64,000 nt of DNA from positions 245,178-309,177 of IMG/VR virus record IMGVR_UViG_3300033995_001164. The stretch is one strand, 5' to 3'. Below are positions 1-64,000 of this stretch, piece by piece. Source of the stretch: a virus. Position numbers and translations under genes: made by a program. Positions within the stretch are counted from its first letter, which is position 1, and every line of letters begins with the position of its first letter. The notes beneath the pieces were generated by a model. The model worked only from the letters and a program-made list of their open reading frames with translations, was not told the origin of the DNA and searched no databases.

Positions 1-743
1 TGAACGTAGGACAAGAATTTCAAAATTATTACACAAAACATTTAGGTAAACCATCTTTGGATTTACATAACTTCAACAATCACATTCAAAACTCGATGAC
101 TCCATATATTTTAGAGGAAAGAGAGATGAGAGTAACTCAAATGGATATTTTTTCTCGTTTGATGATGGATAGAATTCTTTGGGCTTCGGGTCCGGTTGAC
201 GATAGAATGGGTGATATTATACAATCACAACTTATCTTCTTAGATAATTTGGATAAGAAAAAAGATATCAATTTATATCTACAAACTCCGGGTGGTAGTG
301 TATTAAGTGGTTTAGGTATTAGAGATACTATGAACTTCATCAATGCCGATGTTGCAACCACAAATATTGGTATGTGTGCGTCCATGGGTTCGGTATTACT
401 ATCTTCAGGGGCAAAAGGTAAAAGGGAATCTTTAATTTTTTCAAAGGTTATGACTCACATGGTGTCTCACGGAACACAAGGGAATGTTCAAGACACTAGA
501 ATTGGTCAACTTGAAGCTGAAAAATATAACTACTTGTTATTTAAAATATTAGCTGAGAATTGTGGTAAAACATTTGAACAAATGTTAGAATCATCAAGAA
601 ATGACAAATGGTTTAATTCAGATGAAGCGTTAGAGTTTGGATTAATTGATAAAATTATCGGTGTTGAGAAAAATCAATCAATGACTGATATGATGATTGG
701 TTTTGATGAGTATTATGAGAAAGAAATTCTTAAAAGAAAATAA
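1..743 (+). CDS. ClpP-like serine protease (5' end just outside window)
   Basis: Peptidase of the ClpP (S14) family. The frame is open to base 3 and the codon before it ends in TG at bases 1-2, so the ATG probably lies one base outside the window; an internal TTG at 57 is not needed. The motif YLQTPGGSV matches the ClpP substrate-binding strand, the nucleophile is the Ser of CASMGSVLLSSGAKGKR (about residue 128) and the His lies in THMVSHG (about residue 153). Length (about 247) is close to bacterial ClpP with a longer N-terminus. In a phage it may degrade host proteins with host Clp ATPases, or act in head maturation; neither is shown. It converges with the late gene block downstream. Confidence 0.9.
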   Translation, partial: NVGQEFQNYYTKHLGKPSLDLHNFNNHIQNSMTPYILEEREMRVTQMDIFSRLMMDRILWASGPVDDRMGDIIQSQLIFLDNLDKKKDINLYLQTPGGSVLSGLGIRDTMNFINADVATTNIGMCASMGSVLLSSGAKGKRESLIFSKVMTHMVSHGTQGNVQDTRIGQLEAEKYNYLLFKILAENCGKTFEQMLESSRNDKWFNSDEALEFGLIDKIIGVEKNQSMTDMMIGFDEYYEKEILKRK

Positions 744-763
744 GAATAAGTGTTAAATGAAAA

Positions 764-793
764 AAGAAGGTATTACTACCTTCTTTTTTTTTT
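764..793. terminator. Bidirectional terminator between convergent genes
   Basis: An 8-bp perfect stem (AGAAGGTA / TACCTTCT, 765-784, loop of 4) is followed by a run of T and preceded by a run of A, so it can end transcripts from both sides. Confidence 0.85.
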
Positions 794-855
794 AGATAAG
801 ATAAACACCCCCTTGTTTTTAAAAATCTAATTTATATAATAGAGTTTTATATCTA

Positions 856-1512
856 TTATGTTGTAACCACAGGTTTAATTTTATTATAAACATCTGTCGC
901 TTTTTTGTTAAAACCATTAAACATTCCACAAACTATTCCGGATAATTGATTTTCTAAACTTGAGATAAATGCGGTGTCTTTAACGGCGCCTCCCAAAGCA
1001 TTTCTTAAGAATGAATACCCTTGACCTTCAAGTCCAGCTTTTTCTCCTAACATTTGAACAACCGCCTCAGATAATGATTCAGCAATTAATTTAGTTAATT
1101 CTTTACAATCTTTAAGAGCTAAAGCTAATCTTCTTGGGTCTGAAACTATAAATGATGTTATTGCATTTGTAAAAAAATTACTTAACCCTAACTTTCCAAC
1201 TAAAGATTTAACCATTGGTTCAACAACTGTTTGAGCAATTCCACTCAAAGCATTACTCCCAAATAATTTTCCTAAAACGTCCATCAATTGTTCGTTTAAG
1301 ATTTTATTCTCACTTAAAAAATTAATCTCTTCAAGAAGAGAATAAGCAATTTTTTCTTGTTTCTTTTTAGGTAATTTATTAAAATTTTTAATATTATCTT
1401 CCGATTCAACAATCATTAATATTCTACTTCTAACTAAATTCTCTTCAATTAAAGTTTTTTCTTGATTATCTTTCGCTTCTAATATCGCTCTTTTTATTTG
1501 TTTTTCTAACAT
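856..1512 (-). CDS. Putative virion-internal protein with leader ILEA
   Basis: Unknown 218-residue protein. It starts MLEKQIKRAILEAKDNQEK: an amphipathic leader with I-L-E, the form recognised by T4-like prohead proteases (I/L-x-E). The middle (about residues 85-150) is glycine-rich and hydrophobic, which suggests membrane or head-core association. It is the last gene of a tight leftward operon with the genes at 1523 and 2455 (gaps of about 10 bases). A structural or ejected role is inference from leader and context. Confidence 0.7.
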   Translation of the reverse strand: MLEKQIKRAILEAKDNQEKTLIEENLVRSRILMIVESEDNIKNFNKLPKKKQEKIAYSLLEEINFLSENKILNEQLMDVLGKLFGSNALSGIAQTVVEPMVKSLVGKLGLSNFFTNAITSFIVSDPRRLALALKDCKELTKLIAESLSEAVVQMLGEKAGLEGQGYSFLRNALGGAVKDTAFISSLENQLSGIVCGMFNGFNKKATDVYNKIKPVVTT

Positions 1513-1522
1513 AACTTATTGA

Positions 1523-2446
1523 TTATTTCAATCTCCATTTAGCGTCTTCACCATAAGATAATGGCCCACCCGTTCCACCTCTTAATGTTTTAATATAATT
1601 GTCAACAATACTAAAAACTCCACCCCATTTACCGTTAAATTGGTTGGCACAAGCCTGAACTTGAGATTTTAATGAATCAAATTGACTTTGAGGTATGTCT
1701 TCTCTTTTAGTTTTCCAATAATCATAATATTGTTTCACTTTATCTCGACACACTTTTTTATCTTGTTCTCCGGCAGCTGGTTTATACATGATTAAACCTC
1801 CAGGGAAATATTGTTCACTACCTTGAACATTAACTTTTTGATAAGTCCCAGATGCTAATTGTTCAGGGGTTAGTTTTTCAACATATCCTTCGTTTTTTAT
1901 CCATTGATTGATAAAAGCTTGTTGTTCCGGAGTATAACCACCTTGTTTTGCAGTATTAACCTTTAATTTATATAAATCGTATTTTGGATGTTTTTGGTAT
2001 AATTGAGAAAGTTCTGTATCTGTTACGGCAATGTCAGCTCTTTTTTTCCATCCGTATTGTTCCAATTCTCTTGCAATGTCAGTATCTACTGTTGCTTTTT
2101 GAGATGCTTGTGTCGCTTGTTGAGAATCCATTTGAGCAATCTTATCACATTTCCAATTACCACTTTTACTTCCATCTCTAAATTTATAAGTCATATCACC
2201 ATAAAAGTCGATTTCTTTACCACTTTTAGTAGTTGCACGATAAACAAATTTAGTTTTATCAGGATTTGTAAATAATTGACCATTAATTAAACATCCCGCA
2301 GCTTTAGCCTTTCTTAATATTTCTTCACCCGTGTTTGAAACTGGCGTGACAGGTACAATAGGTTGTATTTGTTCCTTCATCAATGATTTGTGCATTGATA
2401 AAATTTCATTCTTTTCGGATTCTTCTATAATATATCTTTTCTTCAT
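1523..2446 (-). CDS. Putative virion-internal protein with leader YIIEES
   Basis: 307 residues, family not recognised. The N-terminus MKKRYIIEESEKNEILSMHK matches the recurrent leader of this genome (YIIEE plus ExxEILxxH), followed by a Pro/Val-rich linker. A central part with NGQLFTNPDKTKFVYRAT and GNWKCDKI looks like a small beta domain. Its operon position between two other leader-bearing genes argues for a late virion protein. Confidence 0.7.
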   Translation of the reverse strand: MKKRYIIEESEKNEILSMHKSLMKEQIQPIVPVTPVSNTGEEILRKAKAAGCLINGQLFTNPDKTKFVYRATTKSGKEIDFYGDMTYKFRDGSKSGNWKCDKIAQMDSQQATQASQKATVDTDIARELEQYGWKKRADIAVTDTELSQLYQKHPKYDLYKLKVNTAKQGGYTPEQQAFINQWIKNEGYVEKLTPEQLASGTYQKVNVQGSEQYFPGGLIMYKPAAGEQDKKVCRDKVKQYYDYWKTKREDIPQSQFDSLKSQVQACANQFNGKWGGVFSIVDNYIKTLRGGTGGPLSYGEDAKWRLK

Positions 2447-2454
2447 TTTTAAAA

Positions 2455-3519
2455 TTAAGTATTAATCAATGATAATGAATCGTCCGCATCTGCTTGAACT
2501 GAGAATTCATCTGTTTGTGGTTTAACCGGTTGTTTAGATGCACAGATTTTTGTAACATCAGCATCAGTAAATGAGGTAAACCCTTTAGATGCTAACGCGG
2601 CTTTAGTCTTTTTACCAAATTTTCCGTCAGGAGTTAATCCTAAACATCCTTGAACTTTTGCAATTGTATTTGATTTACATCCATAGGAATAAGTTCCTGA
2701 ACATGGTTTGTAAGTACTTTTACCGGGTGTTTTACCACCTGTTTTATTACCACCTCCGCCACTACTAGTGTCTTTAATAGTTAATAAAGAATCCTCAACA
2801 CAATTTCTAATTGGTCTGTATATTTGTTTCCATTCAGACTCCGAATCAATGTCGATATCTAAATCATCAAATAAATCACCACTATCGGAATGTGCGTTAT
2901 AATATTTAACTAACGCACAGAAATCAGATGCAGTACCGGATTCTAATTTTTTGAATGCTCCAAATAATTTTTCTTCATCAGTTCCTCCTTGAAATCCGTA
3001 ACTATCATTAACAATTGCGTCTTCAATATCATCAGTAATTGAACGTAAATCAGTATCTTGTAATTTTCGTTGTAATTTGGCAATTTTAATACCCTCAGAT
3101 GAACACATTTCAAACATTTTTTTCACTTTGTTCATTCCCGTATCTTTTGTTACAAACCAATAAACTAATGGTAGTAACGCAAGTCCGGCTGCTCCTCCTA
3201 CAATTGCTCCAGCTGCTGTCGCCCCAACCCCAAGAGATGATAACGCACCTACTAATCCCGTACCTTGTGACGCGGCAATTGCAGTTGCACCAGCGATTTT
3301 AGGTAACGCAACCCCCGCAGCCCCTAAAGCACCCGACGCACCTAATCCTGCTCCCGCAGCGGCTCCTAATCCAGCTCCTGCAACGGTTGGTGACACGTAT
3401 TGTTCTTCAATAATTCCAATTTCTTTTTTATTTTCGTTCAGAGTTTTTGACATATCGTAAGACATCATCAATTTAACTCTTTCTAACGCCTCCGCCGGGC
3501 TATATTTTGGTTGTACCAT
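2455..3519 (-). CDS. Gly/Ala-rich membrane-active protein with C-terminal peptidoglycan-binding domain
   Basis: 354 residues. Order: leader with KTLNEN (about 25-31), a long Gly/Ala-rich hydrophobic stretch (about 47-125) ending in LALLPLVYWFVT, a charged helical middle, an acidic region, a Gly/Thr linker, and a peptidoglycan-binding-1-like domain (about 268-320, YGCKSNTIAKVQGCLGL and DGKFGKKTKAAL). Membrane-inserting and wall-binding parts together suggest an ejected or cell-puncturing protein; this is inference. First gene of the operon reading to 856; TATTTATA box upstream at 3537-3544. Confidence 0.75.
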   Translation of the reverse strand: MVQPKYSPAEALERVKLMMSYDMSKTLNENKKEIGIIEEQYVSPTVAGAGLGAAAGAGLGASGALGAAGVALPKIAGATAIAASQGTGLVGALSSLGVGATAAGAIVGGAAGLALLPLVYWFVTKDTGMNKVKKMFEMCSSEGIKIAKLQRKLQDTDLRSITDDIEDAIVNDSYGFQGGTDEEKLFGAFKKLESGTASDFCALVKYYNAHSDSGDLFDDLDIDIDSESEWKQIYRPIRNCVEDSLLTIKDTSSGGGGNKTGGKTPGKSTYKPCSGTYSYGCKSNTIAKVQGCLGLTPDGKFGKKTKAALASKGFTSFTDADVTKICASKQPVKPQTDEFSVQADADDSLSLINT

Positions 3520-3536
3520 CTTTAAAGTATTTTAAT

Positions 3537-3544
3537 TATAAATA
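3537..3544 (-). promoter_or_regulatory. TATTTATA start-proximal box (late type)
   Basis: Coding-strand TATTTATA, 18 bases before the ATG at 3519. The same box precedes most leader-bearing genes of the window. Confidence 0.55.
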
Positions 3545-3552
3545 TGTTGTTA

Positions 3553-3801
3553 TTACCAAATCTGATTAGCAGCACCTCGGGTTAATCCAGTTTGCCATTT
3601 TTGACCTGATTTCATTAGTGGATTTGCTTTACCTCGAGTTAATGTATATGTATCTTCCCATTTAGGTATTGACCCTCCACCACCTCCAGATGAGGGAGTT
3701 GATGCCGCAGCATCGTCTTGTTCTTCCATTTCTTCCCTTGGTTCACTATCTGAAGTGTATTTTTTAAAGAAGTCGATAAGTGCATTAATATCTCTAACCA
3801 T
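3553..3801 (-). CDS. Small Gly/Ser-linker protein
   Basis: 82 residues, unknown. A helical N-terminus (MVRDINALIDFFKKY) is followed by an acidic stretch, a poly-Gly linker near residue 40 and a basic C-terminus with two similar pieces, LTRGKANPLMKSGQKW and LTRGAANQIW. The linker and basic tail suggest a virion-associated peptide. A TATTTATT box lies upstream near 3826. Confidence 0.6.
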   Translation of the reverse strand: MVRDINALIDFFKKYTSDSEPREEMEEQDDAAASTPSSGGGGGSIPKWEDTYTLTRGKANPLMKSGQKWQTGLTRGAANQIW

Positions 3802-3833
3802 TTTTAATATTTTTTTGTTATTTAAATAAATAG

Positions 3834-4142
3834 TTAATAAAACTCATTTTTTGGTAATTGGAGTGGGTTAATTAAATAATATTCATTTAAGAATATGATT
3901 AGTTCATCTTCATCTAATTCGATTGTCTCATGTTCAAAAATTCCCCCTTCAAAATCGTCCTCATCATCTCCGAAAAAATCGAATGTTTCTGTGACAAGGT
4001 CAAATCCGTATTCCTCAACAATACTATAATCGATTGTGTCATTTCTTAACACATCTTCTTCATCATCTATAGTTCTAAATGATACCTCAATCATATTAGT
4101 CTCTCCGTTCAAATAATATGATATAATTTCTTTAATTTCCAT
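3834..4142 (-). CDS. Acidic hypothetical protein
   Basis: About 102 residues, strongly acidic in the second half (FFGDDEDDFEGG, ELDEDELIIFL). A longer frame begins at a TTG at 4160; the ATG at 4142 (MEIKEIISYYLNG) is preferred because a degenerate TTTATA box ends just before it. No family recognised; the charge suggests nucleic-acid mimicry or binding to basic partners, but nothing more can be said. Confidence 0.65.
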   Translation of the reverse strand: MEIKEIISYYLNGETNMIEVSFRTIDDEEDVLRNDTIDYSIVEEYGFDLVTETFDFFGDDEDDFEGGIFEHETIELDEDELIIFLNEYYLINPLQLPKNEFY

Positions 4143-4211
4143 AATAACTTTTATAAACAAATATGTTAAAATATCTCAAAAGACAATATTTTTATCACTA
4201 AATCGCATAAA

Positions 4212-4235
4212 AAACCCCTCCGGTTAGAGGGGTTT
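4212..4235 (-). terminator. Terminator of the 4248-5603 gene
   Basis: Stem AAACCCCTC / GAGGGGTTT with a 6-base loop; on the minus strand it ends in a T run. Confidence 0.85.
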
Positions 4236-4247
4236 ATTAAATTAGTT

Positions 4248-5603
4248 TTAAAGTTTAATATCACCACCAACATTAATCATTTTTCTTATTTCGTTTTCAT
4301 TATGTTTTTTAGATAATGGTGTTTGCATAATATTTAAATTTTCTCCCACACTTTTTAATTCACCAAAAGTCTTAATTGGGCAATTTTGGATAAATAAATT
4401 TTCTACCGATTCTAATTTCCCCAAAGACTTTAAATTAAGGCAATTCATAATTCTTATATATTTTGCCGATTTTATATTACCCAAAGATTCTAAATTAGGA
4501 CAATGTTGGATATCTATCATTTCGGCGAATGTTACAACACCTAAATTTTCAATTGATGTCTCAGAAATCACTAAAATATTTACATATTTTAACATATTTA
4601 ATGATTTTAAATTAGGACAATTACGAATTTCTAACGATGTAACACTTTTTAAGTTTTCTAAAGATTTAAAATTACAATTATTTAATACAAGTCTTCCATC
4701 AACTGATGTTAAATCACCTAAAGTATTGGTTGAGTTAAGAATTAAATCTCCTTTAGACCCATCTTTAATATATTTTTGTATTTTCTTTTGTTCAGCGATT
4801 TGATGATTTTTAGAACGTTCCCCAGTCGAACGTCTTGTAACAAATATATTATTTAGGTTTAGTATAGATATAAATGTTTGAATATCTTTAGAGTTAATTT
4901 GTAAATCTGACCCATTATAACCATCTATAGTTCCATTACTAAGTACCGCCAATGCCACTACTACCATCTTTTCCCATCGGTTAGGAAATGACTCTTTTAA
5001 CTTTTCAATCATTTGTGGTGATTTTACCTTAATATAGTAAAAAGTTACGTTATTTTTATAGTAATAGTCATTAAAGTGGTCAGGCGATTTAAAAGTTGTA
5101 CACCAAGCCGAATCTTTTTTACCGTTACCACAATCTCTAAAAGAGAAGTGAGATAACCCTAATTTTCTTGACGCCTCGTGTGTATGAGGTGACATAATTA
5201 GTAAATCTTCATTATTTACTACTGTGTCATAATCCGACTCTAAACCTTTATTTGAAACACCTTCACTTGATTGGTTTAAACCATCTACCTCAGAATATAA
5301 ATCTTTAAAAGTTTTAAACTGATTAATATCTTTTGTTTTAGTTTTACCTTTATTTAAAAAAACATCGTATTCCTCAATCGTATTTCTTAATTGGTCTAAA
5401 TCTGGTTGTTCACTCATCCATATTTTAGACATCCATCCAACATATTTATTTGTTTTAGATGGGTCAATAGATATTAGTTTTTCTAATATATCTTTAGGAA
5501 GTAGGTTTAATTCAACGTATTTTCTAGCTTGTTTAACATTTTCGATTAAAATATAGGAAGATAAAATGTCTTTTTTTTCTTGTTCTGTTATAACTATTCT
5601 CAT
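4248..5603 (-). CDS. Leader-bearing protein with WCTT domain and leucine-rich-like repeats
   Basis: 451 residues. The leader MRIVITEQEKKDILSSY matches the capsid-targeting-like motif. Residues about 45-115 (DPSKTNKYVGWMSKIW, INQFKTFKDLYSEVDGL) and about 140-205 (SAWCTTFKSPDHFNDYYY) match the protein at 18613, which has KTNKYLPLL and KWCTT at equivalent places. From about residue 285 there are degenerate leucine-rich-type repeats (SLENLKSV, SLGNIKSAK, SLGKLESVEN). A recognition module on a possibly packaged enzyme-like domain is plausible, but function is unknown. TATTTATA box at 5608-5615 and own terminator: a single-gene late unit. Confidence 0.75.
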   Translation of the reverse strand: MRIVITEQEKKDILSSYILIENVKQARKYVELNLLPKDILEKLISIDPSKTNKYVGWMSKIWMSEQPDLDQLRNTIEEYDVFLNKGKTKTKDINQFKTFKDLYSEVDGLNQSSEGVSNKGLESDYDTVVNNEDLLIMSPHTHEASRKLGLSHFSFRDCGNGKKDSAWCTTFKSPDHFNDYYYKNNVTFYYIKVKSPQMIEKLKESFPNRWEKMVVVALAVLSNGTIDGYNGSDLQINSKDIQTFISILNLNNIFVTRRSTGERSKNHQIAEQKKIQKYIKDGSKGDLILNSTNTLGDLTSVDGRLVLNNCNFKSLENLKSVTSLEIRNCPNLKSLNMLKYVNILVISETSIENLGVVTFAEMIDIQHCPNLESLGNIKSAKYIRIMNCLNLKSLGKLESVENLFIQNCPIKTFGELKSVGENLNIMQTPLSKKHNENEIRKMINVGGDIKL

Positions 5604-5607
5604 AATT

Positions 5608-5615
5608 TATAAATA
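5608..5615 (-). promoter_or_regulatory. TATTTATA start-proximal box
   Basis: Only 4 bases separate the box from the ATG at 5603, so a transcript starting at the box would have almost no leader. Confidence 0.55.
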
Positions 5616-5626
5616 TCTTTCAAAAA

Positions 5627-5660
5627 ACAAACAACCCCTCCGGTTAGAGGGGTTGTTTGT
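5627..5660 (-). terminator. Terminator of the 5662-6705 gene
   Basis: Perfect 14-bp stem (ACAAACAACCCCTC and its complement) around CGGTTA, followed on the minus strand by a T run. Confidence 0.9.
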
Positions 5661-5661
5661 T

Positions 5662-6705
5662 TTATTTAAATTTACTCATTCTGTTAAACATCTCCGAGAT
5701 TTTATTTTTTTGTGATGTGAAGTCTTCCATAATGTCTTCATCAATTTCACTCCAATCATCATCACCGGTGTGAGCTTTGATTTCTTCCCATGATTTATCT
5801 CTCGGGTCGAATTTATCAAGGTCTAAGTCAAATGAATCATCATCTTCGTCTTCGTCCTCATCACCATAATTAGCTCCTGGCCAAGTTGATGCATCATCTC
5901 CATCATAATCCATAAATTCATCTTCGTCGTCTTCATTATAACTGAATCTTTGGTATGGCCCCGCTTTACCTGGTCCTTCACTATCAAAGTCGTATGCTCT
6001 GTCCATATCTGCGTAGATTCCTTGGGAACCTGAAACATCTACTTCATCTATTTCTTCATCTGCCCACGCAGACTCCATTTTCTCATATTCAACTTCTTCC
6101 TCATCATCATATTCGTTAACCGGATAAACACTACCTGGCCCATTTGAGTCAAAATCATATGCAGGTTCAACTGAATCAACATTCATATCATCAGCGTTTC
6201 CACCTTGTTCGTCTAATTCATCTGTTTCTAATTCTTCATCTTCAAAACCATCATCATCAATAACATCGTCTTCTTTATATAGATTCTTATTTCTTCCTTT
6301 GAATGTGTCAACATTGTTTGATGAACCTTCAATGTAATCAAACCCTGCAGTTGGATTTAAATCTTCTTCATCATATATGTCATCCAAATGACCTGTTTCT
6401 TCTTCCATGTGTCCATAATTACATTCGGTACACATACCTTCAGTCATCATAGCTCCACATTCATCACAAACTTCTTTAGTTTCAACCTGTTCGTTGATTC
6501 CCATGTTTGTATATCTTTTAACTTCACCTTTATTATTGACAACAAGTCCGTGTTTATCACCTGCCGGGTCAAACACATATAATGGTTGAGTATTTGATAC
6601 TTCAGGTTGCATTGTTTGATAACCGTTGTATAAACTTTTGTGTTGGTCTAGTATGTCAGACTTTTCAGCTGCAGATAATTGACCTATTCCGTAATTTGTT
6701 CTCAT
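5662..6705 (-). CDS. Highly acidic protein with zinc ribbon
   Basis: 347 residues with long Asp/Glu runs. N-terminus IGQLSAAEKSDILDQHKSL is a variant of the late leader also seen at 41948-42109 (LSAEEKNSILEQH). A four-cysteine cluster, CDECGAMMTEGMCTECNYGH (about residues 79-98), suggests zinc binding. Two near-copies of a module (YDFDSNGPGSVYP / YDFDSEGPGKAGP) lie in the acidic part. Abundant acidic residues fit a scaffold or internal head protein; inference only. Confidence 0.75.
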   Translation of the reverse strand: MRTNYGIGQLSAAEKSDILDQHKSLYNGYQTMQPEVSNTQPLYVFDPAGDKHGLVVNNKGEVKRYTNMGINEQVETKEVCDECGAMMTEGMCTECNYGHMEEETGHLDDIYDEEDLNPTAGFDYIEGSSNNVDTFKGRNKNLYKEDDVIDDDGFEDEELETDELDEQGGNADDMNVDSVEPAYDFDSNGPGSVYPVNEYDDEEEVEYEKMESAWADEEIDEVDVSGSQGIYADMDRAYDFDSEGPGKAGPYQRFSYNEDDEDEFMDYDGDDASTWPGANYGDEDEDEDDDSFDLDLDKFDPRDKSWEEIKAHTGDDDWSEIDEDIMEDFTSQKNKISEMFNRMSKFK

Positions 6706-6718
6706 AAATTAGTTTTAA

Positions 6719-6726
6719 TATAAATA
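6719..6726 (-). promoter_or_regulatory. TATTTATA start-proximal box
   Basis: Precedes the ATG at 6705 by 13 bases. Confidence 0.5.
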
Positions 6727-6782
6727 CACAACATTTCCTTTTTTTTATATTTGACATAACGAAAATACATAATTATATTTGT

Positions 6783-6869
6783 AAGACACAAGTGAGGGGG
6801 TTAATAATTCATTTGATAGTTCACTGGTAATTTACTTTTCGCCTAACATTAACCCCACTTGTTTTTTTT
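6783..6869 (+). ncRNA. Candidate small phage RNA ending in its own terminator
   Basis: A complete Bacteroidota-type promoter (TTGACA at 6751-6756, TATATTTG at 6774-6781) is followed by about 85 bases without a reading frame. The ends pair: CAAGTGAGGGGGTTAAT (6789-6805) with ATTAACCCCACTTG (6848-6861), then eight T. An independently transcribed small RNA closed by a long terminal stem fits best. Its target is unknown; a leader of the 6914 gene is less likely because the terminator lies before it. Confidence 0.6.
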
Positions 6870-6901
6870 CTTCAAAATTTTTTTATTCCAATTTAATTTA
6901 A

Positions 6902-6909
6902 TATCTTTG
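6902..6909 (+). promoter_or_regulatory. Host-type promoter, TATCTTTG
   Basis: -7 element directly before the ATG at 6914; transcript nearly leaderless. Confidence 0.6.
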
Positions 6910-6913
6910 CCCT

Positions 6914-7576
6914 ATGATTAAGATAGAAAAACATAGAAAAGTTTGGATTGTATCCGACACTCACTTTGGACATAAGAATATATGTCGAGGTGTAACGGCA
7001 TGGAGATTACCTGATGGGTCAATTCCTGAAAGTCAAACAAGAGATTTTGAAACTATTGGACAGATGAACGACATTATTGTGAATAACATTAATAGTGTTG
7101 TTGGTCAAGACGATGTTTTAATTCACTTGGGTGATTGGAGTTTTGGCGGCTTTGAAAATGTAAAAATTTTTAGAGATAGAATTGTATGTAAAGAGATTCA
7201 CCTTATATTAGGGAATCACGACCACCACATTGAGAACAACCGAGAGGATTGTCAAGAAATGTTTGCAAGTGTAAATCACTACACAAAATTGATGTATAAA
7301 TTCGATACTTTGGTTTTAATGCACTACCCTATTGATTCTTGGGATGGATTAAACAAAGGACACATCCACTTACACGGACATTGTCATCTACCTCAACAAA
7401 AAGTATTTGGTAAAGGAAGGAGAATGGATGTTGGAATTGATGGTAATATGTTTTTTATGCCATACTCGTTAGATAATGTTATTAAGATTGTTAAAACGAG
7501 AGAAATTCTTTCTAATATGGATGATGACCACCACACAGATGAAGTAATGACCGATGAAGGTCGAAAAAGAAAGTAA
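6914..7576 (+). CDS. Calcineurin-like metallophosphoesterase
   Basis: 220 residues with all two-metal phosphoesterase motifs: DTHFGH (about 16), GDWSF (about 77), GNHDHH (about 100), MHYP (about 137) and HGHCH (about 153). The family hydrolyses phosphomono- or diesters in nucleotides, nucleic acids or proteins; the substrate cannot be read from sequence. It heads a rightward operon and has its own host-type promoter, so early or middle expression is likely. A second, different member lies at 23610 and a third at 61408. Confidence 0.9.
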   Translation: MIKIEKHRKVWIVSDTHFGHKNICRGVTAWRLPDGSIPESQTRDFETIGQMNDIIVNNINSVVGQDDVLIHLGDWSFGGFENVKIFRDRIVCKEIHLILGNHDHHIENNREDCQEMFASVNHYTKLMYKFDTLVLMHYPIDSWDGLNKGHIHLHGHCHLPQQKVFGKGRRMDVGIDGNMFFMPYSLDNVIKIVKTREILSNMDDDHHTDEVMTDEGRKRK

Positions 7577-7577
7577 T

Positions 7578-7841
7578 ATGTATAAAACAAGAATAGAAGA
7601 AAATCATTTTGATAAGGAAGGGAATTTAATTCCCAAACGAGTTATTATTGAAGTTCCATTAACTTATGAGATGATTCAGGATTGTTTTCTTTATAATGCC
7701 GTGGACGCCCCTTCAGAAATTAAATCAATGTTAATGGAAATTCTTGGTGAAACAATTGATAAAATTATTTTAGGGGAAAGACCGGATTATGTTAATGAAG
7801 AGTGGTTAATAGATAGATTAGATAAAGTTAAAATAACATGA
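7578..7841 (+). CDS. Hypothetical protein
   Basis: 87 residues, starting MYKTRIEENHFDKEG one base after the previous stop; an upstream in-frame ATG at 7554 lies inside the phosphoesterase gene. Contains IIEVPLTYEMIQDCFLYNA. Overlaps the next start by 4 bases (ATGA), so it is translationally coupled. No family recognised. Confidence 0.7.
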   Translation: MYKTRIEENHFDKEGNLIPKRVIIEVPLTYEMIQDCFLYNAVDAPSEIKSMLMEILGETIDKIILGERPDYVNEEWLIDRLDKVKIT

Positions 7842-8335
7842 AAGAAAAAATTTTAGAATTAATTCATAAAGAATTAGAAAATGTAGGTGGAGATAATATC
7901 TTCCACGATTGTGGTTATAGTTGGTATGATGGACCCCCCTATAAAAAAAATACTTTAGAAATTAAAAGTAATTGTGATAGTAAAGAAACAATTGATGTTG
8001 ATTTATTAGATTTTGCGTTAAAATTTGAGGATGGTGAACCAAGTATCAAAATATACACAATAACTAATTACACGGCTAAATTAGAACCATACAAGACCAA
8101 ATATTTTGGGTTTAAGAAATTTACATCAATAATCACGAGTTATATCTTTACAACAAAAATAACTTGTGGTCATATTTCATTTGATTTATCAGATGATGAA
8201 AACGCTGAGTTAATAAAATTAACTAAAGAGTCTTACTCAAAATATCTTTCATTAAAAGACAAAGCGAGAAATAAAGAAGTTTCCAAGAAAATTAAAAAAC
8301 GATTAAAAAAATATCAAAATAAATTAGGCAAGTAA
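7838..8335 (+). CDS. Hypothetical protein with basic C-terminus
   Basis: 165 residues. N-terminal MKEKILELIHKELENVGG, a short SWYDGPPYKKN loop, and a lysine-rich coiled C-terminus (KKIKKRLKKYQNKLGK). Start fixed by the ATGA overlap. No family recognised. Confidence 0.7.
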   Translation: MKEKILELIHKELENVGGDNIFHDCGYSWYDGPPYKKNTLEIKSNCDSKETIDVDLLDFALKFEDGEPSIKIYTITNYTAKLEPYKTKYFGFKKFTSIITSYIFTTKITCGHISFDLSDDENAELIKLTKESYSKYLSLKDKARNKEVSKKIKKRLKKYQNKLGK

Positions 8336-8347
8336 ATTTAAATGACT

Positions 8348-8355
8348 TACCTTTG
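8348..8355 (+). promoter_or_regulatory. Host-type promoter, TACCTTTG
   Basis: Lies 20 bases before the ATG at 8376 and drives the 8376-9754 cluster. Confidence 0.55.
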
Positions 8356-8375
8356 TCAAACAAAAATAAAAATAT

Positions 8376-8594
8376 ATGCAAACATTAGTTTTTAACACAA
8401 ACACCAAAACAGTTAAAGTAACTGAAGGTAGAACATCAGATTCAACAATCTTATATGAATTCGATAAGGTTCCGACAGTTCGAATCGCACCGGAGGGGTA
8501 TTACGAAGTAGTACAATCAATTGAATGGGGAGACACTCGAGTTCCTGTCGCAAGATTTCCAATTGCCAACACAAACATGACAATCATCAAATAA
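8376..8594 (+). CDS. Small hypothetical protein
   Basis: 72 residues, beta-rich (MQTLVFNTNTKTVKVTEG, VPTVRIAPEGYYEVVQ). First gene of a unit with the membrane protein and SPFH protein that follow, so a role at the same membrane complex is possible. No family recognised. Confidence 0.7.
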   Translation: MQTLVFNTNTKTVKVTEGRTSDSTILYEFDKVPTVRIAPEGYYEVVQSIEWGDTRVPVARFPIANTNMTIIK

Positions 8595-8595
8595 C

Positions 8596-8907
8596 ATGAA
8601 GAGAGTCGCAATCAGTATCGGATTAATTTTATTATTTTTAATCCTATGCCAAACAACCATAATGTCATTCCATTTAATCAATCAACCGGATACTTTTTCA
8701 TTGGGGGCTGGGTTAATTTTATTCGGGTCACAAATTTTTGGAATTATCACATTGGTTAATTACACTTACAATTTAATATCAAGTTGGAATAAACAACCTG
8801 AGATTGTACCGGAAGAAATTCCAACTGAAGAGGTTCAGACAGAAACACCTAAAAAAAAGAAAAAAAGTAAAAAAGAAAAAAATTTAAAACCAAAGAAAGA
8901 TGAGTAG
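8596..8907 (+). CDS. Two-helix membrane protein with lysine-rich tail
   Basis: 103 residues. Two hydrophobic segments (about 5-24 and 36-58), then a Pro/Glu stretch and a Lys-rich cytoplasmic-looking tail (KKKKKSKKEKN). It overlaps the SPFH gene by 8 bases, which suggests joint assembly in the inner membrane. Confidence 0.75.
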   Translation: MKRVAISIGLILLFLILCQTTIMSFHLINQPDTFSLGAGLILFGSQIFGIITLVNYTYNLISSWNKQPEIVPEEIPTEEVQTETPKKKKKSKKEKNLKPKKDE

Positions 8908-9754
8908 AATTTTAATTATTGTAGGAGTAGTGTTATTGTTTATTGTAGGAGTTAGTTCTTGTAAAATTGCGGACTCAGCGGAAGTCGCATTAGTAGTGAA
9001 TCAGATTGGAAACGACAAGGGGGTTCCAAATATTGAAATGGCGTCGGGTCTTATTATGTATTTCCCACCAACACAAGATGTGTATATGTATCCAACATCA
9101 GTTCAACATAAAGTATGGACATCATCAGTAGATGAAGATTCACCAACAGATGAACATATTGATGTAACTTCGGGTGATGGTGCCACTTTTGGATTGGATG
9201 TTGCAATTAACCTTCAATTAAAACGAGAATCAGCGACAATGTTATTCACAAAATATCGTGTAGGTATGGAAGAATTAATTGAAACAAGAGTTCGTAATAT
9301 TGTAAGAAAAGAATTATTAGATAATGCGGTTAGTTTCGCATCCGATAGTTTACTCCAACATAGAAATGTATATGAAGCAAATGTCACAAGAACTTTGGAA
9401 AAAGCATTAGAAAAAGAAGGGTTCATATTAAATAACATCGCAGTCTTAAAAATGGATATTCCTGCGTCTTATAGAAAGGCAATTGAGACTAAAATTAAAG
9501 TAATCCAAGAAACGGCAACGATTAAATCTCAAACAATTCAAGCAGAACAAACGGCACTTAAGAAAGTTGCGTTGGCGAAAGGTAATTATGAAGCGGCATT
9601 ATACGACGCCAAAACAAAAGAGATATTATCTCAACCTAAATTGTTAGAGTTATACAGAGCAGAAACTGAAAGAGTATGGGCTGAAAAAGGTAAATCTCCT
9701 TACGGACAAAACAATGTTTTTGGTTCTACATCCGGAATACTTCTTAATAGATAA
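8900..9754 (+). CDS. SPFH / prohibitin-like membrane protein
   Basis: 284 residues. A single N-terminal hydrophobic segment ends in VGVSSCK, which could be a lipobox or only an anchor. The SPFH/band-7 domain follows (about 25-200: SGLIMYFPPTQDVYMYPTSV, DVTSGDGATFGLDVAINLQL, MEELIETRVRNIVRKEL), then an Ala/Lys/Gln-rich coiled coil (about 190-250) typical of prohibitins. These proteins form large ring scaffolds in membranes and modulate AAA+ proteases. Role in infection unknown. Confidence 0.85.
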   Translation: MSRILIIVGVVLLFIVGVSSCKIADSAEVALVVNQIGNDKGVPNIEMASGLIMYFPPTQDVYMYPTSVQHKVWTSSVDEDSPTDEHIDVTSGDGATFGLDVAINLQLKRESATMLFTKYRVGMEELIETRVRNIVRKELLDNAVSFASDSLLQHRNVYEANVTRTLEKALEKEGFILNNIAVLKMDIPASYRKAIETKIKVIQETATIKSQTIQAEQTALKKVALAKGNYEAALYDAKTKEILSQPKLLELYRAETERVWAEKGKSPYGQNNVFGSTSGILLNR

Positions 9755-9773
9755 AAAAAAAATAAAATATTTT

Positions 9774-9803
9774 AAAAATCCCCATTTATTGGGGATTTTT
9801 TTT
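9774..9803 (+). terminator. Terminator after SPFH gene
   Basis: AAAAATCCCC / GGGGATTTTT with a 7-base loop and T tract, overlapping the next promoter. Confidence 0.85.
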
Positions 9804-9811
9804 TATATTTG
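9804..9811 (+). promoter_or_regulatory. Host-type promoter, TATATTTG
   Basis: Five bases before the ATG of the RNA ligase; it decides the start at 9816 over an upstream in-frame codon. Confidence 0.65.
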
Positions 9812-9815
9812 CATC

Positions 9816-10895
9816 ATGAAAATTGATATAGAAATAATAGACAGATACGTGAGTGAAGGATTGATTGAGAAAAACCCTCATCCAACACTTCCAATTGCAA
9901 TATATAATTACTCAAGACAAACTCAGTTTGAGGGTAAATGGGATAATATTACCAAAAATTGTCGAGGACTTGTTTTGGATAATGATGGTAATGTCGTTGC
10001 CAAACCATTTGGTAAATTCTTCAATATGGAAGAACATGACCCAAGTGAAATCCCAAATGAAACTTTTGAAGTGTTTGAGAAAATGGATGGGTCGTTAGGG
10101 ATTTTGTTTTGGTATGAAGGACAATGGATTTTTGCAAGTAAGGGTTCATTCACTTCAGACCAAGCAATTAGAGGTAGAGAAATATTAAAAAAATATGACA
10201 TCCAACCAGTTCCAAAAGGGTACACCACATTAGTAGAAATAATTTACAAAGAGAATCGTATTGTTTGTGATTATGGTGATGATGAAAGTTTGGTAGTACT
10301 TACTATGATTAGTAATGTTTCAGGAAAAGAATTTGATTATTCTTCTTTGATTCAAGTTTGTGAAGTTGTTGGGTTTCCGGTTGTTAAACGATATGATGGG
10401 ATTGATGATTATAAGACCCTCAAATCAATTATCAAGGATAATCAAGAAGGTTTTGTCATAAGATTTAGAAGTGGGTTTAGAATGAAAATAAAGGGAGAAA
10501 ATTATGTTCGTCTCCATAGAATCTTAACTGGGTTTTCGAATATTAATATTTGGGAAGTGTTGAAAGATGGTAAAGATATAAATGAATATTTGGATAGTGT
10601 TCCGGATGAATTTGACAAGTGGGTTAAAAATGTTGTTAAAGATTTAAGATATTCATACTTCCAAATTGGTGAAAGGGTTGGAAAAACATTTGACTACTAT
10701 ATGTATGGTAAATACAACGACAAAGAACCGGTTACCGACAGAAAATCATTCGCCGAATGGGTGATGACACAAGATAAATTTGCTCAACCAATTTTATTTA
10801 AAATGTTTGATAAAAAAGATTATTCTTCCTATATTTGGAATCTAATACGTCCAACATATAGTAAACCATTTTGGCAAAAAGATAGTGAGTCATGA
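9816..10895 (+). CDS. rnlA: T4-like RNA ligase 1
   Basis: 359 residues. Nucleotidyltransferase motif I is KMDGSLG with the adenylated lysine at 89; YTTLVEIIY is motif IIIa, EGFVIRF motif IV and MKIKGENY motif V. Length and order match T4 Rnl1, which reseals cleaved tRNA anticodon loops after host PrrC-type nucleases. The upstream region Y-SRQTQFEGKW-NITKNCRGLV is typical of the family. Together with the kinase and cREC genes at 33.5-34.3 kb it suggests an RNA-repair pathway against host RNA cleavage. Confidence 0.93.
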   Translation: MKIDIEIIDRYVSEGLIEKNPHPTLPIAIYNYSRQTQFEGKWDNITKNCRGLVLDNDGNVVAKPFGKFFNMEEHDPSEIPNETFEVFEKMDGSLGILFWYEGQWIFASKGSFTSDQAIRGREILKKYDIQPVPKGYTTLVEIIYKENRIVCDYGDDESLVVLTMISNVSGKEFDYSSLIQVCEVVGFPVVKRYDGIDDYKTLKSIIKDNQEGFVIRFRSGFRMKIKGENYVRLHRILTGFSNINIWEVLKDGKDINEYLDSVPDEFDKWVKNVVKDLRYSYFQIGERVGKTFDYYMYGKYNDKEPVTDRKSFAEWVMTQDKFAQPILFKMFDKKDYSSYIWNLIRPTYSKPFWQKDSES

Positions 10896-11155
10896 AACAA
10901 AAATTAGAAGAAATTTACGAATCAAATATTGTCCATAATTCATTTTTGGACAAAGAATCCATCATTAAATCGATGGTGGATTCTTATAATTTAGGTAAAT
11001 TGAATTCTAATGGATATAATGAGGAGGAAATGATTAAATCATCCAAATATGGATATGAATATCATCAAACAACTTCATTTCCGGAAAAGGACTTTGAATC
11101 AAACTGTATGAATAATTTTAAACAATGGTTACAATCTAAACAACACAAAAAATGA
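10892..11155 (+). CDS. Hypothetical protein coupled to RNA ligase
   Basis: 87 residues, start overlaps the ligase stop by 4 bases. Acidic-helical N-terminus and MNNFKQWLQSKQ at the C-terminus. No family recognised. Confidence 0.7.
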   Translation: MKQKLEEIYESNIVHNSFLDKESIIKSMVDSYNLGKLNSNGYNEEEMIKSSKYGYEYHQTTSFPEKDFESNCMNNFKQWLQSKQHKK

Positions 11156-11334
11156 CAAACGAAGAATTTATTTTTAATTTACTAATGGAAGCCGAATCAT
11201 TAGGGATTAGAAAAGAGGTTTTGGACTTATCTACCAAAATTAAGGAAGAAAACAGATTAATGGATATTAATACATCCATTGAAAAAGCATTTCATTACAT
11301 GAAATCCAAATTACAAGAATATAATAACGTATGA
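11152..11334 (+). CDS. Small helical hypothetical protein
   Basis: 60 residues, predicted all-helical; ATGA overlap on both sides places it in a translationally coupled string. Confidence 0.65.
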   Translation: MTNEEFIFNLLMEAESLGIRKEVLDLSTKIKEENRLMDINTSIEKAFHYMKSKLQEYNNV

Positions 11335-11477
11335 GCAACCTAAAATTCAATATTAGATTTCTAAAATGGCACTTTCAAGTGACAACTGAATGGAAGTGTT
11401 CTTGGACATATAATGATTATCACAAAAACTTGGACCATGGATGGTTTGACATATGTGAATTTAAACCTTTTAAATAA
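11331..11477 (+). CDS. Small Trp-rich hypothetical protein
   Basis: 48 residues, starting MSNLKFNIRFLKWHFQVTTE and ending FDICEFKPFK. Start overlaps the previous stop (ATGA) and its stop overlaps the next start (TAATG), which strongly supports it as a real coupled gene. Confidence 0.65.
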   Translation: MSNLKFNIRFLKWHFQVTTEWKCSWTYNDYHKNLDHGWFDICEFKPFK

Positions 11478-11689
11478 TGGGAAATTTTGAATTAAATGAA
11501 GTAGAAAAAGAGAATCAAAAAACAATAGTTGATTCAATTAAAGTATTATATGGTGATGATGTTGATTATAAAGTTCAATATCTTATCTCTCACACCGGAA
11601 TTGGACTTAATGTTGAGGTTGTAATTACAAGCCCAAAAAAAGTGTTTATGACAATAAGAAAAGACATAACAGATTATAATAGTTGGTAA
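11477..11689 (+). CDS. Small hypothetical protein
   Basis: 70 residues (MGNFELNEVEKENQ...). Start overlaps the preceding TAA. Alternating strand pattern in VQYLISHTGIGLNVEVVITS. No family recognised. Confidence 0.65.
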   Translation: MGNFELNEVEKENQKTIVDSIKVLYGDDVDYKVQYLISHTGIGLNVEVVITSPKKVFMTIRKDITDYNSW

Positions 11690-11690
11690 T

Positions 11691-12125
11691 ATGGATATAA
11701 GAGAAAAATATATTGAGTTTATGTTGGACAATATTATTGGTTCCAACATCCGAGTTCAGTTACCTGAACCTCAAAAAGATGGTAAACTTTTTTGGAATAT
11801 GTTAGGACCAACCGTTTATATGAATGTTGAGTTGGAAGTTATTGAAAAATATACCAGGTCAGTAAAATTTAACTTCAAATTTGATAAGTATAATGTTGAG
11901 AAAATTATCTTCATACCAATTGAATCAGCACCAATGAGTATTAAAGAAAAACTTGACAATACTCTTACAAATTTAGTTAGTAAAACTTTCATCGGTGATG
12001 GTAGACAAGATGATTTGAAAAAGATATACGATGAAAGAAGAAAGACAATGTTTTCCGGATTATCTAAAATGGTGGGTAAGGTTGTTGAGATTAAAGATAA
12101 TAACTCAAATAAAATAGTTGAATAA
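11691..12125 (+). CDS. Hypothetical protein
   Basis: 144 residues, mixed alpha/beta, one base after the previous stop. Contains VYMNVELEVIEKY and a C-terminal helical part. No family recognised. Confidence 0.7.
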   Translation: MDIREKYIEFMLDNIIGSNIRVQLPEPQKDGKLFWNMLGPTVYMNVELEVIEKYTRSVKFNFKFDKYNVEKIIFIPIESAPMSIKEKLDNTLTNLVSKTFIGDGRQDDLKKIYDERRKTMFSGLSKMVGKVVEIKDNNSNKIVE

Positions 12126-12355
12126 TGACATACGATGAATTAGAAATTTGGCAATCAGTCCAATACAGAATGGATGAAGAAGGTTTTGACTACTGCTTTG
12201 AAAGTTATTCCAATTGGGATGAAATTAAAGATGAGGAATTCCACAGATTAAGATTGGGGTTCTTACAACATATGAAAGAACTTCGTGAATACATTGATAA
12301 TAAAGTTGAAGAAGGTGAAAATTTTGAATTAGAGGGGGGATTTGATGATGAGTAA
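12125..12355 (+). CDS. Acidic small hypothetical protein
   Basis: 76 residues, rich in Glu/Asp and aromatic residues (DYCFESYSNWDEIKDEEFH). Stop-start overlap with both neighbours. Confidence 0.7.
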   Translation: MTYDELEIWQSVQYRMDEEGFDYCFESYSNWDEIKDEEFHRLRLGFLQHMKELREYIDNKVEEGENFELEGGFDDE

Positions 12356-12626
12356 TATAGACCCCAATATGGTTGAGACCATAGACCAAGTGTATGAATG
12401 TTATGAAGTAGAACATTCTATGGCAACCGTTCGGTGGCTTCATCCGATGTTTCAAAACGGAACGTTTAGTAAGGATAATTCCTGTCAACCACCTAATCCG
12501 GGTGAACTTCTAACAAAAGAAGAATTCTATAATGAGATGAACACAAATAGTGAATTGTATAAAGAGTGGGAGAAATCTATCACAACCCTTTATTTTTACA
12601 TATCAAAACAAAATAGAAATGAGTAG
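12345..12626 (+). CDS. Hypothetical protein
   Basis: 93 residues from the first ATG of an ATGATG pair; an in-frame TTG at 12342 is less likely. Contains YEVEHSMATVRWLHPMFQN. Overlaps the previous gene by 11 bases. Confidence 0.7.
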   Translation: MMSNIDPNMVETIDQVYECYEVEHSMATVRWLHPMFQNGTFSKDNSCQPPNPGELLTKEEFYNEMNTNSELYKEWEKSITTLYFYISKQNRNE

Positions 12627-12891
12627 AGATGAGAGGTTATTGGTGTTAAAAAATGCTCACCAAAAATATGTCGATTGGTGGCACCCAATGGATGTCGCCG
12701 CAGGTTCAATTATGGGTGCGATGTCTTGTCACAGGTTTTGTGAAACACTATTAACGTATAATGATGAATGGTATGATAGATGGATTGAGGATTCAATACC
12801 AAAGGATAAAAAACAACCCTTTAAAGTGGATATTTTAAGATTCATAATAGGGCATTACGGAAATATAATTGATTTAAATAAAAATGAATAA
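12619..12891 (+). CDS. Hypothetical protein
   Basis: 90 residues starting MSRDERLLVLKNAHQKYVDW. The longer upstream frame lies inside the previous gene; the ATG at 12619 fits the 8-base overlap seen throughout this block. HRFCETLL and WYDRWIEDSIP are visible; no family recognised. Confidence 0.7.
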   Translation: MSRDERLLVLKNAHQKYVDWWHPMDVAAGSIMGAMSCHRFCETLLTYNDEWYDRWIEDSIPKDKKQPFKVDILRFIIGHYGNIIDLNKNE

Positions 12892-13363
12892 TAAGAAAAA
12901 AGAACATATTGAAACAATCTCCGGGGTAGAAACAAACCCATGGTTAAGGTTTGTTGGCGATATACCAATCGACCAATTGATTGAGTTATTAATCAATTCA
13001 AGAAATAATGGGGTAAATTTGGGTTATGAAAACTTAAAAGTCCTTATTAAGGAAGACACTGGGATTATTGATATTGATTTATATGGTGAAAGACCATTTA
13101 ATGATGAAGAACTTCAACAAATGGATGAAATATCAGTTATTTCTCGACAAAAATCGATTAGTAATACCGGATTAAATAGAAATGAATTATTAGAAAGAAA
13201 TACAAAAATTATGGGAAAAAAAAGTAAAAGAATTGTAAAAATACTAACACAACAAGTTAGTGAGAAAATGACAGATGAAAATTATTTAAGAGGATTATTA
13301 GATTCCAATTTAATTTCAATGGAAGAGTTTTTAAAGATTACTATGTCTGAAAATGGAAAATAA
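12884..13363 (+). CDS. Hypothetical protein
   Basis: 159 residues, mostly helical and charged, overlapping the previous gene by 8 bases. No family recognised. Confidence 0.7.
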   Translation: MNNKKKEHIETISGVETNPWLRFVGDIPIDQLIELLINSRNNGVNLGYENLKVLIKEDTGIIDIDLYGERPFNDEELQQMDEISVISRQKSISNTGLNRNELLERNTKIMGKKSKRIVKILTQQVSEKMTDENYLRGLLDSNLISMEEFLKITMSENGK

Positions 13364-13493
13364 TTTAGAAGTAATTGACGATGAATTGTGGGACTATTAC
13401 AGCGGATTACCAAATCCAATGTGGTATCAACAAGTTAAAGAATTAGAAGATGATACTGATGATAGTACTGATACTTCAGTTACTACTGAATAA
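13353..13493 (+). CDS. Small acidic hypothetical protein
   Basis: 46 residues (MENNLEVIDDELWDYYSG... ending TDTSVTTE). Start lies in the last codons of the previous gene, as in its neighbours. Acidic Asp/Thr-rich tail. Confidence 0.55.
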   Translation: MENNLEVIDDELWDYYSGLPNPMWYQQVKELEDDTDDSTDTSVTTE

Positions 13494-13517
13494 AATAAAA
13501 CGAAAAAGAAAAAGTAT

Positions 13518-13691
13518 ATGGGATTTATAGGCACACTTTATGCGGTGTATGAAAAAGTACCAGCACACGGGAGTAAAGAACATAATGTAATCTTGGGTCC
13601 TTTCAAAACTAAAGAAGAAGCAGAACAAAGCAGAATTAAATATGGTTATAACACCGATAATTATTACGTAGATATTTTGAAATATGAATAA
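13518..13691 (+). CDS. Small hypothetical protein upstream of thyA
   Basis: 57 residues (MGFIGTLYAVYEKVPAHGSK...). The pattern LGPFKTKEEAEQSRI looks like a small beta-alpha fold. Overlaps the thyA start by 8 bases. Confidence 0.6.
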   Translation: MGFIGTLYAVYEKVPAHGSKEHNVILGPFKTKEEAEQSRIKYGYNTDNYYVDILKYE

Positions 13692-14517
13692 AGCTGATAA
13701 ATACTATAATGATAACCTCCGTAAAATTCTATCTGAAGGTTGTTTGGATGAAGACCCAAGACCAAAATATGTTGATGGAACACCGGCTCATAGTAAATTC
13801 ATCACCCAAGTTTTTGAGGAATATGATATTTCAAAAGGTGAGTTCCCAATAACAACATTACGAAACACAGCGATTAAGACCGGAATTAAAGAAATATTAT
13901 GGATTTACCAATCACAGGATAGTTCTTTGGTTACAGCAAGAGAAAAAGGTGTTTTATGGTGGGATGAATGGAATATTGGTGATGATACAATAGGTCAAAG
14001 ATATGGTGCGACGGTATCAAAATATAATTTAATGAATGATTTATTGGGTGGATTAAAAAATGACCCATTTTCAAGACGACACATCATAAATTTATATCAA
14101 TATCAAGATTTGAAAGACACCAAAGGATTACATCCTTGTGCGTATGAAACAATTTGGTCGGTTAGAAAAGTTAATGGTGTTATGTTTTTAGATATGACTC
14201 TAATCCAACGAAGTAATGATTATATTACAGCTGGTTTTATAAATAAAATCCAATATGTGTCATTTTTAATGATGGTTGCCGGACATTTGAATTATCAGGT
14301 TGGGAAGTTTTGTCATTTAACACAAAATTTACATATCTACGATAGACATTATGATGCGGCTAACGAGATATTAGATAGGGTTAATTTGGGTATTAACATC
14401 CAACCAAAAATAGAGTTAAAAGAAGTCAAAAACTTCTACAAGTATACAATTGATGATTTTATTATTTACGATAATATAGGTAAAAAAATAAATTCTCCAT
14501 TAGAATTGGCAATTTAA
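13684..14517 (+). CDS. thyA: Thymidylate synthase, ThyA type
   Basis: 277 residues. Makes dTMP from dUMP with methylenetetrahydrofolate. Seen: EFPITTLRNT (cofactor/substrate loop), HPCAYETIW with the nucleophilic Cys 152, QRSNDYITAGFIN (phosphate and base binding) and HIYDRHYDAANEIL. Asn 187 occupies the position that is Asn in dTMP synthases and Asp in dCMP hydroxymethylases, so thymidylate synthesis is favoured. The residue after the catalytic Cys is Ala where the family usually has His, an oddity. Supplies dTMP for phage replication. Confidence 0.88.
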   Translation: MNKADKYYNDNLRKILSEGCLDEDPRPKYVDGTPAHSKFITQVFEEYDISKGEFPITTLRNTAIKTGIKEILWIYQSQDSSLVTAREKGVLWWDEWNIGDDTIGQRYGATVSKYNLMNDLLGGLKNDPFSRRHIINLYQYQDLKDTKGLHPCAYETIWSVRKVNGVMFLDMTLIQRSNDYITAGFINKIQYVSFLMMVAGHLNYQVGKFCHLTQNLHIYDRHYDAANEILDRVNLGINIQPKIELKEVKNFYKYTIDDFIIYDNIGKKINSPLELAI

Positions 14518-14561
14518 TTAAAAAATATCCGTTGTTTTCTATACATTTACAAATATCGTGA

Positions 14562-14569
14562 TATTTATA
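14562..14569 (+). promoter_or_regulatory. TATTTATA box before HNH gene
   Basis: Rightward copy of the late-type box, 13 bases before the ATG at 14583. Confidence 0.45.
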
Positions 14570-14582
14570 TGTAAAGGACACG

Positions 14583-15332
14583 ATGGATTATATTAAAATT
14601 TATAATAAGATTACTGATAACGGAAAAGATAGATTATTAACCGGTTATACTGAAACTCATCACATAATACCTAAATGTATGGGTGGAACTAATGATAGTT
14701 GGAATTTAGTTAAATTAACCGCGAAAGAACATTTTATTTGTCATTTATTATTATGTGAGATTTATCCTAAAAACCGAAAATTAAGAATGGCGTTGTGGAA
14801 TATGTCTAATGTTAATAGAGATTATCAGGAAAGATATCAAGTATCGGGTAAATTATATGAAATTATTAGAAAAGAATACTCTGAAAGTATTAGTGGTAAA
14901 AATAATCCAAGATATGGGATAAAACTAACAGATGAGACCAAACAAAAAATAAGTAATAGTCGGATTGGTAAATATGGTGGTGATAAAAATCCATTTTTTG
15001 GTAAAACTCACACAGATGAAACAAAAGATAAATTAAGTGTTAGTAGTTCAAAAAATAAACATTCTGAAGAAACTAAAAAGAAAATGTCTTTAACCCGTAA
15101 AGGGAAACCATCAGGACGAAAAGGTAAAGTTAATTCTGAAGAACATAGAAACAAAATTAAAGAGAGTTTGAAAAAAGTAGGACACTCCAAACCATCTTCC
15201 AAAAAATGTAATATTGATGGGTTAGTTTTTAATTCGGCGGTCGAAGCTTCAAAATTTTTTAATATGCCTGATAGTAGTGTTAGAGATAGAATAAGAAATA
15301 AAAACTTCCCAACTTGGATTTGGTTGGAATAA
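14583..15332 (+). CDS. HNH homing endonuclease with NUMOD3 repeats
   Basis: 249 residues. HNH core ETHHIIPKCMGGTNDSWNLV and KLTAKEHFICH (about 21-55), then several NUMOD3-type DNA-binding repeats (GKNNPRYGIKLTDETKQKI, GDKNPFFGKTHTDETKDKL) and a C-terminal NUMOD1-like helix-turn-helix (FNSAVEASKFFNMPDSSVRDRI). A free-standing homing endonuclease that cuts intron- or gene-less alleles and spreads by repair. It sits just after thyA, a classic homing target in phages. Confidence 0.92.
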   Translation: MDYIKIYNKITDNGKDRLLTGYTETHHIIPKCMGGTNDSWNLVKLTAKEHFICHLLLCEIYPKNRKLRMALWNMSNVNRDYQERYQVSGKLYEIIRKEYSESISGKNNPRYGIKLTDETKQKISNSRIGKYGGDKNPFFGKTHTDETKDKLSVSSSKNKHSEETKKKMSLTRKGKPSGRKGKVNSEEHRNKIKESLKKVGHSKPSSKKCNIDGLVFNSAVEASKFFNMPDSSVRDRIRNKNFPTWIWLE

Positions 15333-15351
15333 ATGATATAAGTAATTAAAA

Positions 15352-15588
15352 ATGTTAATACATATTTCAACACAAGAATTAGAAAAAGATTTCATAAACC
15401 CTGTTAGAAATGGATTCGTATCCCAACCATCAATAGATTATCAAACAAATGCCGTCCATGCTCAATACGAAGGAAAAGATATTATCATCTTTAACTTCGA
15501 AAAGTATGGATGGTTAAATGACAACAGATTTAATACCTATAACCTATCATTAGGTTCCGCAGGTATAACAATTGAAATATTATTATGA
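15352..15588 (+). CDS. Hypothetical protein
   Basis: 78 residues, beta-rich, with an N-terminal MLIHISTQELEKDFINPVR. Overlaps the next gene by 4 bases. No family recognised. Confidence 0.65.
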   Translation: MLIHISTQELEKDFINPVRNGFVSQPSIDYQTNAVHAQYEGKDIIIFNFEKYGWLNDNRFNTYNLSLGSAGITIEILL

Positions 15589-15770
15589 GAATAGAAAAAG
15601 AAATTAAAGAGAAGTACGAAGAAATGTTGGAACATACTGAATTATTAATGGATAAAGTTAGAAATCCTGATAAATATGATGATGTAACTATTGAAAATAT
15701 TCAAGAACATATCCAAAACGAAAATGAACAACATCAAATGAATTCATTAATTAATTGGATTTTAAATTAA
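15585..15770 (+). CDS. Small helical hypothetical protein
   Basis: 61 residues, charged and helical (KEKYEEMLEHTELLMDKV). Coupled by ATGA overlap. Confidence 0.65.
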   Translation: MRIEKEIKEKYEEMLEHTELLMDKVRNPDKYDDVTIENIQEHIQNENEQHQMNSLINWILN

Positions 15771-15772
15771 TC

Positions 15773-16030
15773 ATGAAAAGTCCATTAACCGGAAAAGAAA
15801 TGAAACTAATGTCGGAACCATCCACATTGGATTATAAAGGTAAAACATATGATGTAATTCATCATTCTTACCTGTGTGAATTAACAAACGAAAAATTCAC
15901 AACAACAGAGTTGGATGAAATGAATTTATTAGAACTAAACAAACAAGTTAAACTTGATTTTTTAGAACAATTCATAGACACTGAAGGAAAAATTAACATT
16001 GATGCCATATTAGAAGGTAAAGATAGATAA
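15773..16030 (+). CDS. MqsA/YgiT N-domain-like small protein
   Basis: 85 residues from the ATG two bases after the previous stop. The pattern MKSPLTGKEMKLM ... YKGKTYDVIHHSYLCELTNEKF ... ELDEMNLLELNKQ resembles the YgiT-type zinc-ribbon domain of MqsA antitoxins in layout, but most zinc cysteines are replaced, so metal binding is doubtful and a regulatory role unproven. Confidence 0.6.
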   Translation: MKSPLTGKEMKLMSEPSTLDYKGKTYDVIHHSYLCELTNEKFTTTELDEMNLLELNKQVKLDFLEQFIDTEGKINIDAILEGKDR

Positions 16031-16038
16031 ACAATAGA

Positions 16039-16236
16039 ATGAAAGAATCAACAGAATTTGAAATGATGAGGTCTCTCCACACTTTATGGATGAAAGACCT
16101 AATAACTTGGGACCAAGTTGCGGAATTATTAATCGCGAGTACTCAATTAGAACTCACCTATCTAAATGAAGTAAGATTTGAAGCGGAATCGTTAGATGGT
16201 GATGTTATATACAAAATTGAAGGAGTGAGTTTTTAA
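16039..16236 (+). CDS. Small hypothetical protein
   Basis: 65 residues, helical first half (MMRSLHTLWMKDLITWDQVAELL). Last gene of the rightward block; its 3' end overlaps the convergent gene by 4 bases. Confidence 0.65.
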   Translation: MKESTEFEMMRSLHTLWMKDLITWDQVAELLIASTQLELTYLNEVRFEAESLDGDVIYKIEGVSF

Positions 16237-16838
16237 TAAAACTTCATATATAATTCGACTATTTTTGTAGATAATTTACGAATAACCCTATTAACAGTGT
16301 CTAATTCAATTTCCATACCTTTCGATTCCATCCATTTTATGGTTCCTCGAACCATTATGTCTTTAGCTTCTTCAGCACTATCTAACATTTCTTGGAAATT
16401 TTCATTGTCTTCATTATTTTCACCATAATATCGGTCAATCCATTCTTTACCCGAATATAAGAATGGGCCGGCTTGAAACATATTCACAGCACCGGACTTT
16501 TGGACTTTCTTAAGATATTCCCTCAAAAATTTCCAATTAAAATTTTCAAAAATCTCAGGATTTTTACTGAAAAAATCATATTCATTACTTCCGGTTTGTT
16601 CATCAAGTTGTTTTTCTTGTATTTTTTTCCAAGCATCAGTTGCACTAACCAACGATAACTTACTTCCGTTTTCCCAATTAACACTAATAATTAACGCATC
16701 ATCATCTGATTCAAATGGGTCTTTTTGAACTTTAGTTACAACCCCTTTTGTTCCCGGAGGAACACTTGTTTCATGTTCCATATGGAAACATACTATTTCA
16801 TCACCGGCTTTTAATGGCGTATTTAATGGTCCTTTCAT
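16233..16838 (-). CDS. Hypothetical late protein
   Basis: 201 residues, starting MKGPLNTPLKAGDEIVCFHM. A KOW/SH3-like beta N-domain (GTKGVVTKVQKD, ALIISVNWENGSKLSLV) precedes a helical C-domain. Start chosen because the TATTTATA box at 16842-16849 directly precedes this ATG; longer frames run through the divergent gene. Confidence 0.7.
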   Translation of the reverse strand: MKGPLNTPLKAGDEIVCFHMEHETSVPPGTKGVVTKVQKDPFESDDDALIISVNWENGSKLSLVSATDAWKKIQEKQLDEQTGSNEYDFFSKNPEIFENFNWKFLREYLKKVQKSGAVNMFQAGPFLYSGKEWIDRYYGENNEDNENFQEMLDSAEEAKDIMVRGTIKWMESKGMEIELDTVNRVIRKLSTKIVELYMKFY

Positions 16839-16841
16839 ATT

Positions 16842-16849
16842 TATAAATA
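16842..16849 (-). promoter_or_regulatory. TATTTATA box, leftward half of a divergent pair
   Basis: Three bases before the ATG at 16838. Faces a rightward TATTTAT box at 16859-16865; the 31-base gap therefore serves two genes. Confidence 0.6.
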
Positions 16850-16858
16850 TAATCAATA

Positions 16859-16865
16859 TATTTAT
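16859..16865 (+). promoter_or_regulatory. TATTTAT box, rightward half of a divergent pair
   Basis: Four bases before the ATG at 16870. Confidence 0.6.
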
Positions 16866-16869
16866 TATT

Positions 16870-17490
16870 ATGGAATTTTTAATCACAGAAGCACAGTTAA
16901 AGACAATTTTAACAGAACAAGACAAATCTAAAATGACTAACGACATGAAAGAACTATATTCTTTCACTGAAAACTTAGTTAATCGTGTCAAAGCAATTTA
17001 TGGAATAAACCTTAGGATGTTATTAACTTGGGGAACTTCGGTTGGTGGTCTTATCGCACCATTAGACGAATTTATTAAAACCGGTAATTTTAATTTAACC
17101 GAGGAACAGGGGATTTTAATCCTTGCTGCGGTGGCATCAATGCTCTTTTTTGAAAATAAAAGAGGTGTTAGTAAATTGATTGAAAAAATAAAAGAAGAAG
17201 GAGTTTTACCTCAATTTGAACAAATTTTATCGAAGGGCCATGAATTAAAATCGGCGTTTGTAGGGTTTTTAAGTTCTATTAACATAACAATAGGGTCACT
17301 TATGGAAGTAGCGGCTTATAGTTTTTTAATCCCAATTATTTTTGATATTACGGCAATTGCTGAATCTTCAACAAATTTAAGACAAAGTTCATTACAAATA
17401 GTTGAACGACTATTAGCATCTGGAGTTATTGGATTAAGTGGTCAAGCTTTGACTGTCACAATCAGAAAAATACTAAAAAAACTCAAATAA
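16870..17490 (+). CDS. Leader-bearing membrane protein
   Basis: 206 residues. Leader MEFLITEAQLKTILTEQDKS contains two possible I/L-x-T-E sites. Hydrophobic segments lie near residues 52-66, 82-97, 140-165 and 180-195. Membrane segments behind a capsid-targeting-like leader suggest a protein carried in the head and inserted into the host membrane at ejection; this is inference. Confidence 0.7.
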   Translation: MEFLITEAQLKTILTEQDKSKMTNDMKELYSFTENLVNRVKAIYGINLRMLLTWGTSVGGLIAPLDEFIKTGNFNLTEEQGILILAAVASMLFFENKRGVSKLIEKIKEEGVLPQFEQILSKGHELKSAFVGFLSSINITIGSLMEVAAYSFLIPIIFDITAIAESSTNLRQSSLQIVERLLASGVIGLSGQALTVTIRKILKKLK

Positions 17491-17491
17491 C

Positions 17492-18466
17492 TTATTTTTC
17501 AGAAAGTATTTTTTGAATCACTTTTTCTTCTTGTAATGGTGTTAAATTATGTTTATGAGGATATTTTTTAAACCAATTTCGAACCAAGGTTTCCATACTA
17601 TTTTTTTCTTGCCTTGCTCTTTTTTCAAATCCGGCTCTTTGAGCCCCTATTTCATATTTGTGTGTATAATATTTAAATGGGTTAGATTGTTCTTTAACTG
17701 TTCTTCTTCCACTATCGTATTGTAAAATATGTTCAATTTCGTGTCTAACAACTTCATTCAATTCACTAACCAGTTCATTAATAATCTCATTACCTGAATT
17801 AGGATTTACTATAATTTCAATATCTATCAGATTATCTTTGTAATATAAATCACCATCAACTTCAAAAGTTTTAACATCATCACTTTGTTTAATAGATAAA
17901 TTTAAACTAAATTCAATACCTAATTGCGGGTGATTATAATATGGTTCCGTTTCTCTCAAATCATCAGGTAATTGGTATTCCCCAAATGATTTTGTTTTGT
18001 ATAATGAAATAATATCATTAACTATTCTCCTAACAATATTATCATATTTTTTTTCCATAATTAAACTTTCGTTTATGTTTTTACTTGTTTCATTTACCAC
18101 TTTGGTACACATAGCAGGATTATTTAACCCCCAATACTGTAAAAATTTTTGTAATTGTACCGTAACTCTGTTAGTTAAGATATAAAAAGTTAAGTCCCCA
18201 TTACCCACTACTTTTTCTTTTTTACCGTCCATTAACATATTGGTAAGAGCGTCCATCATAGGATTAGAACCCTTAATGAATAAAGTGTAAGTGACATATA
18301 TCATTTCATCCCCCATTCTTATCATTTTTTTAGTTCCCGTAATTTGAACTTTAACATTGGCAAATACATCAGATGGCAAATAATCCCCCATAGGGTCTTC
18401 AACTATAAAATCATGTTGAGATAAAAATTTATTAAGTCGTTCTATTGGTAATTCTAATTCTTCCAT
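17492..18466 (-). CDS. Zincin-like metalloprotease domain protein
   Basis: 324 residues. RHEIEHILQYDSGRR (about residue 240) carries the HExxH zinc motif, and EIGAQRAGFEKRAR lies where a third ligand would be. KNINESLIMEKKYDNIVRR in the middle resembles the genome's leaders. TATTTATA box at 18471-18478. Late expression is likely. Substrate unknown. One of three unrelated HExxH proteins in the window. Confidence 0.75.
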   Translation of the reverse strand: MEELELPIERLNKFLSQHDFIVEDPMGDYLPSDVFANVKVQITGTKKMIRMGDEMIYVTYTLFIKGSNPMMDALTNMLMDGKKEKVVGNGDLTFYILTNRVTVQLQKFLQYWGLNNPAMCTKVVNETSKNINESLIMEKKYDNIVRRIVNDIISLYKTKSFGEYQLPDDLRETEPYYNHPQLGIEFSLNLSIKQSDDVKTFEVDGDLYYKDNLIDIEIIVNPNSGNEIINELVSELNEVVRHEIEHILQYDSGRRTVKEQSNPFKYYTHKYEIGAQRAGFEKRARQEKNSMETLVRNWFKKYPHKHNLTPLQEEKVIQKILSEK

Positions 18467-18470
18467 AATT

Positions 18471-18478
18471 TATAAATA
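18471..18478 (-). promoter_or_regulatory. TATTTATA start-proximal box
   Basis: Four bases before the ATG at 18466. Confidence 0.55.
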
Positions 18479-18612
18479 CTTGGTAAATGAGTTTGGTTCT
18501 TTCGTACAAATATACTATATTTAATCACACGAAAAAAATTAAAACGTTAAAATTTAATTCATTATTTGATTCGATGGAATAAAAAAATTATTATTAAAAA
18601 AAAAAATAACTT

Positions 18613-19785
18613 ATGTCAAAAATCACAGAAATTAAAAACCAATATCCTGAATTAAACATTTCAATAATTGACGTGTTTTTAAAAATGGATAATACAAAAA
18701 CAAATAAATATTTACCATTACTTTGTAAATTATTCTCTCATAGGTTTCAACCGGATAAACTATGGGGTAAAATGGACTATAAATCTGAAATAGAGCATAT
18801 TATAGAAAGAATGGAAAATTTAGGATTTGATTGTGGTAACATGTCAGATAATGAAATATATTCATATTATTTTTATACCGATGTTTTCAACAATGAAGAT
18901 ATTCGTGATGTAATTTCATTCCGTAAATATAATGAAAGAGGTTTAATTAAAAATAACGATATTACAACATATCAAACATTCGATGAAATTAGGTCGGCAG
19001 TAGGGTTGGCGTCGTTAAAAGAGGATGAAAAGATGATGAAATCCCAAATAATTAAGGAGTATGAAGATGATGTTTGGTTAGCATTAAGACCATTAACATT
19101 CGGTGCGTCATCAAAATACGGAGCCGCAACTAAATGGTGTACCACTTATCAAAATGATAAACAATATTTTGAACGATATTGGAATAGAGGTATTTTAGTT
19201 TATTTTATTAACAAAGTTACGGGATTAAAATTTGCATTATTTAAATCTCTTGATAATGAAAAAGAATTAAGTTTTTGGAACGCTGCCGATAGTAGAGTTG
19301 ATTTTTTAGAATTAGAAATTGAGGACTATATGTTTCCGATTGTTAAAAAGATTTTAAAATCGGATAAAACTAATAAAAATTTATGTTCAGTTAAAATTCA
19401 AATACAAGTTGAAATTGAATGTAGTAGGATTAGGTATAAAAAATCTCAAGTTCTTGGGGAAATATCGATGGAGGGCAATGAGGATAATATGGTAGAAGAA
19501 ATACCAATGCAGACAATGGAGATTGAAATGAACGAACCTGAGATAATAGAGAGACAAGTTATTCAATTAAGACCCAGAACGGTAAGAACAAGAGAACAAC
19601 TTGAGGAACAACTTAGAACCGAAGTTGCAATTTTGGGAGAAAATGCAGAAGTATCTCTTAGAAATCTTTATGGTGGAATCGATAGACTTGGAGAATCATT
19701 TGAGTTGGGAGTATCTACTCGAGGTAATATATCCGCCGAACCATATATTGATAATAATGAAGATTGTCAGGCCGGTGAAATATAA
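18613..19785 (+). CDS. WCTT-domain protein
   Basis: 390 residues. Shares a domain with the 4248-5603 protein: TKTNKYLPLLCKLF (about 28-41), TYQTFDEIRSAVGL (about 120-133) and SSKYGAATKWCTTYQNDKQY (about 172-191) followed by FERYWNRGILVYFINK. The C-terminal third is acidic then Arg/Glu-rich. Unlike its homologue it lacks the ITE leader and repeats. The conserved Trp-Cys-Thr and aromatic residues could form an active site, but I do not recognise a named family. Confidence 0.7.
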   Translation: MSKITEIKNQYPELNISIIDVFLKMDNTKTNKYLPLLCKLFSHRFQPDKLWGKMDYKSEIEHIIERMENLGFDCGNMSDNEIYSYYFYTDVFNNEDIRDVISFRKYNERGLIKNNDITTYQTFDEIRSAVGLASLKEDEKMMKSQIIKEYEDDVWLALRPLTFGASSKYGAATKWCTTYQNDKQYFERYWNRGILVYFINKVTGLKFALFKSLDNEKELSFWNAADSRVDFLELEIEDYMFPIVKKILKSDKTNKNLCSVKIQIQVEIECSRIRYKKSQVLGEISMEGNEDNMVEEIPMQTMEIEMNEPEIIERQVIQLRPRTVRTREQLEEQLRTEVAILGENAEVSLRNLYGGIDRLGESFELGVSTRGNISAEPYIDNNEDCQAGEI

Positions 19786-19789
19786 AATA

Positions 19790-19813
19790 AAAATACCCCG
19801 TTTGGGGTATTTT
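19790..19813. terminator. Bidirectional terminator
   Basis: AAAATACCCC / GGGGTATTTT with a GTTT loop between convergent genes. Confidence 0.85.
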
Positions 19814-19823
19814 TATTTTATAT

Positions 19824-20087
19824 TTATTCTTCTATTTCGACTATTAAAGTCCCTTCCCCTTTAATTACTCTGTGCCAAGTAAATTTTGGTATGTTAAATT
19901 CTTTAGTTTCAGATAATTTGATTGGTAAAAAATTCTCCATTTGGAATGACCACCCACCGTCTTCAACCACTGTAACTTTTCGGTCTTTAAGGTCTTGATG
20001 CCATTTTAATTCATCAGATTCAATATCAGGTGTGAATACTCTAATCATTTTTCCTGATTTAATGTATTGTTGAAATGGTAAATCCAT
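19824..20087 (-). CDS. Small cupin-like protein
   Basis: 87 residues from the ATG that overlaps the previous stop. A beta-rich pattern with FNIPKFTWHRVIKGEGTLIVEI resembles the second half of a cupin barrel. Function unknown. Confidence 0.6.
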   Translation of the reverse strand: MDLPFQQYIKSGKMIRVFTPDIESDELKWHQDLKDRKVTVVEDGGWSFQMENFLPIKLSETKEFNIPKFTWHRVIKGEGTLIVEIEE

Positions 20088-20713
20088 TACCAAGAATTTG
20101 AAGATGAAAGACCTAATTGTTTTGCATACCTTCCGATTGAGCAACTCCAATATCCAGCAGTTGTTCTATCTTTCTTTTGGTCACATTTATGACGAGCCCG
20201 GAATGATTTTGCCGCCACTTTATTACTGTTTTTGACTTTTAAATTAGGGTCACCAAAGGTAACTTTTTTAATACCACCACCAGGTGTTTTAACATAAACC
20301 GCAAATTTCTTAGGGCCTCCGGGAGTTCTTTTAGGTTTATTTAGTTCAACCTTTTTTCCTCTATGTATTGCCTCTTTTAAAATATCCTCTTCAGTCTCAG
20401 TTTCATAGATATAAGGGGCGTCCAAATAAACATATTCTTTACCTATTTTAACTTTAACCCCTAAATCAGATTCAACCATCATTTTATCTTCCTCATTAAG
20501 GTCTATTTTACCTTCATTCCATAAATTTCTAACCTCATTAACCAAATCAAAATATTTTTGAGAATAAGCCCTAAAGACATTGTCAGTTAATGATATTTTT
20601 TCAGTAATATGATAGGATAATGATTCGGAAATCACCACATCTTCTTTCAAAACCAAAGTTTTGTCTAAATGAGACTCCAAAGTCTCTTTTATTAATTCTC
20701 TTAAATTATTCAT
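20087..20713 (-). CDS. Leader-bearing phage structural-type protein
   Basis: 208 residues. N-terminus MNNLRELIKETLESHL is a helical leader. The C-terminus carries VTFGDPNLKVKNSNK, KSFRARHKCDQKKD and TAGYWSCSIGRYAKQ, a Cys-containing domain seen in many T4-like phages, including cyanophages, usually annotated only as virion or hypothetical. GTATTTATT box at 20729-20736. Confidence 0.75.
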   Translation of the reverse strand: MNNLRELIKETLESHLDKTLVLKEDVVISESLSYHITEKISLTDNVFRAYSQKYFDLVNEVRNLWNEGKIDLNEEDKMMVESDLGVKVKIGKEYVYLDAPYIYETETEEDILKEAIHRGKKVELNKPKRTPGGPKKFAVYVKTPGGGIKKVTFGDPNLKVKNSNKVAAKSFRARHKCDQKKDRTTAGYWSCSIGRYAKQLGLSSSNSW

Positions 20714-20728
20714 ACATTCTATTTTATA

Positions 20729-20736
20729 ATAAATAC
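20729..20736 (-). promoter_or_regulatory. GTATTTAT start-proximal box
   Basis: Sixteen bases before the ATG at 20713. Confidence 0.5.
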
Positions 20737-20792
20737 CCCCATAAAAACTAATAATCGCGCATCATTAAAAACTAATAATCACCCTGATAATA

Positions 20793-20800
20793 TATTTATA
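20793..20800 (+). promoter_or_regulatory. TATTTATA box before endolysin
   Basis: Lies 20 bases upstream of the endolysin ATG, consistent with late expression of lysis functions. Confidence 0.5.
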
Positions 20801-20819
20801 GTTATAAAAGTAAATTATT

Positions 20820-21632
20820 ATGACATTAAAAATTGGGTCAACCGGAGAAGAAGTGAAAAAACTTCAATTAAAATTGGGTACAACAGTTGATGGGTCTTTT
20901 GGTCCCGGTACTAAAAAATTGGTTAAAGAATGGCAAACTAAAAATGGATTAACTTCTGACGGAATTGTTGGTGAAGGAACTTGGAAAAAAATGTTTAATT
21001 CTGTGATTAAAGAAGATGTAGTTATCCCGACAGGGGGGTCAATCAATTTAGAAAAATTAAAAGGACATATTCCTGAATCAATAATTGCACAGATTCCTGA
21101 AGTTATTGAAAAATTCAAAATTAACACACCATTAAGGTTGTCTCATTTCCTTTCTCAGTGTGGTCACGAATCGGGGGGGTTCAAAGTATTCCAAGAAAAT
21201 TTAAATTATTCTGCGGATGGTCTTAAAAAAATATTCCCTAAATATTTCCCTGGTAATTTATCAGAATCTTATTCAAGAAACCCTGAAAAAATTGCATCAA
21301 AAGTATATGGTGGAAGAATGGGTAATGGTGATGAATCAACAAAAGAAGGGTTCAAATTTCGTGGCCGCGGTGGTATCCAGTTGACAGGAAAAGAAAATTA
21401 TATTGCGTTTGGAAAGGCAATTAATGAAGATTTGGTTTCTAACCCTGATTTAGTCGCTACTAAGTACCCAATATTATCAGCATCTTGGTTCTTTACAAGA
21501 TGTTTACCTAAATGTGATAGTGGTTCGTCAAGAGCCGTTGTTGAAAGTGTGACTAAATGTGTAAATGGCGGGTTGAATGGAATTGAGGACCGATATAAGC
21601 ACTTTGTAGAATATTTTAAGTTATTATCATAA
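20820..21632 (+). CDS. Endolysin: peptidoglycan-binding domain plus GH19 muramidase/chitinase-like domain
   Basis: 270 residues. Residues about 3-62 form a PG_binding_1 domain (GSTGEEVKKLQLKLG, DGSFGPGTKKLVKEWQ). From about 90 a GH19-type domain follows with the catalytic Glu in SQCGHESGGF and the conserved FRGRGGIQLTGKENY. Cleaves cell-wall glycan strands for lysis. No signal peptide, so it needs a holin; the two-helix protein at 25802 is the nearest candidate. Confidence 0.92.
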   Translation: MTLKIGSTGEEVKKLQLKLGTTVDGSFGPGTKKLVKEWQTKNGLTSDGIVGEGTWKKMFNSVIKEDVVIPTGGSINLEKLKGHIPESIIAQIPEVIEKFKINTPLRLSHFLSQCGHESGGFKVFQENLNYSADGLKKIFPKYFPGNLSESYSRNPEKIASKVYGGRMGNGDESTKEGFKFRGRGGIQLTGKENYIAFGKAINEDLVSNPDLVATKYPILSASWFFTRCLPKCDSGSSRAVVESVTKCVNGGLNGIEDRYKHFVEYFKLLS

Positions 21633-21682
21633 TTTTTTTATACTTTTTTATACTTTTTTACATTTCCATAATATTTATTAAT

Positions 21683-21820
21683 ATGGAAAGAAAAACTTTA
21701 ATAATTAGTAAAGAAACCCACCAAAAATTAAAGGAATATTGTAATAATAATTCTATTAAATTAAATGATTGGGTTGAAAAATTAATACTTAACGAAATAA
21801 AAAAGTATGATGGAAAATAA
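21683..21820 (+). CDS. Ribbon-helix-helix-like small protein
   Basis: 45 residues. MERKTLIISKETHQKLKEYC followed by LNDWVEKLILNEI has the strand-helix-helix pattern of Arc/MetJ/CopG repressors. Preceded by a TATTTATTA box ending 5 bases before the ATG. Overlaps the GIY-YIG gene, which it may regulate. Confidence 0.6.
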   Translation: MERKTLIISKETHQKLKEYCNNNSIKLNDWVEKLILNEIKKYDGK

Positions 21821-22463
21821 TTGGTATGTTTATAGACACATTAGATTGGACAAAACTGAGCCTTTTTATATCGGTATAGGTAATAAAAAAAATCACGCAA
21901 GAGCATATCAAACCAAACCTAACAGACGTAATGAAATTTGGAGAAAAATATCTAATAAAACCGATATTGAAATTGAGATTTTATTTGAAGGTTTAACTAA
22001 AAATCAAGCGTCTGAAAAAGAAAAAGAATTTATTAAATTATATGGTAGGAAAGATTTAAACACTGGGTGTTTATGTAATATGACGGATGGTGGTGATGGT
22101 ATATGGAATTGTGTTATGTCTGAAAACACTAAAGAAAAAATGAGACAATCCAAATTAGGGGATAAAAACCCCAATTTTGGTAAATCACCATCAAAAGAAA
22201 CCATATTAAAAAGAAGTAAATCTTTAACAGGCCAAAAAAGGTCTGAGGAAGAAAAACATAAACAATCATTAAGAACAATTAAATCAGGACAGGCAAAATC
22301 CACAGATGTTTACAACTTCAATAATAATGAGTATGTTGGGAGATTTCACTCTATTTCAGAAGCGTGTAGAATTTTAGGGTTTCACAAATCAAATAGTAAG
22401 GCTTGTTTAGTGGCTAAAGGTAAACGAAATCAAACTCACGGATATGTGTTTAAGTATGTTTAA
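21807..22463 (+). CDS. GIY-YIG homing endonuclease (Seg-like)
   Basis: 218 residues from an ATGATG pair. GIY-YIG core: WYVYRHIR ... PFYIGIGN (about 6-26), Arg in KKNHARAY and Glu in EKEKEFIKLYG. NUMOD3 repeats (GDKNPNFGKSPSKETILKR, EEEKHKQS) and a C-terminal NUMOD1-like part (HSISEACRILGFHKSN) bind DNA. Free-standing and probably mobile. Confidence 0.9.
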   Translation: MMENNWYVYRHIRLDKTEPFYIGIGNKKNHARAYQTKPNRRNEIWRKISNKTDIEIEILFEGLTKNQASEKEKEFIKLYGRKDLNTGCLCNMTDGGDGIWNCVMSENTKEKMRQSKLGDKNPNFGKSPSKETILKRSKSLTGQKRSEEEKHKQSLRTIKSGQAKSTDVYNFNNNEYVGRFHSISEACRILGFHKSNSKACLVAKGKRNQTHGYVFKYV

Positions 22464-22527
22464 CCCGTTGTGTGTTGGATTAAATAAAGATTTTTAATAA
22501 AGTTAATTTTTTTATAAAAAGAATACT

Positions 22528-22535
22528 TATCTTTA
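22528..22535 (+). promoter_or_regulatory. Host-type promoter, TATCTTTA
   Basis: Lies 13 bases before the ATG at 22549. Confidence 0.45.
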
Positions 22536-22548
22536 CAAAAAAAATAAA

Positions 22549-22812
22549 ATGGGGATTTCAACTAATTTAACATCAGCACTCAACGACTATAAATGGGTTG
22601 TTAGAATTTTAAATTCTTCTAAAACGAAGGAACATTTAGAATGCACTGAAAAATGTTTTAATCTTTGGGATAATAAATATTTTTCTTCTGATATCGTTGG
22701 TCTTGAAAATCGATTCTTAAGACGATTGAGAAATAATTTTTGGAGTAATTATCACCAAAAAAGAATTTCTATCACATTTAAAAAAAATTTGGTTTCCGTA
22801 GTAAAGAACTGA
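22549..22812 (+). CDS. Hypothetical protein
   Basis: 87 residues, basic in the second half (RFLRRLRNNFWSNYHQKRI). Own promoter and a hairpin region after it. No family recognised. Confidence 0.65.
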   Translation: MGISTNLTSALNDYKWVVRILNSSKTKEHLECTEKCFNLWDNKYFSSDIVGLENRFLRRLRNNFWSNYHQKRISITFKKNLVSVVKN

Positions 22813-22926
22813 ACTTTTTTTAAAATTTAATGTATTTATTTATTACACACCGCTCTTTGGAGTGTTCTCATATATTTTTTTTCCAAAAGACCCGATGATT
22901 TATTTTGTTGGGTCTTATTTTTTTAC

Positions 22927-22934
22927 TATCTTTG
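22927..22934 (+). promoter_or_regulatory. Host-type promoter, TATCTTTG
   Basis: Just downstream of a terminator-like hairpin (AAGACCC / GGGTCTT, about 22888-22916) and 15 bases before the ATG at 22950. Confidence 0.6.
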
Positions 22935-22949
22935 TAAAAAATATTAAAA

Positions 22950-23585
22950 ATGGAACCGGAAAAAGACATATTTGACGAATGGGCGGATGAAAGAGCCAAG
23001 AGACCTTGGATTATTAGAAAACTACAATACATTCCATCATGGTGGTATAATGATGGTAAGTACTTACACACAACTTTCAAAAGAGGAGTTAAAAGTGTTT
23101 GGTATTGGTTACCTATAATTTGGAAAGACCGTCATTGGGATTCTCACTACATCTTTGAGGTAATGAAACATAAAATCTCAGCTCAAGCGGATTATATTGG
23201 TGGTAATGATAGACATACTCGAGCACAATTAGATGCTAAAAGAATGAGATTGTGCGTCAAATTAATGGAATTGATACAGGAGGAATTTTATTCAACTGAA
23301 TACACCGATTATCATAAAACAAAACATTGGTTTGAACCTGTACCGGATAAACCAACATTATCATCTTGGGAATCACGATTATTAGAAGAAAATTTTGATG
23401 ATTATTTCAAAAAATACCCACTTATATACAAAAGAGTAATAAATGGTGAAGGTGTTTTTGGTAGAGACGGTCGTGAGGAAGATAAACAAATAATTGCAAT
23501 GAATATTGGACACATAAATCACGATAGAGCAAGAAAATTGTTATTCAAAATAATGGAGTCGGAAATTGAAAAATGGTGGGATTAA
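22950..23585 (+). CDS. Conserved-looking phage hypothetical protein
   Basis: 211 residues, Trp- and Tyr-rich (WWYNDGKYLHTTF, SVWYWLPIIWKDRHWDSHYIFEV). Charged helical second half. I recognise no enzymatic motif. Forms a unit with the phosphoesterase downstream. Confidence 0.7.
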   Translation: MEPEKDIFDEWADERAKRPWIIRKLQYIPSWWYNDGKYLHTTFKRGVKSVWYWLPIIWKDRHWDSHYIFEVMKHKISAQADYIGGNDRHTRAQLDAKRMRLCVKLMELIQEEFYSTEYTDYHKTKHWFEPVPDKPTLSSWESRLLEENFDDYFKKYPLIYKRVINGEGVFGRDGREEDKQIIAMNIGHINHDRARKLLFKIMESEIEKWWD

Positions 23586-23609
23586 ATTTAAAAAAAAAAA
23601 TAAAAAATT

Positions 23610-24311
23610 ATGAAGATTTCGCTAATCTCTGATACGCATAATAAGCACAAACAAATAACCGGAGATTTACCTGGTGGAGATTTACTACTTCATAGTGGTG
23701 ATATATCATCTATGGGATACGAACATGAAATCAGAGAGTTCTGTAAGTGGTTCAACAACATCGAAGGTTATACTCACAAGATTTTCATTGCTGGAAACCA
23801 CGATTGGGGATTCCAAGACAATGCTGATAAGGTGAAAGAAATTTTGGATTTCTACAGTGGAATTACTTATCTTCAAGATAGTGAAGTTAAAGTTAAAATT
23901 GGGGATGAAAGAGAAGTAAAAATCTATGGTAGTCCTTACCAACCAGAATTTCATGGATGGGCATTTAACTTACCTAAAAATGGAATTGAATTATCGGGTA
24001 AATGGGAAGGAATCCCTGATGACACTGATATCCTATTAACTCACGGACCTGCGTTTGGAATATTAGATACCGTTGAAGGTAGAAGACACGATAATTTGGG
24101 TTGTGAATTATTAGTTGAGAGATTACGAATTATAACCCCTAAAATTCATCTTTGTGGTCATATTCATACAGGTTATGGTTATGTTAGAAAAGGAGATACT
24201 CACCACTTCAATACTGCGGTTTTAAATGAAAGATATACTTATACTCAAAAACCAATGACCATCGATTGGAATCCTGATACTAATGAAGTTGAATTTCCTA
24301 GTATCGACTAA
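23610..24311 (+). CDS. Calcineurin-like metallophosphoesterase
   Basis: 233 residues. Motifs SDTHNKH, HSGDISS, GNHDWGF, LLTHGPAFG and CGHIHTGYG are complete and in order. Closer in layout to the MPPED/YfcE-like single-domain phosphoesterases than to the 6914 protein. Substrate unknown. Confidence 0.9.
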   Translation: MKISLISDTHNKHKQITGDLPGGDLLLHSGDISSMGYEHEIREFCKWFNNIEGYTHKIFIAGNHDWGFQDNADKVKEILDFYSGITYLQDSEVKVKIGDEREVKIYGSPYQPEFHGWAFNLPKNGIELSGKWEGIPDDTDILLTHGPAFGILDTVEGRRHDNLGCELLVERLRIITPKIHLCGHIHTGYGYVRKGDTHHFNTAVLNERYTYTQKPMTIDWNPDTNEVEFPSID

Positions 24312-24546
24312 ATAAAACTTGCCAAACAATCTGAGGTATTTTGGTAAATATTTCATCAGAACCTTCCTTACTTAAATTAGGGAGGTCTTTGATGTATTTT
24401 TGAAGATATTTTGGTTCCTGTCTTAATCTCGAAACAATCGAACTTTTTCGATATAATCTATCAGGATTATACTCATATTGTTCTTTTATTACCTTTTTAA
24501 TAATAAGGTTTAAATCATTCTCATTTATTTTTATTATATTTCTCAT
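24298..24546 (-). CDS. Leader-bearing small protein
   Basis: 82 residues from the ATG just after a GGTATTTATT box. The leader INENDLNLIIKKVIKEQYEY closely follows the pattern (R/I)xxEx(D/E)LxxLIxxVIxE. Overlaps the convergent gene by 14 bases. Confidence 0.65.
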   Translation of the reverse strand: MRNIIKINENDLNLIIKKVIKEQYEYNPDRLYRKSSIVSRLRQEPKYLQKYIKDLPNLSKEGSDEIFTKIPQIVWQVLFSRY

Positions 24547-24566
24547 AACAATAAATACCAAACAAA

Positions 24567-24869
24567 ATGAAAAACAAAAAAGATTTACTAATTTGTAGTT
24601 GTCATTCAACTGACCATCAATTAATTATACTATATGAAGAAGACGAATTAGACAATGGTGTAACATATCCTATGTGCTATTTTCACATACATCTAAAGAA
24701 ACGACCATTTTGGGAACGAGTTAAATATGGTGTTCAATACATATTTGGTAGGCAATGTAATTACGGGGCGTTCGATGAATTCATATTTAATCCGGATGAT
24801 GCCGATAAATTACAAGGATTAGTTGATTACTTAAAAAATCAAAAAAGTAGAATTAAAGGTGGTGAATAA
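24567..24869 (+). CDS. Hypothetical protein, CSCHSTDHQ type
   Basis: 100 residues with ICSCHSTDHQLIILYEED at the N-terminus and a following HIHLKKRPFWERVKYGVQYIFG. This arrangement looks like a phage protein common in flavobacterial phages; no function known. Its stop lies in the loop of the terminator at 24855-24878. Confidence 0.7.
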   Translation: MKNKKDLLICSCHSTDHQLIILYEEDELDNGVTYPMCYFHIHLKKRPFWERVKYGVQYIFGRQCNYGAFDEFIFNPDDADKLQGLVDYLKNQKSRIKGGE

Positions 24870-24878
24870 CCACCTTTT
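24855..24878 (+). terminator. Terminator overlapping a gene end
   Basis: AAAGGTGGT / ACCACCTTT stem with the stop codon in the loop. Confidence 0.75.
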
Positions 24879-24882
24879 GTTA

Positions 24883-24890
24883 TATTTATT
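24883..24890 (+). promoter_or_regulatory. TATTTATT start-proximal box
   Basis: Three bases before the ATG at 24894. Confidence 0.5.
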
Positions 24891-24893
24891 AAT

Positions 24894-25529
24894 ATGGCAA
24901 ACCAAAGTAACTTTTCGAGATTCCCAAAAAAACAATTAGTTTTTATCGCTAATAAACTTATTGAAGACGGATTTGAATGGGATGATATCACTCATAATTA
25001 TCAGGACATATATGATGATAATGAAGATATACTTAAACAAGTATCCTCGTATTTTAACGAATCAGTGGTCGAAGAGGATGTTCAGTTTTTTATTAAGTTT
25101 TTAGAAATTAATAGTGGTTTACTTTCTCGAATATCTAATGATGATAAGTCGATGATAGAACATCTTATAATCCCACAACCTAAAGATTATTTAGTTGAAT
25201 ATACCACCCAAGGTAGCTGTACATTTATCGAATATTATGAAACTCGTTTCTCATCTTACGATAAAGATTGGGTGATAGATTCTTTAAATATGCAAAGAAA
25301 CGATGGTAATTGGGATGTTTATTCCGGTGTTCTAAAAAATACCGAATATGATAATTGGGAAATGAATGATTGGGAAGTTGATGAGGTTAAAGAAGCTCCA
25401 AAAAATGTACAAGAATCTCGTAACCCACGAAAATTATTGGAGAATACCGAAAAACTTATCCCTAAATTAGATAAAGATACTCTTGTTAGTCTAAAATTTC
25501 TTATAGACAAACAATTAAGAAACCTTTGA
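24894..25529 (+). CDS. Hypothetical late protein
   Basis: 211 residues. Acidic; a Trp-rich stretch (DYDNWEMNDWEVDEV-like, about 155-170) and a C-terminal helical part. Overlaps the convergent gene by 15 bases. No family recognised. Confidence 0.65.
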   Translation: MANQSNFSRFPKKQLVFIANKLIEDGFEWDDITHNYQDIYDDNEDILKQVSSYFNESVVEEDVQFFIKFLEINSGLLSRISNDDKSMIEHLIIPQPKDYLVEYTTQGSCTFIEYYETRFSSYDKDWVIDSLNMQRNDGNWDVYSGVLKNTEYDNWEMNDWEVDEVKEAPKNVQESRNPRKLLENTEKLIPKLDKDTLVSLKFLIDKQLRNL

Positions 25530-25739
25530 TTTCCTTGTTATTTTTTTCGTTTCTTTAGTTAATTCCCCTAATGTTTTTTTCTTTGACGGGTCAGACCATT
25601 CATACCCCTTTTTATATCTAATTTCGACCTCTATGGGACCAAATGTTGATATAGATGAATCGTACTTCCAAATGGTTGTTGTTTCCTCGTCTTCGTAGAC
25701 TATTTGTCTTTTTGTGTTTTTTATAACTTCTATTGCCAT
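25515..25739 (-). CDS. Small hypothetical protein
   Basis: 74 residues, beta-rich N-terminus (RQIVYEDEETTTIWKYDSS) with lysine-rich C-terminus. Host-type promoter directly upstream. Confidence 0.65.
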   Translation of the reverse strand: MAIEVIKNTKRQIVYEDEETTTIWKYDSSISTFGPIEVEIRYKKGYEWSDPSKKKTLGELTKETKKITRKSKVS

Positions 25740-25743
25740 GACG

Positions 25744-25751
25744 CAAATATA
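25744..25751 (-). promoter_or_regulatory. Host-type promoter, TATATTTG
   Basis: Four bases before the ATG at 25739. Confidence 0.55.
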
Positions 25752-25773
25752 TAAAAAATTTTATTAAATAAAA

Positions 25774-25795
25774 AACCCCTCGTTTAGGAGGGGTA
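25774..25795 (-). terminator. Terminator of the holin-like gene
   Basis: ACCCCTC / GAGGGGT stem with T run on the minus strand. Confidence 0.8.
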
Positions 25796-25801
25796 GTTAA
25801 T

Positions 25802-26053
25802 TTACTCTTCAGTTTCTTTACTTTTGTTTTTATTAATCCATTTGTCTACCGAACCGATACCAAATGACCCTAAAACTAACCATGTAAAGGCGTTGAAAAT
25901 GAACTCGTTTATCATTAGGTTTTGACCTAAATAACCTGTGATAATATCCGCAACTGCGAAAGCTATCATCATGATGAAAGCTAAAAAGCCAACAACACTT
26001 TTCTCATTGATTGAGTTATCGTCATTGAATAACTCTCTAAAAAATTTTTTCAT
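25802..26053 (-). CDS. Two-helix membrane protein, holin candidate
   Basis: 83 residues. Two hydrophobic segments (about 20-42 and 50-70), short charged N-terminus (MKKFFRELFNDDNS) and a charged C-terminal tail (KWINKNKSKETEE), as in many class II holins. Preceded by a GATATTTATA box, so late. The endolysin at 20820 has no signal peptide and would need such a partner. Confidence 0.6.
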   Translation of the reverse strand: MKKFFRELFNDDNSINEKSVVGFLAFIMMIAFAVADIITGYLGQNLMINEFIFNAFTWLVLGSFGIGSVDKWINKNKSKETEE

Positions 26054-26118
26054 AGTATTTGGTAATTTACTTAATTATAAATATCAAAAAAACTACTATT
26101 TATTTGAAAAATCATAAC

Positions 26119-26268
26119 ATGGCAAAATCAAATACAAGTTCAAATTCATCTGTTAAATTAACCACTTCAAAAGTTAGTCGTCCGGGTGTTCATTCAAAAA
26201 AATCATCTAATATAAAGTCAAGTAAAAATTACAAAAAGCGTTATGCAGGTCAAGGAAGACGTAGGTAA
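26119..26268 (+). CDS. Small Ser/Lys/Arg-rich protein
   Basis: 49 residues starting MAKSNTSSNSSVKLTTS and ending KKRYAGQGRRR: basic and low complexity, suited to DNA binding in the head. A CTATTTATTT box lies upstream near 26090. Confidence 0.6.
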   Translation: MAKSNTSSNSSVKLTTSKVSRPGVHSKKSSNIKSSKNYKKRYAGQGRRR

Positions 26269-26524
26269 CTTTTATGTCTATGTACATAAAAGATAGGACA
26301 ATGATAAAATTTTTTATGTAGGTAAAGGTAAAAATAACCCGCAATACGGTAAAAAAAGAGTGCACACTAAAGAAACTTTACGTAAATTAAGACAAAGTAA
26401 TGGTACGTTAGTATGTGATACATATATGGGGATATTTTATAATTCTATGACTGAAATGTCAAATTCATTAGGTATTGAGAGAAAAACTATCGAATTTAAA
26501 AATAGAGTTCAAAGAATTACTTAA
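26266..26524 (+). pseudogene. Decayed GIY-YIG homing endonuclease
   Basis: One frame reads NFYVYVHKR, a TAG stop, then DNDKIFYVGKGKNNPQYGKK: the GIY-YIG core broken by a stop. The middle is deleted, and the frame continues into a NUMOD1-like C-terminal piece (MTEMSNSLGIERKTIEFKNR). No intact start. It follows the gene at 26119 directly, so it marks an old homing insertion. Confidence 0.7.
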
Positions 26525-26576
26525 AAAAAAAATTCAAGGGGTGAGATAACATTTTTTTTTTATTATATTTCTTATT

Positions 26577-26864
26577 ATGATAGATAAGAAACGCAGATTC
26601 TTTCGCTTAATCGAAAGTTACATCAATGATTTCCGTGGAGACGCGGTACAAGAGTTCTATGGTGACAAAGCAAGAATTAAAGTTCACTCGATGAATACCG
26701 GTGTGAAAGATAATTCTATTATGTTAGAGGTAGTTATTATTTTAGGGGATTCGATTAATGAAGACGTTATGAATGACGCACTAGCACATGTCCTAATCCA
26801 AGATTCTATGGTATATTTTTTTCCGGAATCTAAAATATTAACTTATACCAGATTCGATGTTTAA
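26577..26864 (+). CDS. Hypothetical protein
   Basis: 95 residues, starting MIDKKRRFFRLIESYINDF. Acidic-hydrophobic alternation in the middle (IMLEVVIILGDSIN). Distant similarity in length and shape to the small paralogue family of this window, without the leader. Overlaps the convergent gene by 4 bases. Confidence 0.65.
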   Translation: MIDKKRRFFRLIESYINDFRGDAVQEFYGDKARIKVHSMNTGVKDNSIMLEVVIILGDSINEDVMNDALAHVLIQDSMVYFFPESKILTYTRFDV

Positions 26865-27172
26865 TGAATCCTCGCCAATTTTAATGATTCATGAAGTTCA
26901 TTATTCTCTTTTTGTAAAAATTCAACTTTAATCGCTAATTGAGCCACAGATTCGGTTAATTTTAAAATAGTGTCTCTCATTGAGTCTTTTTCTTTACTAC
27001 TTTCCTGTAGTAAAACTTCTAATTTACCAATCCTATCTCTACAATCATGACGAACAAAATCTTCATCTTTTTCTTTTCTTACTGCTCTTTTTTCGTAATA
27101 TCTCCAAGCACTTGCAGAACCTAATACGGTTAATGCTGTGATTATAACTGTCCAAACTGATTCCTGAGGCAT
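26861..27172 (-). CDS. Membrane-anchored coiled-coil protein
   Basis: 103 residues: one N-terminal membrane helix (about 6-24, VWTVIITALTVLGSASAW), a basic stretch, then a long coiled coil (about 45-98). This topology fits a spanin-like or anchor protein. Late box GTATTTATT upstream near 27194. Confidence 0.65.
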   Translation of the reverse strand: MPQESVWTVIITALTVLGSASAWRYYEKRAVRKEKDEDFVRHDCRDRIGKLEVLLQESSKEKDSMRDTILKLTESVAQLAIKVEFLQKENNELHESLKLARIH

Positions 27173-27246
27173 ATTTTTAACTATTTTACAATAAATACAT
27201 AATTATTAATAAAATGTTACAAAAAATAAGAATAAAATTAAACTAT

Positions 27247-27483
27247 TTAAAGAAAATCTACACAACATTCAAGTCCTATATACGCTTCTAATGTTGATTG
27301 TATATTTTTTGGGAACTCTGATGTTTTTACTTGAATAAATAAAGTGAACGAATTAGGGACCCATTTAAATAATTCATCATCATATTTAAATGTTGGAGTC
27401 ATATCAAACTCGGTTATGGTCACCCCACTATATGATGTTTCTAATATCGTTTTACACAGTCGTTTTACTCTATCTTTATCCAT
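27247..27483 (-). CDS. Hypothetical protein
   Basis: 78 residues from MDKDRVKRLCKTILETSY; the frame can be extended to an ATG at 27531 inside the DUF2452 gene. The first Met near the neighbour's stop gives a 19-base overlap and is preferred. No family recognised. Confidence 0.6.
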   Translation of the reverse strand: MDKDRVKRLCKTILETSYSGVTITEFDMTPTFKYDDELFKWVPNSFTLFIQVKTSEFPKNIQSTLEAYIGLECCVDFL

Positions 27484-27848
27484 ATCATATCGGAATTTAA
27501 AGTAACTGAATAGATGTGTTTTTGTTTCCATGAGTTCGGTTCTATTAATGATAAGAACTTTCCACCTTTAATATTCTCATATAGGTGGTAAATTTGACCA
27601 ATAACGGGTTCAAAACGATAAGATGACTCATAGACCTCTTGGTTAATAATAAATGAATTATAAAGGTTCTCTGCGTCTCGCATTAATTCTTTATATTTCG
27701 TGTCATAAATTTTGTTCGCTTTATCAGTCCCATTTCTTTTAAATGATGATAAATCGATTGATTCTATTTTTGGTGACCCGACATGAGATGGATACGAAAG
27801 TAAATTCGCCCTCAATTCTACCTTATCGATGTGTGACTGTGTTGACAT
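27465..27848 (-). CDS. DUF2452-type phage protein
   Basis: 127 residues. The run YPSHVGSPKIE ... NLYNSFIINQEVYESSYRFEP ... GQIYHLYEN ... FLSLIEPNSW matches a protein family known in T4-like phages and some bacteria as DUF2452. Function unknown; its spread makes it a useful lineage marker. Confidence 0.8.
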   Translation of the reverse strand: MSTQSHIDKVELRANLLSYPSHVGSPKIESIDLSSFKRNGTDKANKIYDTKYKELMRDAENLYNSFIINQEVYESSYRFEPVIGQIYHLYENIKGGKFLSLIEPNSWKQKHIYSVTLNSDMIWIKIE

Positions 27849-27858
27849 AAAAAAAAAA

Positions 27859-27878
27859 GTGTCCCTAATGGAACACTA
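27859..27878 (-). terminator. Terminator of the 27909-28409 gene
   Basis: AGTGTTCC / GGACACT stem (minus strand) then a run of eight T. Confidence 0.8.
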
Positions 27879-27908
27879 ATTATAAAAGATATTTTTTAAA
27901 AGTTCAAC

Positions 27909-28409
27909 TTAACGACCTTTAATCATTGAAATCCCGTGTTTTAAGAATTCTTTTGCCCGCGGGGACACATGATTCATTAAATAAACCTTTTCAATGTCTT
28001 TAACTAATTCCTCCCCATGCTCATTTTCTTTATAAAGTTCAATAATTTTATCCATCGCTTTATTACATTCTTTTTTTGTTTCGTCAAAATAGTTGTAAGG
28101 TTTGAATGATTTAAGATGGTTCATGATTTCTGATGCCAGATGTTCACCACCATCAGAAACTTTTGGATGCAATCTAAGTGTTTTCAATAGTTCTAATCTA
28201 TCAACTAAACCATTAATACCGTTTTTCCTAATTGACACTCCCTCAATATAATCTTCCGCGTCGTCATCTCCCATAATCTCGTCTAATGACCTAACATTTC
28301 CACCATGGCAGAATTTTCTATCTTCTTTTTCTTCAGATTGTTCCATCATGTAAAGTTTTTTGATGGATTTAATTTCTGATTCTGTAATTGTAAATCTTTT
28401 AGTTCCCAT
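27909..28409 (-). CDS. Leader-bearing protein
   Basis: 166 residues. Leader GTKRFTITESEIKSIKKLYM contains the ITE motif. Charged, helical body without recognised domain. Late box TATTTATAG just before the ATG. Confidence 0.7.
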   Translation of the reverse strand: MGTKRFTITESEIKSIKKLYMMEQSEEKEDRKFCHGGNVRSLDEIMGDDDAEDYIEGVSIRKNGINGLVDRLELLKTLRLHPKVSDGGEHLASEIMNHLKSFKPYNYFDETKKECNKAMDKIIELYKENEHGEELVKDIEKVYLMNHVSPRAKEFLKHGISMIKGR

Positions 28410-28465
28410 ATCTATAAATATAATGATAAATATATCGTTACTTCGTAAGTTTAAAATTAAAATAA

Positions 28466-28490
28466 AATAACTCCTTGTTGGAGAGGTTAT
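28466..28490 (-). terminator. Terminator of the 28494-28685 gene
   Basis: AACTCC / GGAG-GTT imperfect stem with flanking A/T runs. Confidence 0.55.
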
Positions 28491-28493
28491 CTT

Positions 28494-28685
28494 TTAATAT
28501 AATTTTTGAGAATCATTGAAAAGTCTTTTCATTTTAGATTCAATTAAATTTATTTTTTCTTGGTCCGAGTCGGAAACTTCAAAATTCTCCGCCTTAATTT
28601 GTCTCACTTCTTCTTGCATTCTTTGATATCTCATTATCATATCATTATACAATCTTGCCTTTTCGTCTTGGGTTAAATTTGCCAT
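28494..28685 (-). CDS. Small coiled-coil protein
   Basis: 63 residues, almost all heptad-like (LYNDMIMRYQRMQEEVRQI). Late-type box about 20 bases upstream. Unknown role. Confidence 0.65.
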   Translation of the reverse strand: MANLTQDEKARLYNDMIMRYQRMQEEVRQIKAENFEVSDSDQEKINLIESKMKRLFNDSQKLY

Positions 28686-28731
28686 AGTTTTGTGTTTTTT
28701 TATAAATGTATAATTATTTCTTAAATTGTAA

Positions 28732-28941
28732 TTAGTTATTCTCTTTTTTATGTTTTTTCCATTCTAACCAAAACGCAACCATAACTAAAATATTCATTCC
28801 ACAAGATGCAATAATTTCATAAATGTCTTTATATAGATTCATTGTTAGATGAACGTGACCAACAACCCAAAATGGAACTGCCAAATTGGAACCTACCCAA
28901 ACAATAAGATATTTAAGGAATCTTATATTGTTATTTATCAT
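28732..28941 (-). CDS. Two-helix membrane protein
   Basis: 69 residues from the first ATG (a TTG at 28950 is the longer choice). Two hydrophobic segments (about 10-30 and 40-60), basic C-terminus (EWKKHKKENN). Overlaps the upstream gene. Confidence 0.6.
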   Translation of the reverse strand: MINNNIRFLKYLIVWVGSNLAVPFWVVGHVHLTMNLYKDIYEIIASCGMNILVMVAFWLEWKKHKKENN

Positions 28942-29263
28942 TTCGTTCAATTATATTAAAGTCAGTATCATACATTCTGTACCTAAAACCAGTATTGTCG
29001 TTATTGATACCAATATAAGGTAATAATTTTCTAATATGATGGTCAATTAAATAATATTGGTCTAATTGAAATTTATCCCAATAATTATCTCTATTTACTT
29101 CAGGGTCATTCAAATAAATGTCTAAAATTAACCAATCACTTGTAATACTACTTTCACTTTCAAAATAATGAACATCTATATTTCCAATAACAGGATATAT
29201 GTTTTTTATAATATCACTATTGAGTAGTTTTTGTAATGATTTTCTTTGATTTATATCTATCAT
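28931..29263 (-). CDS. Small-family protein without leader
   Basis: 110 residues with the layout of the window's paralogue family (helix, IDVHYFESESS strand region, LDQYYLIDHHIRKLLPYIGI). Coupled to the leader-bearing gene at 29260. Confidence 0.6.
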   Translation of the reverse strand: MIDINQRKSLQKLLNSDIIKNIYPVIGNIDVHYFESESSITSDWLILDIYLNDPEVNRDNYWDKFQLDQYYLIDHHIRKLLPYIGINNDNTGFRYRMYDTDFNIIERNDK

Positions 29264-29625
29264 ATGTAATATTCTATTGTGTTAACAGGTATCTTGAAAG
29301 TTTCAACAAACCATTCTTTAAATCCTTCTTTCCAATTATCATTAAAATAACCTTCTAATGAGTTAAGAAGTCCTTGGTCTTCAACATACAACATTGGACT
29401 TAATGGTTTTCGGTAATCTGATGCTCCGGTCCAATAGTCTTCACCATATAACCTGAACAATGTTTCATCATCCATATAATCACCTAAATAAAATTCAATT
29501 GCGTCTTGTTCCTGACCCCAATCATCAGTTAAACGAGTCCAATTAATATTTTCAATATCCAAAGTGTTGTTTAGGTAATTTTTAACCGTTTGATTTAATT
29601 TACTTTCTGTTATAATGTATTTCAT
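29260..29625 (-). CDS. MKYIITES-family protein
   Basis: 121 residues. Leader MKYIITESKLNQTVKNYLNN; ends with the family C-terminal motif GFKEWFVETFKIPVNTIEYY. Its ATG lies only ten bases after the last degenerate repeat of the 29.6-29.85 kb array, so array and start region are contiguous. Function unknown; the family is expanded to twenty or so copies here. Confidence 0.75.
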   Translation of the reverse strand: MKYIITESKLNQTVKNYLNNTLDIENINWTRLTDDWGQEQDAIEFYLGDYMDDETLFRLYGEDYWTGASDYRKPLSPMLYVEDQGLLNSLEGYFNDNWKEGFKEWFVETFKIPVNTIEYYI

Positions 29626-29852
29626 AATTTACTTAATTTGTATTGTTCCTCCACCAGACTTTTTTTTCCGAAATAAATCAATGTGGGTTGTTGTCACCTC
29701 CAATTTGTAATGTTCCTCCACCTTTTTCCTTTTTCGATGTAACGCAAAAGCGTTGTTGTCACCTCCAATTTGTAATGTTCCTCCACCAATAAACACGGCT
29801 CAAATATTCATCAATAGTTGTTGTCACCTCCAATTTGTAATGTTCCTCCACC
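29620..29852 (-). CRISPR. CRISPR-like array B, 3 identical 36-base repeats plus 1 degenerate
   Basis: Minus strand: repeats at 29817-29852, 29752-29787 and 29687-29722 are identical over 36 bases (start GGTGGAGGAACATTACAAAT, end GGTGACAACAAC). Unique spacers are 29, 29 and 31 bases. A fourth, truncated repeat ends the array at 29655 (21 recognisable bases, 29635-29655). The first repeat is the in-frame C-terminal codons of the 29759-30106 gene; the second is read in another frame and contains that gene's stop; the third lies outside any gene. Identity across frame change and stop points to selection or recent copying at nucleotide level. Confidence 0.65.
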
Positions 29853-30106
29853 CACGCTTTCGTTAGGTCTTCTATTTCCTCATTATTTAACTCAAAAAAG
29901 GATTTCAAAAATGACCAAATATGAGTATAAGAGACATGAGCAACCCCATTTTTTTCATTATAGTCAAACATAACTTCACCATCTTTCATAAAGAATATGT
30001 GGTTAGGGTATTCGTCTGTTTTATATGGTTTCAAATCACCATATTCGGTGTTAAGGTATTTGAGAATACCTCGATTTTTTTGACTTTCTGTTATAATGTA
30101 TTTCAT
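29759..30106 (-). CDS. MKYIITES-family protein running into array B
   Basis: 115 residues. Leader MKYIITESQKNRGILKYLN, core KDGEVMFDYNEKNGVAHVSY, then LTKAWVEEHYKLEVTTT, whose codons are the first array repeat. After a 29-base spacer the frame shifts relative to the repeat, giving the terminal WWRNITNWR. The homologous C-domain at 58160 ends in RWRNITN by the same shift. Confidence 0.75.
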   Translation of the reverse strand: MKYIITESQKNRGILKYLNTEYGDLKPYKTDEYPNHIFFMKDGEVMFDYNEKNGVAHVSYTHIWSFLKSFFELNNEEIEDLTKAWVEEHYKLEVTTTIDEYLSRVYWWRNITNWR

Positions 30107-30107
30107 T

Positions 30108-30377
30108 TTAATCTTCTAATAATTCCCAAGTCACACCTAACCAATAGTCGCGACCTTCTTTTAATCCGGTATATCCGGTAACCAATTCAATTATATTTTC
30201 CATATCGTATAGGTGGTTATAATTGTTTGCCTCATATACTAATTCAAAATAAGGATAATCACCATCATAGGTTGACCTCATTTCTTTTAAAATTCTAATC
30301 ACGGGATAAGGATGAACTGATGAATGTCCAAAAAAAGCATCTAATAATGATTCAACTTTTTTACTATCCTTATTCAT
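30108..30377 (-). CDS. Hypothetical protein
   Basis: 89 residues with the loose layout of the small paralogue family (YPYFELVYEANNYNHLYDMENIIELV) but no ITE leader. Two bases from each neighbour. Confidence 0.6.
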   Translation of the reverse strand: MNKDSKKVESLLDAFFGHSSVHPYPVIRILKEMRSTYDGDYPYFELVYEANNYNHLYDMENIIELVTGYTGLKEGRDYWLGVTWELLED

Positions 30378-30378
30378 A

Positions 30379-31077
30379 TTACGCTAAACCTGTTTGTCCT
30401 TTATCTCCTAATGATGCATAAATTGGTTGGGACATCTGACTAACTTGTGAGGATATTTTTTTAACCATATTTTCGTAGTCTTTACTTGACGCATATCTTT
30501 GACCTTTCACATTCACAAAATTATCAATTAGGTCTGAAGCGTTTTTCCCACCTGATAAATAATTTTTAGCCATTAAATCATAATATGATTGAATCCCACT
30601 TTGAACCGACCCATGACTAATATTAGGGCCTTTGTCTACATTACCAACATTAAATGGATTCTTTGTTCTAATTGGTCTTGCCTTTGGATTATTAGAAAAT
30701 CCTCCTTCCGCAGACAATTGGGATAATGCCAGTTCTGGTGGAACATATGATTTAAATTTATTATATGATTGTTTTGCTGCGTTTGCTAACATTTCACCGT
30801 TAATACCTAATAAGTTTGATGGTCTAGTATTTATAAATTTATCAGAAATATTTTTATATGCTTTAAACCCTTCAGGCGTGTTTAAATTTAATTCTGTGAA
30901 TTTATCACCTGAACTTAAAATAGGGTTTGTTAAGTCCCCATTACTTTTCGAAGTGTCTTTAGGTTTACCGGATAACATACCTTTCAAAATATCCATACTA
31001 TCCTGTCCGGACAATTGTTTTGTAATTAAATCTATTAGTTCTTGTTCGGTTAAACGAACTTTAATTTTCTTTCCCAT
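30379..31077 (-). CDS. Leader-bearing glucosaminidase/transglycosylase-like protein
   Basis: 232 residues. Leader MGKKIKVRLTEQELIDLITK. Residues about 125-215 resemble a flagellar/bacteriophage glucosaminidase fold: YVPPELALSQLSAEGGF, KNPFNVGNVDKG and SGIQSYYDLMAKNYL, with Glu in SAEGGF as candidate catalytic residue. A wall hydrolase packaged in the virion could open the wall on entry. Start set by GTATTTATCATC before the ATG. Confidence 0.7.
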   Translation of the reverse strand: MGKKIKVRLTEQELIDLITKQLSGQDSMDILKGMLSGKPKDTSKSNGDLTNPILSSGDKFTELNLNTPEGFKAYKNISDKFINTRPSNLLGINGEMLANAAKQSYNKFKSYVPPELALSQLSAEGGFSNNPKARPIRTKNPFNVGNVDKGPNISHGSVQSGIQSYYDLMAKNYLSGGKNASDLIDNFVNVKGQRYASSKDYENMVKKISSQVSQMSQPIYASLGDKGQTGLA

Positions 31078-31112
31078 GATGATAAATACTTGTATTAAAT
31101 AAATACAACAAA

Positions 31113-31133
31113 AAACCCCCATAGATGGGGGTT
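31113..31133 (-). terminator. Terminator after cyclophilin gene
   Basis: AACCCCCAT / ATGGGGGTT stem, T run on the minus strand. Confidence 0.85.
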
Positions 31134-31157
31134 TATATTACAATCTACACATTATTA

Positions 31158-31592
31158 TTAATCAATTATTGAGATTGAGTTTATTTTATCACCGGCACTG
31201 ATTGCGTCGATTACCTCTAACCCTTCATTAACTTTACCAAAACAAGTGTGATTACCATCTAAATGTTGGGTTCCTTGTCTGTTATGGCAAATGAAGAATT
31301 GTGACCCTCCTGTGTTACGTCCTGCGTGTGCAATTGACAATACCCCTCTATCGTGAAATTGTTTAGGGGCGGTAACTTCACATGGGATATTATATCCCGG
31401 ACCACCGGAACCTGTACCATTTGGACACCCACCTTGAATTACAAAATTAGGAATAACTCTATGAAAATTTAATCCGTCATAGAATTTTTTACCGATTAAG
31501 TCTTTGAAGTTGTTTACTGCGATTGGAGTCTCGTTGTCGTATAGTTCGGCAATCATATCTCCCTTGTCTGTAGAAATTTTTACTTTAGTCAT
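31158..31592 (-). CDS. Cyclophilin-type peptidyl-prolyl isomerase
   Basis: 144 residues. Complete core: FHRVIPNFVIQGG, GSGGPGYNIPCE, GVLSIAHAGRNTGGSQFFI and HTCFGKVNEGLEVID. Catalyses cis-trans isomerisation of prolyl bonds, as a folding aid. Cytoplasmic (no signal peptide). Uncommon in phages of ordinary size; probably acquired from a host. Confidence 0.93.
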   Translation of the reverse strand: MTKVKISTDKGDMIAELYDNETPIAVNNFKDLIGKKFYDGLNFHRVIPNFVIQGGCPNGTGSGGPGYNIPCEVTAPKQFHDRGVLSIAHAGRNTGGSQFFICHNRQGTQHLDGNHTCFGKVNEGLEVIDAISAGDKINSISIID

Positions 31593-31637
31593 ATTTTATC
31601 TTTTGAGAAGTATATGAAAAGTATCTTATATTGTCAA

Positions 31638-31904
31638 TTAAGAATCAATATCTGATTTCTCCATCATTATAACTTCAACATCTAAACCAATATAATTTTT
31701 TATTTTATTACGAATTAACGATTCATATTTTGCCCTTACCTTACTCATTAAATAATTTTTTAATGGAATTAAAACATATGTAGCACCAGTCGATGAAAAT
31801 ACAACATCGACTTTTATTGATAATGGGACTTTAATATCTTCGACTATTTCTTTAATTGCTGATTTTAATCTATCTTCTTGATTTTCACTAATAATTACCT
31901 TCAT
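31638..31904 (-). CDS. Leader-bearing small protein
   Basis: 88 residues. MKVIISENQEDRLKSAIKEI is a leader variant (IISE). Overlaps the upstream zincin by 4 bases. No domain recognised. Confidence 0.65.
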   Translation of the reverse strand: MKVIISENQEDRLKSAIKEIVEDIKVPLSIKVDVVFSSTGATYVLIPLKNYLMSKVRAKYESLIRNKIKNYIGLDVEVIMMEKSDIDS

Positions 31905-32323
31905 TCTAATCTGACTTTAATATTGTCAGTCATTTTTTTATTAAACTCAATACCATGTCTTTCCTTGAAATTATTTACAAGTAATTCAATTGGTTTATCA
32001 TATCCTTTATCTTGTAATAAAATATAGGCACCCAAATCAGCTTCTATCTCATCTTGTTCATTTCTTGGTCCATCATGACCTAATAATACATGAGTGACCT
32101 CATGAGCTTCAATAAATTTTAAAATGTCTTTGGCATCTGGCAGCCCAACTAATATTTCTCCATCAATTATAATTAAATTACTACCCGGAACCATAAACCC
32201 AAAACCATACTCATTAAAATAGTCTTTAACTTGTTCATATAGTGGGTCGTCTTCAAATACAACCACAACGGTAACACCATCCAAAAATTCACTTACGTAT
32301 TCTAATTGAGTTTTATTTATCAT
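31901..32323 (-). CDS. ImmA/IrrE-like HExxH protein
   Basis: 140 residues. AHEVTHVLLGHDGP (about residue 92) is an HExxH zinc motif followed by EIEADLGAYIL, where the Glu is a plausible third ligand, as in ImmA/IrrE-type peptidases that cleave repressors. Own host-type promoter, so probably not a virion protein. Target unknown. Confidence 0.75.
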   Translation of the reverse strand: MINKTQLEYVSEFLDGVTVVVVFEDDPLYEQVKDYFNEYGFGFMVPGSNLIIIDGEILVGLPDAKDILKFIEAHEVTHVLLGHDGPRNEQDEIEADLGAYILLQDKGYDKPIELLVNNFKERHGIEFNKKMTDNIKVRLE

Positions 32324-32341
32324 AAAAAATTAATTATTGGA

Positions 32342-32349
32342 CAAAGATA
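32342..32349 (-). promoter_or_regulatory. Host-type promoter, TATCTTTG
   Basis: Drives the ImmA-like gene; 18 bases before its ATG. Confidence 0.55.
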
Positions 32350-32392
32350 CGTAAAAAATATTATTTTGGCGACTTATTTTATAAATACTTAA

Positions 32393-33421
32393 TCAATCAA
32401 CATTATTTTTTAAATATTTTTCAACAAATTTTTCTTCATATCTTTTTGTAAAAATAATTTGTTTTGTTTCATACAATTCTTTTAATTTTTTAGACGATAA
32501 ATTAGGTGTATCTCTTAATTTGTATGTAAGATTATTTTCATCACAAAATTTAATTGCCGATATTTTTTTTCTAACCACCGAATCACTATACCAAAGTTTT
32601 TTTGGCTTAATTTCTATTAAATATTTGTTTTTTAATATAAAATCAGCGGTATAAGTTCTGTTATTACCTTTATAATCAGTATAATTTATCTGATACATAT
32701 TAGATTCTGCATTAATCCACTCAATGTTATTTTTTTCAATAACATTAATCATGTATGATAATTCTTTAATACTTCTAAAAAACCAATTATTATACCATCC
32801 TGACCAACCATTACCGGAACCAACAGGACTTGGTTTTCCAAACATTGGGTTATTCTCTCCCGAACTATTTTTAGATTGTTTTATTTTTAATTGTTCTAAT
32901 TTAACATTAGCAATTTCGGTTCCATATTTTTCAACCCAAACATCATAGACAGATTTTCCAAACATAGGGTTATTCTCTCCTGAAGTATTTTTAGATTGTT
33001 TTATTTTTAATTTTTTCATTTTTTCTTCCGCAACTTCAACTCCATATTTATCAACCCAATAATAATAATAAGTAGAGTCCCCAAACATAGTGACATTACT
33101 TAATGATAAAATTCTCATTTTTTCCCTAAATTCTTCTGTTTTATATACTGAAAAATCTTTTTTTTCTCTCATTTTTTGTTTGGTGTCTTCAGTATGTTTT
33201 TTATTAAAAAATGGATTTAACTCACCAAATTTTCCAAACATAGGGTTATTGTCGCCAAGAACTCGTTGTTTCATACGTTCTCTCCTATCTTCGGTTATAG
33301 TTAATTTTAACCCACAACTTTTACAATTACTATTTTTGTTATCCGCTTTTATCATATTGTATTTGTTAGTGTAACTTATTGTTACACCACAAATAGGGCA
33401 TTTTCTTGTGAGATTTGACAT
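32393..33421 (-). CDS. Homing endonuclease: zinc finger, NUMOD3 repeats and Vsr-like PD-(D/E)XK domain
   Basis: 342 residues. N-terminal zinc ribbon (CPICGVTI ... CKSCG), several NUMOD3-type repeats (GDNNPMFGKFGELNPFFNK, GENNPMFGK twice), then a C-terminal nuclease-like domain with YTADFILKNKYLIEIKPKKLW, the D-(x)-E-x-K pattern of Vsr-type enzymes. Encoded opposite to and just upstream of the broken kinase at 33522, a position that recalls T4 mobA next to the bypassed gene 60. Confidence 0.85.
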   Translation of the reverse strand: MSNLTRKCPICGVTISYTNKYNMIKADNKNSNCKSCGLKLTITEDRRERMKQRVLGDNNPMFGKFGELNPFFNKKHTEDTKQKMREKKDFSVYKTEEFREKMRILSLSNVTMFGDSTYYYYWVDKYGVEVAEEKMKKLKIKQSKNTSGENNPMFGKSVYDVWVEKYGTEIANVKLEQLKIKQSKNSSGENNPMFGKPSPVGSGNGWSGWYNNWFFRSIKELSYMINVIEKNNIEWINAESNMYQINYTDYKGNNRTYTADFILKNKYLIEIKPKKLWYSDSVVRKKISAIKFCDENNLTYKLRDTPNLSSKKLKELYETKQIIFTKRYEEKFVEKYLKNNVD

Positions 33422-33521
33422 TATTATTTTTTTTAATTAAAATTAATTATTATATTTGTCCCCTAATTAAGGGGAACCTCTTAATATAAATACACTAAAA
33501 AATAAAAAAAAAACATAAAAT

Positions 33522-33587
33522 ATGGATAATTTAGTTAAAAAAGTGAGCCCCCTGAAGGAACTATTCCTTTTAAGGGGGCTCCCGTAA
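33522..33587 (+). CDS. Upstream part of P-loop kinase, ending at TAA inside Walker A
   Basis: 21 codons starting MDNLVKKV and ending LFLLRGLP before TAA at 33585-33587. The sequence after the stop continues the Walker A motif (GSGKTT) in another frame from 33593. Hairpin arms 33545-33553 and 33573-33581 lie inside this piece. A Bacteroidota-type TATATTTG element lies upstream near 33451. It is either the 5' exon-like part of a recoded gene or a mutated start; see findings. Confidence 0.6.
   Translation: MDNLVKKVSPLKELFLLRGLP
33545..33581 (+). promoter_or_regulatory. Perfect GC-rich hairpin before the broken Walker A
   Basis: GAGCCCCCT (33545-33553) pairs fully with AGGGGGCTC (33573-33581) and AAGGAA (33555-33560) with TTCCTT (33564-33569). 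It ends on the codon before CCG-TAA. Such a stem in AT-rich coding sequence is unlikely by chance; a recoding signal or a small mobile hairpin are the options. Confidence 0.65.
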
Positions 33588-33592
33588 TACCA

Positions 33593-33949
33593 GGAAGTGG
33601 TAAAACAACATTAGCAGAATCACTAGGTGGAGTTCATTACGAAGCCGATATGTTTTTTATTAATCCGGAGACTGGTGTATATGAGTTTGTTCCATCCAAC
33701 ATTAAACACGCCCACGAGTGGTGTAAAATTAATGTAAGATATGAGATGGCTCACGACACGGAAAGAATTGTTATTTCCAATACATTCACCCAAGAGTGGG
33801 AAATGACGGAATATAATGAGATGGCGGAATACTTCGGATATAGAGTTTACTCTTTAGTTGTTGAAAATAGACACGGGGGAGTCAATGAACACGGAGTTCC
33901 TGAAGATAAATTGGAAATAATGAAGAATCGTTTTGAAATTTCACTTTAA
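33593..33949 (+). CDS. P-loop kinase, N4BP2-like (downstream part)
   Basis: From GGA at 33593 the frame reads GSGKTTLAESLGGVHYEADM (Walker A and following helix), then ERIVISNTFTQEWEM, YRVYSLVVENRHGGVN and HGVPEDKLEIMKNRFE, typical of AAA_33/N4BP2-type polynucleotide-kinase-like enzymes. The first Met in frame is at 33650, which would remove the P-loop, so the real start must be upstream through recoding. Together with cREC and RnlA it suggests RNA end healing. Confidence 0.75.
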   Translation, partial: GSGKTTLAESLGGVHYEADMFFINPETGVYEFVPSNIKHAHEWCKINVRYEMAHDTERIVISNTFTQEWEMTEYNEMAEYFGYRVYSLVVENRHGGVNEHGVPEDKLEIMKNRFEISL

Positions 33950-33966
33950 TTCCATACTTTTGTAGT

Positions 33967-34326
33967 ATGAAATTATTTTTAGACGACAATAGAACCCCTT
34001 ATGATGTATTTAAGAACACAATTGACCCCATTTATGAGGAAAATGATACTTGGGTAGTTGTAAGGGATTTTTATCAGTTTATTAACCTTATTCAACGATT
34101 TGGTATCCCGAAACTAGTGTCCTTTGACCATGACTTATCTCAAAACCACTATTTAACTGAAAATCAATCAAATATTGACTATAAAATGTTAAATGGTAAC
34201 ACCGGTTATGATGCTGCTCAATGGTTAATTAATTATTGTGAGAATAAAGAGGTAAAATTACCCGAAATTAGGGTACATTCATTAAATTTAGAAGGAAAAC
34301 AGAATATTGAGGAATTATTTCTCTGA
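33967..34326 (+). CDS. cREC-type receiver-like protein
   Basis: 119 residues. MKLFLDDNRTPYD, KLVSFDHDLSQNHY and NTGYDAAQWLINYC form the pattern of the cyclic-phosphate-processing receiver domain, predicted to act on RNA 2',3'-cyclic phosphates. Next to the kinase and with RnlA elsewhere, an RNA-repair role is plausible. Host-type TACTTTTG element about 8 bases upstream. Confidence 0.75.
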   Translation: MKLFLDDNRTPYDVFKNTIDPIYEENDTWVVVRDFYQFINLIQRFGIPKLVSFDHDLSQNHYLTENQSNIDYKMLNGNTGYDAAQWLINYCENKEVKLPEIRVHSLNLEGKQNIEELFL

Positions 34327-34902
34327 AACAAAAGCCCTAATCTTAACTTTATCCCAATTTTTGAGGTCTTCACCGTTATCACCAAGTTTTAATGATGACA
34401 TAGTTCTATGCCAACCTTCAACTAATTCATATTTACCATTTTTATGTTTAATTACGATAATTGGTTCATTTTTACCTGTTGAAGAGGCTAATTCTCGTTG
34501 AATATCCATTCTTTCCTTATCATTAGGAACCATATAGGCATCAACATTCCCAAATTCTCTTTCAATAAAAGCATTTATCGTATTTTCGGTAAAATCTTCG
34601 GGATTTACTTGAATTATTTGTAGTTTCCATGGACCTTTCAGGTAATTATATAACATTTTTCCAAGAAATGGTATTGGGTCACCAAAAAATTGATTCATTA
34701 CATCGTGAAATACTTCTTTATTACCACATAAAATATTTGTAGTAAATTCTCTTAAAATATATTCAGGAGTTTTTGGGAATTCACGTTTAAGCCTATCGTA
34801 GAATTTCTTACATTGTGACGATTTTGGGTTTGAAATTGGTATTGAGGTCACTATTTCATTTAAATAGTTTTTTAGTATGTTCCTAATTTGTTCTTTCATC
34901 AT
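34315..34902 (-). CDS. Leader-bearing ParB-like nuclease-fold protein
   Basis: 195 residues. Leader KEQIRNILKNYLNEIVTS (L-N-E). The C-terminal part EPIIVIKHKNGKYELVEGWHRTMSSL is a ParB/sulfiredoxin-like segment, as in phage ParB-domain proteins. TAATGATG overlap with the upstream stop; overlaps the cREC gene end by 12 bases. Confidence 0.7.
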   Translation of the reverse strand: MMKEQIRNILKNYLNEIVTSIPISNPKSSQCKKFYDRLKREFPKTPEYILREFTTNILCGNKEVFHDVMNQFFGDPIPFLGKMLYNYLKGPWKLQIIQVNPEDFTENTINAFIEREFGNVDAYMVPNDKERMDIQRELASSTGKNEPIIVIKHKNGKYELVEGWHRTMSSLKLGDNGEDLKNWDKVKIRAFVSEK

Positions 34903-35219
34903 TACATTATTGCTATCCCCACTTGAGAGGTAAATCCAAAATATGGAAGATATTGTTCTAAATCTTTTTCAATATCTTGTTTCTTTGGTTGGTTTTTCCA
35001 ACTCACCATTACAGTGGAATTAAACGGATGACCAATTTTAATGAAAATATTATATTTCCCTCCTGCGTATAAACTTTCACCGGCACCGGTAATTGTTTGG
35101 ATATCATCTAACTTAAACCAAATATCGTCTGAATATCGATGAGCAATCTCGAGACCTTTATCGGATTGTAGAAATTTCTCAAACATTTTGAGTGATTGGT
35201 TTACTTCTTCTCTTGTCAT
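34902..35219 (-). CDS. Hypothetical protein
   Basis: 105 residues, mixed alpha/beta (WFKLDDIQTITGAGESLY, GKYNIFIKIGHPF). Coupled to the ParB-like gene. No family recognised. Confidence 0.65.
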   Translation of the reverse strand: MTREEVNQSLKMFEKFLQSDKGLEIAHRYSDDIWFKLDDIQTITGAGESLYAGGKYNIFIKIGHPFNSTVMVSWKNQPKKQDIEKDLEQYLPYFGFTSQVGIAIM

Positions 35220-35226
35220 AAACGTA

Positions 35227-35796
35227 TTATTTTAATGTATTATATTCTAAATAATCATCCATTATTTTAATAATTTTGGGTGTCATATTGGGAACATTAC
35301 TAATATCGTACCCAAAACTTCGTAAGTAGTTATCACCTGAATCATAAATGTCGTTATCATTCCCGTAATATACGGAGTTCAAACCAAAATTATTTATATC
35401 ATTAATTAATTCCTCGTAATACTCCAAAGCAATCTCATCAGATTCAAAATTATAATTCAAAACATCATTAACATATTCCAAATCATCGTATTCGTTTCTT
35501 AATCTATGTAATGAATATATTTCATAAAAAGTTGGATTACCTGTAATACCTTTTTTAATTGGTATTGGGTGTCTTTGAACAATCACCATAGATGTTCCCT
35601 GATGATGTTGTTCCCACTCATGGACATCTCTAATAATACACCATTGACAATATGTGGCGTATTTACGTAACGCTCGATGTGTTAATGGGATAACGACCAC
35701 AACGTCCTCATTTCTATATAACTCAATTCGTTCTTCTCTTGGAACTCTAACTTCCATTAACAACTTATTTTGTTTTTCTGTAATAATATATTTCAT
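35227..35796 (-). CDS. MKYIITE-leader protein with QWC domain
   Basis: 189 residues from the ATG following ATATTTATTATT. Leader MKYIITEKQNKLLMEV. Residues about 35-75 (VVVIPLTHRALRKYATYCQW, then CIIRDVHEWEQHHQGTSMVI) resemble the KWCTT domain of the proteins at 4248 and 18613. A longer frame into 35898 is rejected because of the box. Confidence 0.7.
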   Translation of the reverse strand: MKYIITEKQNKLLMEVRVPREERIELYRNEDVVVVIPLTHRALRKYATYCQWCIIRDVHEWEQHHQGTSMVIVQRHPIPIKKGITGNPTFYEIYSLHRLRNEYDDLEYVNDVLNYNFESDEIALEYYEELINDINNFGLNSVYYGNDNDIYDSGDNYLRSFGYDISNVPNMTPKIIKIMDDYLEYNTLK

Positions 35797-35822
35797 AATA
35801 ATAAATATGATGATGAACAAAA

Positions 35823-35842
35823 AACCCACCTGTCGGTGGGTT
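35823..35842 (-). terminator. Terminator of the 35846-36007 gene
   Basis: AACCCACC / GGTGGGTT stem with TGTC loop, T run on minus strand. Confidence 0.85.
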
Positions 35843-35845
35843 CTA

Positions 35846-36007
35846 TTATTTTTCAGGATAATACTTTTTACCTTCAAATAAGATAAATTTGGTTCCAATG
35901 GTGTTTATCAAAGATTTGGATTCTTCCCAAATTTCTTCTTCACCCTCAAAAGGTTTTAATATAATCTTGTCTACTTCTACTAAAATTGTTCCTACAGTAT
36001 CTTTCAT
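35846..36007 (-). CDS. Small hypothetical protein
   Basis: 53 residues starting MKDTVGTILVEVDKIILKPF and ending FILFEGKKYYPEK; compact beta protein. Its stop meets the terminator at 35823-35842. No family recognised. Confidence 0.6.
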   Translation of the reverse strand: MKDTVGTILVEVDKIILKPFEGEEEIWEESKSLINTIGTKFILFEGKKYYPEK

Positions 36008-36047
36008 ATGTAATTATAAACATTCTTATAGAATAATGAATGGTTGA

Positions 36048-36431
36048 TTATCGAATTCCTCTCATAACTCTATTAGTTTGTTGTTTATAAGTTTCATTAA
36101 ACCATTGTAGTAATTCTTCTTTAAAATTCCCTATATAATTTTCTAATGACTCATATAAACTTGAATTGACATATAATCTAATACCTTCGTAAAGAGGTTT
36201 TGTTTCACCACCTTTCACATGATAAACCGGACCACCACTAACAACATGGAATAACACATCATTAGTTTTTGGGTTGAAAAATTTATATCCGTGGCCTAAA
36301 GTCATATTTCTAGTTTGTCTTTTTCTTAGTCTACCCATTTCAGGGAATTTTGTCTCCATGAAGGTTTGAACCAAATTTTTTCGTTGTTCAATTAATTTAC
36401 CATATTGAGATTCTGTTATAATATATTTCAT
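36048..36431 (-). CDS. MKYIITES-family protein
   Basis: 127 residues. Leader MKYIITESQYGKLIEQRKN and C-terminal LLQWFNETYKQQTNRVMRG. Paralogue of the adjacent 36434 gene (shared YxNPxxNxLxFxVV-type core and RLYVxxxxYxxxxxY), so a tandem duplication. Confidence 0.75.
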   Translation of the reverse strand: MKYIITESQYGKLIEQRKNLVQTFMETKFPEMGRLRKRQTRNMTLGHGYKFFNPKTNDVLFHVVSGGPVYHVKGGETKPLYEGIRLYVNSSLYESLENYIGNFKEELLQWFNETYKQQTNRVMRGIR

Positions 36432-36433
36432 AT

Positions 36434-36820
36434 TTATTCCATCACCTTTTTAAGAACAGAATTTACATTTTCATTATAAGTTCTGTTAAACCACCCCATT
36501 AAATCATATTCAAAATTCATCCCGTATTTTTTAATATATGCGTATATTTTTGGGGATACATATAGACGAATAAACTCATCTGAGTCAGAAGCACCAACAC
36601 CCGATTCCCAACTTGGTACTGTTTTAAAAACAACTCTAAAATAAAGTTCATTATTTTCCGGATTAATATATCTACGATGTGGACCTGAAACTACATTATT
36701 ACTTCTTTCCATTTTTAAATCGTTAATCTTTGGGAATCGTTTTGTTAGATAAGATTCAAAATCATTATCTTTATCTTCCGTCAATCTTTTGAATTGAGAT
36801 TCTGTTATTACATATTTCAT
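36434..36820 (-). CDS. MKYVITES-family protein
   Basis: 128 residues. Leader MKYVITESQFKRLTEDKDN and C-terminal LMGWFNRTYNENVNSVLKK. TATTTATAA box ends three bases before the ATG. Confidence 0.75.
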   Translation of the reverse strand: MKYVITESQFKRLTEDKDNDFESYLTKRFPKINDLKMERSNNVVSGPHRRYINPENNELYFRVVFKTVPSWESGVGASDSDEFIRLYVSPKIYAYIKKYGMNFEYDLMGWFNRTYNENVNSVLKKVME

Positions 36821-36846
36821 ATTTATAAATAGATTTATAATGAAAA

Positions 36847-36866
36847 AACCCTCATTCGTGAGGGTT
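36847..36866 (-). terminator. Terminator overlapping the 36865 gene end
   Basis: AACCCTC / GAGGGTT stem and T run on the minus strand. Confidence 0.8.
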
Positions 36867-37047
36867 ATTTTTTGGTTTGATTAAATTTTGGTTTTTCTGA
36901 TTTTTTTTCTTTCGGTAATTCAATCTCAGAACAAAGATTAGATTCCATTATAACCCCTAACGCTCTACGTAGATAATCGTCATACATTGAAGTATTATAA
37001 TAATTTGATAACTCTTCAACCAATTCTGCGAAATTTTCTTCTCTCAT
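36865..37047 (-). CDS. Small hypothetical protein
   Basis: 60 residues, helical with a lysine-rich end (PKEKKSEKPKFNQTKK). No family recognised. Confidence 0.6.
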   Translation of the reverse strand: MREENFAELVEELSNYYNTSMYDDYLRRALGVIMESNLCSEIELPKEKKSEKPKFNQTKK

Positions 37048-37073
37048 ATTTATTTTTTTTTGTTATTATTAAT

Positions 37074-37370
37074 TTACCAAAAAATTGGTGTTATTTCTTC
37101 TCTATTTTCTGTCAATTCTAAAATAAGTTCATGTTCCATCGTATATGTCATATATTCCCAATATATCCCACAAAAATCTGAAATTGTTTTTATATCCTCA
37201 AAAAATTCACTACCCCTACTAATTTCAAGTCTCCAAATACATTTGTTGTCCCGAATATATTGTGAATACGCAAAATTATTACTTTCTACGGTTAAAGATA
37301 ATCTTGACCTTTGTTTATATGACGGTACAAGACATTTTAAAATATATTCAAATTGTTCCCACTTATTCAT
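37074..37370 (-). CDS. Hypothetical protein
   Basis: 98 residues with the loose layout of the small paralogue family (FEYILKCLVPSY, CIWRLEISRGSEFFEDI). No leader. In one unit with the 37373 gene. Confidence 0.65.
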   Translation of the reverse strand: MNKWEQFEYILKCLVPSYKQRSRLSLTVESNNFAYSQYIRDNKCIWRLEISRGSEFFEDIKTISDFCGIYWEYMTYTMEHELILELTENREEITPIFW

Positions 37371-37372
37371 AT

Positions 37373-37816
37373 TTAAATGTTTTCAATCATTACAAATCCA
37401 ACAAGACCTTCAATGTATTTTACAATTTCTTCGTTCGTGCAGGAAATAAGGGGTTTGAATTCGATTGTATTTTCATCGTCATTTGTGAATGGAATAAATC
37501 TTAAATCTTCTAATGACTTTCTATTGTTTATTTCGATTCGGTCTTTTTCCATCGTCGGGTCCAAGATAACATCAATATTACTAATAAGTTTTTTTCTATG
37601 GTCATCATAAGAATCAGGATGTAATAATATCTCAAGGTCGGGATGAAGAATTATTGTATCAGCACCACCTCGTCTTGATGATTGATGTATTTTATTTGAT
37701 ATCAACATTATTTTACTAAGGAGAGTCTTATTCCACTCTCGTTGTGCGTACGGTGTTGGTTCCTCAACTCCCATCCACCCTCTTAAATCCCATTCTACAA
37801 TATGTGAGTTTTCCAT
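37373..37816 (-). CDS. Hypothetical protein
   Basis: 147 residues. HQSSRRGGADTIILHPDLEI resembles the way phage capsid-like proteins write this region, but the protein is too short to be a capsid protein and has a host-type promoter, so no function is assigned. Confidence 0.65.
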   Translation of the reverse strand: MENSHIVEWDLRGWMGVEEPTPYAQREWNKTLLSKIMLISNKIHQSSRRGGADTIILHPDLEILLHPDSYDDHRKKLISNIDVILDPTMEKDRIEINNRKSLEDLRFIPFTNDDENTIEFKPLISCTNEEIVKYIEGLVGFVMIENI

Positions 37817-37831
37817 GAATTATCTTTTGGG

Positions 37832-37839
37832 TAAAGATA
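37832..37839 (-). promoter_or_regulatory. Host-type promoter, TATCTTTA
   Basis: Sixteen bases before the ATG at 37816. Confidence 0.5.
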
Positions 37840-37860
37840 TAAAATATTTTTCAAATAAAA

Positions 37861-37881
37861 AACCCTTCGAGGTGAAGGGTT
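37861..37881 (-). terminator. Terminator of the 37892-39307 gene
   Basis: AACCCTTC / GAAGGGTT stem with flanking A and T runs. Confidence 0.85.
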
Positions 37882-37891
37882 ATATTTTTTT

Positions 37892-39307
37892 TTAACATTC
37901 TGATTTTACTCTGTGGATTGCTGTCGAGACTTCGAACATATTATAAATCTCATCCCATGTATCATCAACTAAATCATCTGAATCATCTTGAGTGTGAGGT
38001 TCATTTTGATTAACCCAAATTCTAATTAAGTATTCATCGTTATTTACAAGTCGAACAACTTGTGCTTTACAAATAAGTTTATTTCCCGGAACTAATACAT
38101 TATCTAAATATTTTTGAATTAATTTAACTTTTCTCCCATCGTCATCGGTGTTAAGTTCACTCTCAATTACAATTGGTGTATTTTTTATTTTATGATATAA
38201 ATCCCAATTAATTATTGATTCATTTGTTTCTTTGTTCTTATCCAAAATAGAGTATAGTTTATGAATTTTTTTTATTAAATCATATGATGTTCGTTTAAAC
38301 ATTTTTTCTTCGTTTCTAAAGAAGTCATCAGTATTATCATATTTTTGAATTTTTTTAACGTAATTTCTAAATACTTCTTCTTTTTTACCTGAAAATCCCA
38401 TCATCTCCTCAAAAAAATTAGTGGTCAAATCTTGTTTTAATACGGTTCCTTTACCATTTACCAAATTAATCCTAAGTAAATCTAAAACAGTGTTAACTAA
38501 TTCTTCATTATCCTCCGGAATAATATCTATTCCACTTTGTTCTAATCTCTCTCGAATTATATTCACATGATTTAGTAATTCTTTTTTGAGTCCCTCATAT
38601 GTAAAACTATTAATCTCTTTTAATTTTTTATAAACTCGATTATTTTTTAAAAACACTAAAAATCCTTCTTTGTTAATACTACCTGATTTTAAATCCGCAG
38701 CAATTTCACTTGGTCTCACAATATTCTCAATTGAATGAATAAAATATAAATTATGTAAAAAGTCGTCAATTGGGTCAATACCAAATCTAATATTTTTATA
38801 AGCTTCATAATCAGCTCTTTGTGATGGATTTGATATCGGTTTTTTAAATTTATCATAAGAGTGCATTAACTCATGACTAAGAGAACTAATAGACATTTCT
38901 TTTTCGTTTTCGAGTTCCTGAACCACGGAATTTAAATCCCCATCTTCCGGAATAGCAACTGATACTGATAATTCAATTTTCTTTTTAGTTGGTTGGTGAA
39001 TTACTTTAAAGGTATTATTATCCAATCTCGATTTAAAGTTAAACGACATTCCCACAAGCGTTCCTTTATCTACTTGGTCTGTTCGTATAATTTCTAAGGT
39101 TAAATCGATTTTTTTAAATTTGTAATCTGATATTTGATAATCACCATTTAAACGAAAATGAAGTTTCTCATCGTCTTCACTTATCGAATTGAGAGACTTA
39201 AGTTCACTCATTAATTGACCGTAAACCAATTCAGCAGTTTCAACAATCCCTTCAGGAATGCCAACAGCCTCCCTTAATACTTTCTTTATGATTTTATTTA
39301 ATTCCAT
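37892..39307 (-). CDS. Leader-bearing zincin-like protein
   Basis: 471 residues, the largest late gene here. Leader MELNKIIKKVLREAVGIPEG. SISSLSHELMHSYDKFKKPI (about residue 145) carries HExxH, and RPSEIAADL some 55 residues later offers a Glu ligand. The remaining 250 residues are helical and charged. A metalloprotease carried in the head for action in the new host is possible; substrate unknown. GTATTTATA box upstream near 39315. Confidence 0.75.
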   Translation of the reverse strand: MELNKIIKKVLREAVGIPEGIVETAELVYGQLMSELKSLNSISEDDEKLHFRLNGDYQISDYKFKKIDLTLEIIRTDQVDKGTLVGMSFNFKSRLDNNTFKVIHQPTKKKIELSVSVAIPEDGDLNSVVQELENEKEMSISSLSHELMHSYDKFKKPISNPSQRADYEAYKNIRFGIDPIDDFLHNLYFIHSIENIVRPSEIAADLKSGSINKEGFLVFLKNNRVYKKLKEINSFTYEGLKKELLNHVNIIRERLEQSGIDIIPEDNEELVNTVLDLLRINLVNGKGTVLKQDLTTNFFEEMMGFSGKKEEVFRNYVKKIQKYDNTDDFFRNEEKMFKRTSYDLIKKIHKLYSILDKNKETNESIINWDLYHKIKNTPIVIESELNTDDDGRKVKLIQKYLDNVLVPGNKLICKAQVVRLVNNDEYLIRIWVNQNEPHTQDDSDDLVDDTWDEIYNMFEVSTAIHRVKSEC

Positions 39308-39327
39308 ATGTTATAAATACCAAGAAA

Positions 39328-39591
39328 TTAAATAACTTCCTTTACATTATATTTGTTACTAATCTTAAACCATTTTGAAATAAGATTGAAATAATTATTC
39401 TCAATAAATTTTGCGCCGAACCGTTTCCCTAATTCAAGTTTAACTTTATCCGAACTATAAATTGTTTCTGTCTTAATATCAAACAGAAAATAATTATTAG
39501 TCCAAGTTTGCTCCGCCTTATCGTATGTCATGTAGGGATAACCATATTTATCCTCAATCATTTTTACAATTTCTTTTTCAATTTTTGTCAT
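39328..39591 (-). CDS. Small-family protein
   Basis: 87 residues: EKEIVKMIEDKYGYPYMTYD at the start and LISKWFKISNKYNVKEV at the end, matching the paralogue family (KW-F-x(4)-Y-x-V) without the ITE leader. Overlaps the upstream gene by 14 bases. Confidence 0.65.
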   Translation of the reverse strand: MTKIEKEIVKMIEDKYGYPYMTYDKAEQTWTNNYFLFDIKTETIYSSDKVKLELGKRFGAKFIENNYFNLISKWFKISNKYNVKEVI

Positions 39592-39967
39592 CTAATATGA
39601 ATGAATTTATTTTTACTTGTCTAAACTCTCCTTTGGTTAACGTGCTATTAAATTGATATTCATCAGTTATTACATCATAAAACATTTTCCCTAAACTTCT
39701 TATCTCTTCAACAAGTAAATCTTCGGGGTCCGGGTTGGGATAAAATAAATTACCAAGTCTCCAAAATTCATTCCAATTATTATCTACTTTTTGTTTAAAA
39801 CATTTTTCAAGTTTTAACTTACTCATTATCAATTTAATTGTAAATAATGTTGAATATTCTTCAAAATCTCCAATATTAGGAGACGCTCCGATAATATAAG
39901 GGTATTCTTTACTTAAAATTTTAACCATCATATCTAACCCTTTTTGTTGGTCTTCAGTTAATCCCAT
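39578..39967 (-). CDS. Hypothetical protein
   Basis: 129 residues, starting MGLTEDQQKGLDMMVKILS. Host-type promoter at 39984. Length and general pattern recall a larger member of the small family. No function known. Confidence 0.65.
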   Translation of the reverse strand: MGLTEDQQKGLDMMVKILSKEYPYIIGASPNIGDFEEYSTLFTIKLIMSKLKLEKCFKQKVDNNWNEFWRLGNLFYPNPDPEDLLVEEIRSLGKMFYDVITDEYQFNSTLTKGEFRQVKINSFILDDKN

Positions 39968-39983
39968 TATTATTTATTTTTCA

Positions 39984-39991
39984 CAAAGATA
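39984..39991 (-). promoter_or_regulatory. Host-type promoter, TATCTTTG
   Basis: Seventeen bases before the ATG at 39967. Confidence 0.55.
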
Positions 39992-40047
39992 TGGAATTGA
40001 ATTATTATTTACAAAAAAAAATAGGAAATAATGTGGTATTTATTATT

Positions 40048-40317
40048 ATGGAACAAGAATTAAAAATCGTGCGTAAATTATTAGATAACTTCATACTTCC
40101 CAAATTTGAAGATGTTGTTGAATACGAATTAAAACATCGAAAAGACATTAACGGAGATAAAGTTCAAATTGAATTTTTAATGGACGGAACCGAACAAGAT
40201 ATTGAAGAGGAAATAGTTGAGGAATGTTATAACCTTTTAAAATATTATGATTTACCAAATCTCCGACTCGGTCTTAGATTTACAACCGATGGTGAGAATT
40301 TTTACGAATACAATTAA
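40048..40317 (+). CDS. Hypothetical late protein
   Basis: 89 residues from the ATG that follows GTATTTATTATT. The longer frame from 39991 is rejected. MEQELKIVRKLLDNFILPKF is helical; the middle is acidic. No family recognised. Confidence 0.65.
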   Translation: MEQELKIVRKLLDNFILPKFEDVVEYELKHRKDINGDKVQIEFLMDGTEQDIEEEIVEECYNLLKYYDLPNLRLGLRFTTDGENFYEYN

Positions 40318-40318
40318 A

Positions 40319-40350
40319 AAAACCCTATCAATTATGATAAGGTTTTTTTA
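40319..40350. terminator. Bidirectional terminator
   Basis: AACC-TATCA / TGATA-GGTT stem with A run before and T run after, between convergent genes. Confidence 0.75.
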
Positions 40351-40467
40351 TTAAAGTTCTTTTTTTAAACGACTAAGAATTTCATTGTTCTTATTCATTC
40401 TTTTTAAATCTTTTAGAGTGTTTGCTCTGTTCTTTTTTGGTTTCCCGGGTTTTCTTGATTTTGACAT
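40351..40467 (-). CDS. Small basic protein
   Basis: 38 residues, starting MSKSRKPGKPKKNRANTLKD. Strongly basic and preceded by a GGTATTTATTG box, so a likely late DNA-binding peptide. Confidence 0.6.
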   Translation of the reverse strand: MSKSRKPGKPKKNRANTLKDLKRMNKNNEILSRLKKEL

Positions 40468-40492
40468 GATTAGTATTTGACAATAAATACCA

Positions 40493-40798
40493 TTAAGGTA
40501 CAATTAATTCTCTACTTCCCATATCTTCATGAATCTCACGACAAATACTAATAATCTCTTTTGTATTGAGTCCCAAATAAGTAAATAGGTTAAACATTTT
40601 ATCGGAGGTACCCATAACACGAGAATAATAACCATATTCTCTATCTATTAAAAGTCTGATGGGTAATTTATCCATAAATTTGTTCCTCTCCGTGGGGTTC
40701 AATATTAACTGAATTTTATCGATGTTTCGGTATTTAATACCAATAATGGTGGCACTCTCCACTTCAAAAAAGGTTAAAAATAATTCTTTATTTGTCAT
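40493..40798 (-). CDS. Small-family-like protein
   Basis: 101 residues from MTNKELFLTFFEVESATIIG. An upstream extension would overlap the neighbour by 110 bases; the ATG at 40798 gives the usual 11-base overlap. Similar in layout to 42864 and 43218 (helix, strand, YLGLNTKEIISICREIHED). Confidence 0.6.
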   Translation of the reverse strand: MTNKELFLTFFEVESATIIGIKYRNIDKIQLILNPTERNKFMDKLPIRLLIDREYGYYSRVMGTSDKMFNLFTYLGLNTKEIISICREIHEDMGSRELIVP

Positions 40799-41030
40799 AT
40801 CCAATTTCTTTACCGAATCTTTTGATAAACCAATCATGTATGACCCGATAATAATTACCAGGGCCAAACCAAGCAAATAAATCCGACTCAACATCAATAT
40901 ACCATCTTAATTCTTTTTCCAATATATTATAATCAAATAAATCATTAAGGATATAATCATTTCGTTTCTTAGTTAGAGATAAACTACCATACTTATCTTC
41001 CAAATATTTTTCTATTAAATCTATATTCAT
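40788..41030 (-). CDS. Small-family protein
   Basis: 80 residues; MNIDLIEKYLEDKYGSLSL at the start and VIHDWFIKRFGKEIGY at the end fit the paralogue family. Host-type promoter immediately upstream. Confidence 0.65.
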   Translation of the reverse strand: MNIDLIEKYLEDKYGSLSLTKKRNDYILNDLFDYNILEKELRWYIDVESDLFAWFGPGNYYRVIHDWFIKRFGKEIGYDK

Positions 41031-41034
41031 GGGA

Positions 41035-41042
41035 CAAAGATA
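41035..41042 (-). promoter_or_regulatory. Host-type promoter, TATCTTTG
   Basis: Five bases before the ATG at 41030. Confidence 0.6.
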
Positions 41043-41050
41043 GAAAAAAA

Positions 41051-41073
41051 AATCCCACCGGCAATGGGTGGGA
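41051..41073 (-). terminator. Terminator of the 41088 gene
   Basis: ATCCCACC / GGTGGGAT stem with T run on the minus strand. Confidence 0.85.
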
Positions 41074-41087
41074 TGAATATTTTTTTA

Positions 41088-41354
41088 TTAATATTGTTGG
41101 GGGTCGTAAAAAAAAGTGTTTTCTAACCATTCATTTTTACCTAAAACATATTTTGATAAATTCTTAATTTTATCTTTTAATATGTTTTCGTCAGTTTTAT
41201 TAAGATTTAGTAAATCGTTATGTTTCATACCAATACCTACCCGATATACAATAAAATCACCAAGGTCAGATGGTTCTACTACAATATCTTTAATCTGAGG
41301 ATATTCATCCTTCAACATTGTAAGTAATAATTTTTTTAACGAAGTTTCAATCAT
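41088..41354 (-). CDS. Small-family protein
   Basis: 88 residues (MIETSLKKLLLTMLKDEYPQ ... NDLLNLNKTDENILKDKIKN). Same general layout as 52525 and 54773 (N-terminal LKDEYPQIKDI). GTATTTATA box upstream. Confidence 0.65.
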   Translation of the reverse strand: MIETSLKKLLLTMLKDEYPQIKDIVVEPSDLGDFIVYRVGIGMKHNDLLNLNKTDENILKDKIKNLSKYVLGKNEWLENTFFYDPQQY

Positions 41355-41377
41355 ATATATAAATACCGTTAATTGGA

Positions 41378-41731
41378 TTAATCTTCATCAATTGTCAAGC
41401 AAAGTATTACAAATAGATATCCTAAAAATAATAATCTAAAAAACATTTTTGTTGGTCCATCTATTGGACTATCATTTCCTTTAGGAACACTCCAAGTCAC
41501 AAAAATAGTGCCTAAATAAAGAATTAGTAATAGAAACCCAATGATTAAGAACCCTCCAATAAAATTACGGATGTATCGATACATGAAAGTTTCCTTTATA
41601 TTTTCAAATGATATATTATCAAATGGGAACATTGAGGACGTTACCGATTCAAATACGGTTTTTACAGTTTTTTTACTGGTGTCAATCACTTTTTTTTCCT
41701 CAGGAGTCCATCCTTTTTTATAAGTCGCCAT
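41378..41731 (-). CDS. Two-helix membrane protein
   Basis: 117 residues. Hydrophobic segments about 59-81 and 95-114, basic N-terminal domain. Host-type promoter (TATATTTG). Function unknown. Confidence 0.65.
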   Translation of the reverse strand: MATYKKGWTPEEKKVIDTSKKTVKTVFESVTSSMFPFDNISFENIKETFMYRYIRNFIGGFLIIGFLLLILYLGTIFVTWSVPKGNDSPIDGPTKMFFRLLFLGYLFVILCLTIDED

Positions 41732-41745
41732 AGATTATTTTTTGA

Positions 41746-41753
41746 CAAATATA
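41746..41753 (-). promoter_or_regulatory. Host-type promoter, TATATTTG
   Basis: Fourteen bases before the ATG at 41731. Confidence 0.55.
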
Positions 41754-41797
41754 TGAAAAAGTTTTTATATAAAAAAATTCAATCAATATTTATCAGT

Positions 41798-41932
41798 ATG
41801 ACAGTAGAAGAAGCAAAATATTATTTAAGTAATATGGGTTTATCATCTTGTTCCTGTGGATATGGTGGAGTTCAAGAGATGATTGAAGTTGCTATTCTAT
41901 TGAGAGATGGGGATAAAAAAACCCACCTTTAA
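41798..41932 (+). CDS. Small Cys-containing protein
   Basis: 44 residues starting MTVEEAKYYLSNMGLSSCSC. CSCGYGG may bind metal. Box ATATTTATCAGT ends at the ATG. The stop lies inside the following hairpin. Confidence 0.55.
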   Translation: MTVEEAKYYLSNMGLSSCSCGYGGVQEMIEVAILLRDGDKKTHL

Positions 41933-41944
41933 TGGGTGGGATTT
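41920..41944. terminator. Terminator between convergent small genes
   Basis: ACCCACC / GGGTGGG stem with A and T flanks. Confidence 0.75.
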
Positions 41945-41947
41945 AGA

Positions 41948-42109
41948 TTATTTTTTCTTAGATTTTTCTTCCACTAATGGTTTTGAATCTCCAAGTTTTG
42001 AATTAATCAATTTAGAGAAATTCTCGGTCATGACTTTCATTCCTCCGGTGTGTTGTTCAAGGATACTATTTTTCTCCTCAGCAGATAAATTATTTAATAT
42101 GTGTTTCAT
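41948..42109 (-). CDS. Small leader-only protein (LSAEEK type)
   Basis: 53 residues: MKHILNNLSAEEKNSILEQH then HTGGMKVMTENFSKLINSKL and a lysine-rich end. The first half matches the leader of the 5662-6705 protein (LSAAEKSDILDQH). A protein that is almost only leader could be an internal head peptide. Confidence 0.65.
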   Translation of the reverse strand: MKHILNNLSAEEKNSILEQHTGGMKVMTENFSKLINSKLGDSKPLVEEKSKKK

Positions 42110-42226
42110 TTGTTATTTTATTATAAGTATCTTGTTATAATGGAAAATATTTGCTCAGTGTCTGGTTATAATAGAAAATAAAGGACAATTATACTTAATT
42201 TTCTCTTTTTAGTGGAAAATATAGAC
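42110..42226. repeat. Short noncoding spacer with three GGAAAATA-type repeats
   Basis: TATAATGGAAAATA, TATAATAGAAAATA and TAGTGGAAAATATA recur within 90 bases (near 42137, 42166 and 42213). No gene. Possibly regulatory binding sites. Confidence 0.4.
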
Positions 42227-42538
42227 TTATGAGAAACGCTCAATTCTAAATCGAATAACTTTTTGATTATATTTTTCATTAAACCATTTCATCACAAGAC
42301 CACTAATTATTCCTTCTTTTTCTATTCCAAATAAATCTATCATAGAATTAAAAAGTTTCTCAGTCATAATTAGATTCTCCGAATTTGGGCTGACAGAAAA
42401 AATAACGGTTATGTCGTCTTCAGATGGGACATATAATCTATATCCACCCATAACCGCACTTACCAAATTACCGTAATTATCACTCAACCAATTTTCAATT
42501 ATTGAGGTTAATCTACTTTCAGTTATAATGTATCTCAT
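42227..42538 (-). CDS. MRYIITES-family protein
   Basis: 103 residues. Leader MRYIITESRLTSIIENWLSD, core YGNLVSAVMGGYRLYVP, end LVMKWFNEKYNQKVIRFRI. Coupled by overlap to 42535. Confidence 0.75.
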   Translation of the reverse strand: MRYIITESRLTSIIENWLSDNYGNLVSAVMGGYRLYVPSEDDITVIFSVSPNSENLIMTEKLFNSMIDLFGIEKEGIISGLVMKWFNEKYNQKVIRFRIERFS

Positions 42539-42861
42539 GATTCACAAGGTAATGGACTTACATAATGTCCAACAAACATATAAATTCCCAAATAATTGTT
42601 TATTTTTTCTTTAAGTTCCTTTGCATATTTACGAATTTTAGCGTTTTTTAAATCTTTTTCAATAGGGTTTTTAGTATACCAATCCTTATCGATAATTAAA
42701 TAACAATGAAAATTGTTATCTTCCTCGTCATATCCAACATCTAACTCACAAATACCTTCCATATCCATGGAATTATAGAATTTTCGCACCATTCTGATAA
42801 TGGAACCGGGGTTATTTGTCTGAATTGTGGAGAATTGAGACTCTGTTATAATATATTCCAT
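42535..42861 (-). CDS. MEYIITES-leader protein
   Basis: 108 residues. Leader MEYIITESQFSTIQTNNPGS; the body is only loosely like the family (helix pair, NNFHCYLIIDKDWYTK strand). Overlaps 42227 gene by 4 bases. Confidence 0.7.
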   Translation of the reverse strand: MEYIITESQFSTIQTNNPGSIIRMVRKFYNSMDMEGICELDVGYDEEDNNFHCYLIIDKDWYTKNPIEKDLKNAKIRKYAKELKEKINNYLGIYMFVGHYVSPLPCES

Positions 42862-42863
42862 AA

Positions 42864-43184
42864 TTATTTATTTTTTAATGAATTATAAATTGGTGACCTC
42901 AATATGACTGTTGAATCAAATTTATCCGCGGCATATTCTTTACATATGTTTGCAAACTCTGAAGTAGTGAATCCTAACATATTCAATGCAGTATAAAAAT
43001 CCTTATTATTAAAATTTAATATTTGAGTAGAAGTATCGAATTTAAATGCGACATTACCATCCTCATTTTTATATTCAAATAAAACATTTGGTGACTCCAT
43101 GGTTACCGGTCTACGCATGTGTTTTTTATAATCGGAATATATCATATCAAAATATTTAAATACCAATCGTTTCTTTTTATTCAT
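42864..43184 (-). CDS. LVFKYFD-type protein
   Basis: 106 residues. KRLVFKYFDMIYSDYKKH pairs with KNLVFKYFDTFCY of the 43218 gene, marking two paralogues; NFNNKDFYTALNMLGFTTSEF follows. GTATTTATCATT box upstream. Confidence 0.65.
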   Translation of the reverse strand: MNKKKRLVFKYFDMIYSDYKKHMRRPVTMESPNVLFEYKNEDGNVAFKFDTSTQILNFNNKDFYTALNMLGFTTSEFANICKEYAADKFDSTVILRSPIYNSLKNK

Positions 43185-43217
43185 AATGATAAATACTTAA
43201 AAGGTTAAAAAGAGTAA

Positions 43218-43478
43218 TTATAAAACCATCGAAACCGGTAATTGATACCGGTGTTCAAACCACTCACCCAAAAGTTCTCTAAATTCAGTTCTACCAACAC
43301 TAAACATCGAATAGATGTTATGTTGTAGTAATTCGTTATAAAAAATCTGATTACACTCTGTTGAATACCCGAAAGCGTCCGAAAGGTTATCGGGTTTAAG
43401 CCAATTTTTGTGTTCTACATCCTCACACAGTTCCCCGTAACAAAAAGTATCAAAATATTTAAATACCAAATTTTTCAT
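43218..43478 (-). CDS. LVFKYFD-type small-family protein
   Basis: 86 residues ending in LLGEWFEHRYQLPVSMVL, the family C-terminal motif. Host-type promoter upstream, unlike its paralogue. Confidence 0.65.
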   Translation of the reverse strand: MKNLVFKYFDTFCYGELCEDVEHKNWLKPDNLSDAFGYSTECNQIFYNELLQHNIYSMFSVGRTEFRELLGEWFEHRYQLPVSMVL

Positions 43479-43482
43479 CCAA

Positions 43483-43490
43483 CAAAGATA
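43483..43490 (-). promoter_or_regulatory. Host-type promoter, TATCTTTG
   Basis: Four bases before the ATG at 43478. Confidence 0.6.
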
Positions 43491-43497
43491 ATAAAAA

Positions 43498-43521
43498 AAC
43501 CCTACCGATTAGAGTAGGGTT
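43498..43521 (-). terminator. Terminator of the 43531 gene
   Basis: AACCCTAC / GTAGGGTT stem, T run on minus strand. Confidence 0.85.
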
Positions 43522-43530
43522 GTTATTTTA

Positions 43531-43812
43531 TTAAGTTAATATAGTAAAAATTAAAGAAACCAATAAACCCGAAAGAAATCCAACTAATACCCCAACAAAA
43601 AAACCATAATTTTTAGTCGGTTCCGGTATAATCTCAATAGTTTTTGGTTTATTATATTTCTTTCGATAGTAAGGTTTTTTCTTTTTAACCGGTTTAGGTT
43701 CAACATTTTCTTGTAATTTTACTCTTTGTTCAGGAAACACAGTTGGTATATCCCTTTTTTCTTTATCGAAGAGCTCATCTTCGATGTGTTTGCTTAATTT
43801 TCTTGTCATCAT
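43531..43812 (-). CDS. Basic protein with C-terminal membrane anchor
   Basis: 93 residues. Lys/Tyr/Pro-rich middle (KPVKKKKPYYRKKYNKPK) and one hydrophobic helix at about 70-92 (FFVGVLVGFLSGLLVSLIF). Tail-anchored topology. Unknown function. Confidence 0.65.
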   Translation of the reverse strand: MMTRKLSKHIEDELFDKEKRDIPTVFPEQRVKLQENVEPKPVKKKKPYYRKKYNKPKTIEIIPEPTKNYGFFVGVLVGFLSGLLVSLIFTILT

Positions 43813-43828
43813 TTATTTTAATTTCTTT

Positions 43829-44014
43829 TTATTTTTCACATTTACACACACCATCACCACCTTTATCGGGGTCACATACACATTCCTGTTTTGGGGTTCC
43901 AGTTTTTAAAGTGTAATCGGGGAATAATGACATTATTGATTTAATCTCATCAACTTTACCCGCACTATCAAAAATTGTAATAGTTTTTTCTTCTTTATTA
44001 ATTTTATATTCCAT
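43829..44014 (-). CDS. Small Cys-rich-tail protein
   Basis: 61 residues. Beta N-terminus (MEYKINKEEKTITIFDSAGK) and a C-terminal ECVCDPDKGGDGVCKCEK with four cysteines, a likely metal site. Confidence 0.6.
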   Translation of the reverse strand: MEYKINKEEKTITIFDSAGKVDEIKSIMSLFPDYTLKTGTPKQECVCDPDKGGDGVCKCEK

Positions 44015-44030
44015 AATATTTTTTTTTTAT

Positions 44031-44321
44031 TTAACCAATAATGAATAGTCTATTAAATTCTTTATCGTGTATTGACATGTAATATTTTATAAAGTCTTTT
44101 AATGTTTCTTCATTTAAACCAAATAGTGAAACAAGATAATCTATCATTATTGAACTAACTCGTAGTTCACCATTAGGAATTAATCTCATTCTTGCGGCAT
44201 ATCCATCATACCAGACCCAATGATTATCATTGGTATATTCAATACTGTATTTGTCATCCAAGAGATTTGAAATTATCTTAAATAATCTTTCTTGTTGGGT
44301 TTCTGTTATTATTATCTTCAT
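44031..44321 (-). CDS. MKIIITET-family protein
   Basis: 96 residues. Leader MKIIITETQQERLFKIISN, core WVWYDGYAARMRLIPNGELR, weak C-terminal motif (DFIKYYMSIHDKEFNRL). GAATATTTATTG box before the ATG. Confidence 0.7.
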   Translation of the reverse strand: MKIIITETQQERLFKIISNLLDDKYSIEYTNDNHWVWYDGYAARMRLIPNGELRVSSIMIDYLVSLFGLNEETLKDFIKYYMSIHDKEFNRLFIIG

Positions 44322-44361
44322 TCCAATAAATATTCATGAATCGGAGTTTCCTTAGGTAGGT

Positions 44362-45315
44362 CTAATTAATTTTAACACCCTTCTCAAGTGTTTCCTCAAG
44401 ATAATCTATAAAAGCTTTTGTTCTATCTTCTTTACCGTGATAATAATTACCATAACCTATTAGTTCTCCACTTTGGTCTGGTAATGGTTTTATTTCTTTT
44501 ACACCATTCTCAATTATATCACCAATCCAATCAACAACGACCTCATTCAATTTTTTTGTTTTTTTAACTCCATTTTTAATCACACCATCAATTCTTCCTT
44601 TGTGTTGATATACATCATAGTAAGTTTCATTAACACCCTTGTCAATCACCTTATCAATTATGTCTTCTCCCACATATTGTCGTGGGTTAGAACTTTTAAC
44701 ACCATTTTCAAGTGCATCATCAATGTCTCCGGTATATTCACGAGATTCTAATTTTGAAGTCATTTTCACTCCATCTTGTATGACAATTTCAATAACACAA
44801 GAACCATCCATTTGTAATGATTTGTTGGTTAGTTTCACCCCTTTAGTTTTCTTCACACCATCTTGTATGATGTCATCAACCTCACCTTCAGTAATGTTCA
44901 TTTCCAAACAGGTTTCTTTTACTCCGCCTTTAATAACATTTTCAACCCAACTTGTATTATCTTCCGGGTTCCAACAAGTTTCTTTAATCCCATTCTCAAA
45001 AACCTCCATCAGATTATATGATGGTGTTTGAGATGGTGACGCGGTATTCTTAGAACCATTCATTACATTATCTTCTACCCATTTTGTGATGAGGTGTTGG
45101 TTTTGAACAACCTCCAATGAGGCATACCCAAAAAGATTTTTAAAGAAATTAAAATTATACCACAGGGTTTTACTTTCAGTTAATTCTATCACCCATTGTT
45201 TGGACTCCGTAAAGATTAACCAAGTGGAACCATTATGATTATATGTGTCAACACCTTGGACAGAAGAATTAATTAAGGTGTTTATTATTTTTCCCATAAT
45301 CTTTTTATTAGACAT
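44362..45315 (-). CDS. Repeat protein, diverged 22-residue units
   Basis: 317 residues from MSNKKIMGKIINTLINSS (box ATATATTTAAAAATA before it). The N-terminal 90 residues share SxxWxI, WVIEL, LWYNFNFFKNLF and LITKWVE with the array genes at 62683-64000. Then about eight diverged units follow the pattern (I/V)(E/D)xx(I/L)xxGVKxT, mostly 22 residues apart. Here the DNA of the units has diverged while the protein pattern is kept, which argues that the repeats are translated and selected as protein. Confidence 0.75.
   Translation of the reverse strand: MSNKKIMGKIINTLINSSVQGVDTYNHNGSTWLIFTESKQWVIELTESKTLWYNFNFFKNLFGYASLEVVQNQHLITKWVEDNVMNGSKNTASPSQTPSYNLMEVFENGIKETCWNPEDNTSWVENVIKGGVKETCLEMNITEGEVDDIIQDGVKKTKGVKLTNKSLQMDGSCVIEIVIQDGVKMTSKLESREYTGDIDDALENGVKSSNPRQYVGEDIIDKVIDKGVNETYYDVYQHKGRIDGVIKNGVKKTKKLNEVVVDWIGDIIENGVKEIKPLPDQSGELIGYGNYYHGKEDRTKAFIDYLEETLEKGVKIN
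44365..45084 (-). repeat. Diverged 66-base coding repeats
   Basis: Units such as ENVIKGGVKETC, VIDKGVNETYYD, VIKNGVKKTKKL and DIIENGVKEIKP recur at 22-residue spacing (some at 23, 29 and 42). The DNA is not conserved enough to look like CRISPR. Confidence 0.65.
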
Positions 45316-45589
45316 TATTTTTAAATATATTTGGTTGAATCTCAGCATCTTCAAAAGATTCTGTGGATACAAACTCACTTTTCAAATAATTAATTACATG
45401 TTCCATCATCTCGTAATCTTTAAAATCTCCGTTTTTATGTCCAGCCTTCATTAATAAAGACATACCCGCAGCCAACATCATTGTTGATTCCTTAACAGAT
45501 AATGCCTCTTGGTCTTTTGGGAATCCAATGTCAAAGTAGTTTCTATCGTTTTCACGTCTCCACGTTACACCAATTGTTAATCCATCCAT
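45308..45589 (-). CDS. Hypothetical protein
   Basis: 93 residues, MDGLTIGVTWRRENDRNYFD ... MLAAGMSLLMKAG. Host-type promoter. Overlaps the repeat-protein start by 8 bases. Confidence 0.65.
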   Translation of the reverse strand: MDGLTIGVTWRRENDRNYFDIGFPKDQEALSVKESTMMLAAGMSLLMKAGHKNGDFKDYEMMEHVINYLKSEFVSTESFEDAEIQPNIFKNNV

Positions 45590-45608
45590 TTGTTTCTTTT
45601 TTATTTGA

Positions 45609-45616
45609 CAAAGATA
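45609..45616 (-). promoter_or_regulatory. Host-type promoter, TATCTTTG
   Basis: Lies 20 bases before the ATG at 45589. Confidence 0.55.
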
Positions 45617-45622
45617 CGAATA

Positions 45623-45766
45623 TTATTTTATATTTCCAAAAAAGTATGAGCAATAAAAAACCCACTGATTTGTGATAGGATTAATAATCCAATAAGATTC
45701 TTTGTATTCATAGCACACAAATCCCTCAATGGAATTATTTAGAACTTTATTAATTAACTTTTTCAA
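45623..45766 (-). pseudogene. Truncated copy of the repeat-gene N-terminal domain
   Basis: About 47 codons: KKLINKVLNNSIEGFVCYEY, ESYWIINPITNQWVFYCSYF, then stop. It matches the first half of the 44362-45315 and 62683-type proteins (KIINTLINSSVQG, STWLIF) and ends before the WVE repeat would begin. Only a TTG start exists, overlapping the upstream gene. Probably a fragment. Confidence 0.5.
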
Positions 45767-46127
45767 ACAGTTCAAAGAATTTATCCTTATTGTTTTTTTC
45801 AGGGGGGAATATAAATGACTGAACATGGAATGATACAAATCCCATCTCACTACCGTAAGTCATTTTAAAATAATCATTAATCTCCGTACTATATTCATGT
45901 TTACTTTTCTTCATTCCATTGTGGTTATCAAAATGGATGTCAACTCCAACCAAATATTTATATATCGGGGAGAAGTTTATTGGGTCATATATAATTTGTT
46001 CCCTATATCCTGTGGAAACAACATCAATAATCTCGGGGCACATCTTCAGTATGACAACCTTTAATGTATCGGGGACTTCAATTTTCTTATCGTTCGGGGA
46101 TGGAAATAAAGTATCTTCATTTTTCAT
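45750..46127 (-). CDS. Hypothetical protein
   Basis: 125 residues, VVILKMCPEIIDVVSTGYRE ... YKYLVGVDIHFDNHNG. Layout similar to the 52525 protein (LxxxYPxIxDV... then long strand). Host-type promoter. Confidence 0.65.
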   Translation of the reverse strand: MKNEDTLFPSPNDKKIEVPDTLKVVILKMCPEIIDVVSTGYREQIIYDPINFSPIYKYLVGVDIHFDNHNGMKKSKHEYSTEINDYFKMTYGSEMGFVSFHVQSFIFPPEKNNKDKFFELFEKVN

Positions 46128-46141
46128 ATACTACTTTTTTA

Positions 46142-46149
46142 CAAAGATA
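46142..46149 (-). promoter_or_regulatory. Host-type promoter, TATCTTTG
   Basis: Fifteen bases before the ATG at 46127. Confidence 0.55.
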
Positions 46150-46176
46150 TAACAAAGATTCCACATAACCAAAAAA

Positions 46177-46241
46177 AGGGTTGGGATTCCATCGAACGAA
46201 GTGAGTGACCGGACGAAGTGAGTGACCGGACGAAGTGAGAC
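46177..46241 (-). repeat. Terminator element copy 1, with 17-base tandem repeats
   Basis: Contains the shared core GGGATTCCATCGAACGAAGT plus the 17-base unit ACGAAGTGAGTGACCGG at 46196-46212 and 46213-46229 and a partial third. On the minus strand the hairpin is followed by T7. Lies just after the cupin-like gene. Confidence 0.65.
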
Positions 46242-46648
46242 TACTCCCGCCCCCACCCATAATGAACCACCTCCCCATCAATATATTCCTTCCAAGTTTT
46301 ATTCCATGGACCGGAAAACAATACGGTCATACATCCGTTACTATTAGAAATCCGGTGATATGAATCCCGGGGAAAATAAACCAAGACTTTCTCCCTACGA
46401 ACAATACGATATTCTCCACTAACCTCATCATCCAAGATTTGTTCATCATACTCACCAAACAGTTTCACAGACCACGCATTAAAAGCGTGGGTATGAAACC
46501 GGTCCTGACTACCAAGAGATTTATGAAAATAAAAAAAGATGATGGAGAATAACCACTTACACTCAAAGACCACGAATTGACTAACGACCTGTTCCCCGAA
46601 CTCGAACTTATTGTATTTTAGAAATGAAATTGTTTTTGTTTTTACCAT
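46241..46648 (-). CDS. Cupin-like protein
   Basis: 135 residues. DRFHTHAFNAWSVKLFGEYD holds the HxH...E cluster of cupins, and VYFPRDSYHRIS the second histidine motif; LFSGPWNKTWKEY is typical of phage cupins of this kind. Metal-binding beta barrel, substrate unknown. Located between the array and terminator copy 1. Confidence 0.7.
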   Translation of the reverse strand: MVKTKTISFLKYNKFEFGEQVVSQFVVFECKWLFSIIFFYFHKSLGSQDRFHTHAFNAWSVKLFGEYDEQILDDEVSGEYRIVRREKVLVYFPRDSYHRISNSNGCMTVLFSGPWNKTWKEYIDGEVVHYGWGRE

Positions 46649-46708
46649 AATGAATATACCTTATGGAATAAAAGTATAATTCTAATTTATGGTTATGTCA
46701 AATAAAAA

Positions 46709-46737
46709 ACCCCAAATCTAATTAAAGAAATGGGGTA
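46709..46737. terminator. Hairpin between cupin gene and array
   Basis: ACCCCA / TGGGGT stem with a 16-base loop and A-rich flank. Confidence 0.5.
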
Positions 46738-46760
46738 TGTTTAAAAACATATTGGTAACA

Positions 46761-47058
46761 TTTTTTTTTTGTGTTTAAATTGTAATGATTCCCAACTTGC
46801 TCCCCTGTTAGAGTTAAAATGTTATGTTGTGACTATCTTTCAAATTGTGATGATTCCCAACTTTGAATTTCGTTGAGGCTAACTTACAGCGGTTGCGACT
46901 ACCTTTCAAATTGTGATGATTCCCAACTCAAAATGTTATTCAATTGGGGATTTTATGTTGTAACTACCTTTCAAATTGTGATGATTCCCAACCCTATTAA
47001 CGAGGTTTATATCGGTGTCCTCGTTGTGACTACCTTTAAAATCGAGACACATCCCAAT
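46761..47058 (-). CRISPR. CRISPR-like array A: 5 repeats of 36 bases, 4 spacers of 29-30 bases
   Basis: Minus strand. Full repeats at 46957-46992, 46892-46927 and 46826-46861 (start GTTGGGAATCATCACAATTT, end GGTAGTCACAAC, with 1-base changes); degenerate end copies at 47023-47058 (5' part decayed) and 46761-46796 (3' part decayed). Spacers 30, 29, 30 and 29 bases, all different. No gene covers it. A host-type promoter at 47262-47269 points into it through about 200 bases of leader. From memory the 3' half resembles type VI-B (Cas13b) repeats, which are also 36 bases with 30-base spacers and this orientation. No cas gene is adjacent except TnpB. Confidence 0.8.
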
Positions 47059-47255
47059 AATGGCTTTTCAAATGAAATTGTGATAGTCTATCCGTTCTCG
47101 GATAATGAGGTTTTGAGACCCCTAGCCGCCTAACCGTTCCGGCAATCACACGTTGACCGTGTTCTTTTACCCGGGTTATATCTGCATACAGTGTTTTAAC
47201 CTTTTAACGTGTTACACACACGCGAGTTACCAATATGTTTAAGAACTTTTTTATT
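47059..47255 (-). ncRNA. Predicted leader transcript between tnpB and array A
   Basis: About 197 noncoding bases between the promoter at 47262-47269 and the first repeat. It holds a diverged repeat-like stretch (CTATCACAATTTCATTTG, about 47067-47084 on the minus strand) and GC-rich pairing potential near 47110-47160. Could be an array leader, a tracr-like RNA or the 3' omega RNA of TnpB. Confidence 0.45.
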
Positions 47256-47261
47256 ATGATA

Positions 47262-47269
47262 CAAAGATA
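47262..47269 (-). promoter_or_regulatory. Host-type promoter pointing into array A
   Basis: TATCTTTG on the minus strand, six bases past the tnpB stop codon; no gene starts downstream, so it must serve the leader and array. Confidence 0.6.
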
Positions 47270-47274
47270 AGTAA

Positions 47275-48477
47275 TTATTCTCTAACTAACAAACTTTCTC
47301 TGATATTTTTTGCTGCGTTTATATCTCTATCGTGGTGTTCCTCACAAGACTTACAGGTCCATTCCCTTTGGGATAACTTTAACTCAGTATTTATATCCCC
47401 ACAGTTAGAACAAGTCTTACTTGTATTACGGGGGTCAATCCTATTAAATTCAATTCCTTTTGAATTACAAACACTTCCCAAATAATCGACAAATGAACGA
47501 ATCCCGATTCTTGCAGTGGATTTAGCCATATGTTTATTCTGTAACATAAATGACAAACGAATATCCTCAACTTGTATTTTAGAAAACTTACCTTTAGTTA
47601 AAACACCAACAACATATCTGTGATATTCTTTTCTAATATTATTTAATTCATTCTGTAATCTACCCTTCTTCTCAATTACTCTCCAATAATTTTTGGATTT
47701 AGGTTTACCCTTGTTTAATCTGTTCTTACGAGATATACTCTTTTGAATAATTGAAATCTTATCTTCCAATTTTTTAATCCTCTCAATTGGTACCTGATAT
47801 TTAAGTCCTTCGGATGTAATTGCCATATCTTTAATACCTACATCAATTCCCAATGATTTACCCGAACTATTAATCTTAACAATTTCAGTATCCTTTAAAT
47901 CCAATGTTAAAGATAAATACCAATTACCATCAGACTTCCTATGGATTGACATTAACTTTGGTGTAGACCCTTTGAATTGTTTATGAAACTTACATTTTAT
48001 AATTGGATTTATCCCAACTTTTTTAAGTAAAGTAGGAGCAAACCTAATTTCATTATTATCCCAATCCAAACTTAAACTTCCACGACTAATACTATTTGAA
48101 TTAGTCGTTAATTTCAATATATTCGTTTTTTTCTTATACGAAGGTTTTCTTGATTTTGGTTTTTTTCTGAAATTTTTAATTGATGTGACCAAAGATTCAG
48201 AAACATATTCCCTAAATATTGATGGAACATTATCAAACCAATTAATCGTTGAAAGATAATTAGAGAAAAGAGATTTACTCTTTAAGTTCGGAGCAGGAAA
48301 GTCCTTAAAATCTTTCCCATCAATAAATTCACTAACCAAAAGATTATATCCCCCTCTTAATTTATTACCAATATCAAATAACCATCTCTTTTGTTTATCA
48401 TCCGGGTATATCCTATACTCAACTGATACTCCAACATAAGATGGACCCTTTTTTCTTTCAACCAAAAAATGATTCAT
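47275..48477 (-). CDS. tnpB: TnpB-family RNA-guided nuclease (IS200/IS605 OrfB type)
   Basis: 400 residues from the ATG behind a TATATTTG promoter at 48497. RuvC-I Asp 212 in LGIDVGIKD, RuvC-II Glu 304 in IQVEDIRL, zinc finger Cys 356/359 and 375/378 (CSNCG, CKSC), RuvC-III Asp 385 in DRDINAAKN: all catalytic residues present. The family makes a guide RNA from the 3' side of its gene and cuts matching DNA; Cas12 nucleases descend from it. No tnpA is nearby. A CRISPR-like array follows at 197 bases on the same strand, which is unusual. An active RNA-guided nuclease is likely; whether it uses the array is open. Confidence 0.9.
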   Translation of the reverse strand: MNHFLVERKKGPSYVGVSVEYRIYPDDKQKRWLFDIGNKLRGGYNLLVSEFIDGKDFKDFPAPNLKSKSLFSNYLSTINWFDNVPSIFREYVSESLVTSIKNFRKKPKSRKPSYKKKTNILKLTTNSNSISRGSLSLDWDNNEIRFAPTLLKKVGINPIIKCKFHKQFKGSTPKLMSIHRKSDGNWYLSLTLDLKDTEIVKINSSGKSLGIDVGIKDMAITSEGLKYQVPIERIKKLEDKISIIQKSISRKNRLNKGKPKSKNYWRVIEKKGRLQNELNNIRKEYHRYVVGVLTKGKFSKIQVEDIRLSFMLQNKHMAKSTARIGIRSFVDYLGSVCNSKGIEFNRIDPRNTSKTCSNCGDINTELKLSQREWTCKSCEEHHDRDINAAKNIRESLLVRE

Positions 48478-48496
48478 ATATAATTTATTTAGAAAG

Positions 48497-48504
48497 CAAA
48501 TATA
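48497..48504 (-). promoter_or_regulatory. Host-type promoter of tnpB, TATATTTG
   Basis: Twenty bases before the ATG at 48477; it decides the start against a longer frame from 48606. Confidence 0.6.
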
Positions 48505-48540
48505 AAACAAAGAATTCAAATCACCAAATATATAATGAAA

Positions 48541-48590
48541 AAAAGGAATGGGATTCCCTCGAACGAAGTGAGAAACCGGACGAAGAGCAC
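48541..48590 (-). repeat. Terminator element copy 2
   Basis: GGGATTCC-CTCGAACGAAGTGAG core and CCGGACGAAG tail shared with copy 1; with it, brackets the cupin-array-tnpB block. T7 on the minus strand. Confidence 0.65.
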
Positions 48591-48598
48591 TATACGAA

Positions 48599-48877
48599 TT
48601 ACTCATCAGCAGGGATATTATTTAACCAATTATTAAAATATTGTGAAGTATCCACATGATTTAATCCAAATAGTTTTCTTATACTATTGTATAACTCAGA
48701 CTTCATAGATATTTTACTAACACTATGTGGTCTCGAACCAACCTTAACTCCATTCACAATATAATAATAACTAAACATCTTAAACGCCCTCTCAAAATGG
48801 TTACTCTCTTTCGATACCGATAAGGTGGGGTTATCACCAACAATAGAATTAAGATATTCATGAACCAATTTTTCCAT
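48599..48877 (-). CDS. Small-family-like protein
   Basis: 92 residues: MEKLVHEYLNSIVGDNPTLS, YYYIVNGVKVGSRPHSVSKI, LYNSIRKLFGLNHVDTSQYF, then FNNWLNNIPADE. The order helix-strand-strand-helix-FNNW agrees with the paralogue family. Confidence 0.65.
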   Translation of the reverse strand: MEKLVHEYLNSIVGDNPTLSVSKESNHFERAFKMFSYYYIVNGVKVGSRPHSVSKISMKSELYNSIRKLFGLNHVDTSQYFNNWLNNIPADE

Positions 48878-49053
48878 TATGTTGTTTCATTAATATCGGA
48901 CATCACATAACCTTCAGGTGGAAAATGAACCAAACATCTTCCACTCTCTTTATAACAAGTACAATCCAATTCATCATCAATCTCAAATGAAGCACTGCTC
49001 ACCTTATCTTCGTAATTTGTGAAGAAATCATTAAAGATTCCCGTAATGGTCAT
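48877..49053 (-). CDS. Small Cys-containing protein
   Basis: 58 residues from ATG (a GTG at 49065 is possible). DCTCYKESGRCLVHFPPEG has three cysteines and a His. No family recognised. Confidence 0.6.
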   Translation of the reverse strand: MTITGIFNDFFTNYEDKVSSASFEIDDELDCTCYKESGRCLVHFPPEGYVMSDINETT

Positions 49054-49070
49054 TTTCTTTTTCACCTTAC

Positions 49071-49394
49071 TTATTTTTTGAATAGTGAAACCCTTTGAGG
49101 GTCTATTGTTATCACAATGTTATTACTTGAATCCGCATACGAAGCAATGTCATCATCCAATAACATTTTATGGATATTATCATCATAATAAATCACCACA
49201 TCATTGTATGAGTAATGTGGGTAATGATTTTTGATTGGTTCCAATAGAACAACATCAGTACATTGACTAATGGCACCGTCCATAATGGATTTAATTAGTT
49301 CATAATAATATTGATTTCGGTTTTTCTTATACTCGTTCAATATATCAATTCGAGATAAGGGTTCAGTTGTTTTTGGTTTGGAGTTCCACATCAT
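49071..49394 (-). CDS. Hypothetical protein
   Basis: 107 residues, Tyr-rich (NQYYYELIKSIMDGAISQCT, HYPHYSYNDVVIYYDDNIHK). Unknown. Confidence 0.65.
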   Translation of the reverse strand: MMWNSKPKTTEPLSRIDILNEYKKNRNQYYYELIKSIMDGAISQCTDVVLLEPIKNHYPHYSYNDVVIYYDDNIHKMLLDDDIASYADSSNNIVITIDPQRVSLFKK

Positions 49395-49409
49395 TTTTTA
49401 CTATTTCTA

Positions 49410-49505
49410 TTAATTTTTTAAGACATTACATATTAAAGCTAACAATGGTAATGATAAGAGTAATAATGAAATTACTAACCCCCAATAATCTTTTATTTTT
49501 TGCAT
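49410..49505 (-). CDS. Single-helix membrane peptide
   Basis: 31 residues, MQKIKDYWGLVISLLLLSLP and ten more: one hydrophobic helix. Fits tightly between two genes, so probably real. Confidence 0.5.
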   Translation of the reverse strand: MQKIKDYWGLVISLLLLSLPLLALICNVLKN

Positions 49506-49512
49506 ATTTCTA

Positions 49513-49929
49513 TTAATTTTTTAAGTTTTGCTTCTTAACAATTTCTATCAACTTGACCAAACATTCAAGTTCTGCTTCTTCGTAAGTTTGAAAAAAAGTA
49601 TCCCATATTAATCCGCCTATTCTAAAATCACTATTATATTCAGTGATATTATCTTGGATATACCAACAATAAGGTTGTTGATATTTGTTTTCTTTAGTAA
49701 TCCAACTATCTAAATTATACTTCTCTCTAAACCATCTAAATGCTTGTTGGTAAAGTGGTGCTACAAATGTTGTTTTAGATTCTAATCTAAATTGAAAAGG
49801 AGCAGATATAGTTTCATTTGATATATAAACCTCTCTATCTTTACCTACATAATATCCTAAACAAGGTTCATCAAATCCTAATTCTTTTAAAGCTAATGCT
49901 TGTTCGTAAGGTATAAATTCTTTTTCCAT
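49513..49929 (-). CDS. Conserved flavobacterial phage protein
   Basis: 138 residues. EFIPYEQALALKELGFDEPC, APLYQQAFRWFREKYNL and EEAELECLVKLIEIVKK form a pattern I recognise from many Bacteroidota phages and prophages; function unknown. Host-type promoter. Confidence 0.8.
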   Translation of the reverse strand: MEKEFIPYEQALALKELGFDEPCLGYYVGKDREVYISNETISAPFQFRLESKTTFVAPLYQQAFRWFREKYNLDSWITKENKYQQPYCWYIQDNITEYNSDFRIGGLIWDTFFQTYEEAELECLVKLIEIVKKQNLKN

Positions 49930-49947
49930 AATTTTTTATTTAGAAAG

Positions 49948-49955
49948 CAAAGATA
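49948..49955 (-). promoter_or_regulatory. Host-type promoter, TATCTTTG
   Basis: Nineteen bases before the ATG at 49929. Confidence 0.55.
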
Positions 49956-49993
49956 TAATAAATTTTTTATTCCACCAAATATATAATAAAAAA

Positions 49994-50041
49994 AAGGGTT
50001 GGGATTCCATCGAACGAAGTGAGTCCGAACTGGGAGAGACC
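49994..50041 (-). repeat. Terminator element copy 3
   Basis: Core GGGATTCCATCGAACGAAGT plus GAGTCC. Stem GGATTC / GAGTCC around TCG-AA-CGA; T8 follows on the minus strand. Confidence 0.7.
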
Positions 50042-50081
50042 ATAATTTGTTAATCCCAAAATTATTCCATATATTTAACCC

Positions 50082-50564
50082 ATGAATTTATATGAACAAT
50101 ACGAGAACTCGAAAACGGAGGGGATAGATGATAAAATTAAAACTATCACTAACCTTATAACCGAATATCCAAAAATCACGGATTACCTTTATAATAGAAT
50201 TGACACTTGTTTCGGGAAACACATCGTATATGTTGTTCATATGAAAGTGGATGGTATAGACATGATTAAAATTGGTTATACCAAAAACTCAGTAACCGGA
50301 AGATTCTCAGAAAAAAGATGGACCGACCACCATAAGATAGAAATAATCGAAGTTCTAAGAGGAAACACATTACAAGCAAAAGGAGCGGTGGATTTCGAAA
50401 AACAACTTAAATCAGTATGTTCAATCTTTACAATAGAGTCCAACCTAAAACTCCCGGGAAAAAATGAATTTATGAATATCAAGAATCTTAATGAGATACT
50501 AATCCAATACGATACCTTATTCCCAAAATATCAAAACATCATAGGTCTTAAATCACCTAATTAG
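50082..50564 (+). CDS. T5orf172 / GIY-YIG-like nuclease-domain protein
   Basis: 160 residues. HIVYVVHMKVDGIDMIKIGY followed by TKNSVTGRFSEKRW is the T5orf172 (MUG113-like) variant of the GIY-YIG fold; FEKQLKSVCSIFTIE continues it. The phage members are possible homing or DNA-modifying nucleases. Flanked by terminator copies 3 and 4. Confidence 0.75.
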   Translation: MNLYEQYENSKTEGIDDKIKTITNLITEYPKITDYLYNRIDTCFGKHIVYVVHMKVDGIDMIKIGYTKNSVTGRFSEKRWTDHHKIEIIEVLRGNTLQAKGAVDFEKQLKSVCSIFTIESNLKLPGKNEFMNIKNLNEILIQYDTLFPKYQNIIGLKSPN

Positions 50565-50567
50565 ATT

Positions 50568-50690
50568 CTAAAAAAAAAGGGGATGGGATTCCATCGAACG
50601 AAGTGAGTCCGGACTGGAAGGTATACGAATATCCCCTCCAATTAAAATATTAATCAAATCACCTTCAGTAAGTCTAACAATATTCCCCAT
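50568..50690 (-). CDS. Small leader peptide (RLTEGDL type)
   Basis: 40 residues: MGNIVRLTEGDLINILIGGD then codons supplied by terminator copy 4. The first 20 residues match the leader of the 30379-31077 protein (VRLTEQELIDLI). GTATTTATAAT box upstream. Either a decayed late gene cut short by the terminator element or an internal head peptide. Confidence 0.5.
   Translation of the reverse strand: MGNIVRLTEGDLINILIGGDIRIPSSPDSLRSMESHPLFF
50579..50628 (-). repeat. Terminator element copy 4
   Basis: Same core as copies 3 and 5, extended by CCGGACTGGAAGGTATA; T9 on the minus strand. Lies inside the small frame at 50568. Confidence 0.7.
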
Positions 50691-50738
50691 ATTAAATTTA
50701 TTTATTATAAATACTCAACAATTAGGGTATTTATTAAT

Positions 50739-51050
50739 ATGGAAATAATATTAACAGAGATTCAATATAAAAAATTACTATCAAATAAACCTCCAATAGA
50801 TTTATTACGAAGATTTGATTTAATAAAATCAACAATACCAAAAGTTATTAAGTATTATGATGTTGATGAATACAATAGAGAGGATTTTATTGATGAGGTT
50901 CTTCATCAACTATACGACGAAATTGATTATTATGGTATCGACAATTTTTTTGATTATGTTAAACCATTATTCTATGATGATATTGGGAACATATATGATA
51001 GGAAAGTGGGTTATAGATTAAAAAGAAGAAAACAAAAAACCCCACCTTAA
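50739..51050 (+). CDS. Leader-bearing small protein
   Basis: 103 residues. Leader MEIILTEIQYKKLLSNKPP (I-L-T-E). Acidic-aromatic core and a basic end (RLKRRKQKTPP) whose last codons form the terminator stem. GTATTTATTAAT box touches the ATG. Confidence 0.7.
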   Translation: MEIILTEIQYKKLLSNKPPIDLLRRFDLIKSTIPKVIKYYDVDEYNREDFIDEVLHQLYDEIDYYGIDNFFDYVKPLFYDDIGNIYDRKVGYRLKRRKQKTPP

Positions 51051-51058
51051 GGGTGGGG
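51040..51058. terminator. Terminator between convergent genes
   Basis: CCCCACC / GGTGGGG stem with TTAA loop, A run on one side. Confidence 0.8.
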
Positions 51059-51061
51059 GTC

Positions 51062-51334
51062 TTATTCTATTCCGTCAATTCTTATATCAGGAAATTTCTC
51101 CCTTAAATAAGAAAGTAATAATTCATCAGTAAGTTCCCCAAACATTTGATTCAAAGTATACTCCGTTGAATAATCAACATAGTCAAATTGATAATATAAT
51201 ATCATAAACCCAAATATATCCCCGTTCTTATCCACAAACTCCCGAGGTGAACTATCATATGTTAAATCATATTGGGAGTCCATATAATTATTAAACATTC
51301 TTTCTAATCTACTTTCACTTATAACATATCTCAT
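51062..51334 (-). CDS. MRYVISES-family protein
   Basis: 90 residues. Leader MRYVISESRLERMFNNYMDS; core KNGDIFGFMILYYQF. Start set by GTATTTATCAAT before the ATG; the longer frame runs through terminator copy 5. Confidence 0.7.
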   Translation of the reverse strand: MRYVISESRLERMFNNYMDSQYDLTYDSSPREFVDKNGDIFGFMILYYQFDYVDYSTEYTLNQMFGELTDELLLSYLREKFPDIRIDGIE

Positions 51335-51360
51335 ATTGATAAATACTTGACTATCAAAAA

Positions 51361-51410
51361 AGGGCTGGGATTCCATCGAACGAAGTGAGTCCGGACTGGA
51401 AGGTATATGA
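51361..51410 (-). repeat. Terminator element copy 5
   Basis: Nearly identical to copy 4 over about 48 bases, including the upstream GGACTGGAAGGTATA. Confidence 0.7.
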
Positions 51411-51431
51411 ATAACCCCGCCCATTATAATA

Positions 51432-52052
51432 TTAATCAAATCGAATTATTCGATATTCATTAGTGTTAGGATAGAATTCCACATTCTCATCATATTGTTC
51501 CTGAGTCAATTCCCGACACTTATCCAATATGTCCTTTATCCCACCATTACAGATGGTATATCCTTTCTGTATATATTTCTGAACTCTTCTCAAAGAATCA
51601 AAGACAAATAATGGTTCAAGATGATTTATAATAATCCTCTTATGGTAAACATCCAATAAACCGGAGGGGTTACATATAACCTTCTCCCCATCAAACATAA
51701 ACTGACATACCGTAAAATCAAATGAATCAATAATATCCGTTAATTTATCATATTCCCTATATATAATCTGAACCTTAATCTTACCCTTTCTATAAGTCCT
51801 CAAGTTCTCATTGAAATAAACCAATTTATAACCATTACCCTTAGATAGATTCAACTTAACAAATAAATCCAAATCCTCTTTAGTTAATCCAAAGATGTCT
51901 ATATCACTATACTCATCCCCAAATAAACTATCCCGGACGGCTCCACCGGCAATTACAACATTCATCCTGTCCTTTTTCTCATCATCCCTAATAAAATTGA
52001 AATTAGGTAATTTAGTTAATAAAGAATCTTTCGGTAATTCACAATACTCCAT
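51432..52052 (-). CDS. Nucleotidyltransferase (Pol beta fold, CCA-adding-like head)
   Basis: 206 residues. VVIAGGAVRDSLFGDEYSDI followed by DIF has the GG-x(n)-DxD signature of class II tRNA nucleotidyltransferase heads (GGAVRD ... DIDIF). The C-terminal half lacks a clear full CCA-enzyme body. Could extend or repair RNA 3' ends, or transfer nucleotides to protein. Host-type promoter at 52067. Confidence 0.75.
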   Translation of the reverse strand: MEYCELPKDSLLTKLPNFNFIRDDEKKDRMNVVIAGGAVRDSLFGDEYSDIDIFGLTKEDLDLFVKLNLSKGNGYKLVYFNENLRTYRKGKIKVQIIYREYDKLTDIIDSFDFTVCQFMFDGEKVICNPSGLLDVYHKRIIINHLEPLFVFDSLRRVQKYIQKGYTICNGGIKDILDKCRELTQEQYDENVEFYPNTNEYRIIRFD

Positions 52053-52066
52053 AAGTTATTTTTCTA

Positions 52067-52074
52067 CAAAGATA
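52067..52074 (-). promoter_or_regulatory. Host-type promoter, TATCTTTG
   Basis: Fifteen bases before the ATG at 52052. Confidence 0.55.
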
Positions 52075-52079
52075 TAACA

Positions 52080-52476
52080 TTTCCTAATTCCTCACAAATT
52101 TTCCAAAAATTTTTTTTATCGTTGAAGGGACATTTAAAAAAGAAGGGGTCGTGTTTACGGAACGATAGTGTAGTACGTGTTCCCCCGTCAATACCCCACC
52201 CATTAGGTAGGGTTAAGATAAGTTCTAATTTCCGGACAGAGTTATTCCCCCATTAAAGGGTGGGGGATTTATTCCCCCGACCATCTAACCGGAGGGGTAA
52301 ATTTTTCCCCAAAAATTATTTTATTTGATTTAGGGGATTATCCCCCCTATATGACATTCTGACAGTATAGTAAGGGGGGATACCGCAGGGAGGGGGGGTG
52401 TACCCCGCCCCACGAGGGAGTATGGACCCCACCCATAAGTTATTAACATGACACCTCCCCTCCTTGTTAATAAAAA
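52080..52476. other. Noncoding, G/C-tract-rich spacer
   Basis: About 400 bases without a credible gene. Many runs of C or G (CCCCACCC, GGGGGG) and several complementary segments (TAGGTAGGG with CCCACCCATTAGG-like sequence). Base composition differs from the flanking AT-rich genes. Nothing more can be assigned. Confidence 0.5.
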
Positions 52477-52518
52477 ACCCCCACCATTCATAACAGTATG
52501 TTATGGTGATGTGAGGGT
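52477..52518 (-). terminator. Long terminator of the 52525 gene
   Basis: AACCC-CAC-CATAAC pairs with GTTATG-GTG-GGGTT around AGTAT, with A run giving T6 on the minus strand. Confidence 0.8.
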
Positions 52519-52524
52519 TATATG

Positions 52525-52977
52525 TTAGTAAGTATCTTCTTCAATGTCTTCATCCGGTTCAGGTTCCGGGACAGTCAAACCTTTTACAGTAAAAAAACTT
52601 CCTACCGTGAATCTTGCTTCAGGCATTCTCATCTCGGGTGGAATGGCGGGGGACTGTTGTACATCTTCAATGGTTGTGTTAACATCATTCTTTAGTTCCC
52701 TCATATCTTCAGTTGACCCCACAAAGAATAATGATAAGGACGTGGACTCATATTGTTCCCCTTGTTCTACTGACCTATCAATCCACCGGGCCACATCCCA
52801 CTCCTGTTCTTTCCCCAACTCATATGGGTCAATGAATATGTCCAAGAAGATAACATAAGTAAAGTTCTCTAATCTTGGGACATCTAATTGGACATCCTTT
52901 ATCCATGGGTACTCTCTCATTAGTACCTTCCTAACTATCTTGTAGGTATAATTGTTTTCTACTTCTTCCTGTGTCAT
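52525..52977 (-). CDS. Hypothetical late protein
   Basis: 150 residues: VLMREYPWIKDVQLDVPRLE then NFTYVIFLDIFIDPYELG, a mixed middle, and an acidic Pro-rich tail (PEPEPDEDIEEDTY). Start follows an ATATTTATTATC box. N-terminal half resembles the 41088 and 54773 proteins. Confidence 0.7.
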   Translation of the reverse strand: MTQEEVENNYTYKIVRKVLMREYPWIKDVQLDVPRLENFTYVIFLDIFIDPYELGKEQEWDVARWIDRSVEQGEQYESTSLSLFFVGSTEDMRELKNDVNTTIEDVQQSPAIPPEMRMPEARFTVGSFFTVKGLTVPEPEPDEDIEEDTY

Positions 52978-53013
52978 GATAATAAATATATAATCTTATG
53001 TTAAATACGTCAG

Positions 53014-53031
53014 AGAATATTTTTAATATTC
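53014..53031 (+). repeat. Covarying hairpin 1
   Basis: GAATATT / AATATTC inside CAGAGAATATTTTTAATATT. Its counterpart at 53234 has a compensatory change. Confidence 0.55.
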
Positions 53032-53057
53032 CGTTTGGCGGGGTTATTATAATGTTG

Positions 53058-53065
53058 TATCTTTG
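53058..53065 (+). promoter_or_regulatory. Host-type promoter without downstream gene
   Basis: TATCTTTG with TTTG at 53034-53037 as -33 element. No reading frame starts after it, so a noncoding transcript is likely. Confidence 0.5.
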
Positions 53066-53071
53066 TACCAC

Positions 53072-53200
53072 TGAATCGGTAATCAACCCGACAGGGGGCG
53101 CAACAAGGGTTGGGGAGAGTGGACGGAGCAGCGCTCATACTTGACCTTTAGGTTAAGTTATATTTTTATATAAACCCCGCCCATTTGGTGATGACCGGAA
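53072..53200 (+). ncRNA. Candidate noncoding RNA
   Basis: Downstream of the promoter at 53058. CAACCC (about 53083) pairs with GGGTTG (about 53107), and ACCTTTAGGT is a second hairpin. No open frame. 3' end uncertain. Confidence 0.35.
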
Positions 53201-53233
53201 ACAAAAAATTCCCACACGTAATGGACACGACAG

Positions 53234-53251
53234 AGAAGATTTTTAATCTTC
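53234..53251 (+). repeat. Covarying hairpin 2
   Basis: GAAGATT / AATCTTC inside CAGAGAAGATTTTTAATCTT; differs from hairpin 1 by a T-A to G-C pair exchange with both sides changed. Confidence 0.55.
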
Positions 53252-53435
53252 CATTTGGTCCGGGTGTCGTAGACCGACACGCTAGTGGAGTAGGATAATG
53301 AATAGTTATATGTGGTTGTCTATAATTCCAAACTTTACGTCCCTAAGGTACTGAGTGGTTAATCCCCTACTGTGGGGGACAATCATATTCCATTATAAAT
53401 ATAGTTGATTATATGTAAAATCAAATATTAATCAT

Positions 53436-53443
53436 TATCTTTG
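53436..53443 (+). promoter_or_regulatory. Host-type promoter, TATCTTTG
   Basis: Nineteen bases before the ATG at 53463. Confidence 0.55.
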
Positions 53444-53462
53444 TGGTTAATTAAATAATCAT

Positions 53463-53552
53463 ATGAGAACATTACTAAAATTCTTATTCCTTGGGTGGTT
53501 AGTCACCATAATATATAACCTATTTACCGGTGGGGACAAACGAAGATATTAG
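53463..53552 (+). CDS. Single-helix membrane peptide
   Basis: 29 residues, MRTLLKFLFLGWLVTIIYNL then FTGGDKRRY: one membrane helix with a basic end. Own promoter supports it. Its 3' end overlaps the convergent gene. Confidence 0.5.
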   Translation: MRTLLKFLFLGWLVTIIYNLFTGGDKRRY

Positions 53553-53786
53553 TTCCTGACACTTGTTTAAGATGTCGAGTGAGGAATAATCCCCTCCCAT
53601 CTCATATAGTCCTTCTATCTTGGCGTCCACACACGCCCAAGAGTTCATGCTTATTGGTTTCCTATTAAACCCCGCCTTTACCTTCTCGAAGTATAGAACC
53701 CCTTTCTGATTCACATTGTTGTCTGAGATGACCACTCGAATCACCTTCTCATCTATATAATCTATGTTGAATATTAAATCTTCCAT
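53520..53786 (-). CDS. Hypothetical protein
   Basis: 88 residues (MEDLIFNIDYIDEKVIRVVI ... ILNKCQELISSFVPTGK). Codon use is GC-richer than in the flanking genes, like the surrounding noncoding stretch. Unknown. Confidence 0.6.
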   Translation of the reverse strand: MEDLIFNIDYIDEKVIRVVISDNNVNQKGVLYFEKVKAGFNRKPISMNSWACVDAKIEGLYEMGGDYSSLDILNKCQELISSFVPTGK

Positions 53787-53789
53787 TGT

Positions 53790-54755
53790 TTTCTTGTCCG
53801 GATAATACCGTATACAGTTAAATATAGTTATGGAACATATAAAAATAAAGTTATTAACAGGCGGGGAATGGTCCTGACGCTATGTCAGTTGATAAAAAAA
53901 AGTGTAGTTGTTGATAAGTTTGGGGGTAAATTATTAGGATTTGTCAAAATGTCAGTCGAGGTTTCGATAAGGGATAATCCCTTTCCCCGCCTTTGAGGTG
54001 TTAACAAGTGGGTAGTCCTCCCACATTTTACCACCATATCCTGTGTGGTTATAGTGTAAAGACCACTTTTTCCCCTCTCACGACCCCTACAGGACCAGTT
54101 TTTTACTATATATAAAACCTGGCAAAAACAGTAGTGAGTAGTACAAGAGGCGGGGAGTTCCCTTTAGGGAACCTATAATAGGACATTTATAACCTCAACG
54201 AGGGAACCGATACCCCTTAGTGAACCATTCTACGCCCCTGTCGGTAGACCGACCAAAGGGAGTTCGAAGGAAGACAAGTCGTAGGTGGTTATGTAATAAC
54301 CCCGACCATCGGGAGGTGGTAAGTCGTTAAAAGTTACTATTCATATCACTCATGTGAGTTTTAAACTGACTACACTGATACAAAACATAACTTATTATAC
54401 GGTTATGGATGGATTATACCTTAAGGGGTGTAATTGTTTACCGAAGGTATTGTCTTATACCCTAATAGGTATAATCCCCTCATTAACTACTAATACCACC
54501 TCATCATTGTCTTGTCGTTAGGTGGGGACAATACATTCAGGCGGGGAATTGTATATATTGTGAGTAAAACAATTATTATCGGGTTATTGGTAGTAATAAG
54601 GTTATGGACCGATAATGATTATAAGAAATAGTGAAGAATGAAACTATGAGTGAATCCGGAGTGGAGAGAGAACTGACCGACAGGGAAGTGGAACGGAACA
54701 TAGGTATGAACGAATGGTTTTAGTCTTTAGTATTTCTTTGTTATGTAAATCTTTA
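53790..54755. other. Long noncoding, hairpin-rich region
   Basis: About 965 bases without a credible gene, GC-richer than the window. GGCGGGGA recurs at about 53861, 54150 and 54541. Clear hairpins include AAGGGAT-AATCCCTT (about 53969), GTTCCC-TTTA-GGGAAC (about 54157), GTCGGT-AGACCGAC (about 54240) and TACCCTAATAGGTA. A long structured RNA or a replication/packaging region are the options; no promoter is obvious at either end. Confidence 0.5.
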
Positions 54756-54759
54756 TTAT

Positions 54760-54767
54760 TATCTTTG
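54760..54767 (+). promoter_or_regulatory. Host-type promoter, TATCTTTG
   Basis: Five bases before the ATG at 54773. Confidence 0.6.
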
Positions 54768-54772
54768 TGATT

Positions 54773-55039
54773 ATGAATAAACCCACCCATCCTGAAATTA
54801 TTGAGAAAGTATTGCTTCGTCTTATTAGAACGGAGTATCCTTCCGTGGAGGGAACAAGGATTGTTCATATATTTGGTAAGGGCTACAGTAAATATCATGT
54901 TTATGTTGGGGTGAGTTATACGGATGTTATTAGAAATAATTACTCTGAGTTTATACCATATGTTAATAACTTAGGTAAATACATTTTACCTCATCCGGAT
55001 ATTATTAAAGTCGTGGGATTTTATACTATATCTGAGTAA
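54773..55039 (+). CDS. Small-family-like protein
   Basis: 88 residues: KVLLRLIRTEYPSVEGTRIV, YSKYHVYVGVSYTDVIRNNY. Shares the RxEYPxxxxxxxV N-terminal pattern with 41088 and 52525. Start set by the promoter. Confidence 0.7.
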   Translation: MNKPTHPEIIEKVLLRLIRTEYPSVEGTRIVHIFGKGYSKYHVYVGVSYTDVIRNNYSEFIPYVNNLGKYILPHPDIIKVVGFYTISE

Positions 55040-55040
55040 T

Positions 55041-55090
55041 CTATTATATGGTCCGGGGCGTTAATCCCCAACCCCTTATATTTATTTAGT
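55041..55090 (+). promoter_or_regulatory. Recurrent leader element, copy 1
   Basis: CTATTATATGGTCCGGGGCG, then TTAATCCCCAACCCC and TATATTTATTTAGT directly before the ATG at 55091. GGGG-CGTTAAT-CCCC forms a hairpin. Copies 2 and 3 at 55416 and 59691. Confidence 0.65.
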
Positions 55091-55414
55091 ATGAAATATA
55101 TTATACCCGAAGAAAAACTTAAGAAACTAATTAAGTCATACATTATGTCTCGTTACAATTCAGTTAGTAAGGTTTACTTTACAAAAAGAAATGTTCATAC
55201 ACCGAGTTTTTTTGAAGGTAATCCCGTTCGAAACATTACTTTAACAATTATTAATATTGAGTTTAATTCCGGTGAGATGGTTCACGGTTATTTAAGTGCA
55301 TCACCATCCCGAACTTTAAGAACAATTCAAAACGATATTAATTCCATGTTTAATCTTGGTATTGGTGACGGCCCCTATTCTTTATGGGATGTTGATGGAA
55401 CTGTGGTTCATTAA
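55091..55414 (+). CDS. MKYIIPEE-leader protein
   Basis: 107 residues. Leader MKYIIPEEKLKKLIKSYIMS; core NITLTIINIEFNSGEMVHGY. Box TATTTAT in the leader element upstream. Confidence 0.7.
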   Translation: MKYIIPEEKLKKLIKSYIMSRYNSVSKVYFTKRNVHTPSFFEGNPVRNITLTIINIEFNSGEMVHGYLSASPSRTLRTIQNDINSMFNLGIGDGPYSLWDVDGTVVH

Positions 55415-55415
55415 T

Positions 55416-55465
55416 CTATTATATGGTCCGAGGCGTTAATCCCCAACCCCTTATATTTATTTAGT
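55416..55465 (+). promoter_or_regulatory. Recurrent leader element, copy 2
   Basis: Differs from copy 1 at one base in its first 30 (CCGAGGCG for CCGGGGCG). Confidence 0.65.
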
Positions 55466-55825
55466 ATGAAATACATTATAACAGAAAACCAATTAGATAG
55501 ATTCATTAGTAAATGGTTATCCAAGGAATATGCAGATTTGGAAATTTATGACCACGATAATCAACTTTGGTGTTTATATGTTGATAAAGATGGTGAGGTA
55601 ATATTTCTTTATCATACCAAAGACAATGAGTTGTATGTCTCAAAGGATGTTATGAAATTTTTAATCGATATGTTTTCCATTGATGTCGAACAGACTAAGG
55701 ACATACTTAGAGAATGGTTTGAAAAGTACACCGGTTTGAATTCTTATAAGGTTTTATCTTGGGATTTTTTTGATGCGGATTGGAAAAAAATTGTTAGATG
55801 GGAAACAAAAAAACGATTATCTTAA
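55466..55825 (+). CDS. MKYIITEN-family protein
   Basis: 119 residues. Leader MKYIITENQLDRFISKWLSK, core YVDKDGEVIFLYHTKDNELY, ILREWFEKYTGLNSYKV, then a charged extension. Close paralogue of the array genes at 29759 and 60093 but without repeats. Confidence 0.75.
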   Translation: MKYIITENQLDRFISKWLSKEYADLEIYDHDNQLWCLYVDKDGEVIFLYHTKDNELYVSKDVMKFLIDMFSIDVEQTKDILREWFEKYTGLNSYKVLSWDFFDADWKKIVRWETKKRLS

Positions 55826-55831
55826 ATTAAA

Positions 55832-55855
55832 AACCCCCACCGTTAAGTGAGGATT
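55832..55855 (-). terminator. Terminator between convergent genes
   Basis: AACCCCCAC / GTG-GG-TT imperfect stem; a near-copy lies at 57560. Confidence 0.65.
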
Positions 55856-55864
55856 TTCTTTTTG

Positions 55865-56497
55865 TTACAAACAATCTTTACAATATTTCCATTCTATAAC
55901 TCTCTCACCATCCTCAAAAGTTTTACTACCATTATATGAACACCATTTGTCGTCAGCATAATAAACAACCTCATACCATTCAGAAACACCTAAATCATTT
56001 ATATGAGTTATTTTAGCCAAAACAGAATCTAATTCAGTAGGTGTTTCTTGTTTCCCAACGTGAGTAATTGTAATACCTCTTTCAAGCTCTTGTTTAGGTT
56101 CTTCTTTTGGAATGATGATTTTGTATATCCAAGTGTGATATATGGTTTTATAACTATCAATCTTAACCATCTCACAACTTGGATTTTTAACAAACCATTC
56201 TAAAAACTCATTATCAATAGCTTGTACACCATCATTGATTAATTCTTGGTCTGTTGTTAGGATGATTTTTTTGGCACCATTAAATTTTGTAAAAATTTTA
56301 TCAGTTTCTTGTTTATAAACAACATTATGTTTATCAATACACCAATCTCCATATTTAATATCTTCATCAGAAGTGATGTAGATGTGTTGTCTATTAGATA
56401 AATTATAAATATCAGAACAAAATGTTAGTTCTTCTTTTGATGTAGATTTTGATAACCTACTTGGTTTATCTGTTGGTATTACGTGTATGTTTTTCAT
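55865..56497 (-). CDS. HLIPTDKPSRL-type protein
   Basis: 210 residues. MKNIHVIPTDKPSRL at the start, IYITSDEDIKYGDWCIDK, KKIILTTDQELINDGVQAID and LEWFVKNPSCEMVKI: a pattern I know from flavobacterial genomes and phages, function unknown. Second of a tandem pair; overlaps the upstream paralogue by 4 bases. Confidence 0.8.
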   Translation of the reverse strand: MKNIHVIPTDKPSRLSKSTSKEELTFCSDIYNLSNRQHIYITSDEDIKYGDWCIDKHNVVYKQETDKIFTKFNGAKKIILTTDQELINDGVQAIDNEFLEWFVKNPSCEMVKIDSYKTIYHTWIYKIIIPKEEPKQELERGITITHVGKQETPTELDSVLAKITHINDLGVSEWYEVVYYADDKWCSYNGSKTFEDGERVIEWKYCKDCL

Positions 56498-57486
56498 AAC
56501 TTTATTTTCTTTTTAAATTGTTCAAACCATTTTTTCAAAGTTACAAATGTCATAATACTTTTTTCATCTTCTTTGATATATTCCATTGCATTTTGATTGA
56601 AATTTTGTAGTAATTCTAATACTTCTTCCTCACTATAACTTCTTTTTTCAAGTTCAGAAATATATCTCAATACACTGATTGGAACTTTCATATAATCTTC
56701 TTCGGCATTAGCTCTGTAATATGTTAAATCTTTAGTTTCTTCAAAATCTTCCAAATTCCATTTAGAAGTGTTAATTACAAATTCTCTTTTAACTCCAATA
56801 CCTTTTTTTAAAGATTTATTTAAGAAATCAACTTCTGTTAATTGTTGCATATCCTTAAAAGGTTTAGGTTCTTGTTTAGGTTTCACTAACTTGTTTGCAG
56901 TTTCTCTTACTTTTTGTTTAATAGATTCAGGTGTTTCATAAAGGATTCTATCTTTAGTTGATTGTTTAGGTTTACCAACTACCATATCTATTTTACCTTT
57001 AGGTATTCCTCTTAATTCCTTTTTATGTTCGCATTTATCACAACCATAGAAGGCACCACAACATTTCCATTCTTCTTTTGGAATGATGATTTTGTAATCA
57101 TATAATTCTGAAGTAAAATGTTTGTATTCTTTTTCAATTTCAACCTCCTCACAATTTGGATTCTTAACAAACCATTCTAAAAAATCATTTGGAATAGGTT
57201 GTACACCATCTTTAATAAGGTCTTGGTCTGTTGTAAGAATGATTGAAAAATAATTAGTATATACAGGAGTTCTCATTTTCATAAATTCTCTGTATTTGTA
57301 AACTTTACCTTCCCAAAAAACATAACCTTCTTCTTTAATTTCTTCATCAGAAGTGATGTAGATGTTTACATTATTTCCTAATGCTTCTTTGATAGGTTTT
57401 ATATCGTGACATCTTGTTAGATTACCTAATTTAGTCATCCAAAACCTACTTGGTTTATCTGTTGGTATTAAGTGTATGTTTTTCAT
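56494..57486 (-). CDS. HLIPTDKPSRF-type protein, larger paralogue
   Basis: 330 residues from MKNIHLIPTDKPSRF (host-type promoter at 57503). Same blocks as 55865, then a zinc-like CCGAFYGCDKCEHKKE and a helical C-terminal extension. A recent duplication with added domain. Confidence 0.8.
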   Translation of the reverse strand: MKNIHLIPTDKPSRFWMTKLGNLTRCHDIKPIKEALGNNVNIYITSDEEIKEEGYVFWEGKVYKYREFMKMRTPVYTNYFSIILTTDQDLIKDGVQPIPNDFLEWFVKNPNCEEVEIEKEYKHFTSELYDYKIIIPKEEWKCCGAFYGCDKCEHKKELRGIPKGKIDMVVGKPKQSTKDRILYETPESIKQKVRETANKLVKPKQEPKPFKDMQQLTEVDFLNKSLKKGIGVKREFVINTSKWNLEDFEETKDLTYYRANAEEDYMKVPISVLRYISELEKRSYSEEEVLELLQNFNQNAMEYIKEDEKSIMTFVTLKKWFEQFKKKIKL

Positions 57487-57502
57487 AACCTTATTTTTTT
57501 TA

Positions 57503-57510
57503 CAAAGATA
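57503..57510 (-). promoter_or_regulatory. Host-type promoter, TATCTTTG
   Basis: Seventeen bases before the ATG at 57486; sets that start over the longer frame to 57513. Confidence 0.6.
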
Positions 57511-57559
57511 CAATTATTTTTCACCCCACCAAACAATTAATAACTTTTTTATAATTAAA

Positions 57560-57583
57560 AACCCCCACCGTTAAGTGAGGGTT
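57560..57583 (-). terminator. Terminator of the 57590 gene
   Basis: AACCC-CAC / GTG-GGGTT stem, near-copy of the 55832 terminator. Confidence 0.75.
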
Positions 57584-57589
57584 GTTATA

Positions 57590-58153
57590 TTAATAGAATG
57601 TTTTTAATTTCATGTATGGTTCCAAATTATATTTGTCTATAATCTGCTTGAAGATTTGTTGTCTGTTTCTTAAACCCAATATGTTTTTTTTACTAATAAA
57701 TCCATAACCGAATCCTGAATCACCACTTAACCCCACAACTTTATAATATGTTTGGTCATGAAGGTTTGTCGGATATAATCTTGCTGTAAACTTGTAAATC
57801 ATATTGTCTTTTGACCCGAATCTAAAATCCCCTAATTCTTTTTCATCACGATGTAGTGGTCGTGAATTATTGTTTAGTCCAAGTTTTTCAACCAACGCGT
57901 CATGTATATATAACGCCATTTTGTCTGTCGACATATAAACAAGTGGTGTGTGAGTATCCTCACTAAACCCCATAATATCACCATCATAAAGAACCTTTAT
58001 TAAATTATCAATCCCGCCCATTAGTTTGGATGTAACCGCCATCCCTGATTGTTTTAACATGGATTTTAGCGCATCTTTTTTTAATTCGGACTGTTCGTTA
58101 ATAACCCCGCCCATTATCTCGTGTATCCTATGTATGTTCTCTTGTAAGTTCAT
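57590..58153 (-). CDS. Leader-bearing protein (LQENIHRI type)
   Basis: 187 residues. N-terminus MNLQENIHRIHEIMGGVINE is repeated almost exactly inside the upstream protein (LQENIHRIQSMMGVINES). The body is unknown. Its ATG lies just after the end of array H. Confidence 0.7.
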   Translation of the reverse strand: MNLQENIHRIHEIMGGVINEQSELKKDALKSMLKQSGMAVTSKLMGGIDNLIKVLYDGDIMGFSEDTHTPLVYMSTDKMALYIHDALVEKLGLNNNSRPLHRDEKELGDFRFGSKDNMIYKFTARLYPTNLHDQTYYKVVGLSGDSGFGYGFISKKNILGLRNRQQIFKQIIDKYNLEPYMKLKTFY

Positions 58154-58159
58154 ATTATC

Positions 58160-59515
58160 TTAATTTGTAATGTTCCTCCACCTAATTAAAACGGTATAAA
58201 ATCCATAGTTTGTTTCCGTTACCCTTAAATTATAATGTTCCTCTATCCATTCCTTTGTTAGGTCCCGAATTTGTTTCCATTCCATACCAAACATTGATTG
58301 TAAATATGACCAAATCTCATCATAACTAACATAAACCTCCCCATTTTTTTTATTGTAGTCAAAAACTACTTCATCACCTTTTCTATAATAAATAAAATTG
58401 CGATGTTTTTTAGTTTCAAATGGTATTAAATCACCATACTTATCGTTTAACCATTTCTTGGCAATGTTATTTAATTTACTTTCGTTAATAACCCCCATCA
58501 TCGATTGGATTCTATGTATATTCTCTTGTAAACCCGGTTGTTTTAAATGATTGAATTTAAACTCTATCTTCGCCCCTTTTGGGTCTTGTGGTGTCCATCT
58601 AAATCTCTTACCGATATAATCTTTTAATTCACCCCTCATTTTGATTTTGATTGCGTCTTCCACCTTGGTTGGATTAAGATTAGGGATTTCCCCCTTTAAG
58701 TAGTTCTGTGGTGTATATACCTGTGTGTTGTTTTCTCTTTTAAATACATCATACACATCTATATTAACAATGGCGTTATCATCACCCACCTCTATATTCC
58801 TTACTTTGAACTTTATGTTTGTGTTTGGAACCATTTGTTCCGGGTCTTGATTCCAATAATTGTATGTCTTGGCTGTCTTCTTTCTCTTTGTTAAATCAGG
58901 TTCGATTGTTTTTAATTTCTTTACCTTATTCTTCATTATATCATCATGACTATATCCCCGCTCCAATAGTTTCATCTCATCAGGAGTTAATGTATATACA
59001 CTATCGAATGTATCATCACCCCATCCCACAGGATTGGCATTACTTATTTGTCTACTTGTGGATGAAGAATAATTTTTTGTTACCTCATACCATTTATCAT
59101 CTTTGAATATGTAAATAGGGTACCACCCGTATGATACAACTTTATAGTATGGAGTTCCTTTTGGGTCTTCGGACCAATATCCCTCTAAATTTGAACCTCT
59201 GAATGGTAATTGAGCTATTGTGTATAGTTTCGCCTTTGGATTTGATATAACCTTCCCACTTTGTTTTCTTGGGTCAACAAAGTTTTCCTTCGTTAAGTTT
59301 GAGTAGTCCCCATCTTTTCTAAAGTTTAATACATACAACTCCAAAATATATTGCTCGAATCCTTTAGGTATTCCCATATATGGCGCAAAATTCTTGATGG
59401 CTTCTAATAAAGATGCTCTTGTTCTATTCTTTTTCTTCTCCACATCTAACAACTTGAATAATTTGGAAATTACTCTTAGTGATGGCTCATTGGATTGTTC
59501 TGCTAATCTTATCAT
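58160..59515 (-). CDS. Two-part late protein with internal leader and family C-domain
   Basis: 451 residues from MIRLAEQSNEPSLRVISKLF (TATTTATCAAT box). Residues about 1-325: unknown domain rich in Trp/Tyr. At about 327 LQENIHRIQSMMGVINES, a leader motif, then a complete small-family domain (KWLNDKYGDL, RKGDEVVFDYNKKNGEVYVS, LTKEWIEEHYNLRVTET). It ends RWRNITN through the frame-shifted second repeat, like the 29759 gene. The internal leader suggests gene fusion. Confidence 0.75.
   Translation of the reverse strand: MIRLAEQSNEPSLRVISKLFKLLDVEKKKNRTRASLLEAIKNFAPYMGIPKGFEQYILELYVLNFRKDGDYSNLTKENFVDPRKQSGKVISNPKAKLYTIAQLPFRGSNLEGYWSEDPKGTPYYKVVSYGWYPIYIFKDDKWYEVTKNYSSSTSRQISNANPVGWGDDTFDSVYTLTPDEMKLLERGYSHDDIMKNKVKKLKTIEPDLTKRKKTAKTYNYWNQDPEQMVPNTNIKFKVRNIEVGDDNAIVNIDVYDVFKRENNTQVYTPQNYLKGEIPNLNPTKVEDAIKIKMRGELKDYIGKRFRWTPQDPKGAKIEFKFNHLKQPGLQENIHRIQSMMGVINESKLNNIAKKWLNDKYGDLIPFETKKHRNFIYYRKGDEVVFDYNKKNGEVYVSYDEIWSYLQSMFGMEWKQIRDLTKEWIEEHYNLRVTETNYGFYTVLIRWRNITN
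58162..58248 (-). CRISPR. CRISPR-like array H: two repeats, one spacer
   Basis: Minus strand: diverged repeat 58213-58248, spacer of 30 bases or 29 if the repeat is taken as 37, and a 3'-truncated repeat ending GGTGGAGGAACATTACAAAT (58163-58182). Same organisation as the end of the 29759 gene. Minimal; named only by comparison with array B. Confidence 0.45.
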
Positions 59516-59690
59516 TATTGATAAATATATGGTCAATAGAAAACCTCCTCGTCGATAATAAGGTTCCGGACTTATATTGTGGGTTTATAAGTCTCAGGAC
59601 TTATATGGTTTTTATCATATAATGAGGAATATATGTCTTTTATCATATATTACACATTTTGGTAATATTATGAAGAACACTTATTATAAT

Positions 59691-59730
59691 CTATCATATG
59701 GTCCGGGGCGTCAATCCCCTACCCCTTTTT
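59691..59730 (+). promoter_or_regulatory. Recurrent leader element, copy 3
   Basis: CTATCATATGGTCCGGGGCG then TCAATCCCCTACCCC; here followed by a host-type promoter instead of the TATTTAT box. Confidence 0.55.
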
Positions 59731-59752
59731 TTGTTTATTCATTTCTTTTTTA

Positions 59753-59760
59753 TATCTTTG
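59753..59760 (+). promoter_or_regulatory. Host-type promoter, TATCTTTG
   Basis: Lies 17 bases before the ATG at 59778 and serves the unit that includes array C. Confidence 0.6.
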
Positions 59761-59777
59761 CCGACAAATATAATACT

Positions 59778-60080
59778 ATGGATGACGTCTCTATTGATAA
59801 AATGATGAAACCTTATTGGGATAGTAAGTTTAATGATACATATATCGGTAGTAAGATATTAGGCGATATTCCTTGGAGTGGTCTTATGATGGATTACGGT
59901 AATGGTAATAAAGATATAGTCATTGGCCATACTGATAATGATAGATATGATTGGTATTATGATGGTGAAGTGTTTGATAATCATTTTAGTTACTTTAATG
60001 TTACTCTTTCGGAATTTAATCATTCCATGAAACGATATTTGATTAAAACATATCATCTTGAGATTGAATCCATTATTTAA
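59778..60080 (+). CDS. Small-family protein
   Basis: 100 residues, MDDVSIDKMMKPYWDSKFND, WYYDGEVFDNHFSYFNVTLS and MKRYLIKTYHLEIESI at the end. Start set by the promoter. No ITE leader. Confidence 0.7.
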   Translation: MDDVSIDKMMKPYWDSKFNDTYIGSKILGDIPWSGLMMDYGNGNKDIVIGHTDNDRYDWYYDGEVFDNHFSYFNVTLSEFNHSMKRYLIKTYHLEIESII

Positions 60081-60092
60081 TCTCACCCACTT

Positions 60093-60641
60093 ATGACAGA
60101 TAAACTAAAGCATAGAATCATTAACTACCTAAATAAAGAATATTCCGGGATTGTTGATTATGAAACGGATGATTGGAAAGAGCATATATTCTTTATGAAA
60201 GACGGGAAAGTTCTTAATTATTACAGTAAAATAAATGGGGTTGTTTATATCTCTTATTCTAAAATTTGGTCATTATTAGAAACCTTTTTTGGATTAAATT
60301 ATCAGGAAGTACAAGACCTAACAAAAATATGGGTGGAGGGGCATCACAGATTTAAGGTAACAACAACGGTCGAAGAAAGAGGAGAATTGATTGACTTGGT
60401 GGAGGAACATCACAGATTAAACGTAACAACAATCGTGCCGAATTGCTTTGTTCACTGGGACAAGGTGGAGGAACATCACAGATTAAACGTAACAACAACA
60501 AGACATGACCGTTATGGAAATGTTACACCGGAGGAACTTCACAAATTAAAGTCAACAACAACCTTCGGTTGTTTTATCGTTGATTTACCTTTGGTAGAAA
60601 ACCATTACAAATTAAACTACCCCGCTAACGGTGAAATATGA
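60093..60641 (+). CDS. Small-family protein with 22-residue C-terminal repeats (array C)
   Basis: 182 residues. MTDKLKHRIINYLNKEYSGI, FMKDGKVLNYYSKINGVVYI, LTKIWVEGHHRFKVTTT, then repeats VEEHHRLNVTT twice, EELHKLKSTTT and VENHYKLNYP, spaced mostly 22 residues. The repeats are the translation of array C. No leader of the ITE type; host-type promoter two genes up. Confidence 0.75.
   Translation: MTDKLKHRIINYLNKEYSGIVDYETDDWKEHIFFMKDGKVLNYYSKINGVVYISYSKIWSLLETFFGLNYQEVQDLTKIWVEGHHRFKVTTTVEERGELIDLVEEHHRLNVTTIVPNCFVHWDKVEEHHRLNVTTTRHDRYGNVTPEELHKLKSTTTFGCFIVDLPLVENHYKLNYPANGEI
60332..60628 (+). CRISPR. CRISPR-like array C inside a gene
   Basis: Repeats of 36 bases at 60332, 60398, 60464, 60527 and 60593; the second and third differ only in the last base (start GGTGGAGGAACATCACAGAT, end CGTAACAACAA). 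Spacers 30, 30, 27 and 30 bases, all multiples of 3, so the gene frame stays open. First and last repeats are diverged, as is common at array ends. Confidence 0.55.
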
Positions 60642-60725
60642 TTATTAAGTGAGTAAATCTTTGCCATTAGTACCTTTTAATGGTACTTTGAGCATAAATT
60701 TACTCTTAATGATTTCTTTGTATTT

Positions 60726-61430
60726 ATGGATATGATAAAAAACAAATTAACTATTGTAATCCCCTCTAAGAATGAGAGTGAGATTATAGACAAAACACTT
60801 ACATTAATTAATAAACAATTTGGTATTTATAAAACTCGTGTGATTATTGCTGATTGTTCTGATGATAATACCCGGGACATTATACTATCAGGTAAATACC
60901 CAAGATTAAGGATTGAAATCATTGATGGTGGACTACCGAGTGTTGCAAGGAATAACGGAGCTGAATTAGTTAAAACTCCTTATGTTTTATTCTTGGATGC
61001 TGATATCTTTTTAATGTCCCCATTCATAATATCTAACACATTTAACACCATTAAAAGTAAAGACCTATATCTTCTTACCACTAAGTTTAGAGTTGAAGGA
61101 GTTTATTCATTTGTCTTCCCGGTGTTTGAGTTCTTTAGGGATTTAACAATTAAGACATCCCCTTGCGCTATTGGTGGATTTATGTTATTTAAAATGTCTG
61201 AATTTAATCTTCTTGGTGGTTTTAATAATGATGATAAGTTTGCTGAAGATTTTCATCTTAGTATGAAAGTTAATCCCCTCCGGTTTGGCGTGTCTAATGA
61301 GAAAGTATATACAACCGATAGACGATTTAAAAAGAAAGGATTATGGTATATGATTAAAATGGCGTATCTCTCTAATAAAAATAAACATAACCCCGACTTC
61401 TTTAAAGATGACCACAACTATTGGATATAA
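60726..61430 (+). CDS. Family 2 glycosyltransferase
   Basis: 234 residues. KLTIVIPSKNESEIIDKTL at the start, RVIIADCSDDNTRDI, ARNNGAELVKTPYVLFLDAD (DxD-type metal site) and a C-terminal CAIGGFMLFKMSEFNLLGGF, then EDFHLSMKV. Transfers a sugar from a nucleotide sugar. A Met two codons later (60732) is possible. Paired with the LpxH-like gene, it may alter the host surface glycolipid or phage receptor. Confidence 0.88.
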   Translation: MDMIKNKLTIVIPSKNESEIIDKTLTLINKQFGIYKTRVIIADCSDDNTRDIILSGKYPRLRIEIIDGGLPSVARNNGAELVKTPYVLFLDADIFLMSPFIISNTFNTIKSKDLYLLTTKFRVEGVYSFVFPVFEFFRDLTIKTSPCAIGGFMLFKMSEFNLLGGFNNDDKFAEDFHLSMKVNPLRFGVSNEKVYTTDRRFKKKGLWYMIKMAYLSNKNKHNPDFFKDDHNYWI

Positions 61431-62127
61431 ATGCGTTGTACTATCCGACTTACATTTAGGTATGGTCGATAGTAAACCTAAAAAGATTCTTGAGTTCCTT
61501 GAGTCTATTGAAACTGACCTTCTTATCCTTAACGGAGATATTGTTGATATTGATGCCATTAATCGTGGGAGTAAATGGAAGAATAAACATATGAAGGTAA
61601 TCATTAAACTATTGGATATGTCCCGCAATACCGAGATTATCTATATTAGAGGGAACCACGATAATGATGTAAAAGACCTATATTCTTCCGGACTTGGGAA
61701 CATTAAGTTTATGGATGAATATATCTATAGTGTTGAAGATAAAAAGTATCTTGTCTTTCACGGTGATAAAATTGATATCACAACCAAATATAAATTTCTT
61801 ACACAGATTGGTTCCATTGGATATGACTTCGCTCTTCGTCTTAATACTTGGTACAACAAGTATAGAGAACTCACCGGAAAACCATACTATAGTATCTCTA
61901 AAGTAATTAAAGAAAACTTTAAGAAAGCTCTGTCATTTATAAATGACTTTGAGATTAATGCCTGTGATTATGCAAGTACTCTTAATTGTGATGGTGTCAT
62001 CTGTGGTCATATTCATATCCCGGGCATTAAAGAAATAAACGGAATCAAATATTATAACTCCGGTGATTGGGTTGAGAACTTCTCCGCTCTTGTTCTTACT
62101 AAGGACAATGAATGGAAATTAATCTAA
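61408..62127 (+). CDS. LpxH-like metallophosphoesterase
   Basis: 239 residues. SDLHLGM, LNGDIVDID, RGNHDND, FHGDKID and CGHIHIPG are complete; layout matches UDP-2,3-diacylglucosamine pyrophosphatase-like enzymes. Overlaps the glycosyltransferase by 23 bases, so the two are co-translated. Third phosphoesterase of the window and the only one with a likely envelope link. Confidence 0.88.
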   Translation: MTTTIGYKCVVLSDLHLGMVDSKPKKILEFLESIETDLLILNGDIVDIDAINRGSKWKNKHMKVIIKLLDMSRNTEIIYIRGNHDNDVKDLYSSGLGNIKFMDEYIYSVEDKKYLVFHGDKIDITTKYKFLTQIGSIGYDFALRLNTWYNKYRELTGKPYYSISKVIKENFKKALSFINDFEINACDYASTLNCDGVICGHIHIPGIKEINGIKYYNSGDWVENFSALVLTKDNEWKLI

Positions 62128-62159
62128 TAGTATTTCTTTGTATTATAAATTATTCTTTA

Positions 62160-62167
62160 TATCTTTG
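62160..62167 (+). promoter_or_regulatory. Host-type promoter, TATCTTTG
   Basis: Four bases before the ATG at 62172; drives the array cassette. Confidence 0.65.
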
Positions 62168-62171
62168 CCTC

Positions 62172-62696
62172 ATGGAAATAGATTTATCAAAATATAGTAT
62201 TGGGGAACTTATTGAATTACAGGACAAGATTGATAATACAATACATAACTACAAGGATGGTTATTTGTATATCTGTAATGTTCGTTCATATGGTCACAAT
62301 TGGAGAGACAATTGTATTCATAACATTCATACTCTTCAGCGACTTTGTCATAAGTATGGTGGTGAGGATGGTATTGTTGATGTCTATTCTAATAACCCCG
62401 ACCTTTCTATGATTGAGAACTATGGTGACCTTATGTATATCGTCTCCGAGTCCGACTATACTAAGTGGAAAGATTATGAATATCTTAAAGGTTTTATCCC
62501 CACCATTTCTAAACGATTGGATGAATGGGAGAATAGAGATAATATTCCTTTTCACTCTCGACCATCGTTTGCTCCGATGTATAGTAGAGAAGAGTTAAAT
62601 AATATGGTGGAAAAACTTGCTCACTATGATATGTCTTTTGTTGCTCCCACCCCTTATAAACCGAATGAAAATTTAGACACAGATGATTACAGATAA
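62172..62696 (+). CDS. Hypothetical protein
   Basis: 174 residues from MEIDLSKYSIGELIELQDKI; the promoter excludes the longer frame from 62112. Ends in PTPYKPNENLDTDDYR. The DNA of this end is repeated before the next array gene at 63235-63290, without the rest of the gene. Overlaps the first array gene by 14 bases. Confidence 0.7.
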   Translation: MEIDLSKYSIGELIELQDKIDNTIHNYKDGYLYICNVRSYGHNWRDNCIHNIHTLQRLCHKYGGEDGIVDVYSNNPDLSMIENYGDLMYIVSESDYTKWKDYEYLKGFIPTISKRLDEWENRDNIPFHSRPSFAPMYSREELNNMVEKLAHYDMSFVAPTPYKPNENLDTDDYR

Positions 62697-63207
62697 ATTT
62701 AAAAGAACAATTTTTGATAAATTAACCGATGACCTATCTCATGTGGAATTGATTTTCTACAATGACTCCCTTTGGTTTATTAACCGAGAAAAGAAGTATT
62801 GGTATTTGGAATTAGAAAAATCAGGTAAATTATATTGGAGATGGCAATTCTTTACTAATTTTTTCTCTCCATTCACAATGGAACGAAATGAATATGAACC
62901 ACTTATAAAAGAATGGGTAGAGTCAGCATTAAATTGCGGGGTTACAACAACAGTAAACAAGGATTCAATCGCCGGATGGACGGTAGAGTCAGCATTAAAT
63001 TGCGGGGTCACAACAACTCAAATAGGCACCATCAAAAAACTGAAATGGGTAGAGTCAGCATTAAATTGTGGGGTGACAACAACGTTGTTGATGAAATTCC
63101 ACCAAAAACTATTGGTAGAGTCAGCATTAAATTGTGGGGTGACAACAACAGTACCATCTAAGTTATCCGTTGCAATAAAGGTGGAGTCAGTATTAAATGG
63201 ATTATAA
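62683..63207 (+). CDS. Array gene 1: ITDKFKRTIFDKL-type protein with 22-residue repeats
   Basis: 174 residues. N-domain: MITDKFKRTIFDKLTDDLSH, SLWFINREKKYWYLELEKSG, LYWRWQFFTNFFS, then KEWVESALNCGVTTT, followed by three more VESALNCGVTTT units separated by 10 variable residues, and a degenerate last unit. First of three tandem paralogues reaching the window end. Confidence 0.75.
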   Translation: MITDKFKRTIFDKLTDDLSHVELIFYNDSLWFINREKKYWYLELEKSGKLYWRWQFFTNFFSPFTMERNEYEPLIKEWVESALNCGVTTTVNKDSIAGWTVESALNCGVTTTQIGTIKKLKWVESALNCGVTTTLLMKFHQKLLVESALNCGVTTTVPSKLSVAIKVESVLNGL

Positions 63208-63210
63208 TCT
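62916..63210 (+). CRISPR. CRISPR-like array D inside array gene 1
   Basis: Repeats of 36 bases at 62916, 62982, 63048 and 63114 (start GGTAGAGTCAGCATTAAATT, end ACAACAAC), and a degenerate fifth at 63180. Four unique spacers of exactly 30 bases. Differences among the four repeats are confined to third codon positions (TGC/TGT; GTT/GTC/GTG), so protein is conserved exactly. Confidence 0.55.
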
Positions 63211-63272
63211 CTTATTTATCCCGAGGAGTTATATCCCCACCCCTTATAAACCGAATGAAAATTTAGATACAG
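63211..63272 (+). repeat. Duplicated junction before array gene 2
   Basis: CCCCACCCCTTATAAACCGA and the bases after it copy 62647-62700 (end of the 62172 gene and start of array gene 1). A GGAG-to-CCCC hairpin recalls the recurrent leader elements. Marks a tandem duplication. Confidence 0.65.
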
Positions 63273-63734
63273 ATGATTACAGATAAATTTAAAAGAACAA
63301 TTTTTGATAAATTGAGTGAAGATTTATCCCATGTTGAGATAATATCATACCGTGATTCCTTTTGGTTTATTAACCGAGAGAAAAAATATTGGTATTTGGA
63401 ATTTAAATCTTCAGGCGAACTATATTGGAGATGGCAATTCTTTATTGAATTTTTTGAATTATTCACGATGGAGAGAAACCAATTCGAGCCAATCATATTA
63501 GAATGGGTAGAGAAAGTATTAAACCATGAGTTAATAACAACTGAAATCAATATTGGTAATCATGTAGGTATCGAAGAAGTCCTAAATGGCGGAGTGAAAA
63601 CATCGTATAGAGCAAATAAAGACGGATTTTTGGTGAGTTATATATTAAAGAAAGGTGTCACGGCAACCATTAGTAATCATATACGTGGTCTCAAATGTGT
63701 GGAGGAAATATTAAATAATGGAACAACAATATGA
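63273..63734 (+). CDS. Array gene 2: paralogue with diverged repeats
   Basis: 153 residues. MITDKFKRTIFDKLSEDLSH, SFWFINREKKYWYLEFKSSG, LYWRWQFFIEFFE, EWVEKVLNHELITT, then diverged units EEVLNGGVKTSY, YILKKGVTATIS and VEEILNNGTT at 21-22-residue spacing. Stop overlaps the next start (ATGA). Confidence 0.75.
   Translation: MITDKFKRTIFDKLSEDLSHVEIISYRDSFWFINREKKYWYLEFKSSGELYWRWQFFIEFFELFTMERNQFEPIILEWVEKVLNHELITTEINIGNHVGIEEVLNGGVKTSYRANKDGFLVSYILKKGVTATISNHIRGLKCVEEILNNGTTI
63506..63734 (+). repeat. Diverged 63-66-base repeats of array gene 2
   Basis: Four units recognisable mainly at protein level. Sequence decay without frame loss argues for maintained translation. Confidence 0.55.
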
Positions 63735-64000
63735 TTACAGATAAACTAAAACAATTTATTTTTAATAAATTAACCGATGACCTATCTCATGTGGAATTGA
63801 TTTCATATGAAGATTCCTTTTGGTTCATAGATAGAGAAAACAAATATTGGTATTTGGAATTTCAAAAGTCCGGCAGATTATATTGGAGATGGGGATTTTT
63901 TTCCAATTTTTTCCAATTATTTTGTATGGAAAGAGATGAATATGAACCACTTATCACCGAATGGGTGGAGTCAGTCCTAAATGGTGGGGTAACAACAACA
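63731..64000 (+). CDS. Array gene 3, cut by the window end
   Basis: 90 residues visible: MITDKLKQFIFNKLTDDLSH, SFWFIDRENKYWYLEFQKSG, LYWRWGFFSNFFQLF, EWVESVLNGGVTTT. Third tandem copy; start overlaps the previous stop. Continues beyond the window. Confidence 0.75.
   Translation, partial: MITDKLKQFIFNKLTDDLSHVELISYEDSFWFIDRENKYWYLEFQKSGRLYWRWGFFSNFFQLFCMERDEYEPLITEWVESVLNGGVTTT
63964..64000 (+). CRISPR. First repeat of a further array, cut by the window end
   Basis: GGTGGAGTCAGTCCTAAATG ... GGGGTAACAACAAC at 63964-63999 has the repeat form of array D. Only one repeat is visible, so the array itself is a prediction. Confidence 0.4.

Follow-up and report, generated by a model that had tools for sequence, protein, structure and literature searches.

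Why should a 36-base repeat at the 3' end of a small phage gene be kept without a single change in its next two copies, when the first of these is read in another frame and holds the stop codon and the second is not translated at all? The locus lies in 64,000 nucleotides of viral DNA (positions 245,178 to 309,177 of IMG/VR record IMGVR_UViG_3300033995_001164, hereafter the window), which form part of a 309-kb phage record. Its sense strand is the minus strand, and the repeats together with the spacers of 29, 29 and 31 nt between them, here called array B, are laid out as follows:

29759..30106, minus strand: gene carrying array B (from the ORF list and its paralogues), beginning MKYIITES... 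and containing WVEEHYKLEVTTT
29817..29852, minus strand: repeat 1, 36 nt, coding, GGTGGAGGAACATTACAAATTGGAGGTGACAACAAC
29788..29816, minus strand: spacer B1, 29 nt, matching the gene upstream of terL in contig L089
29752..29787, minus strand: repeat 2, 36 nt, in another frame, holding the stop codon
29723..29751, minus strand: spacer B2, 29 nt
29687..29722, minus strand: repeat 3, 36 nt, untranslated
29656..29686, minus strand: spacer B3, 31 nt
29631..29655, minus strand: terminal repeat, truncated and degenerate, of the leader-distal type

An earlier note on this DNA had described the three identical repeats, the first as the coding C-terminus of the protein, the second as thrown out of frame by its spacer and the third as untranslated, and in this it was right: repeat 1 encodes VEEHYKLEVTTT at the end of ORF 30106..29759 (minus strand), the 29-nt spacer breaks the frame so that repeat 2 is read as WWRNITNWR* with the stop inside it, and repeat 3 is untranslated according to the ORF list. 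In 100 dinucleotide-shuffled versions of the window there were 0 matches; the real sequence has 3. The truncated fourth copy (29655-29631) was absent from that note, which did not recognise the array as CRISPR-like; a degenerate 3'-terminal repeat is also what CRISPR arrays have.

No Pfam or PHROGs family matched the product of the array-B gene. For the fold of its AlphaFold model (alpha-beta4-alpha-alpha, pLDDT 92.7) the search gave no solved relative and returned only proteins of uncultured phages. Paralogues without an array have the domain in common up to a W.E..Y.L.V segment and lack the repeated VTTT, and the seed of the repeat is therefore the native end of the gene. The codons of the repeat include ones that the phage otherwise uses infrequently, GTG for 11% of Val and GAG for 21% of Glu. 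A start resembling MKYIITES is common to many otherwise different small genes (at 29625, 30106, 36431, 36820 and many other positions of the window, and in L007 at 4137-5119); this N-terminus is where the model is least confident, and presumably it could be a targeting or cleavage signal, for example a prohead signal.

Identity irrespective of coding status had been taken to mean either very recent expansion or selection on RNA or DNA. Within arrays of this kind the repeats are identical or nearly so, while pairwise spacer identity is 25%, compared with 26.5% in shuffles. Since the spacers are unrelated while the repeats are identical, the units did not originate by duplication followed by divergence, and each new repeat copy arrived with unrelated DNA. 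A recent tandem duplication of one 65-bp unit, which the earlier note had named as something that would refute its reading, would account for identical repeats, but not for spacers that are no more alike than shuffled sequence and of which one copies another phage; we rule it out for array B and give it practically no credence. The interpretation given in the note is thus supported in part, with simple duplication excluded. Spacer turnover, which the note had suggested looking for in related phages, does occur: none of the four 30-nt spacers is common to G006 and G007, although identity between these two reaches 92.8% in the orthologous gene body, 92-100% in the repeats and 88.6% in the trailer.

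As query for a scan of IMG/VR we took an 18-nt core of the gene-proximal spacer, B1. Apart from copies of this phage, the core matched a single 4.3-kb contig, L089, which is unrelated and resembles Bacteroidota phages and in which positions 3420-3448 are identical to the complete spacer (29/29 nt). With the adjacent AAC the match extends to 32/32 nt (L089 3417-3448, window 29788-29819), and it is the sole similarity between L089 and the window. The protospacer sits in the gene directly upstream of that for the terminase large subunit (PF04466), which by its position probably encodes the small terminase subunit; the best matches of the large subunit are to phages of Bacteroides, Parabacteroides, Flavobacterium and relatives. 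Equivalent scans with spacers E2, F1 and B2 returned self hits only, which shows that chance hits are rare. One of the four spacers scanned in IMG/VR therefore matches a foreign phage, through the only protospacer found, and searches of INPHARED with single spacers gave chance-level matches only. Judged by its sequence, array B is a CRISPR-like array with phage-derived spacers, of which at least one is a piece of another phage, and a memory of other phages is thereby shown.

Spacer B1 runs in the sense direction of its target gene, in frame with the protein encoded there (TIDEYLSRVY). A crRNA transcribed from the gene strand would therefore be unable to base-pair with the mRNA of that target, an argument against RNA targeting of the Cas13 type for this spacer, though not against DNA targeting. 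Flanking this one protospacer we found TAAA at +7 downstream and no TTTA upstream, and this single case did not yield an acquisition motif. The AAC preceding it equals the last three bases of the repeat and, as a single case, may reflect chance, microhomology or a motif.

None of 38 spacers (24 of them from this phage) matched the fetched DNA of this phage or its relatives above shuffled background, and self-derived spacers were therefore ruled out for the DNA fetched; selection against self-targeting would lead one to expect this lack of self matches. GC content is also higher in the 24 own spacers than in the phage (0.37 vs 0.31, p = 0.0012). The lack of self matches bears on whether the arrays are a by-product that brings the phage no benefit, the host Cas1-Cas2 inserting off-target at a gene end that resembles a leader-repeat junction. 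A phage-derived spacer and units of CRISPR-like size would be expected then, as would coding repeats that form no crRNA-like hairpin and the absence of a leader at array B, where neither a conventional leader nor a promoter consensus was found within the 900 bases searched around it. Off-target capture should, however, mostly sample the DNA of its carrier, to which we found no match in the DNA fetched, and the same repeat type recurs at many loci and in several phages; we consider this explanation unlikely.

At least five further arrays occur in the same phage, one of the same architecture lying near the start of the phage record, and similar arrays turned up in other phages when IMG/VR was scanned with a pattern. 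Most occupy the 3' ends of genes from one small-protein family, array C being non-coding. They mostly have 3-6 repeats, in units that are nearly always 65-66 nt long and that consist of 36 + ~30 nt in every phage examined. Those in the window are:

46761..47058, minus strand: array C, non-coding, repeat GTTGGGAATCATCACAATTTGAAAGGTAGTCACAAC, spacers of 30, 29, 30 and 29 nt, first and last repeats degenerate
58158..58247, minus strand: array D, one repeat, a 29-nt spacer and a truncated repeat at the 3' end of gene 58160-59536
60332..60617, plus strand: array E, in frame, at the 3' end of gene 60093-60641
62916..63204, plus strand: array F, in frame, four repeats and a truncated copy, in gene 62683-63207
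63504..63734, plus strand: array G, decayed, in frame, in gene 63273-63734
63964..64000, plus strand: first repeat of array H, inside which the record of the window stops
44362..45378, minus strand: long gene of 22-aa units (NGVK family)

Array H continues in contigs L042 and L037, with five near-identical repeats. The NGVK-family gene looks like an old in-frame array. Related phages carry long genes of the same 22-aa units (L064 1-1054, minus strand, with L063; L071 2397-3437, plus strand), which have some units in common with the gene of the window and others not. The spacers of these genes fall into two groups, those that are evidently shared (7-8 of 10 residues alike) and those without relationship (~1-2 of 10), so that the genes differ by presence or absence of spacers and not by gradual change. 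Shared spacers lie mostly at the 3' side when the window is compared with G003, and the first unit is common to the window and G006; a polarity of spacer sharing is only partly supported by these genes.

A spacer of 30 nt keeps the reading frame, and the protein then gains 22 aa per unit. In the in-frame arrays none of the 21 spacers has a stop in the frame of the ORF (P about 7e-8), while each of the five remaining frames is interrupted in 9-13 of them; in arrays that are out of frame or non-coding, 6 of 14 spacers contain a stop. Some arrays have therefore been filtered for an open frame, and these sister arrays stay in frame under protein-level constraint; no such filter acts on arrays B, C and D or on those of L034 and L041, which are out of frame or non-coding. 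The claim that the repeats are identical irrespective of coding status consequently holds for array B, and not for the several sister arrays that are held in frame by selection on the protein. One might go further and regard the 22-aa units, each with a conserved 12-aa and a hypervariable 10-aa segment, as the functional product, to which the DNA pattern would be secondary. The stop-free spacers and the retention of 22-aa units in the long NGVK genes fit such a diversification of protein; yet repeats remain near-identical in those arrays that are out of frame or non-coding, and a perfect match of a spacer to another phage is left unexplained, which makes this reading improbable.

With regard to the class of the repeats, we designed a degenerate pattern from array C and ran it on GTDB genomes. 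It matched nine Bacteroidota contigs, among them Bergeyella, Riemerella and Chryseobacterium, all with repeat arrays with a period of largely 66 nt, and the three loci that were checked all carry Cas13b. The array C repeat is 31/36 identical to a Chryseobacterium repeat beside cas13b (type VI-B). The coding repeats show no more than a moderate likeness to Cas13b repeats (z 3-7 above shuffles, 4.6 for array B), and in most cases this exceeds their likeness to type II-C. The type II-C repeats of Flavobacteriales, mostly of 46-48 nt in units of 76-77 nt, were rejected as a poor fit to 65-66 nt, with one exception of 36 nt. Like the arrays considered here, type VI-B arrays of Flavobacteriia combine a 36-nt repeat with a 30-nt spacer; they differ in that the phage has no Cas13b, that B1 is sense to its target and that the Cas13b hairpin does not form (MFE -1.6 for array B and -2.2 for array C vs -7 to -11 for real repeats), array B lacking the GTTG/CAAC pairing of the Cas13b class (GTTGG...CACAAC).

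Searches of the phage records for Cas13b, Cas1 and reverse transcriptase were negative, and a TnpB-family protein is present. Among 395 Bacteroidota genomes the coding-type repeat gave one hit, at chance level, and a search of 395 Flavobacteriales allowing up to three mismatches did not find the array C repeat. Elsewhere in IMG/VR the pattern tried for canonical type VI-B arrays found none; this pattern also misses array C, every repeat of which is altered. In Flavobacterium columnare, which has 36-bp repeats in both its VI-B and its II-C system, a VI-B array without cas1/cas2 acquires spacers in trans from the II-C Cas1/2 (PMC8092290), and this is the closest precedent for a putative writer supplied by the host.

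Repeats that resemble those of a host could also act as RNA anti-CRISPRs or decoys, binding Cas proteins or drawing new spacers away from the host array to the phage. Such mimicry is established for the Racrs, sequences like CRISPR repeats that occur in phages lacking cas genes (PMC10651486), and array C does resemble type VI-B repeats. Racrs, however, are solitary repeat units, and the survey contains no type VI examples (PMC10651486), whereas the arrays described here have several spacers, turn over and include a spacer from a foreign phage; we doubt that they are decoys.

The TnpB-family protein raises the question of whether the arrays guide a nuclease of the phage itself:

47275..48606, minus strand: TnpB-like RNA-guided nuclease adjoining array C (NF040570, 3.6e-54; best PADLOC model Cas12f)
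47262..47292, minus strand: promoter consensus of Bacteroidota type (TTG-N-TAnnTTTG), ahead of array C and between it and the TnpB-like gene
46165-46218, 48532-48585, 49983-50036, 50567-50620 and 51349-51402: dispersed repeat GGGATTCCATCGAACGAAGTGAG, five copies around the TnpB-like gene

The nuclease gene lies directly upstream of array C on the same strand, as guide arrays for this enzyme might. It is nevertheless near one array only, with no scaffold RNA indicated there by Rfam, a TnpB relative in L024 has no array nearby, and type VI-B repeats of Flavobacteriia account for the array C repeat without TnpB, so that we regard guidance of this nuclease as very unlikely. At arrays B and C alike, no Rfam family came near its gathering threshold. 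The promoter before array C is suggestive only, the window holding 25 matches to this consensus.

Overall, it seems probable that array B is a cas-less, phage-borne CRISPR-like array which host CRISPR proteins write and read, in the service of competition between phages. Repeat 1 is where the coding sequence of a small phage gene natively ends, and new units would form when a piece of foreign DNA of ~30 nt is inserted with a 36-nt copy of the repeat, as in CRISPR adaptation. The host Cas1-Cas2 is the likely writer, because the phage has no recognisable Cas1. Transcripts of the gene would bear repeat-spacer units with which an effector of the host could act against competing phages, our best guess being a type VI-B or II-C system of Bacteroidota. 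A bolder proposal, which we hold to be quite possible though short of an even chance, is that the 3' ends of these genes are themselves CRISPR-like insertion sites: the gene would double as leader and repeat and store memories of rival phages, each in-frame spacer would add 22 aa, and immune memory and protein would co-evolve, possibly with a novel acquisition enzyme.

Viral CRISPR arrays without cas genes are already known (PMC6858448, PMC7162821, PMC11656645), and the descriptions drawn on here place them between genes or do not mention where they lie. The mini-arrays of SPV1/SPV2 and of phages (Medvedeva 2019, PMC6858448; PMC11656645) are likewise short and cas-less, carry spacers from other viruses and probably rely on host Cas proteins. 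As described there, they are intergenic, with repeats identical to those of the host and, in SPV, leaders with promoters; here, by contrast, the repeat is the coding end of a gene, many loci per genome are involved, several spacers are translated in frame, and a host with the same repeat was not found among the 395 Bacteroidota genomes. Huge phages also have small arrays with anti-phage spacers, some without cas genes (Al-Shayeb 2020, PMC7162821), but embedding in ORFs does not feature in the account drawn on here. Within the literature covered, which is incomplete, we found no report of arrays whose repeat is a coding gene end and whose spacers extend the protein, and this embedding in ORFs appears to be new. 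As the known mini-arrays of viruses are taken to lie between genes, and repeats within genes are easily dismissed as protein repeats, gene-embedded arrays would be missed, and they may be common. They would provide a record of phages meeting within one cell, an opportunity to test spacer acquisition outside classical leader-repeat junctions, and a route from DNA acquired by immunity to protein sequence.

Three further features were noticed in this DNA and its relatives. ORF 32393-33421 of the window contains a 120-bp direct tandem duplication (32834-33067) with copies ~82% identical. The portal protein ORF of L017 (2754-5570, minus strand, 939 aa) has an HNH-endonuclease-like stretch at residues ~195-283, which suggests an intein or an inserted endonuclease. 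A hairpin resembling AACCCCTCCGGTTAGAGGGGTT recurs at 4209-4247, 5629-5667, 25769-25807, 43494-43532 and 57557-57595 and is probably a shared terminator.

What the first reader, a model, noticed from the sequence alone, without database searches (positions are those of the whole stretch)
46761..47269. Promoter-driven CRISPR-like mini-array with Cas13b-like repeats on a phage genome
Seen: five 36-base repeats, four unique spacers of 29-30 bases, no gene across them, and a host-type promoter facing in after about 200 noncoding bases. In that orientation the repeat starts GTTGGG and ends GGTAGTCACAAC. Known (from memory): type VI-B repeats are 36 bases, start GTTG, end in a GG-TA-(x)-ACAAC-like tail, and have 30-base spacers with the repeat at the crRNA 3' end. 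No Cas13b or other effector lies in the window. Inference: a phage-borne array that uses, titrates or misdirects a host type VI-B (or II-C) effector, comparable to RNA anti-CRISPRs (Racr).
Basis: partly seen in the sequence, partly recalled or inferred. Interest (0 to 1): 0.93.

Follow-up and report, generated by a model that had tools for sequence, protein, structure and literature searches.

The report
Cas13b-type CRISPR mini-array on phage
A large phage, probably of Bacteroidota, carries a short CRISPR array in the style of bacterial Cas13b (RNA-cutting) immune systems but no Cas13b gene, so it probably feeds guide RNAs to the host's own enzyme, either to tie it up or to redirect it, which would fill a gap in the known catalogue of phage RNA decoys.

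Summary
On the minus strand of a ~309-kb virus record lie three near-identical 36-nt repeats, a decayed first repeat, a half last repeat and four 29-30-nt spacers. A Bacteroidota-type promoter and a terminator bound them. The repeat belongs to the type VI-B (Cas13b) family. A degenerate pattern fitting it finds arrays in 23 Bacteroidota contigs, and 18 of those 23 genomes encode Cas13b. Of 396 Bacteroidota genomes sampled evenly, only the centre genome, itself a Cas13b carrier, matches. [quoted passage not shown] The phage record has no Cas13b and no convincing Cas1. The best reading is an effector-less VI-B mini-array that supplies crRNAs to a host Cas13b in trans. Whether these act as decoys (Racr-like) or as guides against rivals is unresolved, because no spacer has a convincing target. 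Viral effector-less arrays are known, but the published Racr survey found no type VI member. This is therefore a new variant of a known kind.

The parts
47262..47293 (-). Bacteroidota-type promoter TTTG-N20-TATCTTTG driving the array; expected start near 47255
   Evidence: motif class 18 observed versus 4.1 in shuffles; position read directly
47226..47240 (-). Left arm of a perfect 15-bp inverted repeat at the 5' end of the transcript
   Evidence: pair probability 0.91-1.0; host VI-B arrays at most 10 bp, shuffles at most 11
47059..47225 (-). Non-coding 5' leader, 42% GC in a 31% GC window; function unknown
   Evidence: no Rfam match over threshold; folding z -0.69; leader-R1 pairing not above shuffles
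47023..47058 (-). Repeat R1, 5' half decayed, 3' half kept
46993..47022 (-). Spacer S1, 30 nt; its 5' 18-mer occurs only in copies of this locus in viral contigs
46957..46992 (-). Repeat R2, 36 nt
46928..46956 (-). Spacer S2, 29 nt; its 5' 19-mer occurs only in copies of this locus in viral contigs
46892..46927 (-). Repeat R3, 36 nt
46862..46891 (-). Spacer S3, 30 nt; its 5' 18-mer occurs only in copies of this locus in viral contigs
46826..46861 (-). Repeat R4, 36 nt
46797..46825 (-). Spacer S4, 29 nt; first 21 nt match the sense strand at the 3' end of a gene in three related phage contigs (borderline, wrong sense for Cas13)
46777..46796 (-). Repeat R5, 5' part only, followed by an A-rich run
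   Evidence: genuine arrays L117 and L122 also lose the 3' half of the last repeat
46745..46759 (-). Right arm of the 15-bp inverted repeat
46704..46736 (-). Terminator-like hairpin plus T run (CCCCA...TGGGG then T6); several relatives have a similar one upstream of g135
   Evidence: read directly. The automatic scan missed it because the loop is long
47275..48477 (-). TnpB-family RNA-guided nuclease gene (400 aa from Met44 of the 443-aa ORF), RuvC D/E/D and zinc ribbon intact; neighbour, probably not part of the array system

Best explanation
This is a type VI-B (Cas13b) CRISPR array captured by a large phage that carries neither Cas13b nor adaptation genes. It is transcribed leftward from 47262 to the terminator at 46704. 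The host's Cas13b, if present, would process the transcript into spacer-plus-3'-repeat crRNAs (S1-R2, S2-R3, S3-R4; S4-R5 probably defective). Loaded Cas13b would then carry guides that do not match this phage. The net effect would be to occupy the host's Cas13b (decoy, RNA anti-CRISPR-like) or, if the spacers have RNA targets not in the databases, to redirect it against rivals or host transcripts. Shown: array anatomy, VI-B family of the repeat, absence of Cas13b from the record, promoter-type motif. Inferred: transcription, processing, presence of Cas13b in the host, decoy or guide effect.
For: 36-nt repeats, 29-30-nt spacers, period 65-66, as in VI-B arrays. Pattern scan: 23 contigs, all Bacteroidota, chance expectation about 0.7; 18/23 genomes encode Cas13b over the cut-off against 0/14 controls (proteins confirmed). 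Closest host repeats 31/36 (Chryseobacterium-family genome G535 and Tenacibaculum). The 13 positions the pattern leaves free are closer to VI-B repeats than shuffles (p 0.007 mean, 0.003 maximum). Profile score of the internal repeat exceeds 1,000,000 random sequences (25.7 versus best 15.0). Array BLAST: 1/396 Bacteroidota genomes sampled evenly (the centre genome itself, a Cas13b carrier), 8/323 in its family. R1 decayed in its 5' half and R5 lacking its 3' half copy the ends of genuine VI-B arrays. Substitutions in R2-R4 keep the Chryseobacterium repeat fold, 10/12 pairs each. No Cas13b, no Cas1 over the cut-off, and no relative of the Tenacibaculum HEPN protein in the record. No convincing spacer match to the phage itself. 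PMC13187072 shows that a VI-B crRNA-like RNA in trans sequesters Cas13b and cuts phage defence about 1000-fold.
Against: The host and its effector are unknown. The nearest repeats differ at 5 of 36 positions, so no specific Cas13b is known to accept this repeat. The repeat fold is weaker than in hosts (-1.5 to -4.9 versus mostly -5 to -15 kcal/mol). No expression data. Only near-identical copies carry the array, so there is no evolutionary sign of selection. The record's completeness is not known. The scan pattern was drawn partly from VI-B repeats recalled from memory, so the scan alone is not independent; the free-position, profile and BLAST tests are more so.
Confidence: 0.62

Rival explanations
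1. Guides, not decoys: the spacers direct host Cas13b against transcripts of competing phages or of the host, as viral mini-arrays of other types do.
For: Four distinct spacers of normal length; huge-phage arrays with host-like repeats do target other phages (PMC7162821, PMC11656645). S4's first 21 nt match a gene end conserved in three related phage contigs.
Against: S1-S3 5' seeds have no match in 2.9 million viral contigs outside this locus. S4's match is sense, so the crRNA would not pair with that mRNA, and for so AT-rich a 20-mer about one chance hit is expected (own estimate). No match in cultured phages.
Confidence: 0.3
2. Inert relic: a piece of a host VI-B array picked up by chance, with no function.
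For: Both ends decayed, R2-R4 each carry a substitution, array restricted to one phage population, no targets found.
Against: It has its own promoter, closing stem and terminator. The end decay is normal for VI-B arrays. The three substitutions in R2-R4 keep the repeat fold. The four records are identical over the array.
Confidence: 0.2
3. The neighbouring TnpB uses the array: the 170-nt leader is its omegaRNA/tracrRNA and the repeats are split guide scaffolds (type V-U or TranC-like).
For: Intact TnpB ends exactly at the promoter. The leader is GC-rich. CRISPR arrays beside viral TnpB genes are reported (PMC12607003), and about 50 TnpB-to-CRISPR transitions are inferred (PMC12669027). Leader GACUAUC can pair with GGUAGUC of the repeat.
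Against: The repeat is of VI-B sequence. None of the other viral TnpB loci fetched has an array. Their 3' ends show no repeat-like tail. Leader-repeat pairing (p 0.2-0.36 for R2 and R4; p 0.7 for R1) and leader folding (z -0.69) are at chance level.
Confidence: 0.06

Closest known systems
Type VI-B CRISPR arrays of Weeksellaceae and Flavobacteriaceae (Chryseobacterium, Riemerella, Bergeyella)
   Same: 36-nt repeat of the same family (up to 31/36), 29-30-nt spacers, same polarity of end decay, A-rich tract after the last repeat in several
   Different: On a phage, without cas13b; own promoter; 15-bp inverted repeat closing the transcript; only three full repeats
RNA anti-CRISPRs (Racr), solitary repeat units of viruses and plasmids (PMC10651486)
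   Same: Promoter-driven repeat mimic of a host CRISPR type on a mobile element, no cas genes
   Different: An array with four spacers, not a solitary repeat; type VI, the one type for which that survey found none
Viral CRISPR mini-arrays exploiting host Cas proteins (PMC11656645; huge phages, PMC7162821)
   Same: Few repeats, no effector, host-like repeats
   Different: Spacer targets are not found here; the type is VI-B
Phage TnpB / type V-U loci beside arrays (PMC12607003)
   Same: TnpB of 400 aa next to a short array
   Different: The repeat is of VI-B sequence, so the adjacency is probably coincidental

Membership tests
Type VI-B CRISPR array | Repeat of the VI-B sequence family, about 36 nt | tested here: met
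   up to 31/36 identity
Type VI-B CRISPR array | Spacers about 30 nt, period about 66 | tested here: met
Type VI-B CRISPR array | Array polarity with decayed first repeat | tested here: met
Type VI-B CRISPR array | Repeat folds into the VI-B hairpin | tested here: inconclusive
   R2-R4 form 10/12 pairs of the Chryseobacterium consensus but fold weakly
Type VI-B CRISPR-Cas system | cas13b at the locus | tested here: not met
   none in the 309-kb record; hence an orphan array, not a complete system
RNA anti-CRISPR (Racr) | Solitary repeat unit | tested here: not met
   three full repeats with spacers
RNA anti-CRISPR (Racr) | Inhibits the cognate CRISPR-Cas system | not testable with these tools
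   needs phage challenge with Cas13b
Viral CRISPR mini-array | Repeat matches the host's CRISPR | not testable with these tools
   host unknown; the repeat family was found only in Bacteroidota
Viral CRISPR mini-array | Spacers target related viruses or the host | tested here: inconclusive
   no convincing target
TnpB / type V-U effector with CRISPR array | RuvC nuclease of the TnpB/Cas12 family adjacent to the array | tested here: met
TnpB / type V-U effector with CRISPR array | Repeat pairs with a tracr/omegaRNA scaffold | tested here: inconclusive
   best duplexes at chance level for R2 and R4

The most novel reading that the evidence does not exclude
A type VI RNA anti-CRISPR: the phage expresses a VI-B mini-array, held in a closed transcript by a 15-bp terminal stem, as a multi-copy decoy that saturates host Cas13b with non-matching guides. 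To my knowledge it would be the first natural RNA-based inhibitor of an RNA-targeting CRISPR system.
Probability: 0.3. Interest if true: 0.8.

Novelty: new variant of a known kind. Interest (0 to 1): 0.62.

Why it matters
A survey of viral and plasmid repeat mimics found candidates for every CRISPR type except type VI (PMC10651486). Separately, a Cas13b crRNA-like RNA expressed in trans was shown to reduce Cas13b phage defence about 1000-fold in a laboratory set-up (PMC13187072). A natural phage locus that would produce such RNAs links the two and is directly testable. It also suggests that huge phages of Bacteroidota meet RNA-targeting CRISPR often enough to capture its arrays.

Tried and rejected
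TnpB-linked array as main explanation: started as the favourite because of adjacency, dropped after the repeat proved VI-B and other viral TnpB loci proved array-free. Leader as structured tracr/omegaRNA: no Rfam match over threshold, folding and pairing at chance level. Leader-repeat hairpin of PMC13187072: not above shuffles (p 0.7). Repeat tail in viral contigs: three chance hits inside genes. S2 near-matches in phage relatives: AT-rich, 22/29 at best, not convincing. S4 match: wrong sense and borderline. Host VI-B spacers against the phage loci: only short or AT-rich near-matches. Close relatives of the TnpB in bacterial genomes: none found. VI-B repeats in cultured phages: none. Structure prediction of the Tenacibaculum HEPN protein: pLDDT 35, unusable.

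Full report
Where it lies. The window is positions 245178-309177 of a 309,177-base IMG/VR virus record whose ends are classed as linear and whose completeness is not given. The feature is on the minus strand. The array and its flanks recur without a mismatch in three other IMG/VR contigs, so it is not an assembly error. These are copies of the same phage population, however, and say nothing about spacer turnover.

Anatomy. Reading leftward: the TnpB gene ends at 47275 on top of a promoter TTTG-N20-TATCTTTG (47293-47262). This motif class occurs 18 times in the window against 4.1 in shuffles (maximum 7), so it is a genuine promoter style of this phage and points to a Bacteroidota host (the link of the motif to Bacteroidota is from my own knowledge). 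A 15-nt arm (47240-47226) follows, then a 167-nt leader of 42% GC in a 31% GC window, R1, S1, R2, S2, R3, S3, R4, S4, half of R5, an A-rich run, the complementary 15-nt arm (46759-46745), and a hairpin with a T run (46736-46704). The two arms pair with probability 0.91-1.0 in the predicted 552-nt transcript. Shuffles of the flanks give at most 11 bp, and the host VI-B arrays examined give at most 10 bp. The closing stem is therefore real in sequence and not a normal part of VI-B arrays. Its function is unknown; protection of the transcript ends is a guess.

Which CRISPR family. A degenerate repeat pattern that admits the phage repeat and the VI-B repeats I remembered was run over 257 billion bases of bacterial and archaeal genomes. 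It hit 23 contigs, all Bacteroidota, where about 0.7 hits were expected by chance (expectation my own estimate). Many were arrays with 65-66 spacing, among them Bergeyella zoohelcum and Riemerella anatipestifer. Of these 23 genomes, 18 encode Cas13b over the curated cut-off, against none of 14 control genomes; individual proteins were checked. Because the pattern was partly built from memory, three further tests were done. The 13 positions it leaves free are closer to the VI-B set than shuffles are (p 0.007 and 0.003). On a profile of 16 host repeats, the internal part of R3 scores 25.7, and even decayed R1 scores 17.7, against a best of 15.0 in one million random sequences. BLAST of the whole array against 396 evenly sampled Bacteroidota genomes matched only the centre genome, a Cas13b-bearing Chryseobacterium, and 8 of 323 in its family. 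The closest repeats are 31/36 identical.

An unexpected agreement. In genuine VI-B arrays the first repeat is often decayed in its 5' half but keeps its 3' half (for example L119 7/18 and 16/18; Riemerella L122 8/18 and 18/18). The last repeat can lose its 3' half (L117 17/18 and 6/18; L122 16/18 and 3/18). The phage array shows the same: R1 11/18 and 17/18, R5 17/18 and 8/18. The phage seems to have captured a VI-B array end to end. Each substitution in R2-R4 keeps the pairing of the Chryseobacterium repeat fold (10/12 pairs), although the fold is weaker than in hosts.

What the phage lacks. No Cas13b, no relative of the Tenacibaculum HEPN protein and no Cas1 over the cut-off were found in the record. 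Relatives of the phage share a flanking gene (60-94% identical in the nearest ones) but have neither TnpB nor array there. One relative has an HNH-endonuclease-like gene between the same neighbours, so this is a site of gene exchange.

Targets. Seeds of 18-20 nt from the 5' end of each spacer were sought in 2.9 million viral contigs. S1, S2 and S3 occur only in this locus. S4's first 21 nt match the 3' end of a gene in three related phage contigs. The spacer has the sense of that gene, so a Cas13 guide would not pair with its mRNA, and about one such hit is expected by chance for so AT-rich a word (own estimate). There is no convincing match to the phage itself or to cultured phages. Mismatched targets and most host genomes were not covered.

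How it most likely works. Host Cas13b would process the transcript into S1-R2, S2-R3 and S3-R4 guides. In VI-B the guide precedes the repeat, so a first repeat would otherwise give a useless guide from the leader; decay of R1 is consistent with avoiding it. Guides that do not match the phage would occupy Cas13b. PMC13187072 shows that expressing such an off-target VI-B guide in trans reduces Cas13b phage defence about 1000-fold, which makes a decoy plausible without any target. Guides against rival phages or host RNAs remain nearly as likely. A relic cannot be excluded.

The TnpB gene. The neighbour is a 400-aa TnpB (NCBIfam 184.5 bits against a cut-off of 100) with D, E and D RuvC residues and zinc ribbon and a phage-type promoter of its own at 48528. 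It has no close relative in viral contigs (among the near-full matches at most 36% identity) or genomes. None of the other viral TnpB loci fetched has an array. I regard the adjacency as coincidental or as shared residence in an exchange site.

Novelty. Effector-less viral arrays (PMC11656645, PMC7162821) and RNA anti-CRISPRs (PMC10651486) are known, but that survey found no type VI member, and 50,697 cultured phage records held no match to seven VI-B repeats. From memory, a 2022 Cell paper (Al-Shayeb and colleagues) reports phage-encoded CRISPR systems of all six types, some lacking components; it is not held in the library. Hence: new variant of a known kind.

Noticed in passing
L129 854-4111 (-); L139 1480-4770 (-): In Tenacibaculum agarivorans and a Flavobacteriaceae bacterium, a ~1090-aa protein (66% identical between the two) has RxxxxH motifs near both ends. 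It sits beside VI-B-like arrays and in a gene cluster with a CD-NTase-like gene and a TIR-like gene. It matches no Cas13b profile or PDB chain; possibly a divergent Cas13 linked to CBASS genes.
   Followed up: partly
L140 650-685; L141 450-485: Two 2.7-kb plasmids of Empedobacter and Elizabethkingia carry, in a non-coding stretch after RepL, a solitary VI-B-like repeat (30/36 and 27/36 to the phage repeat). About 0.75 such matches are expected by chance in the plasmid collection, but the bacterial family is right; a possible plasmid type VI decoy.
   Followed up: partly
window 46171-46206, 49984-50036, 50569-50660, 51356-51442, 48531-48584: Near-identical promoter-region repeats of the phage, apparently its own promoter family (TTTG, TATATTTG, CTTTCTAAATAA); one lies upstream of tnpB.
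   Followed up: no
L016 2235-3353 (+): In a relative, an HNH-endonuclease-like gene of 372 aa occupies the site where the window has tnpB plus the array, between the same two neighbour genes.
   Followed up: no
window 44362-45378 (-): 338-aa ORF built of about 25-aa repeats with the motif NGVKxT; function unknown.
   Followed up: no
L118, L119: Chryseobacterium VI-B arrays have strikingly variable repeats within one array, unusual for CRISPR.
   Followed up: no
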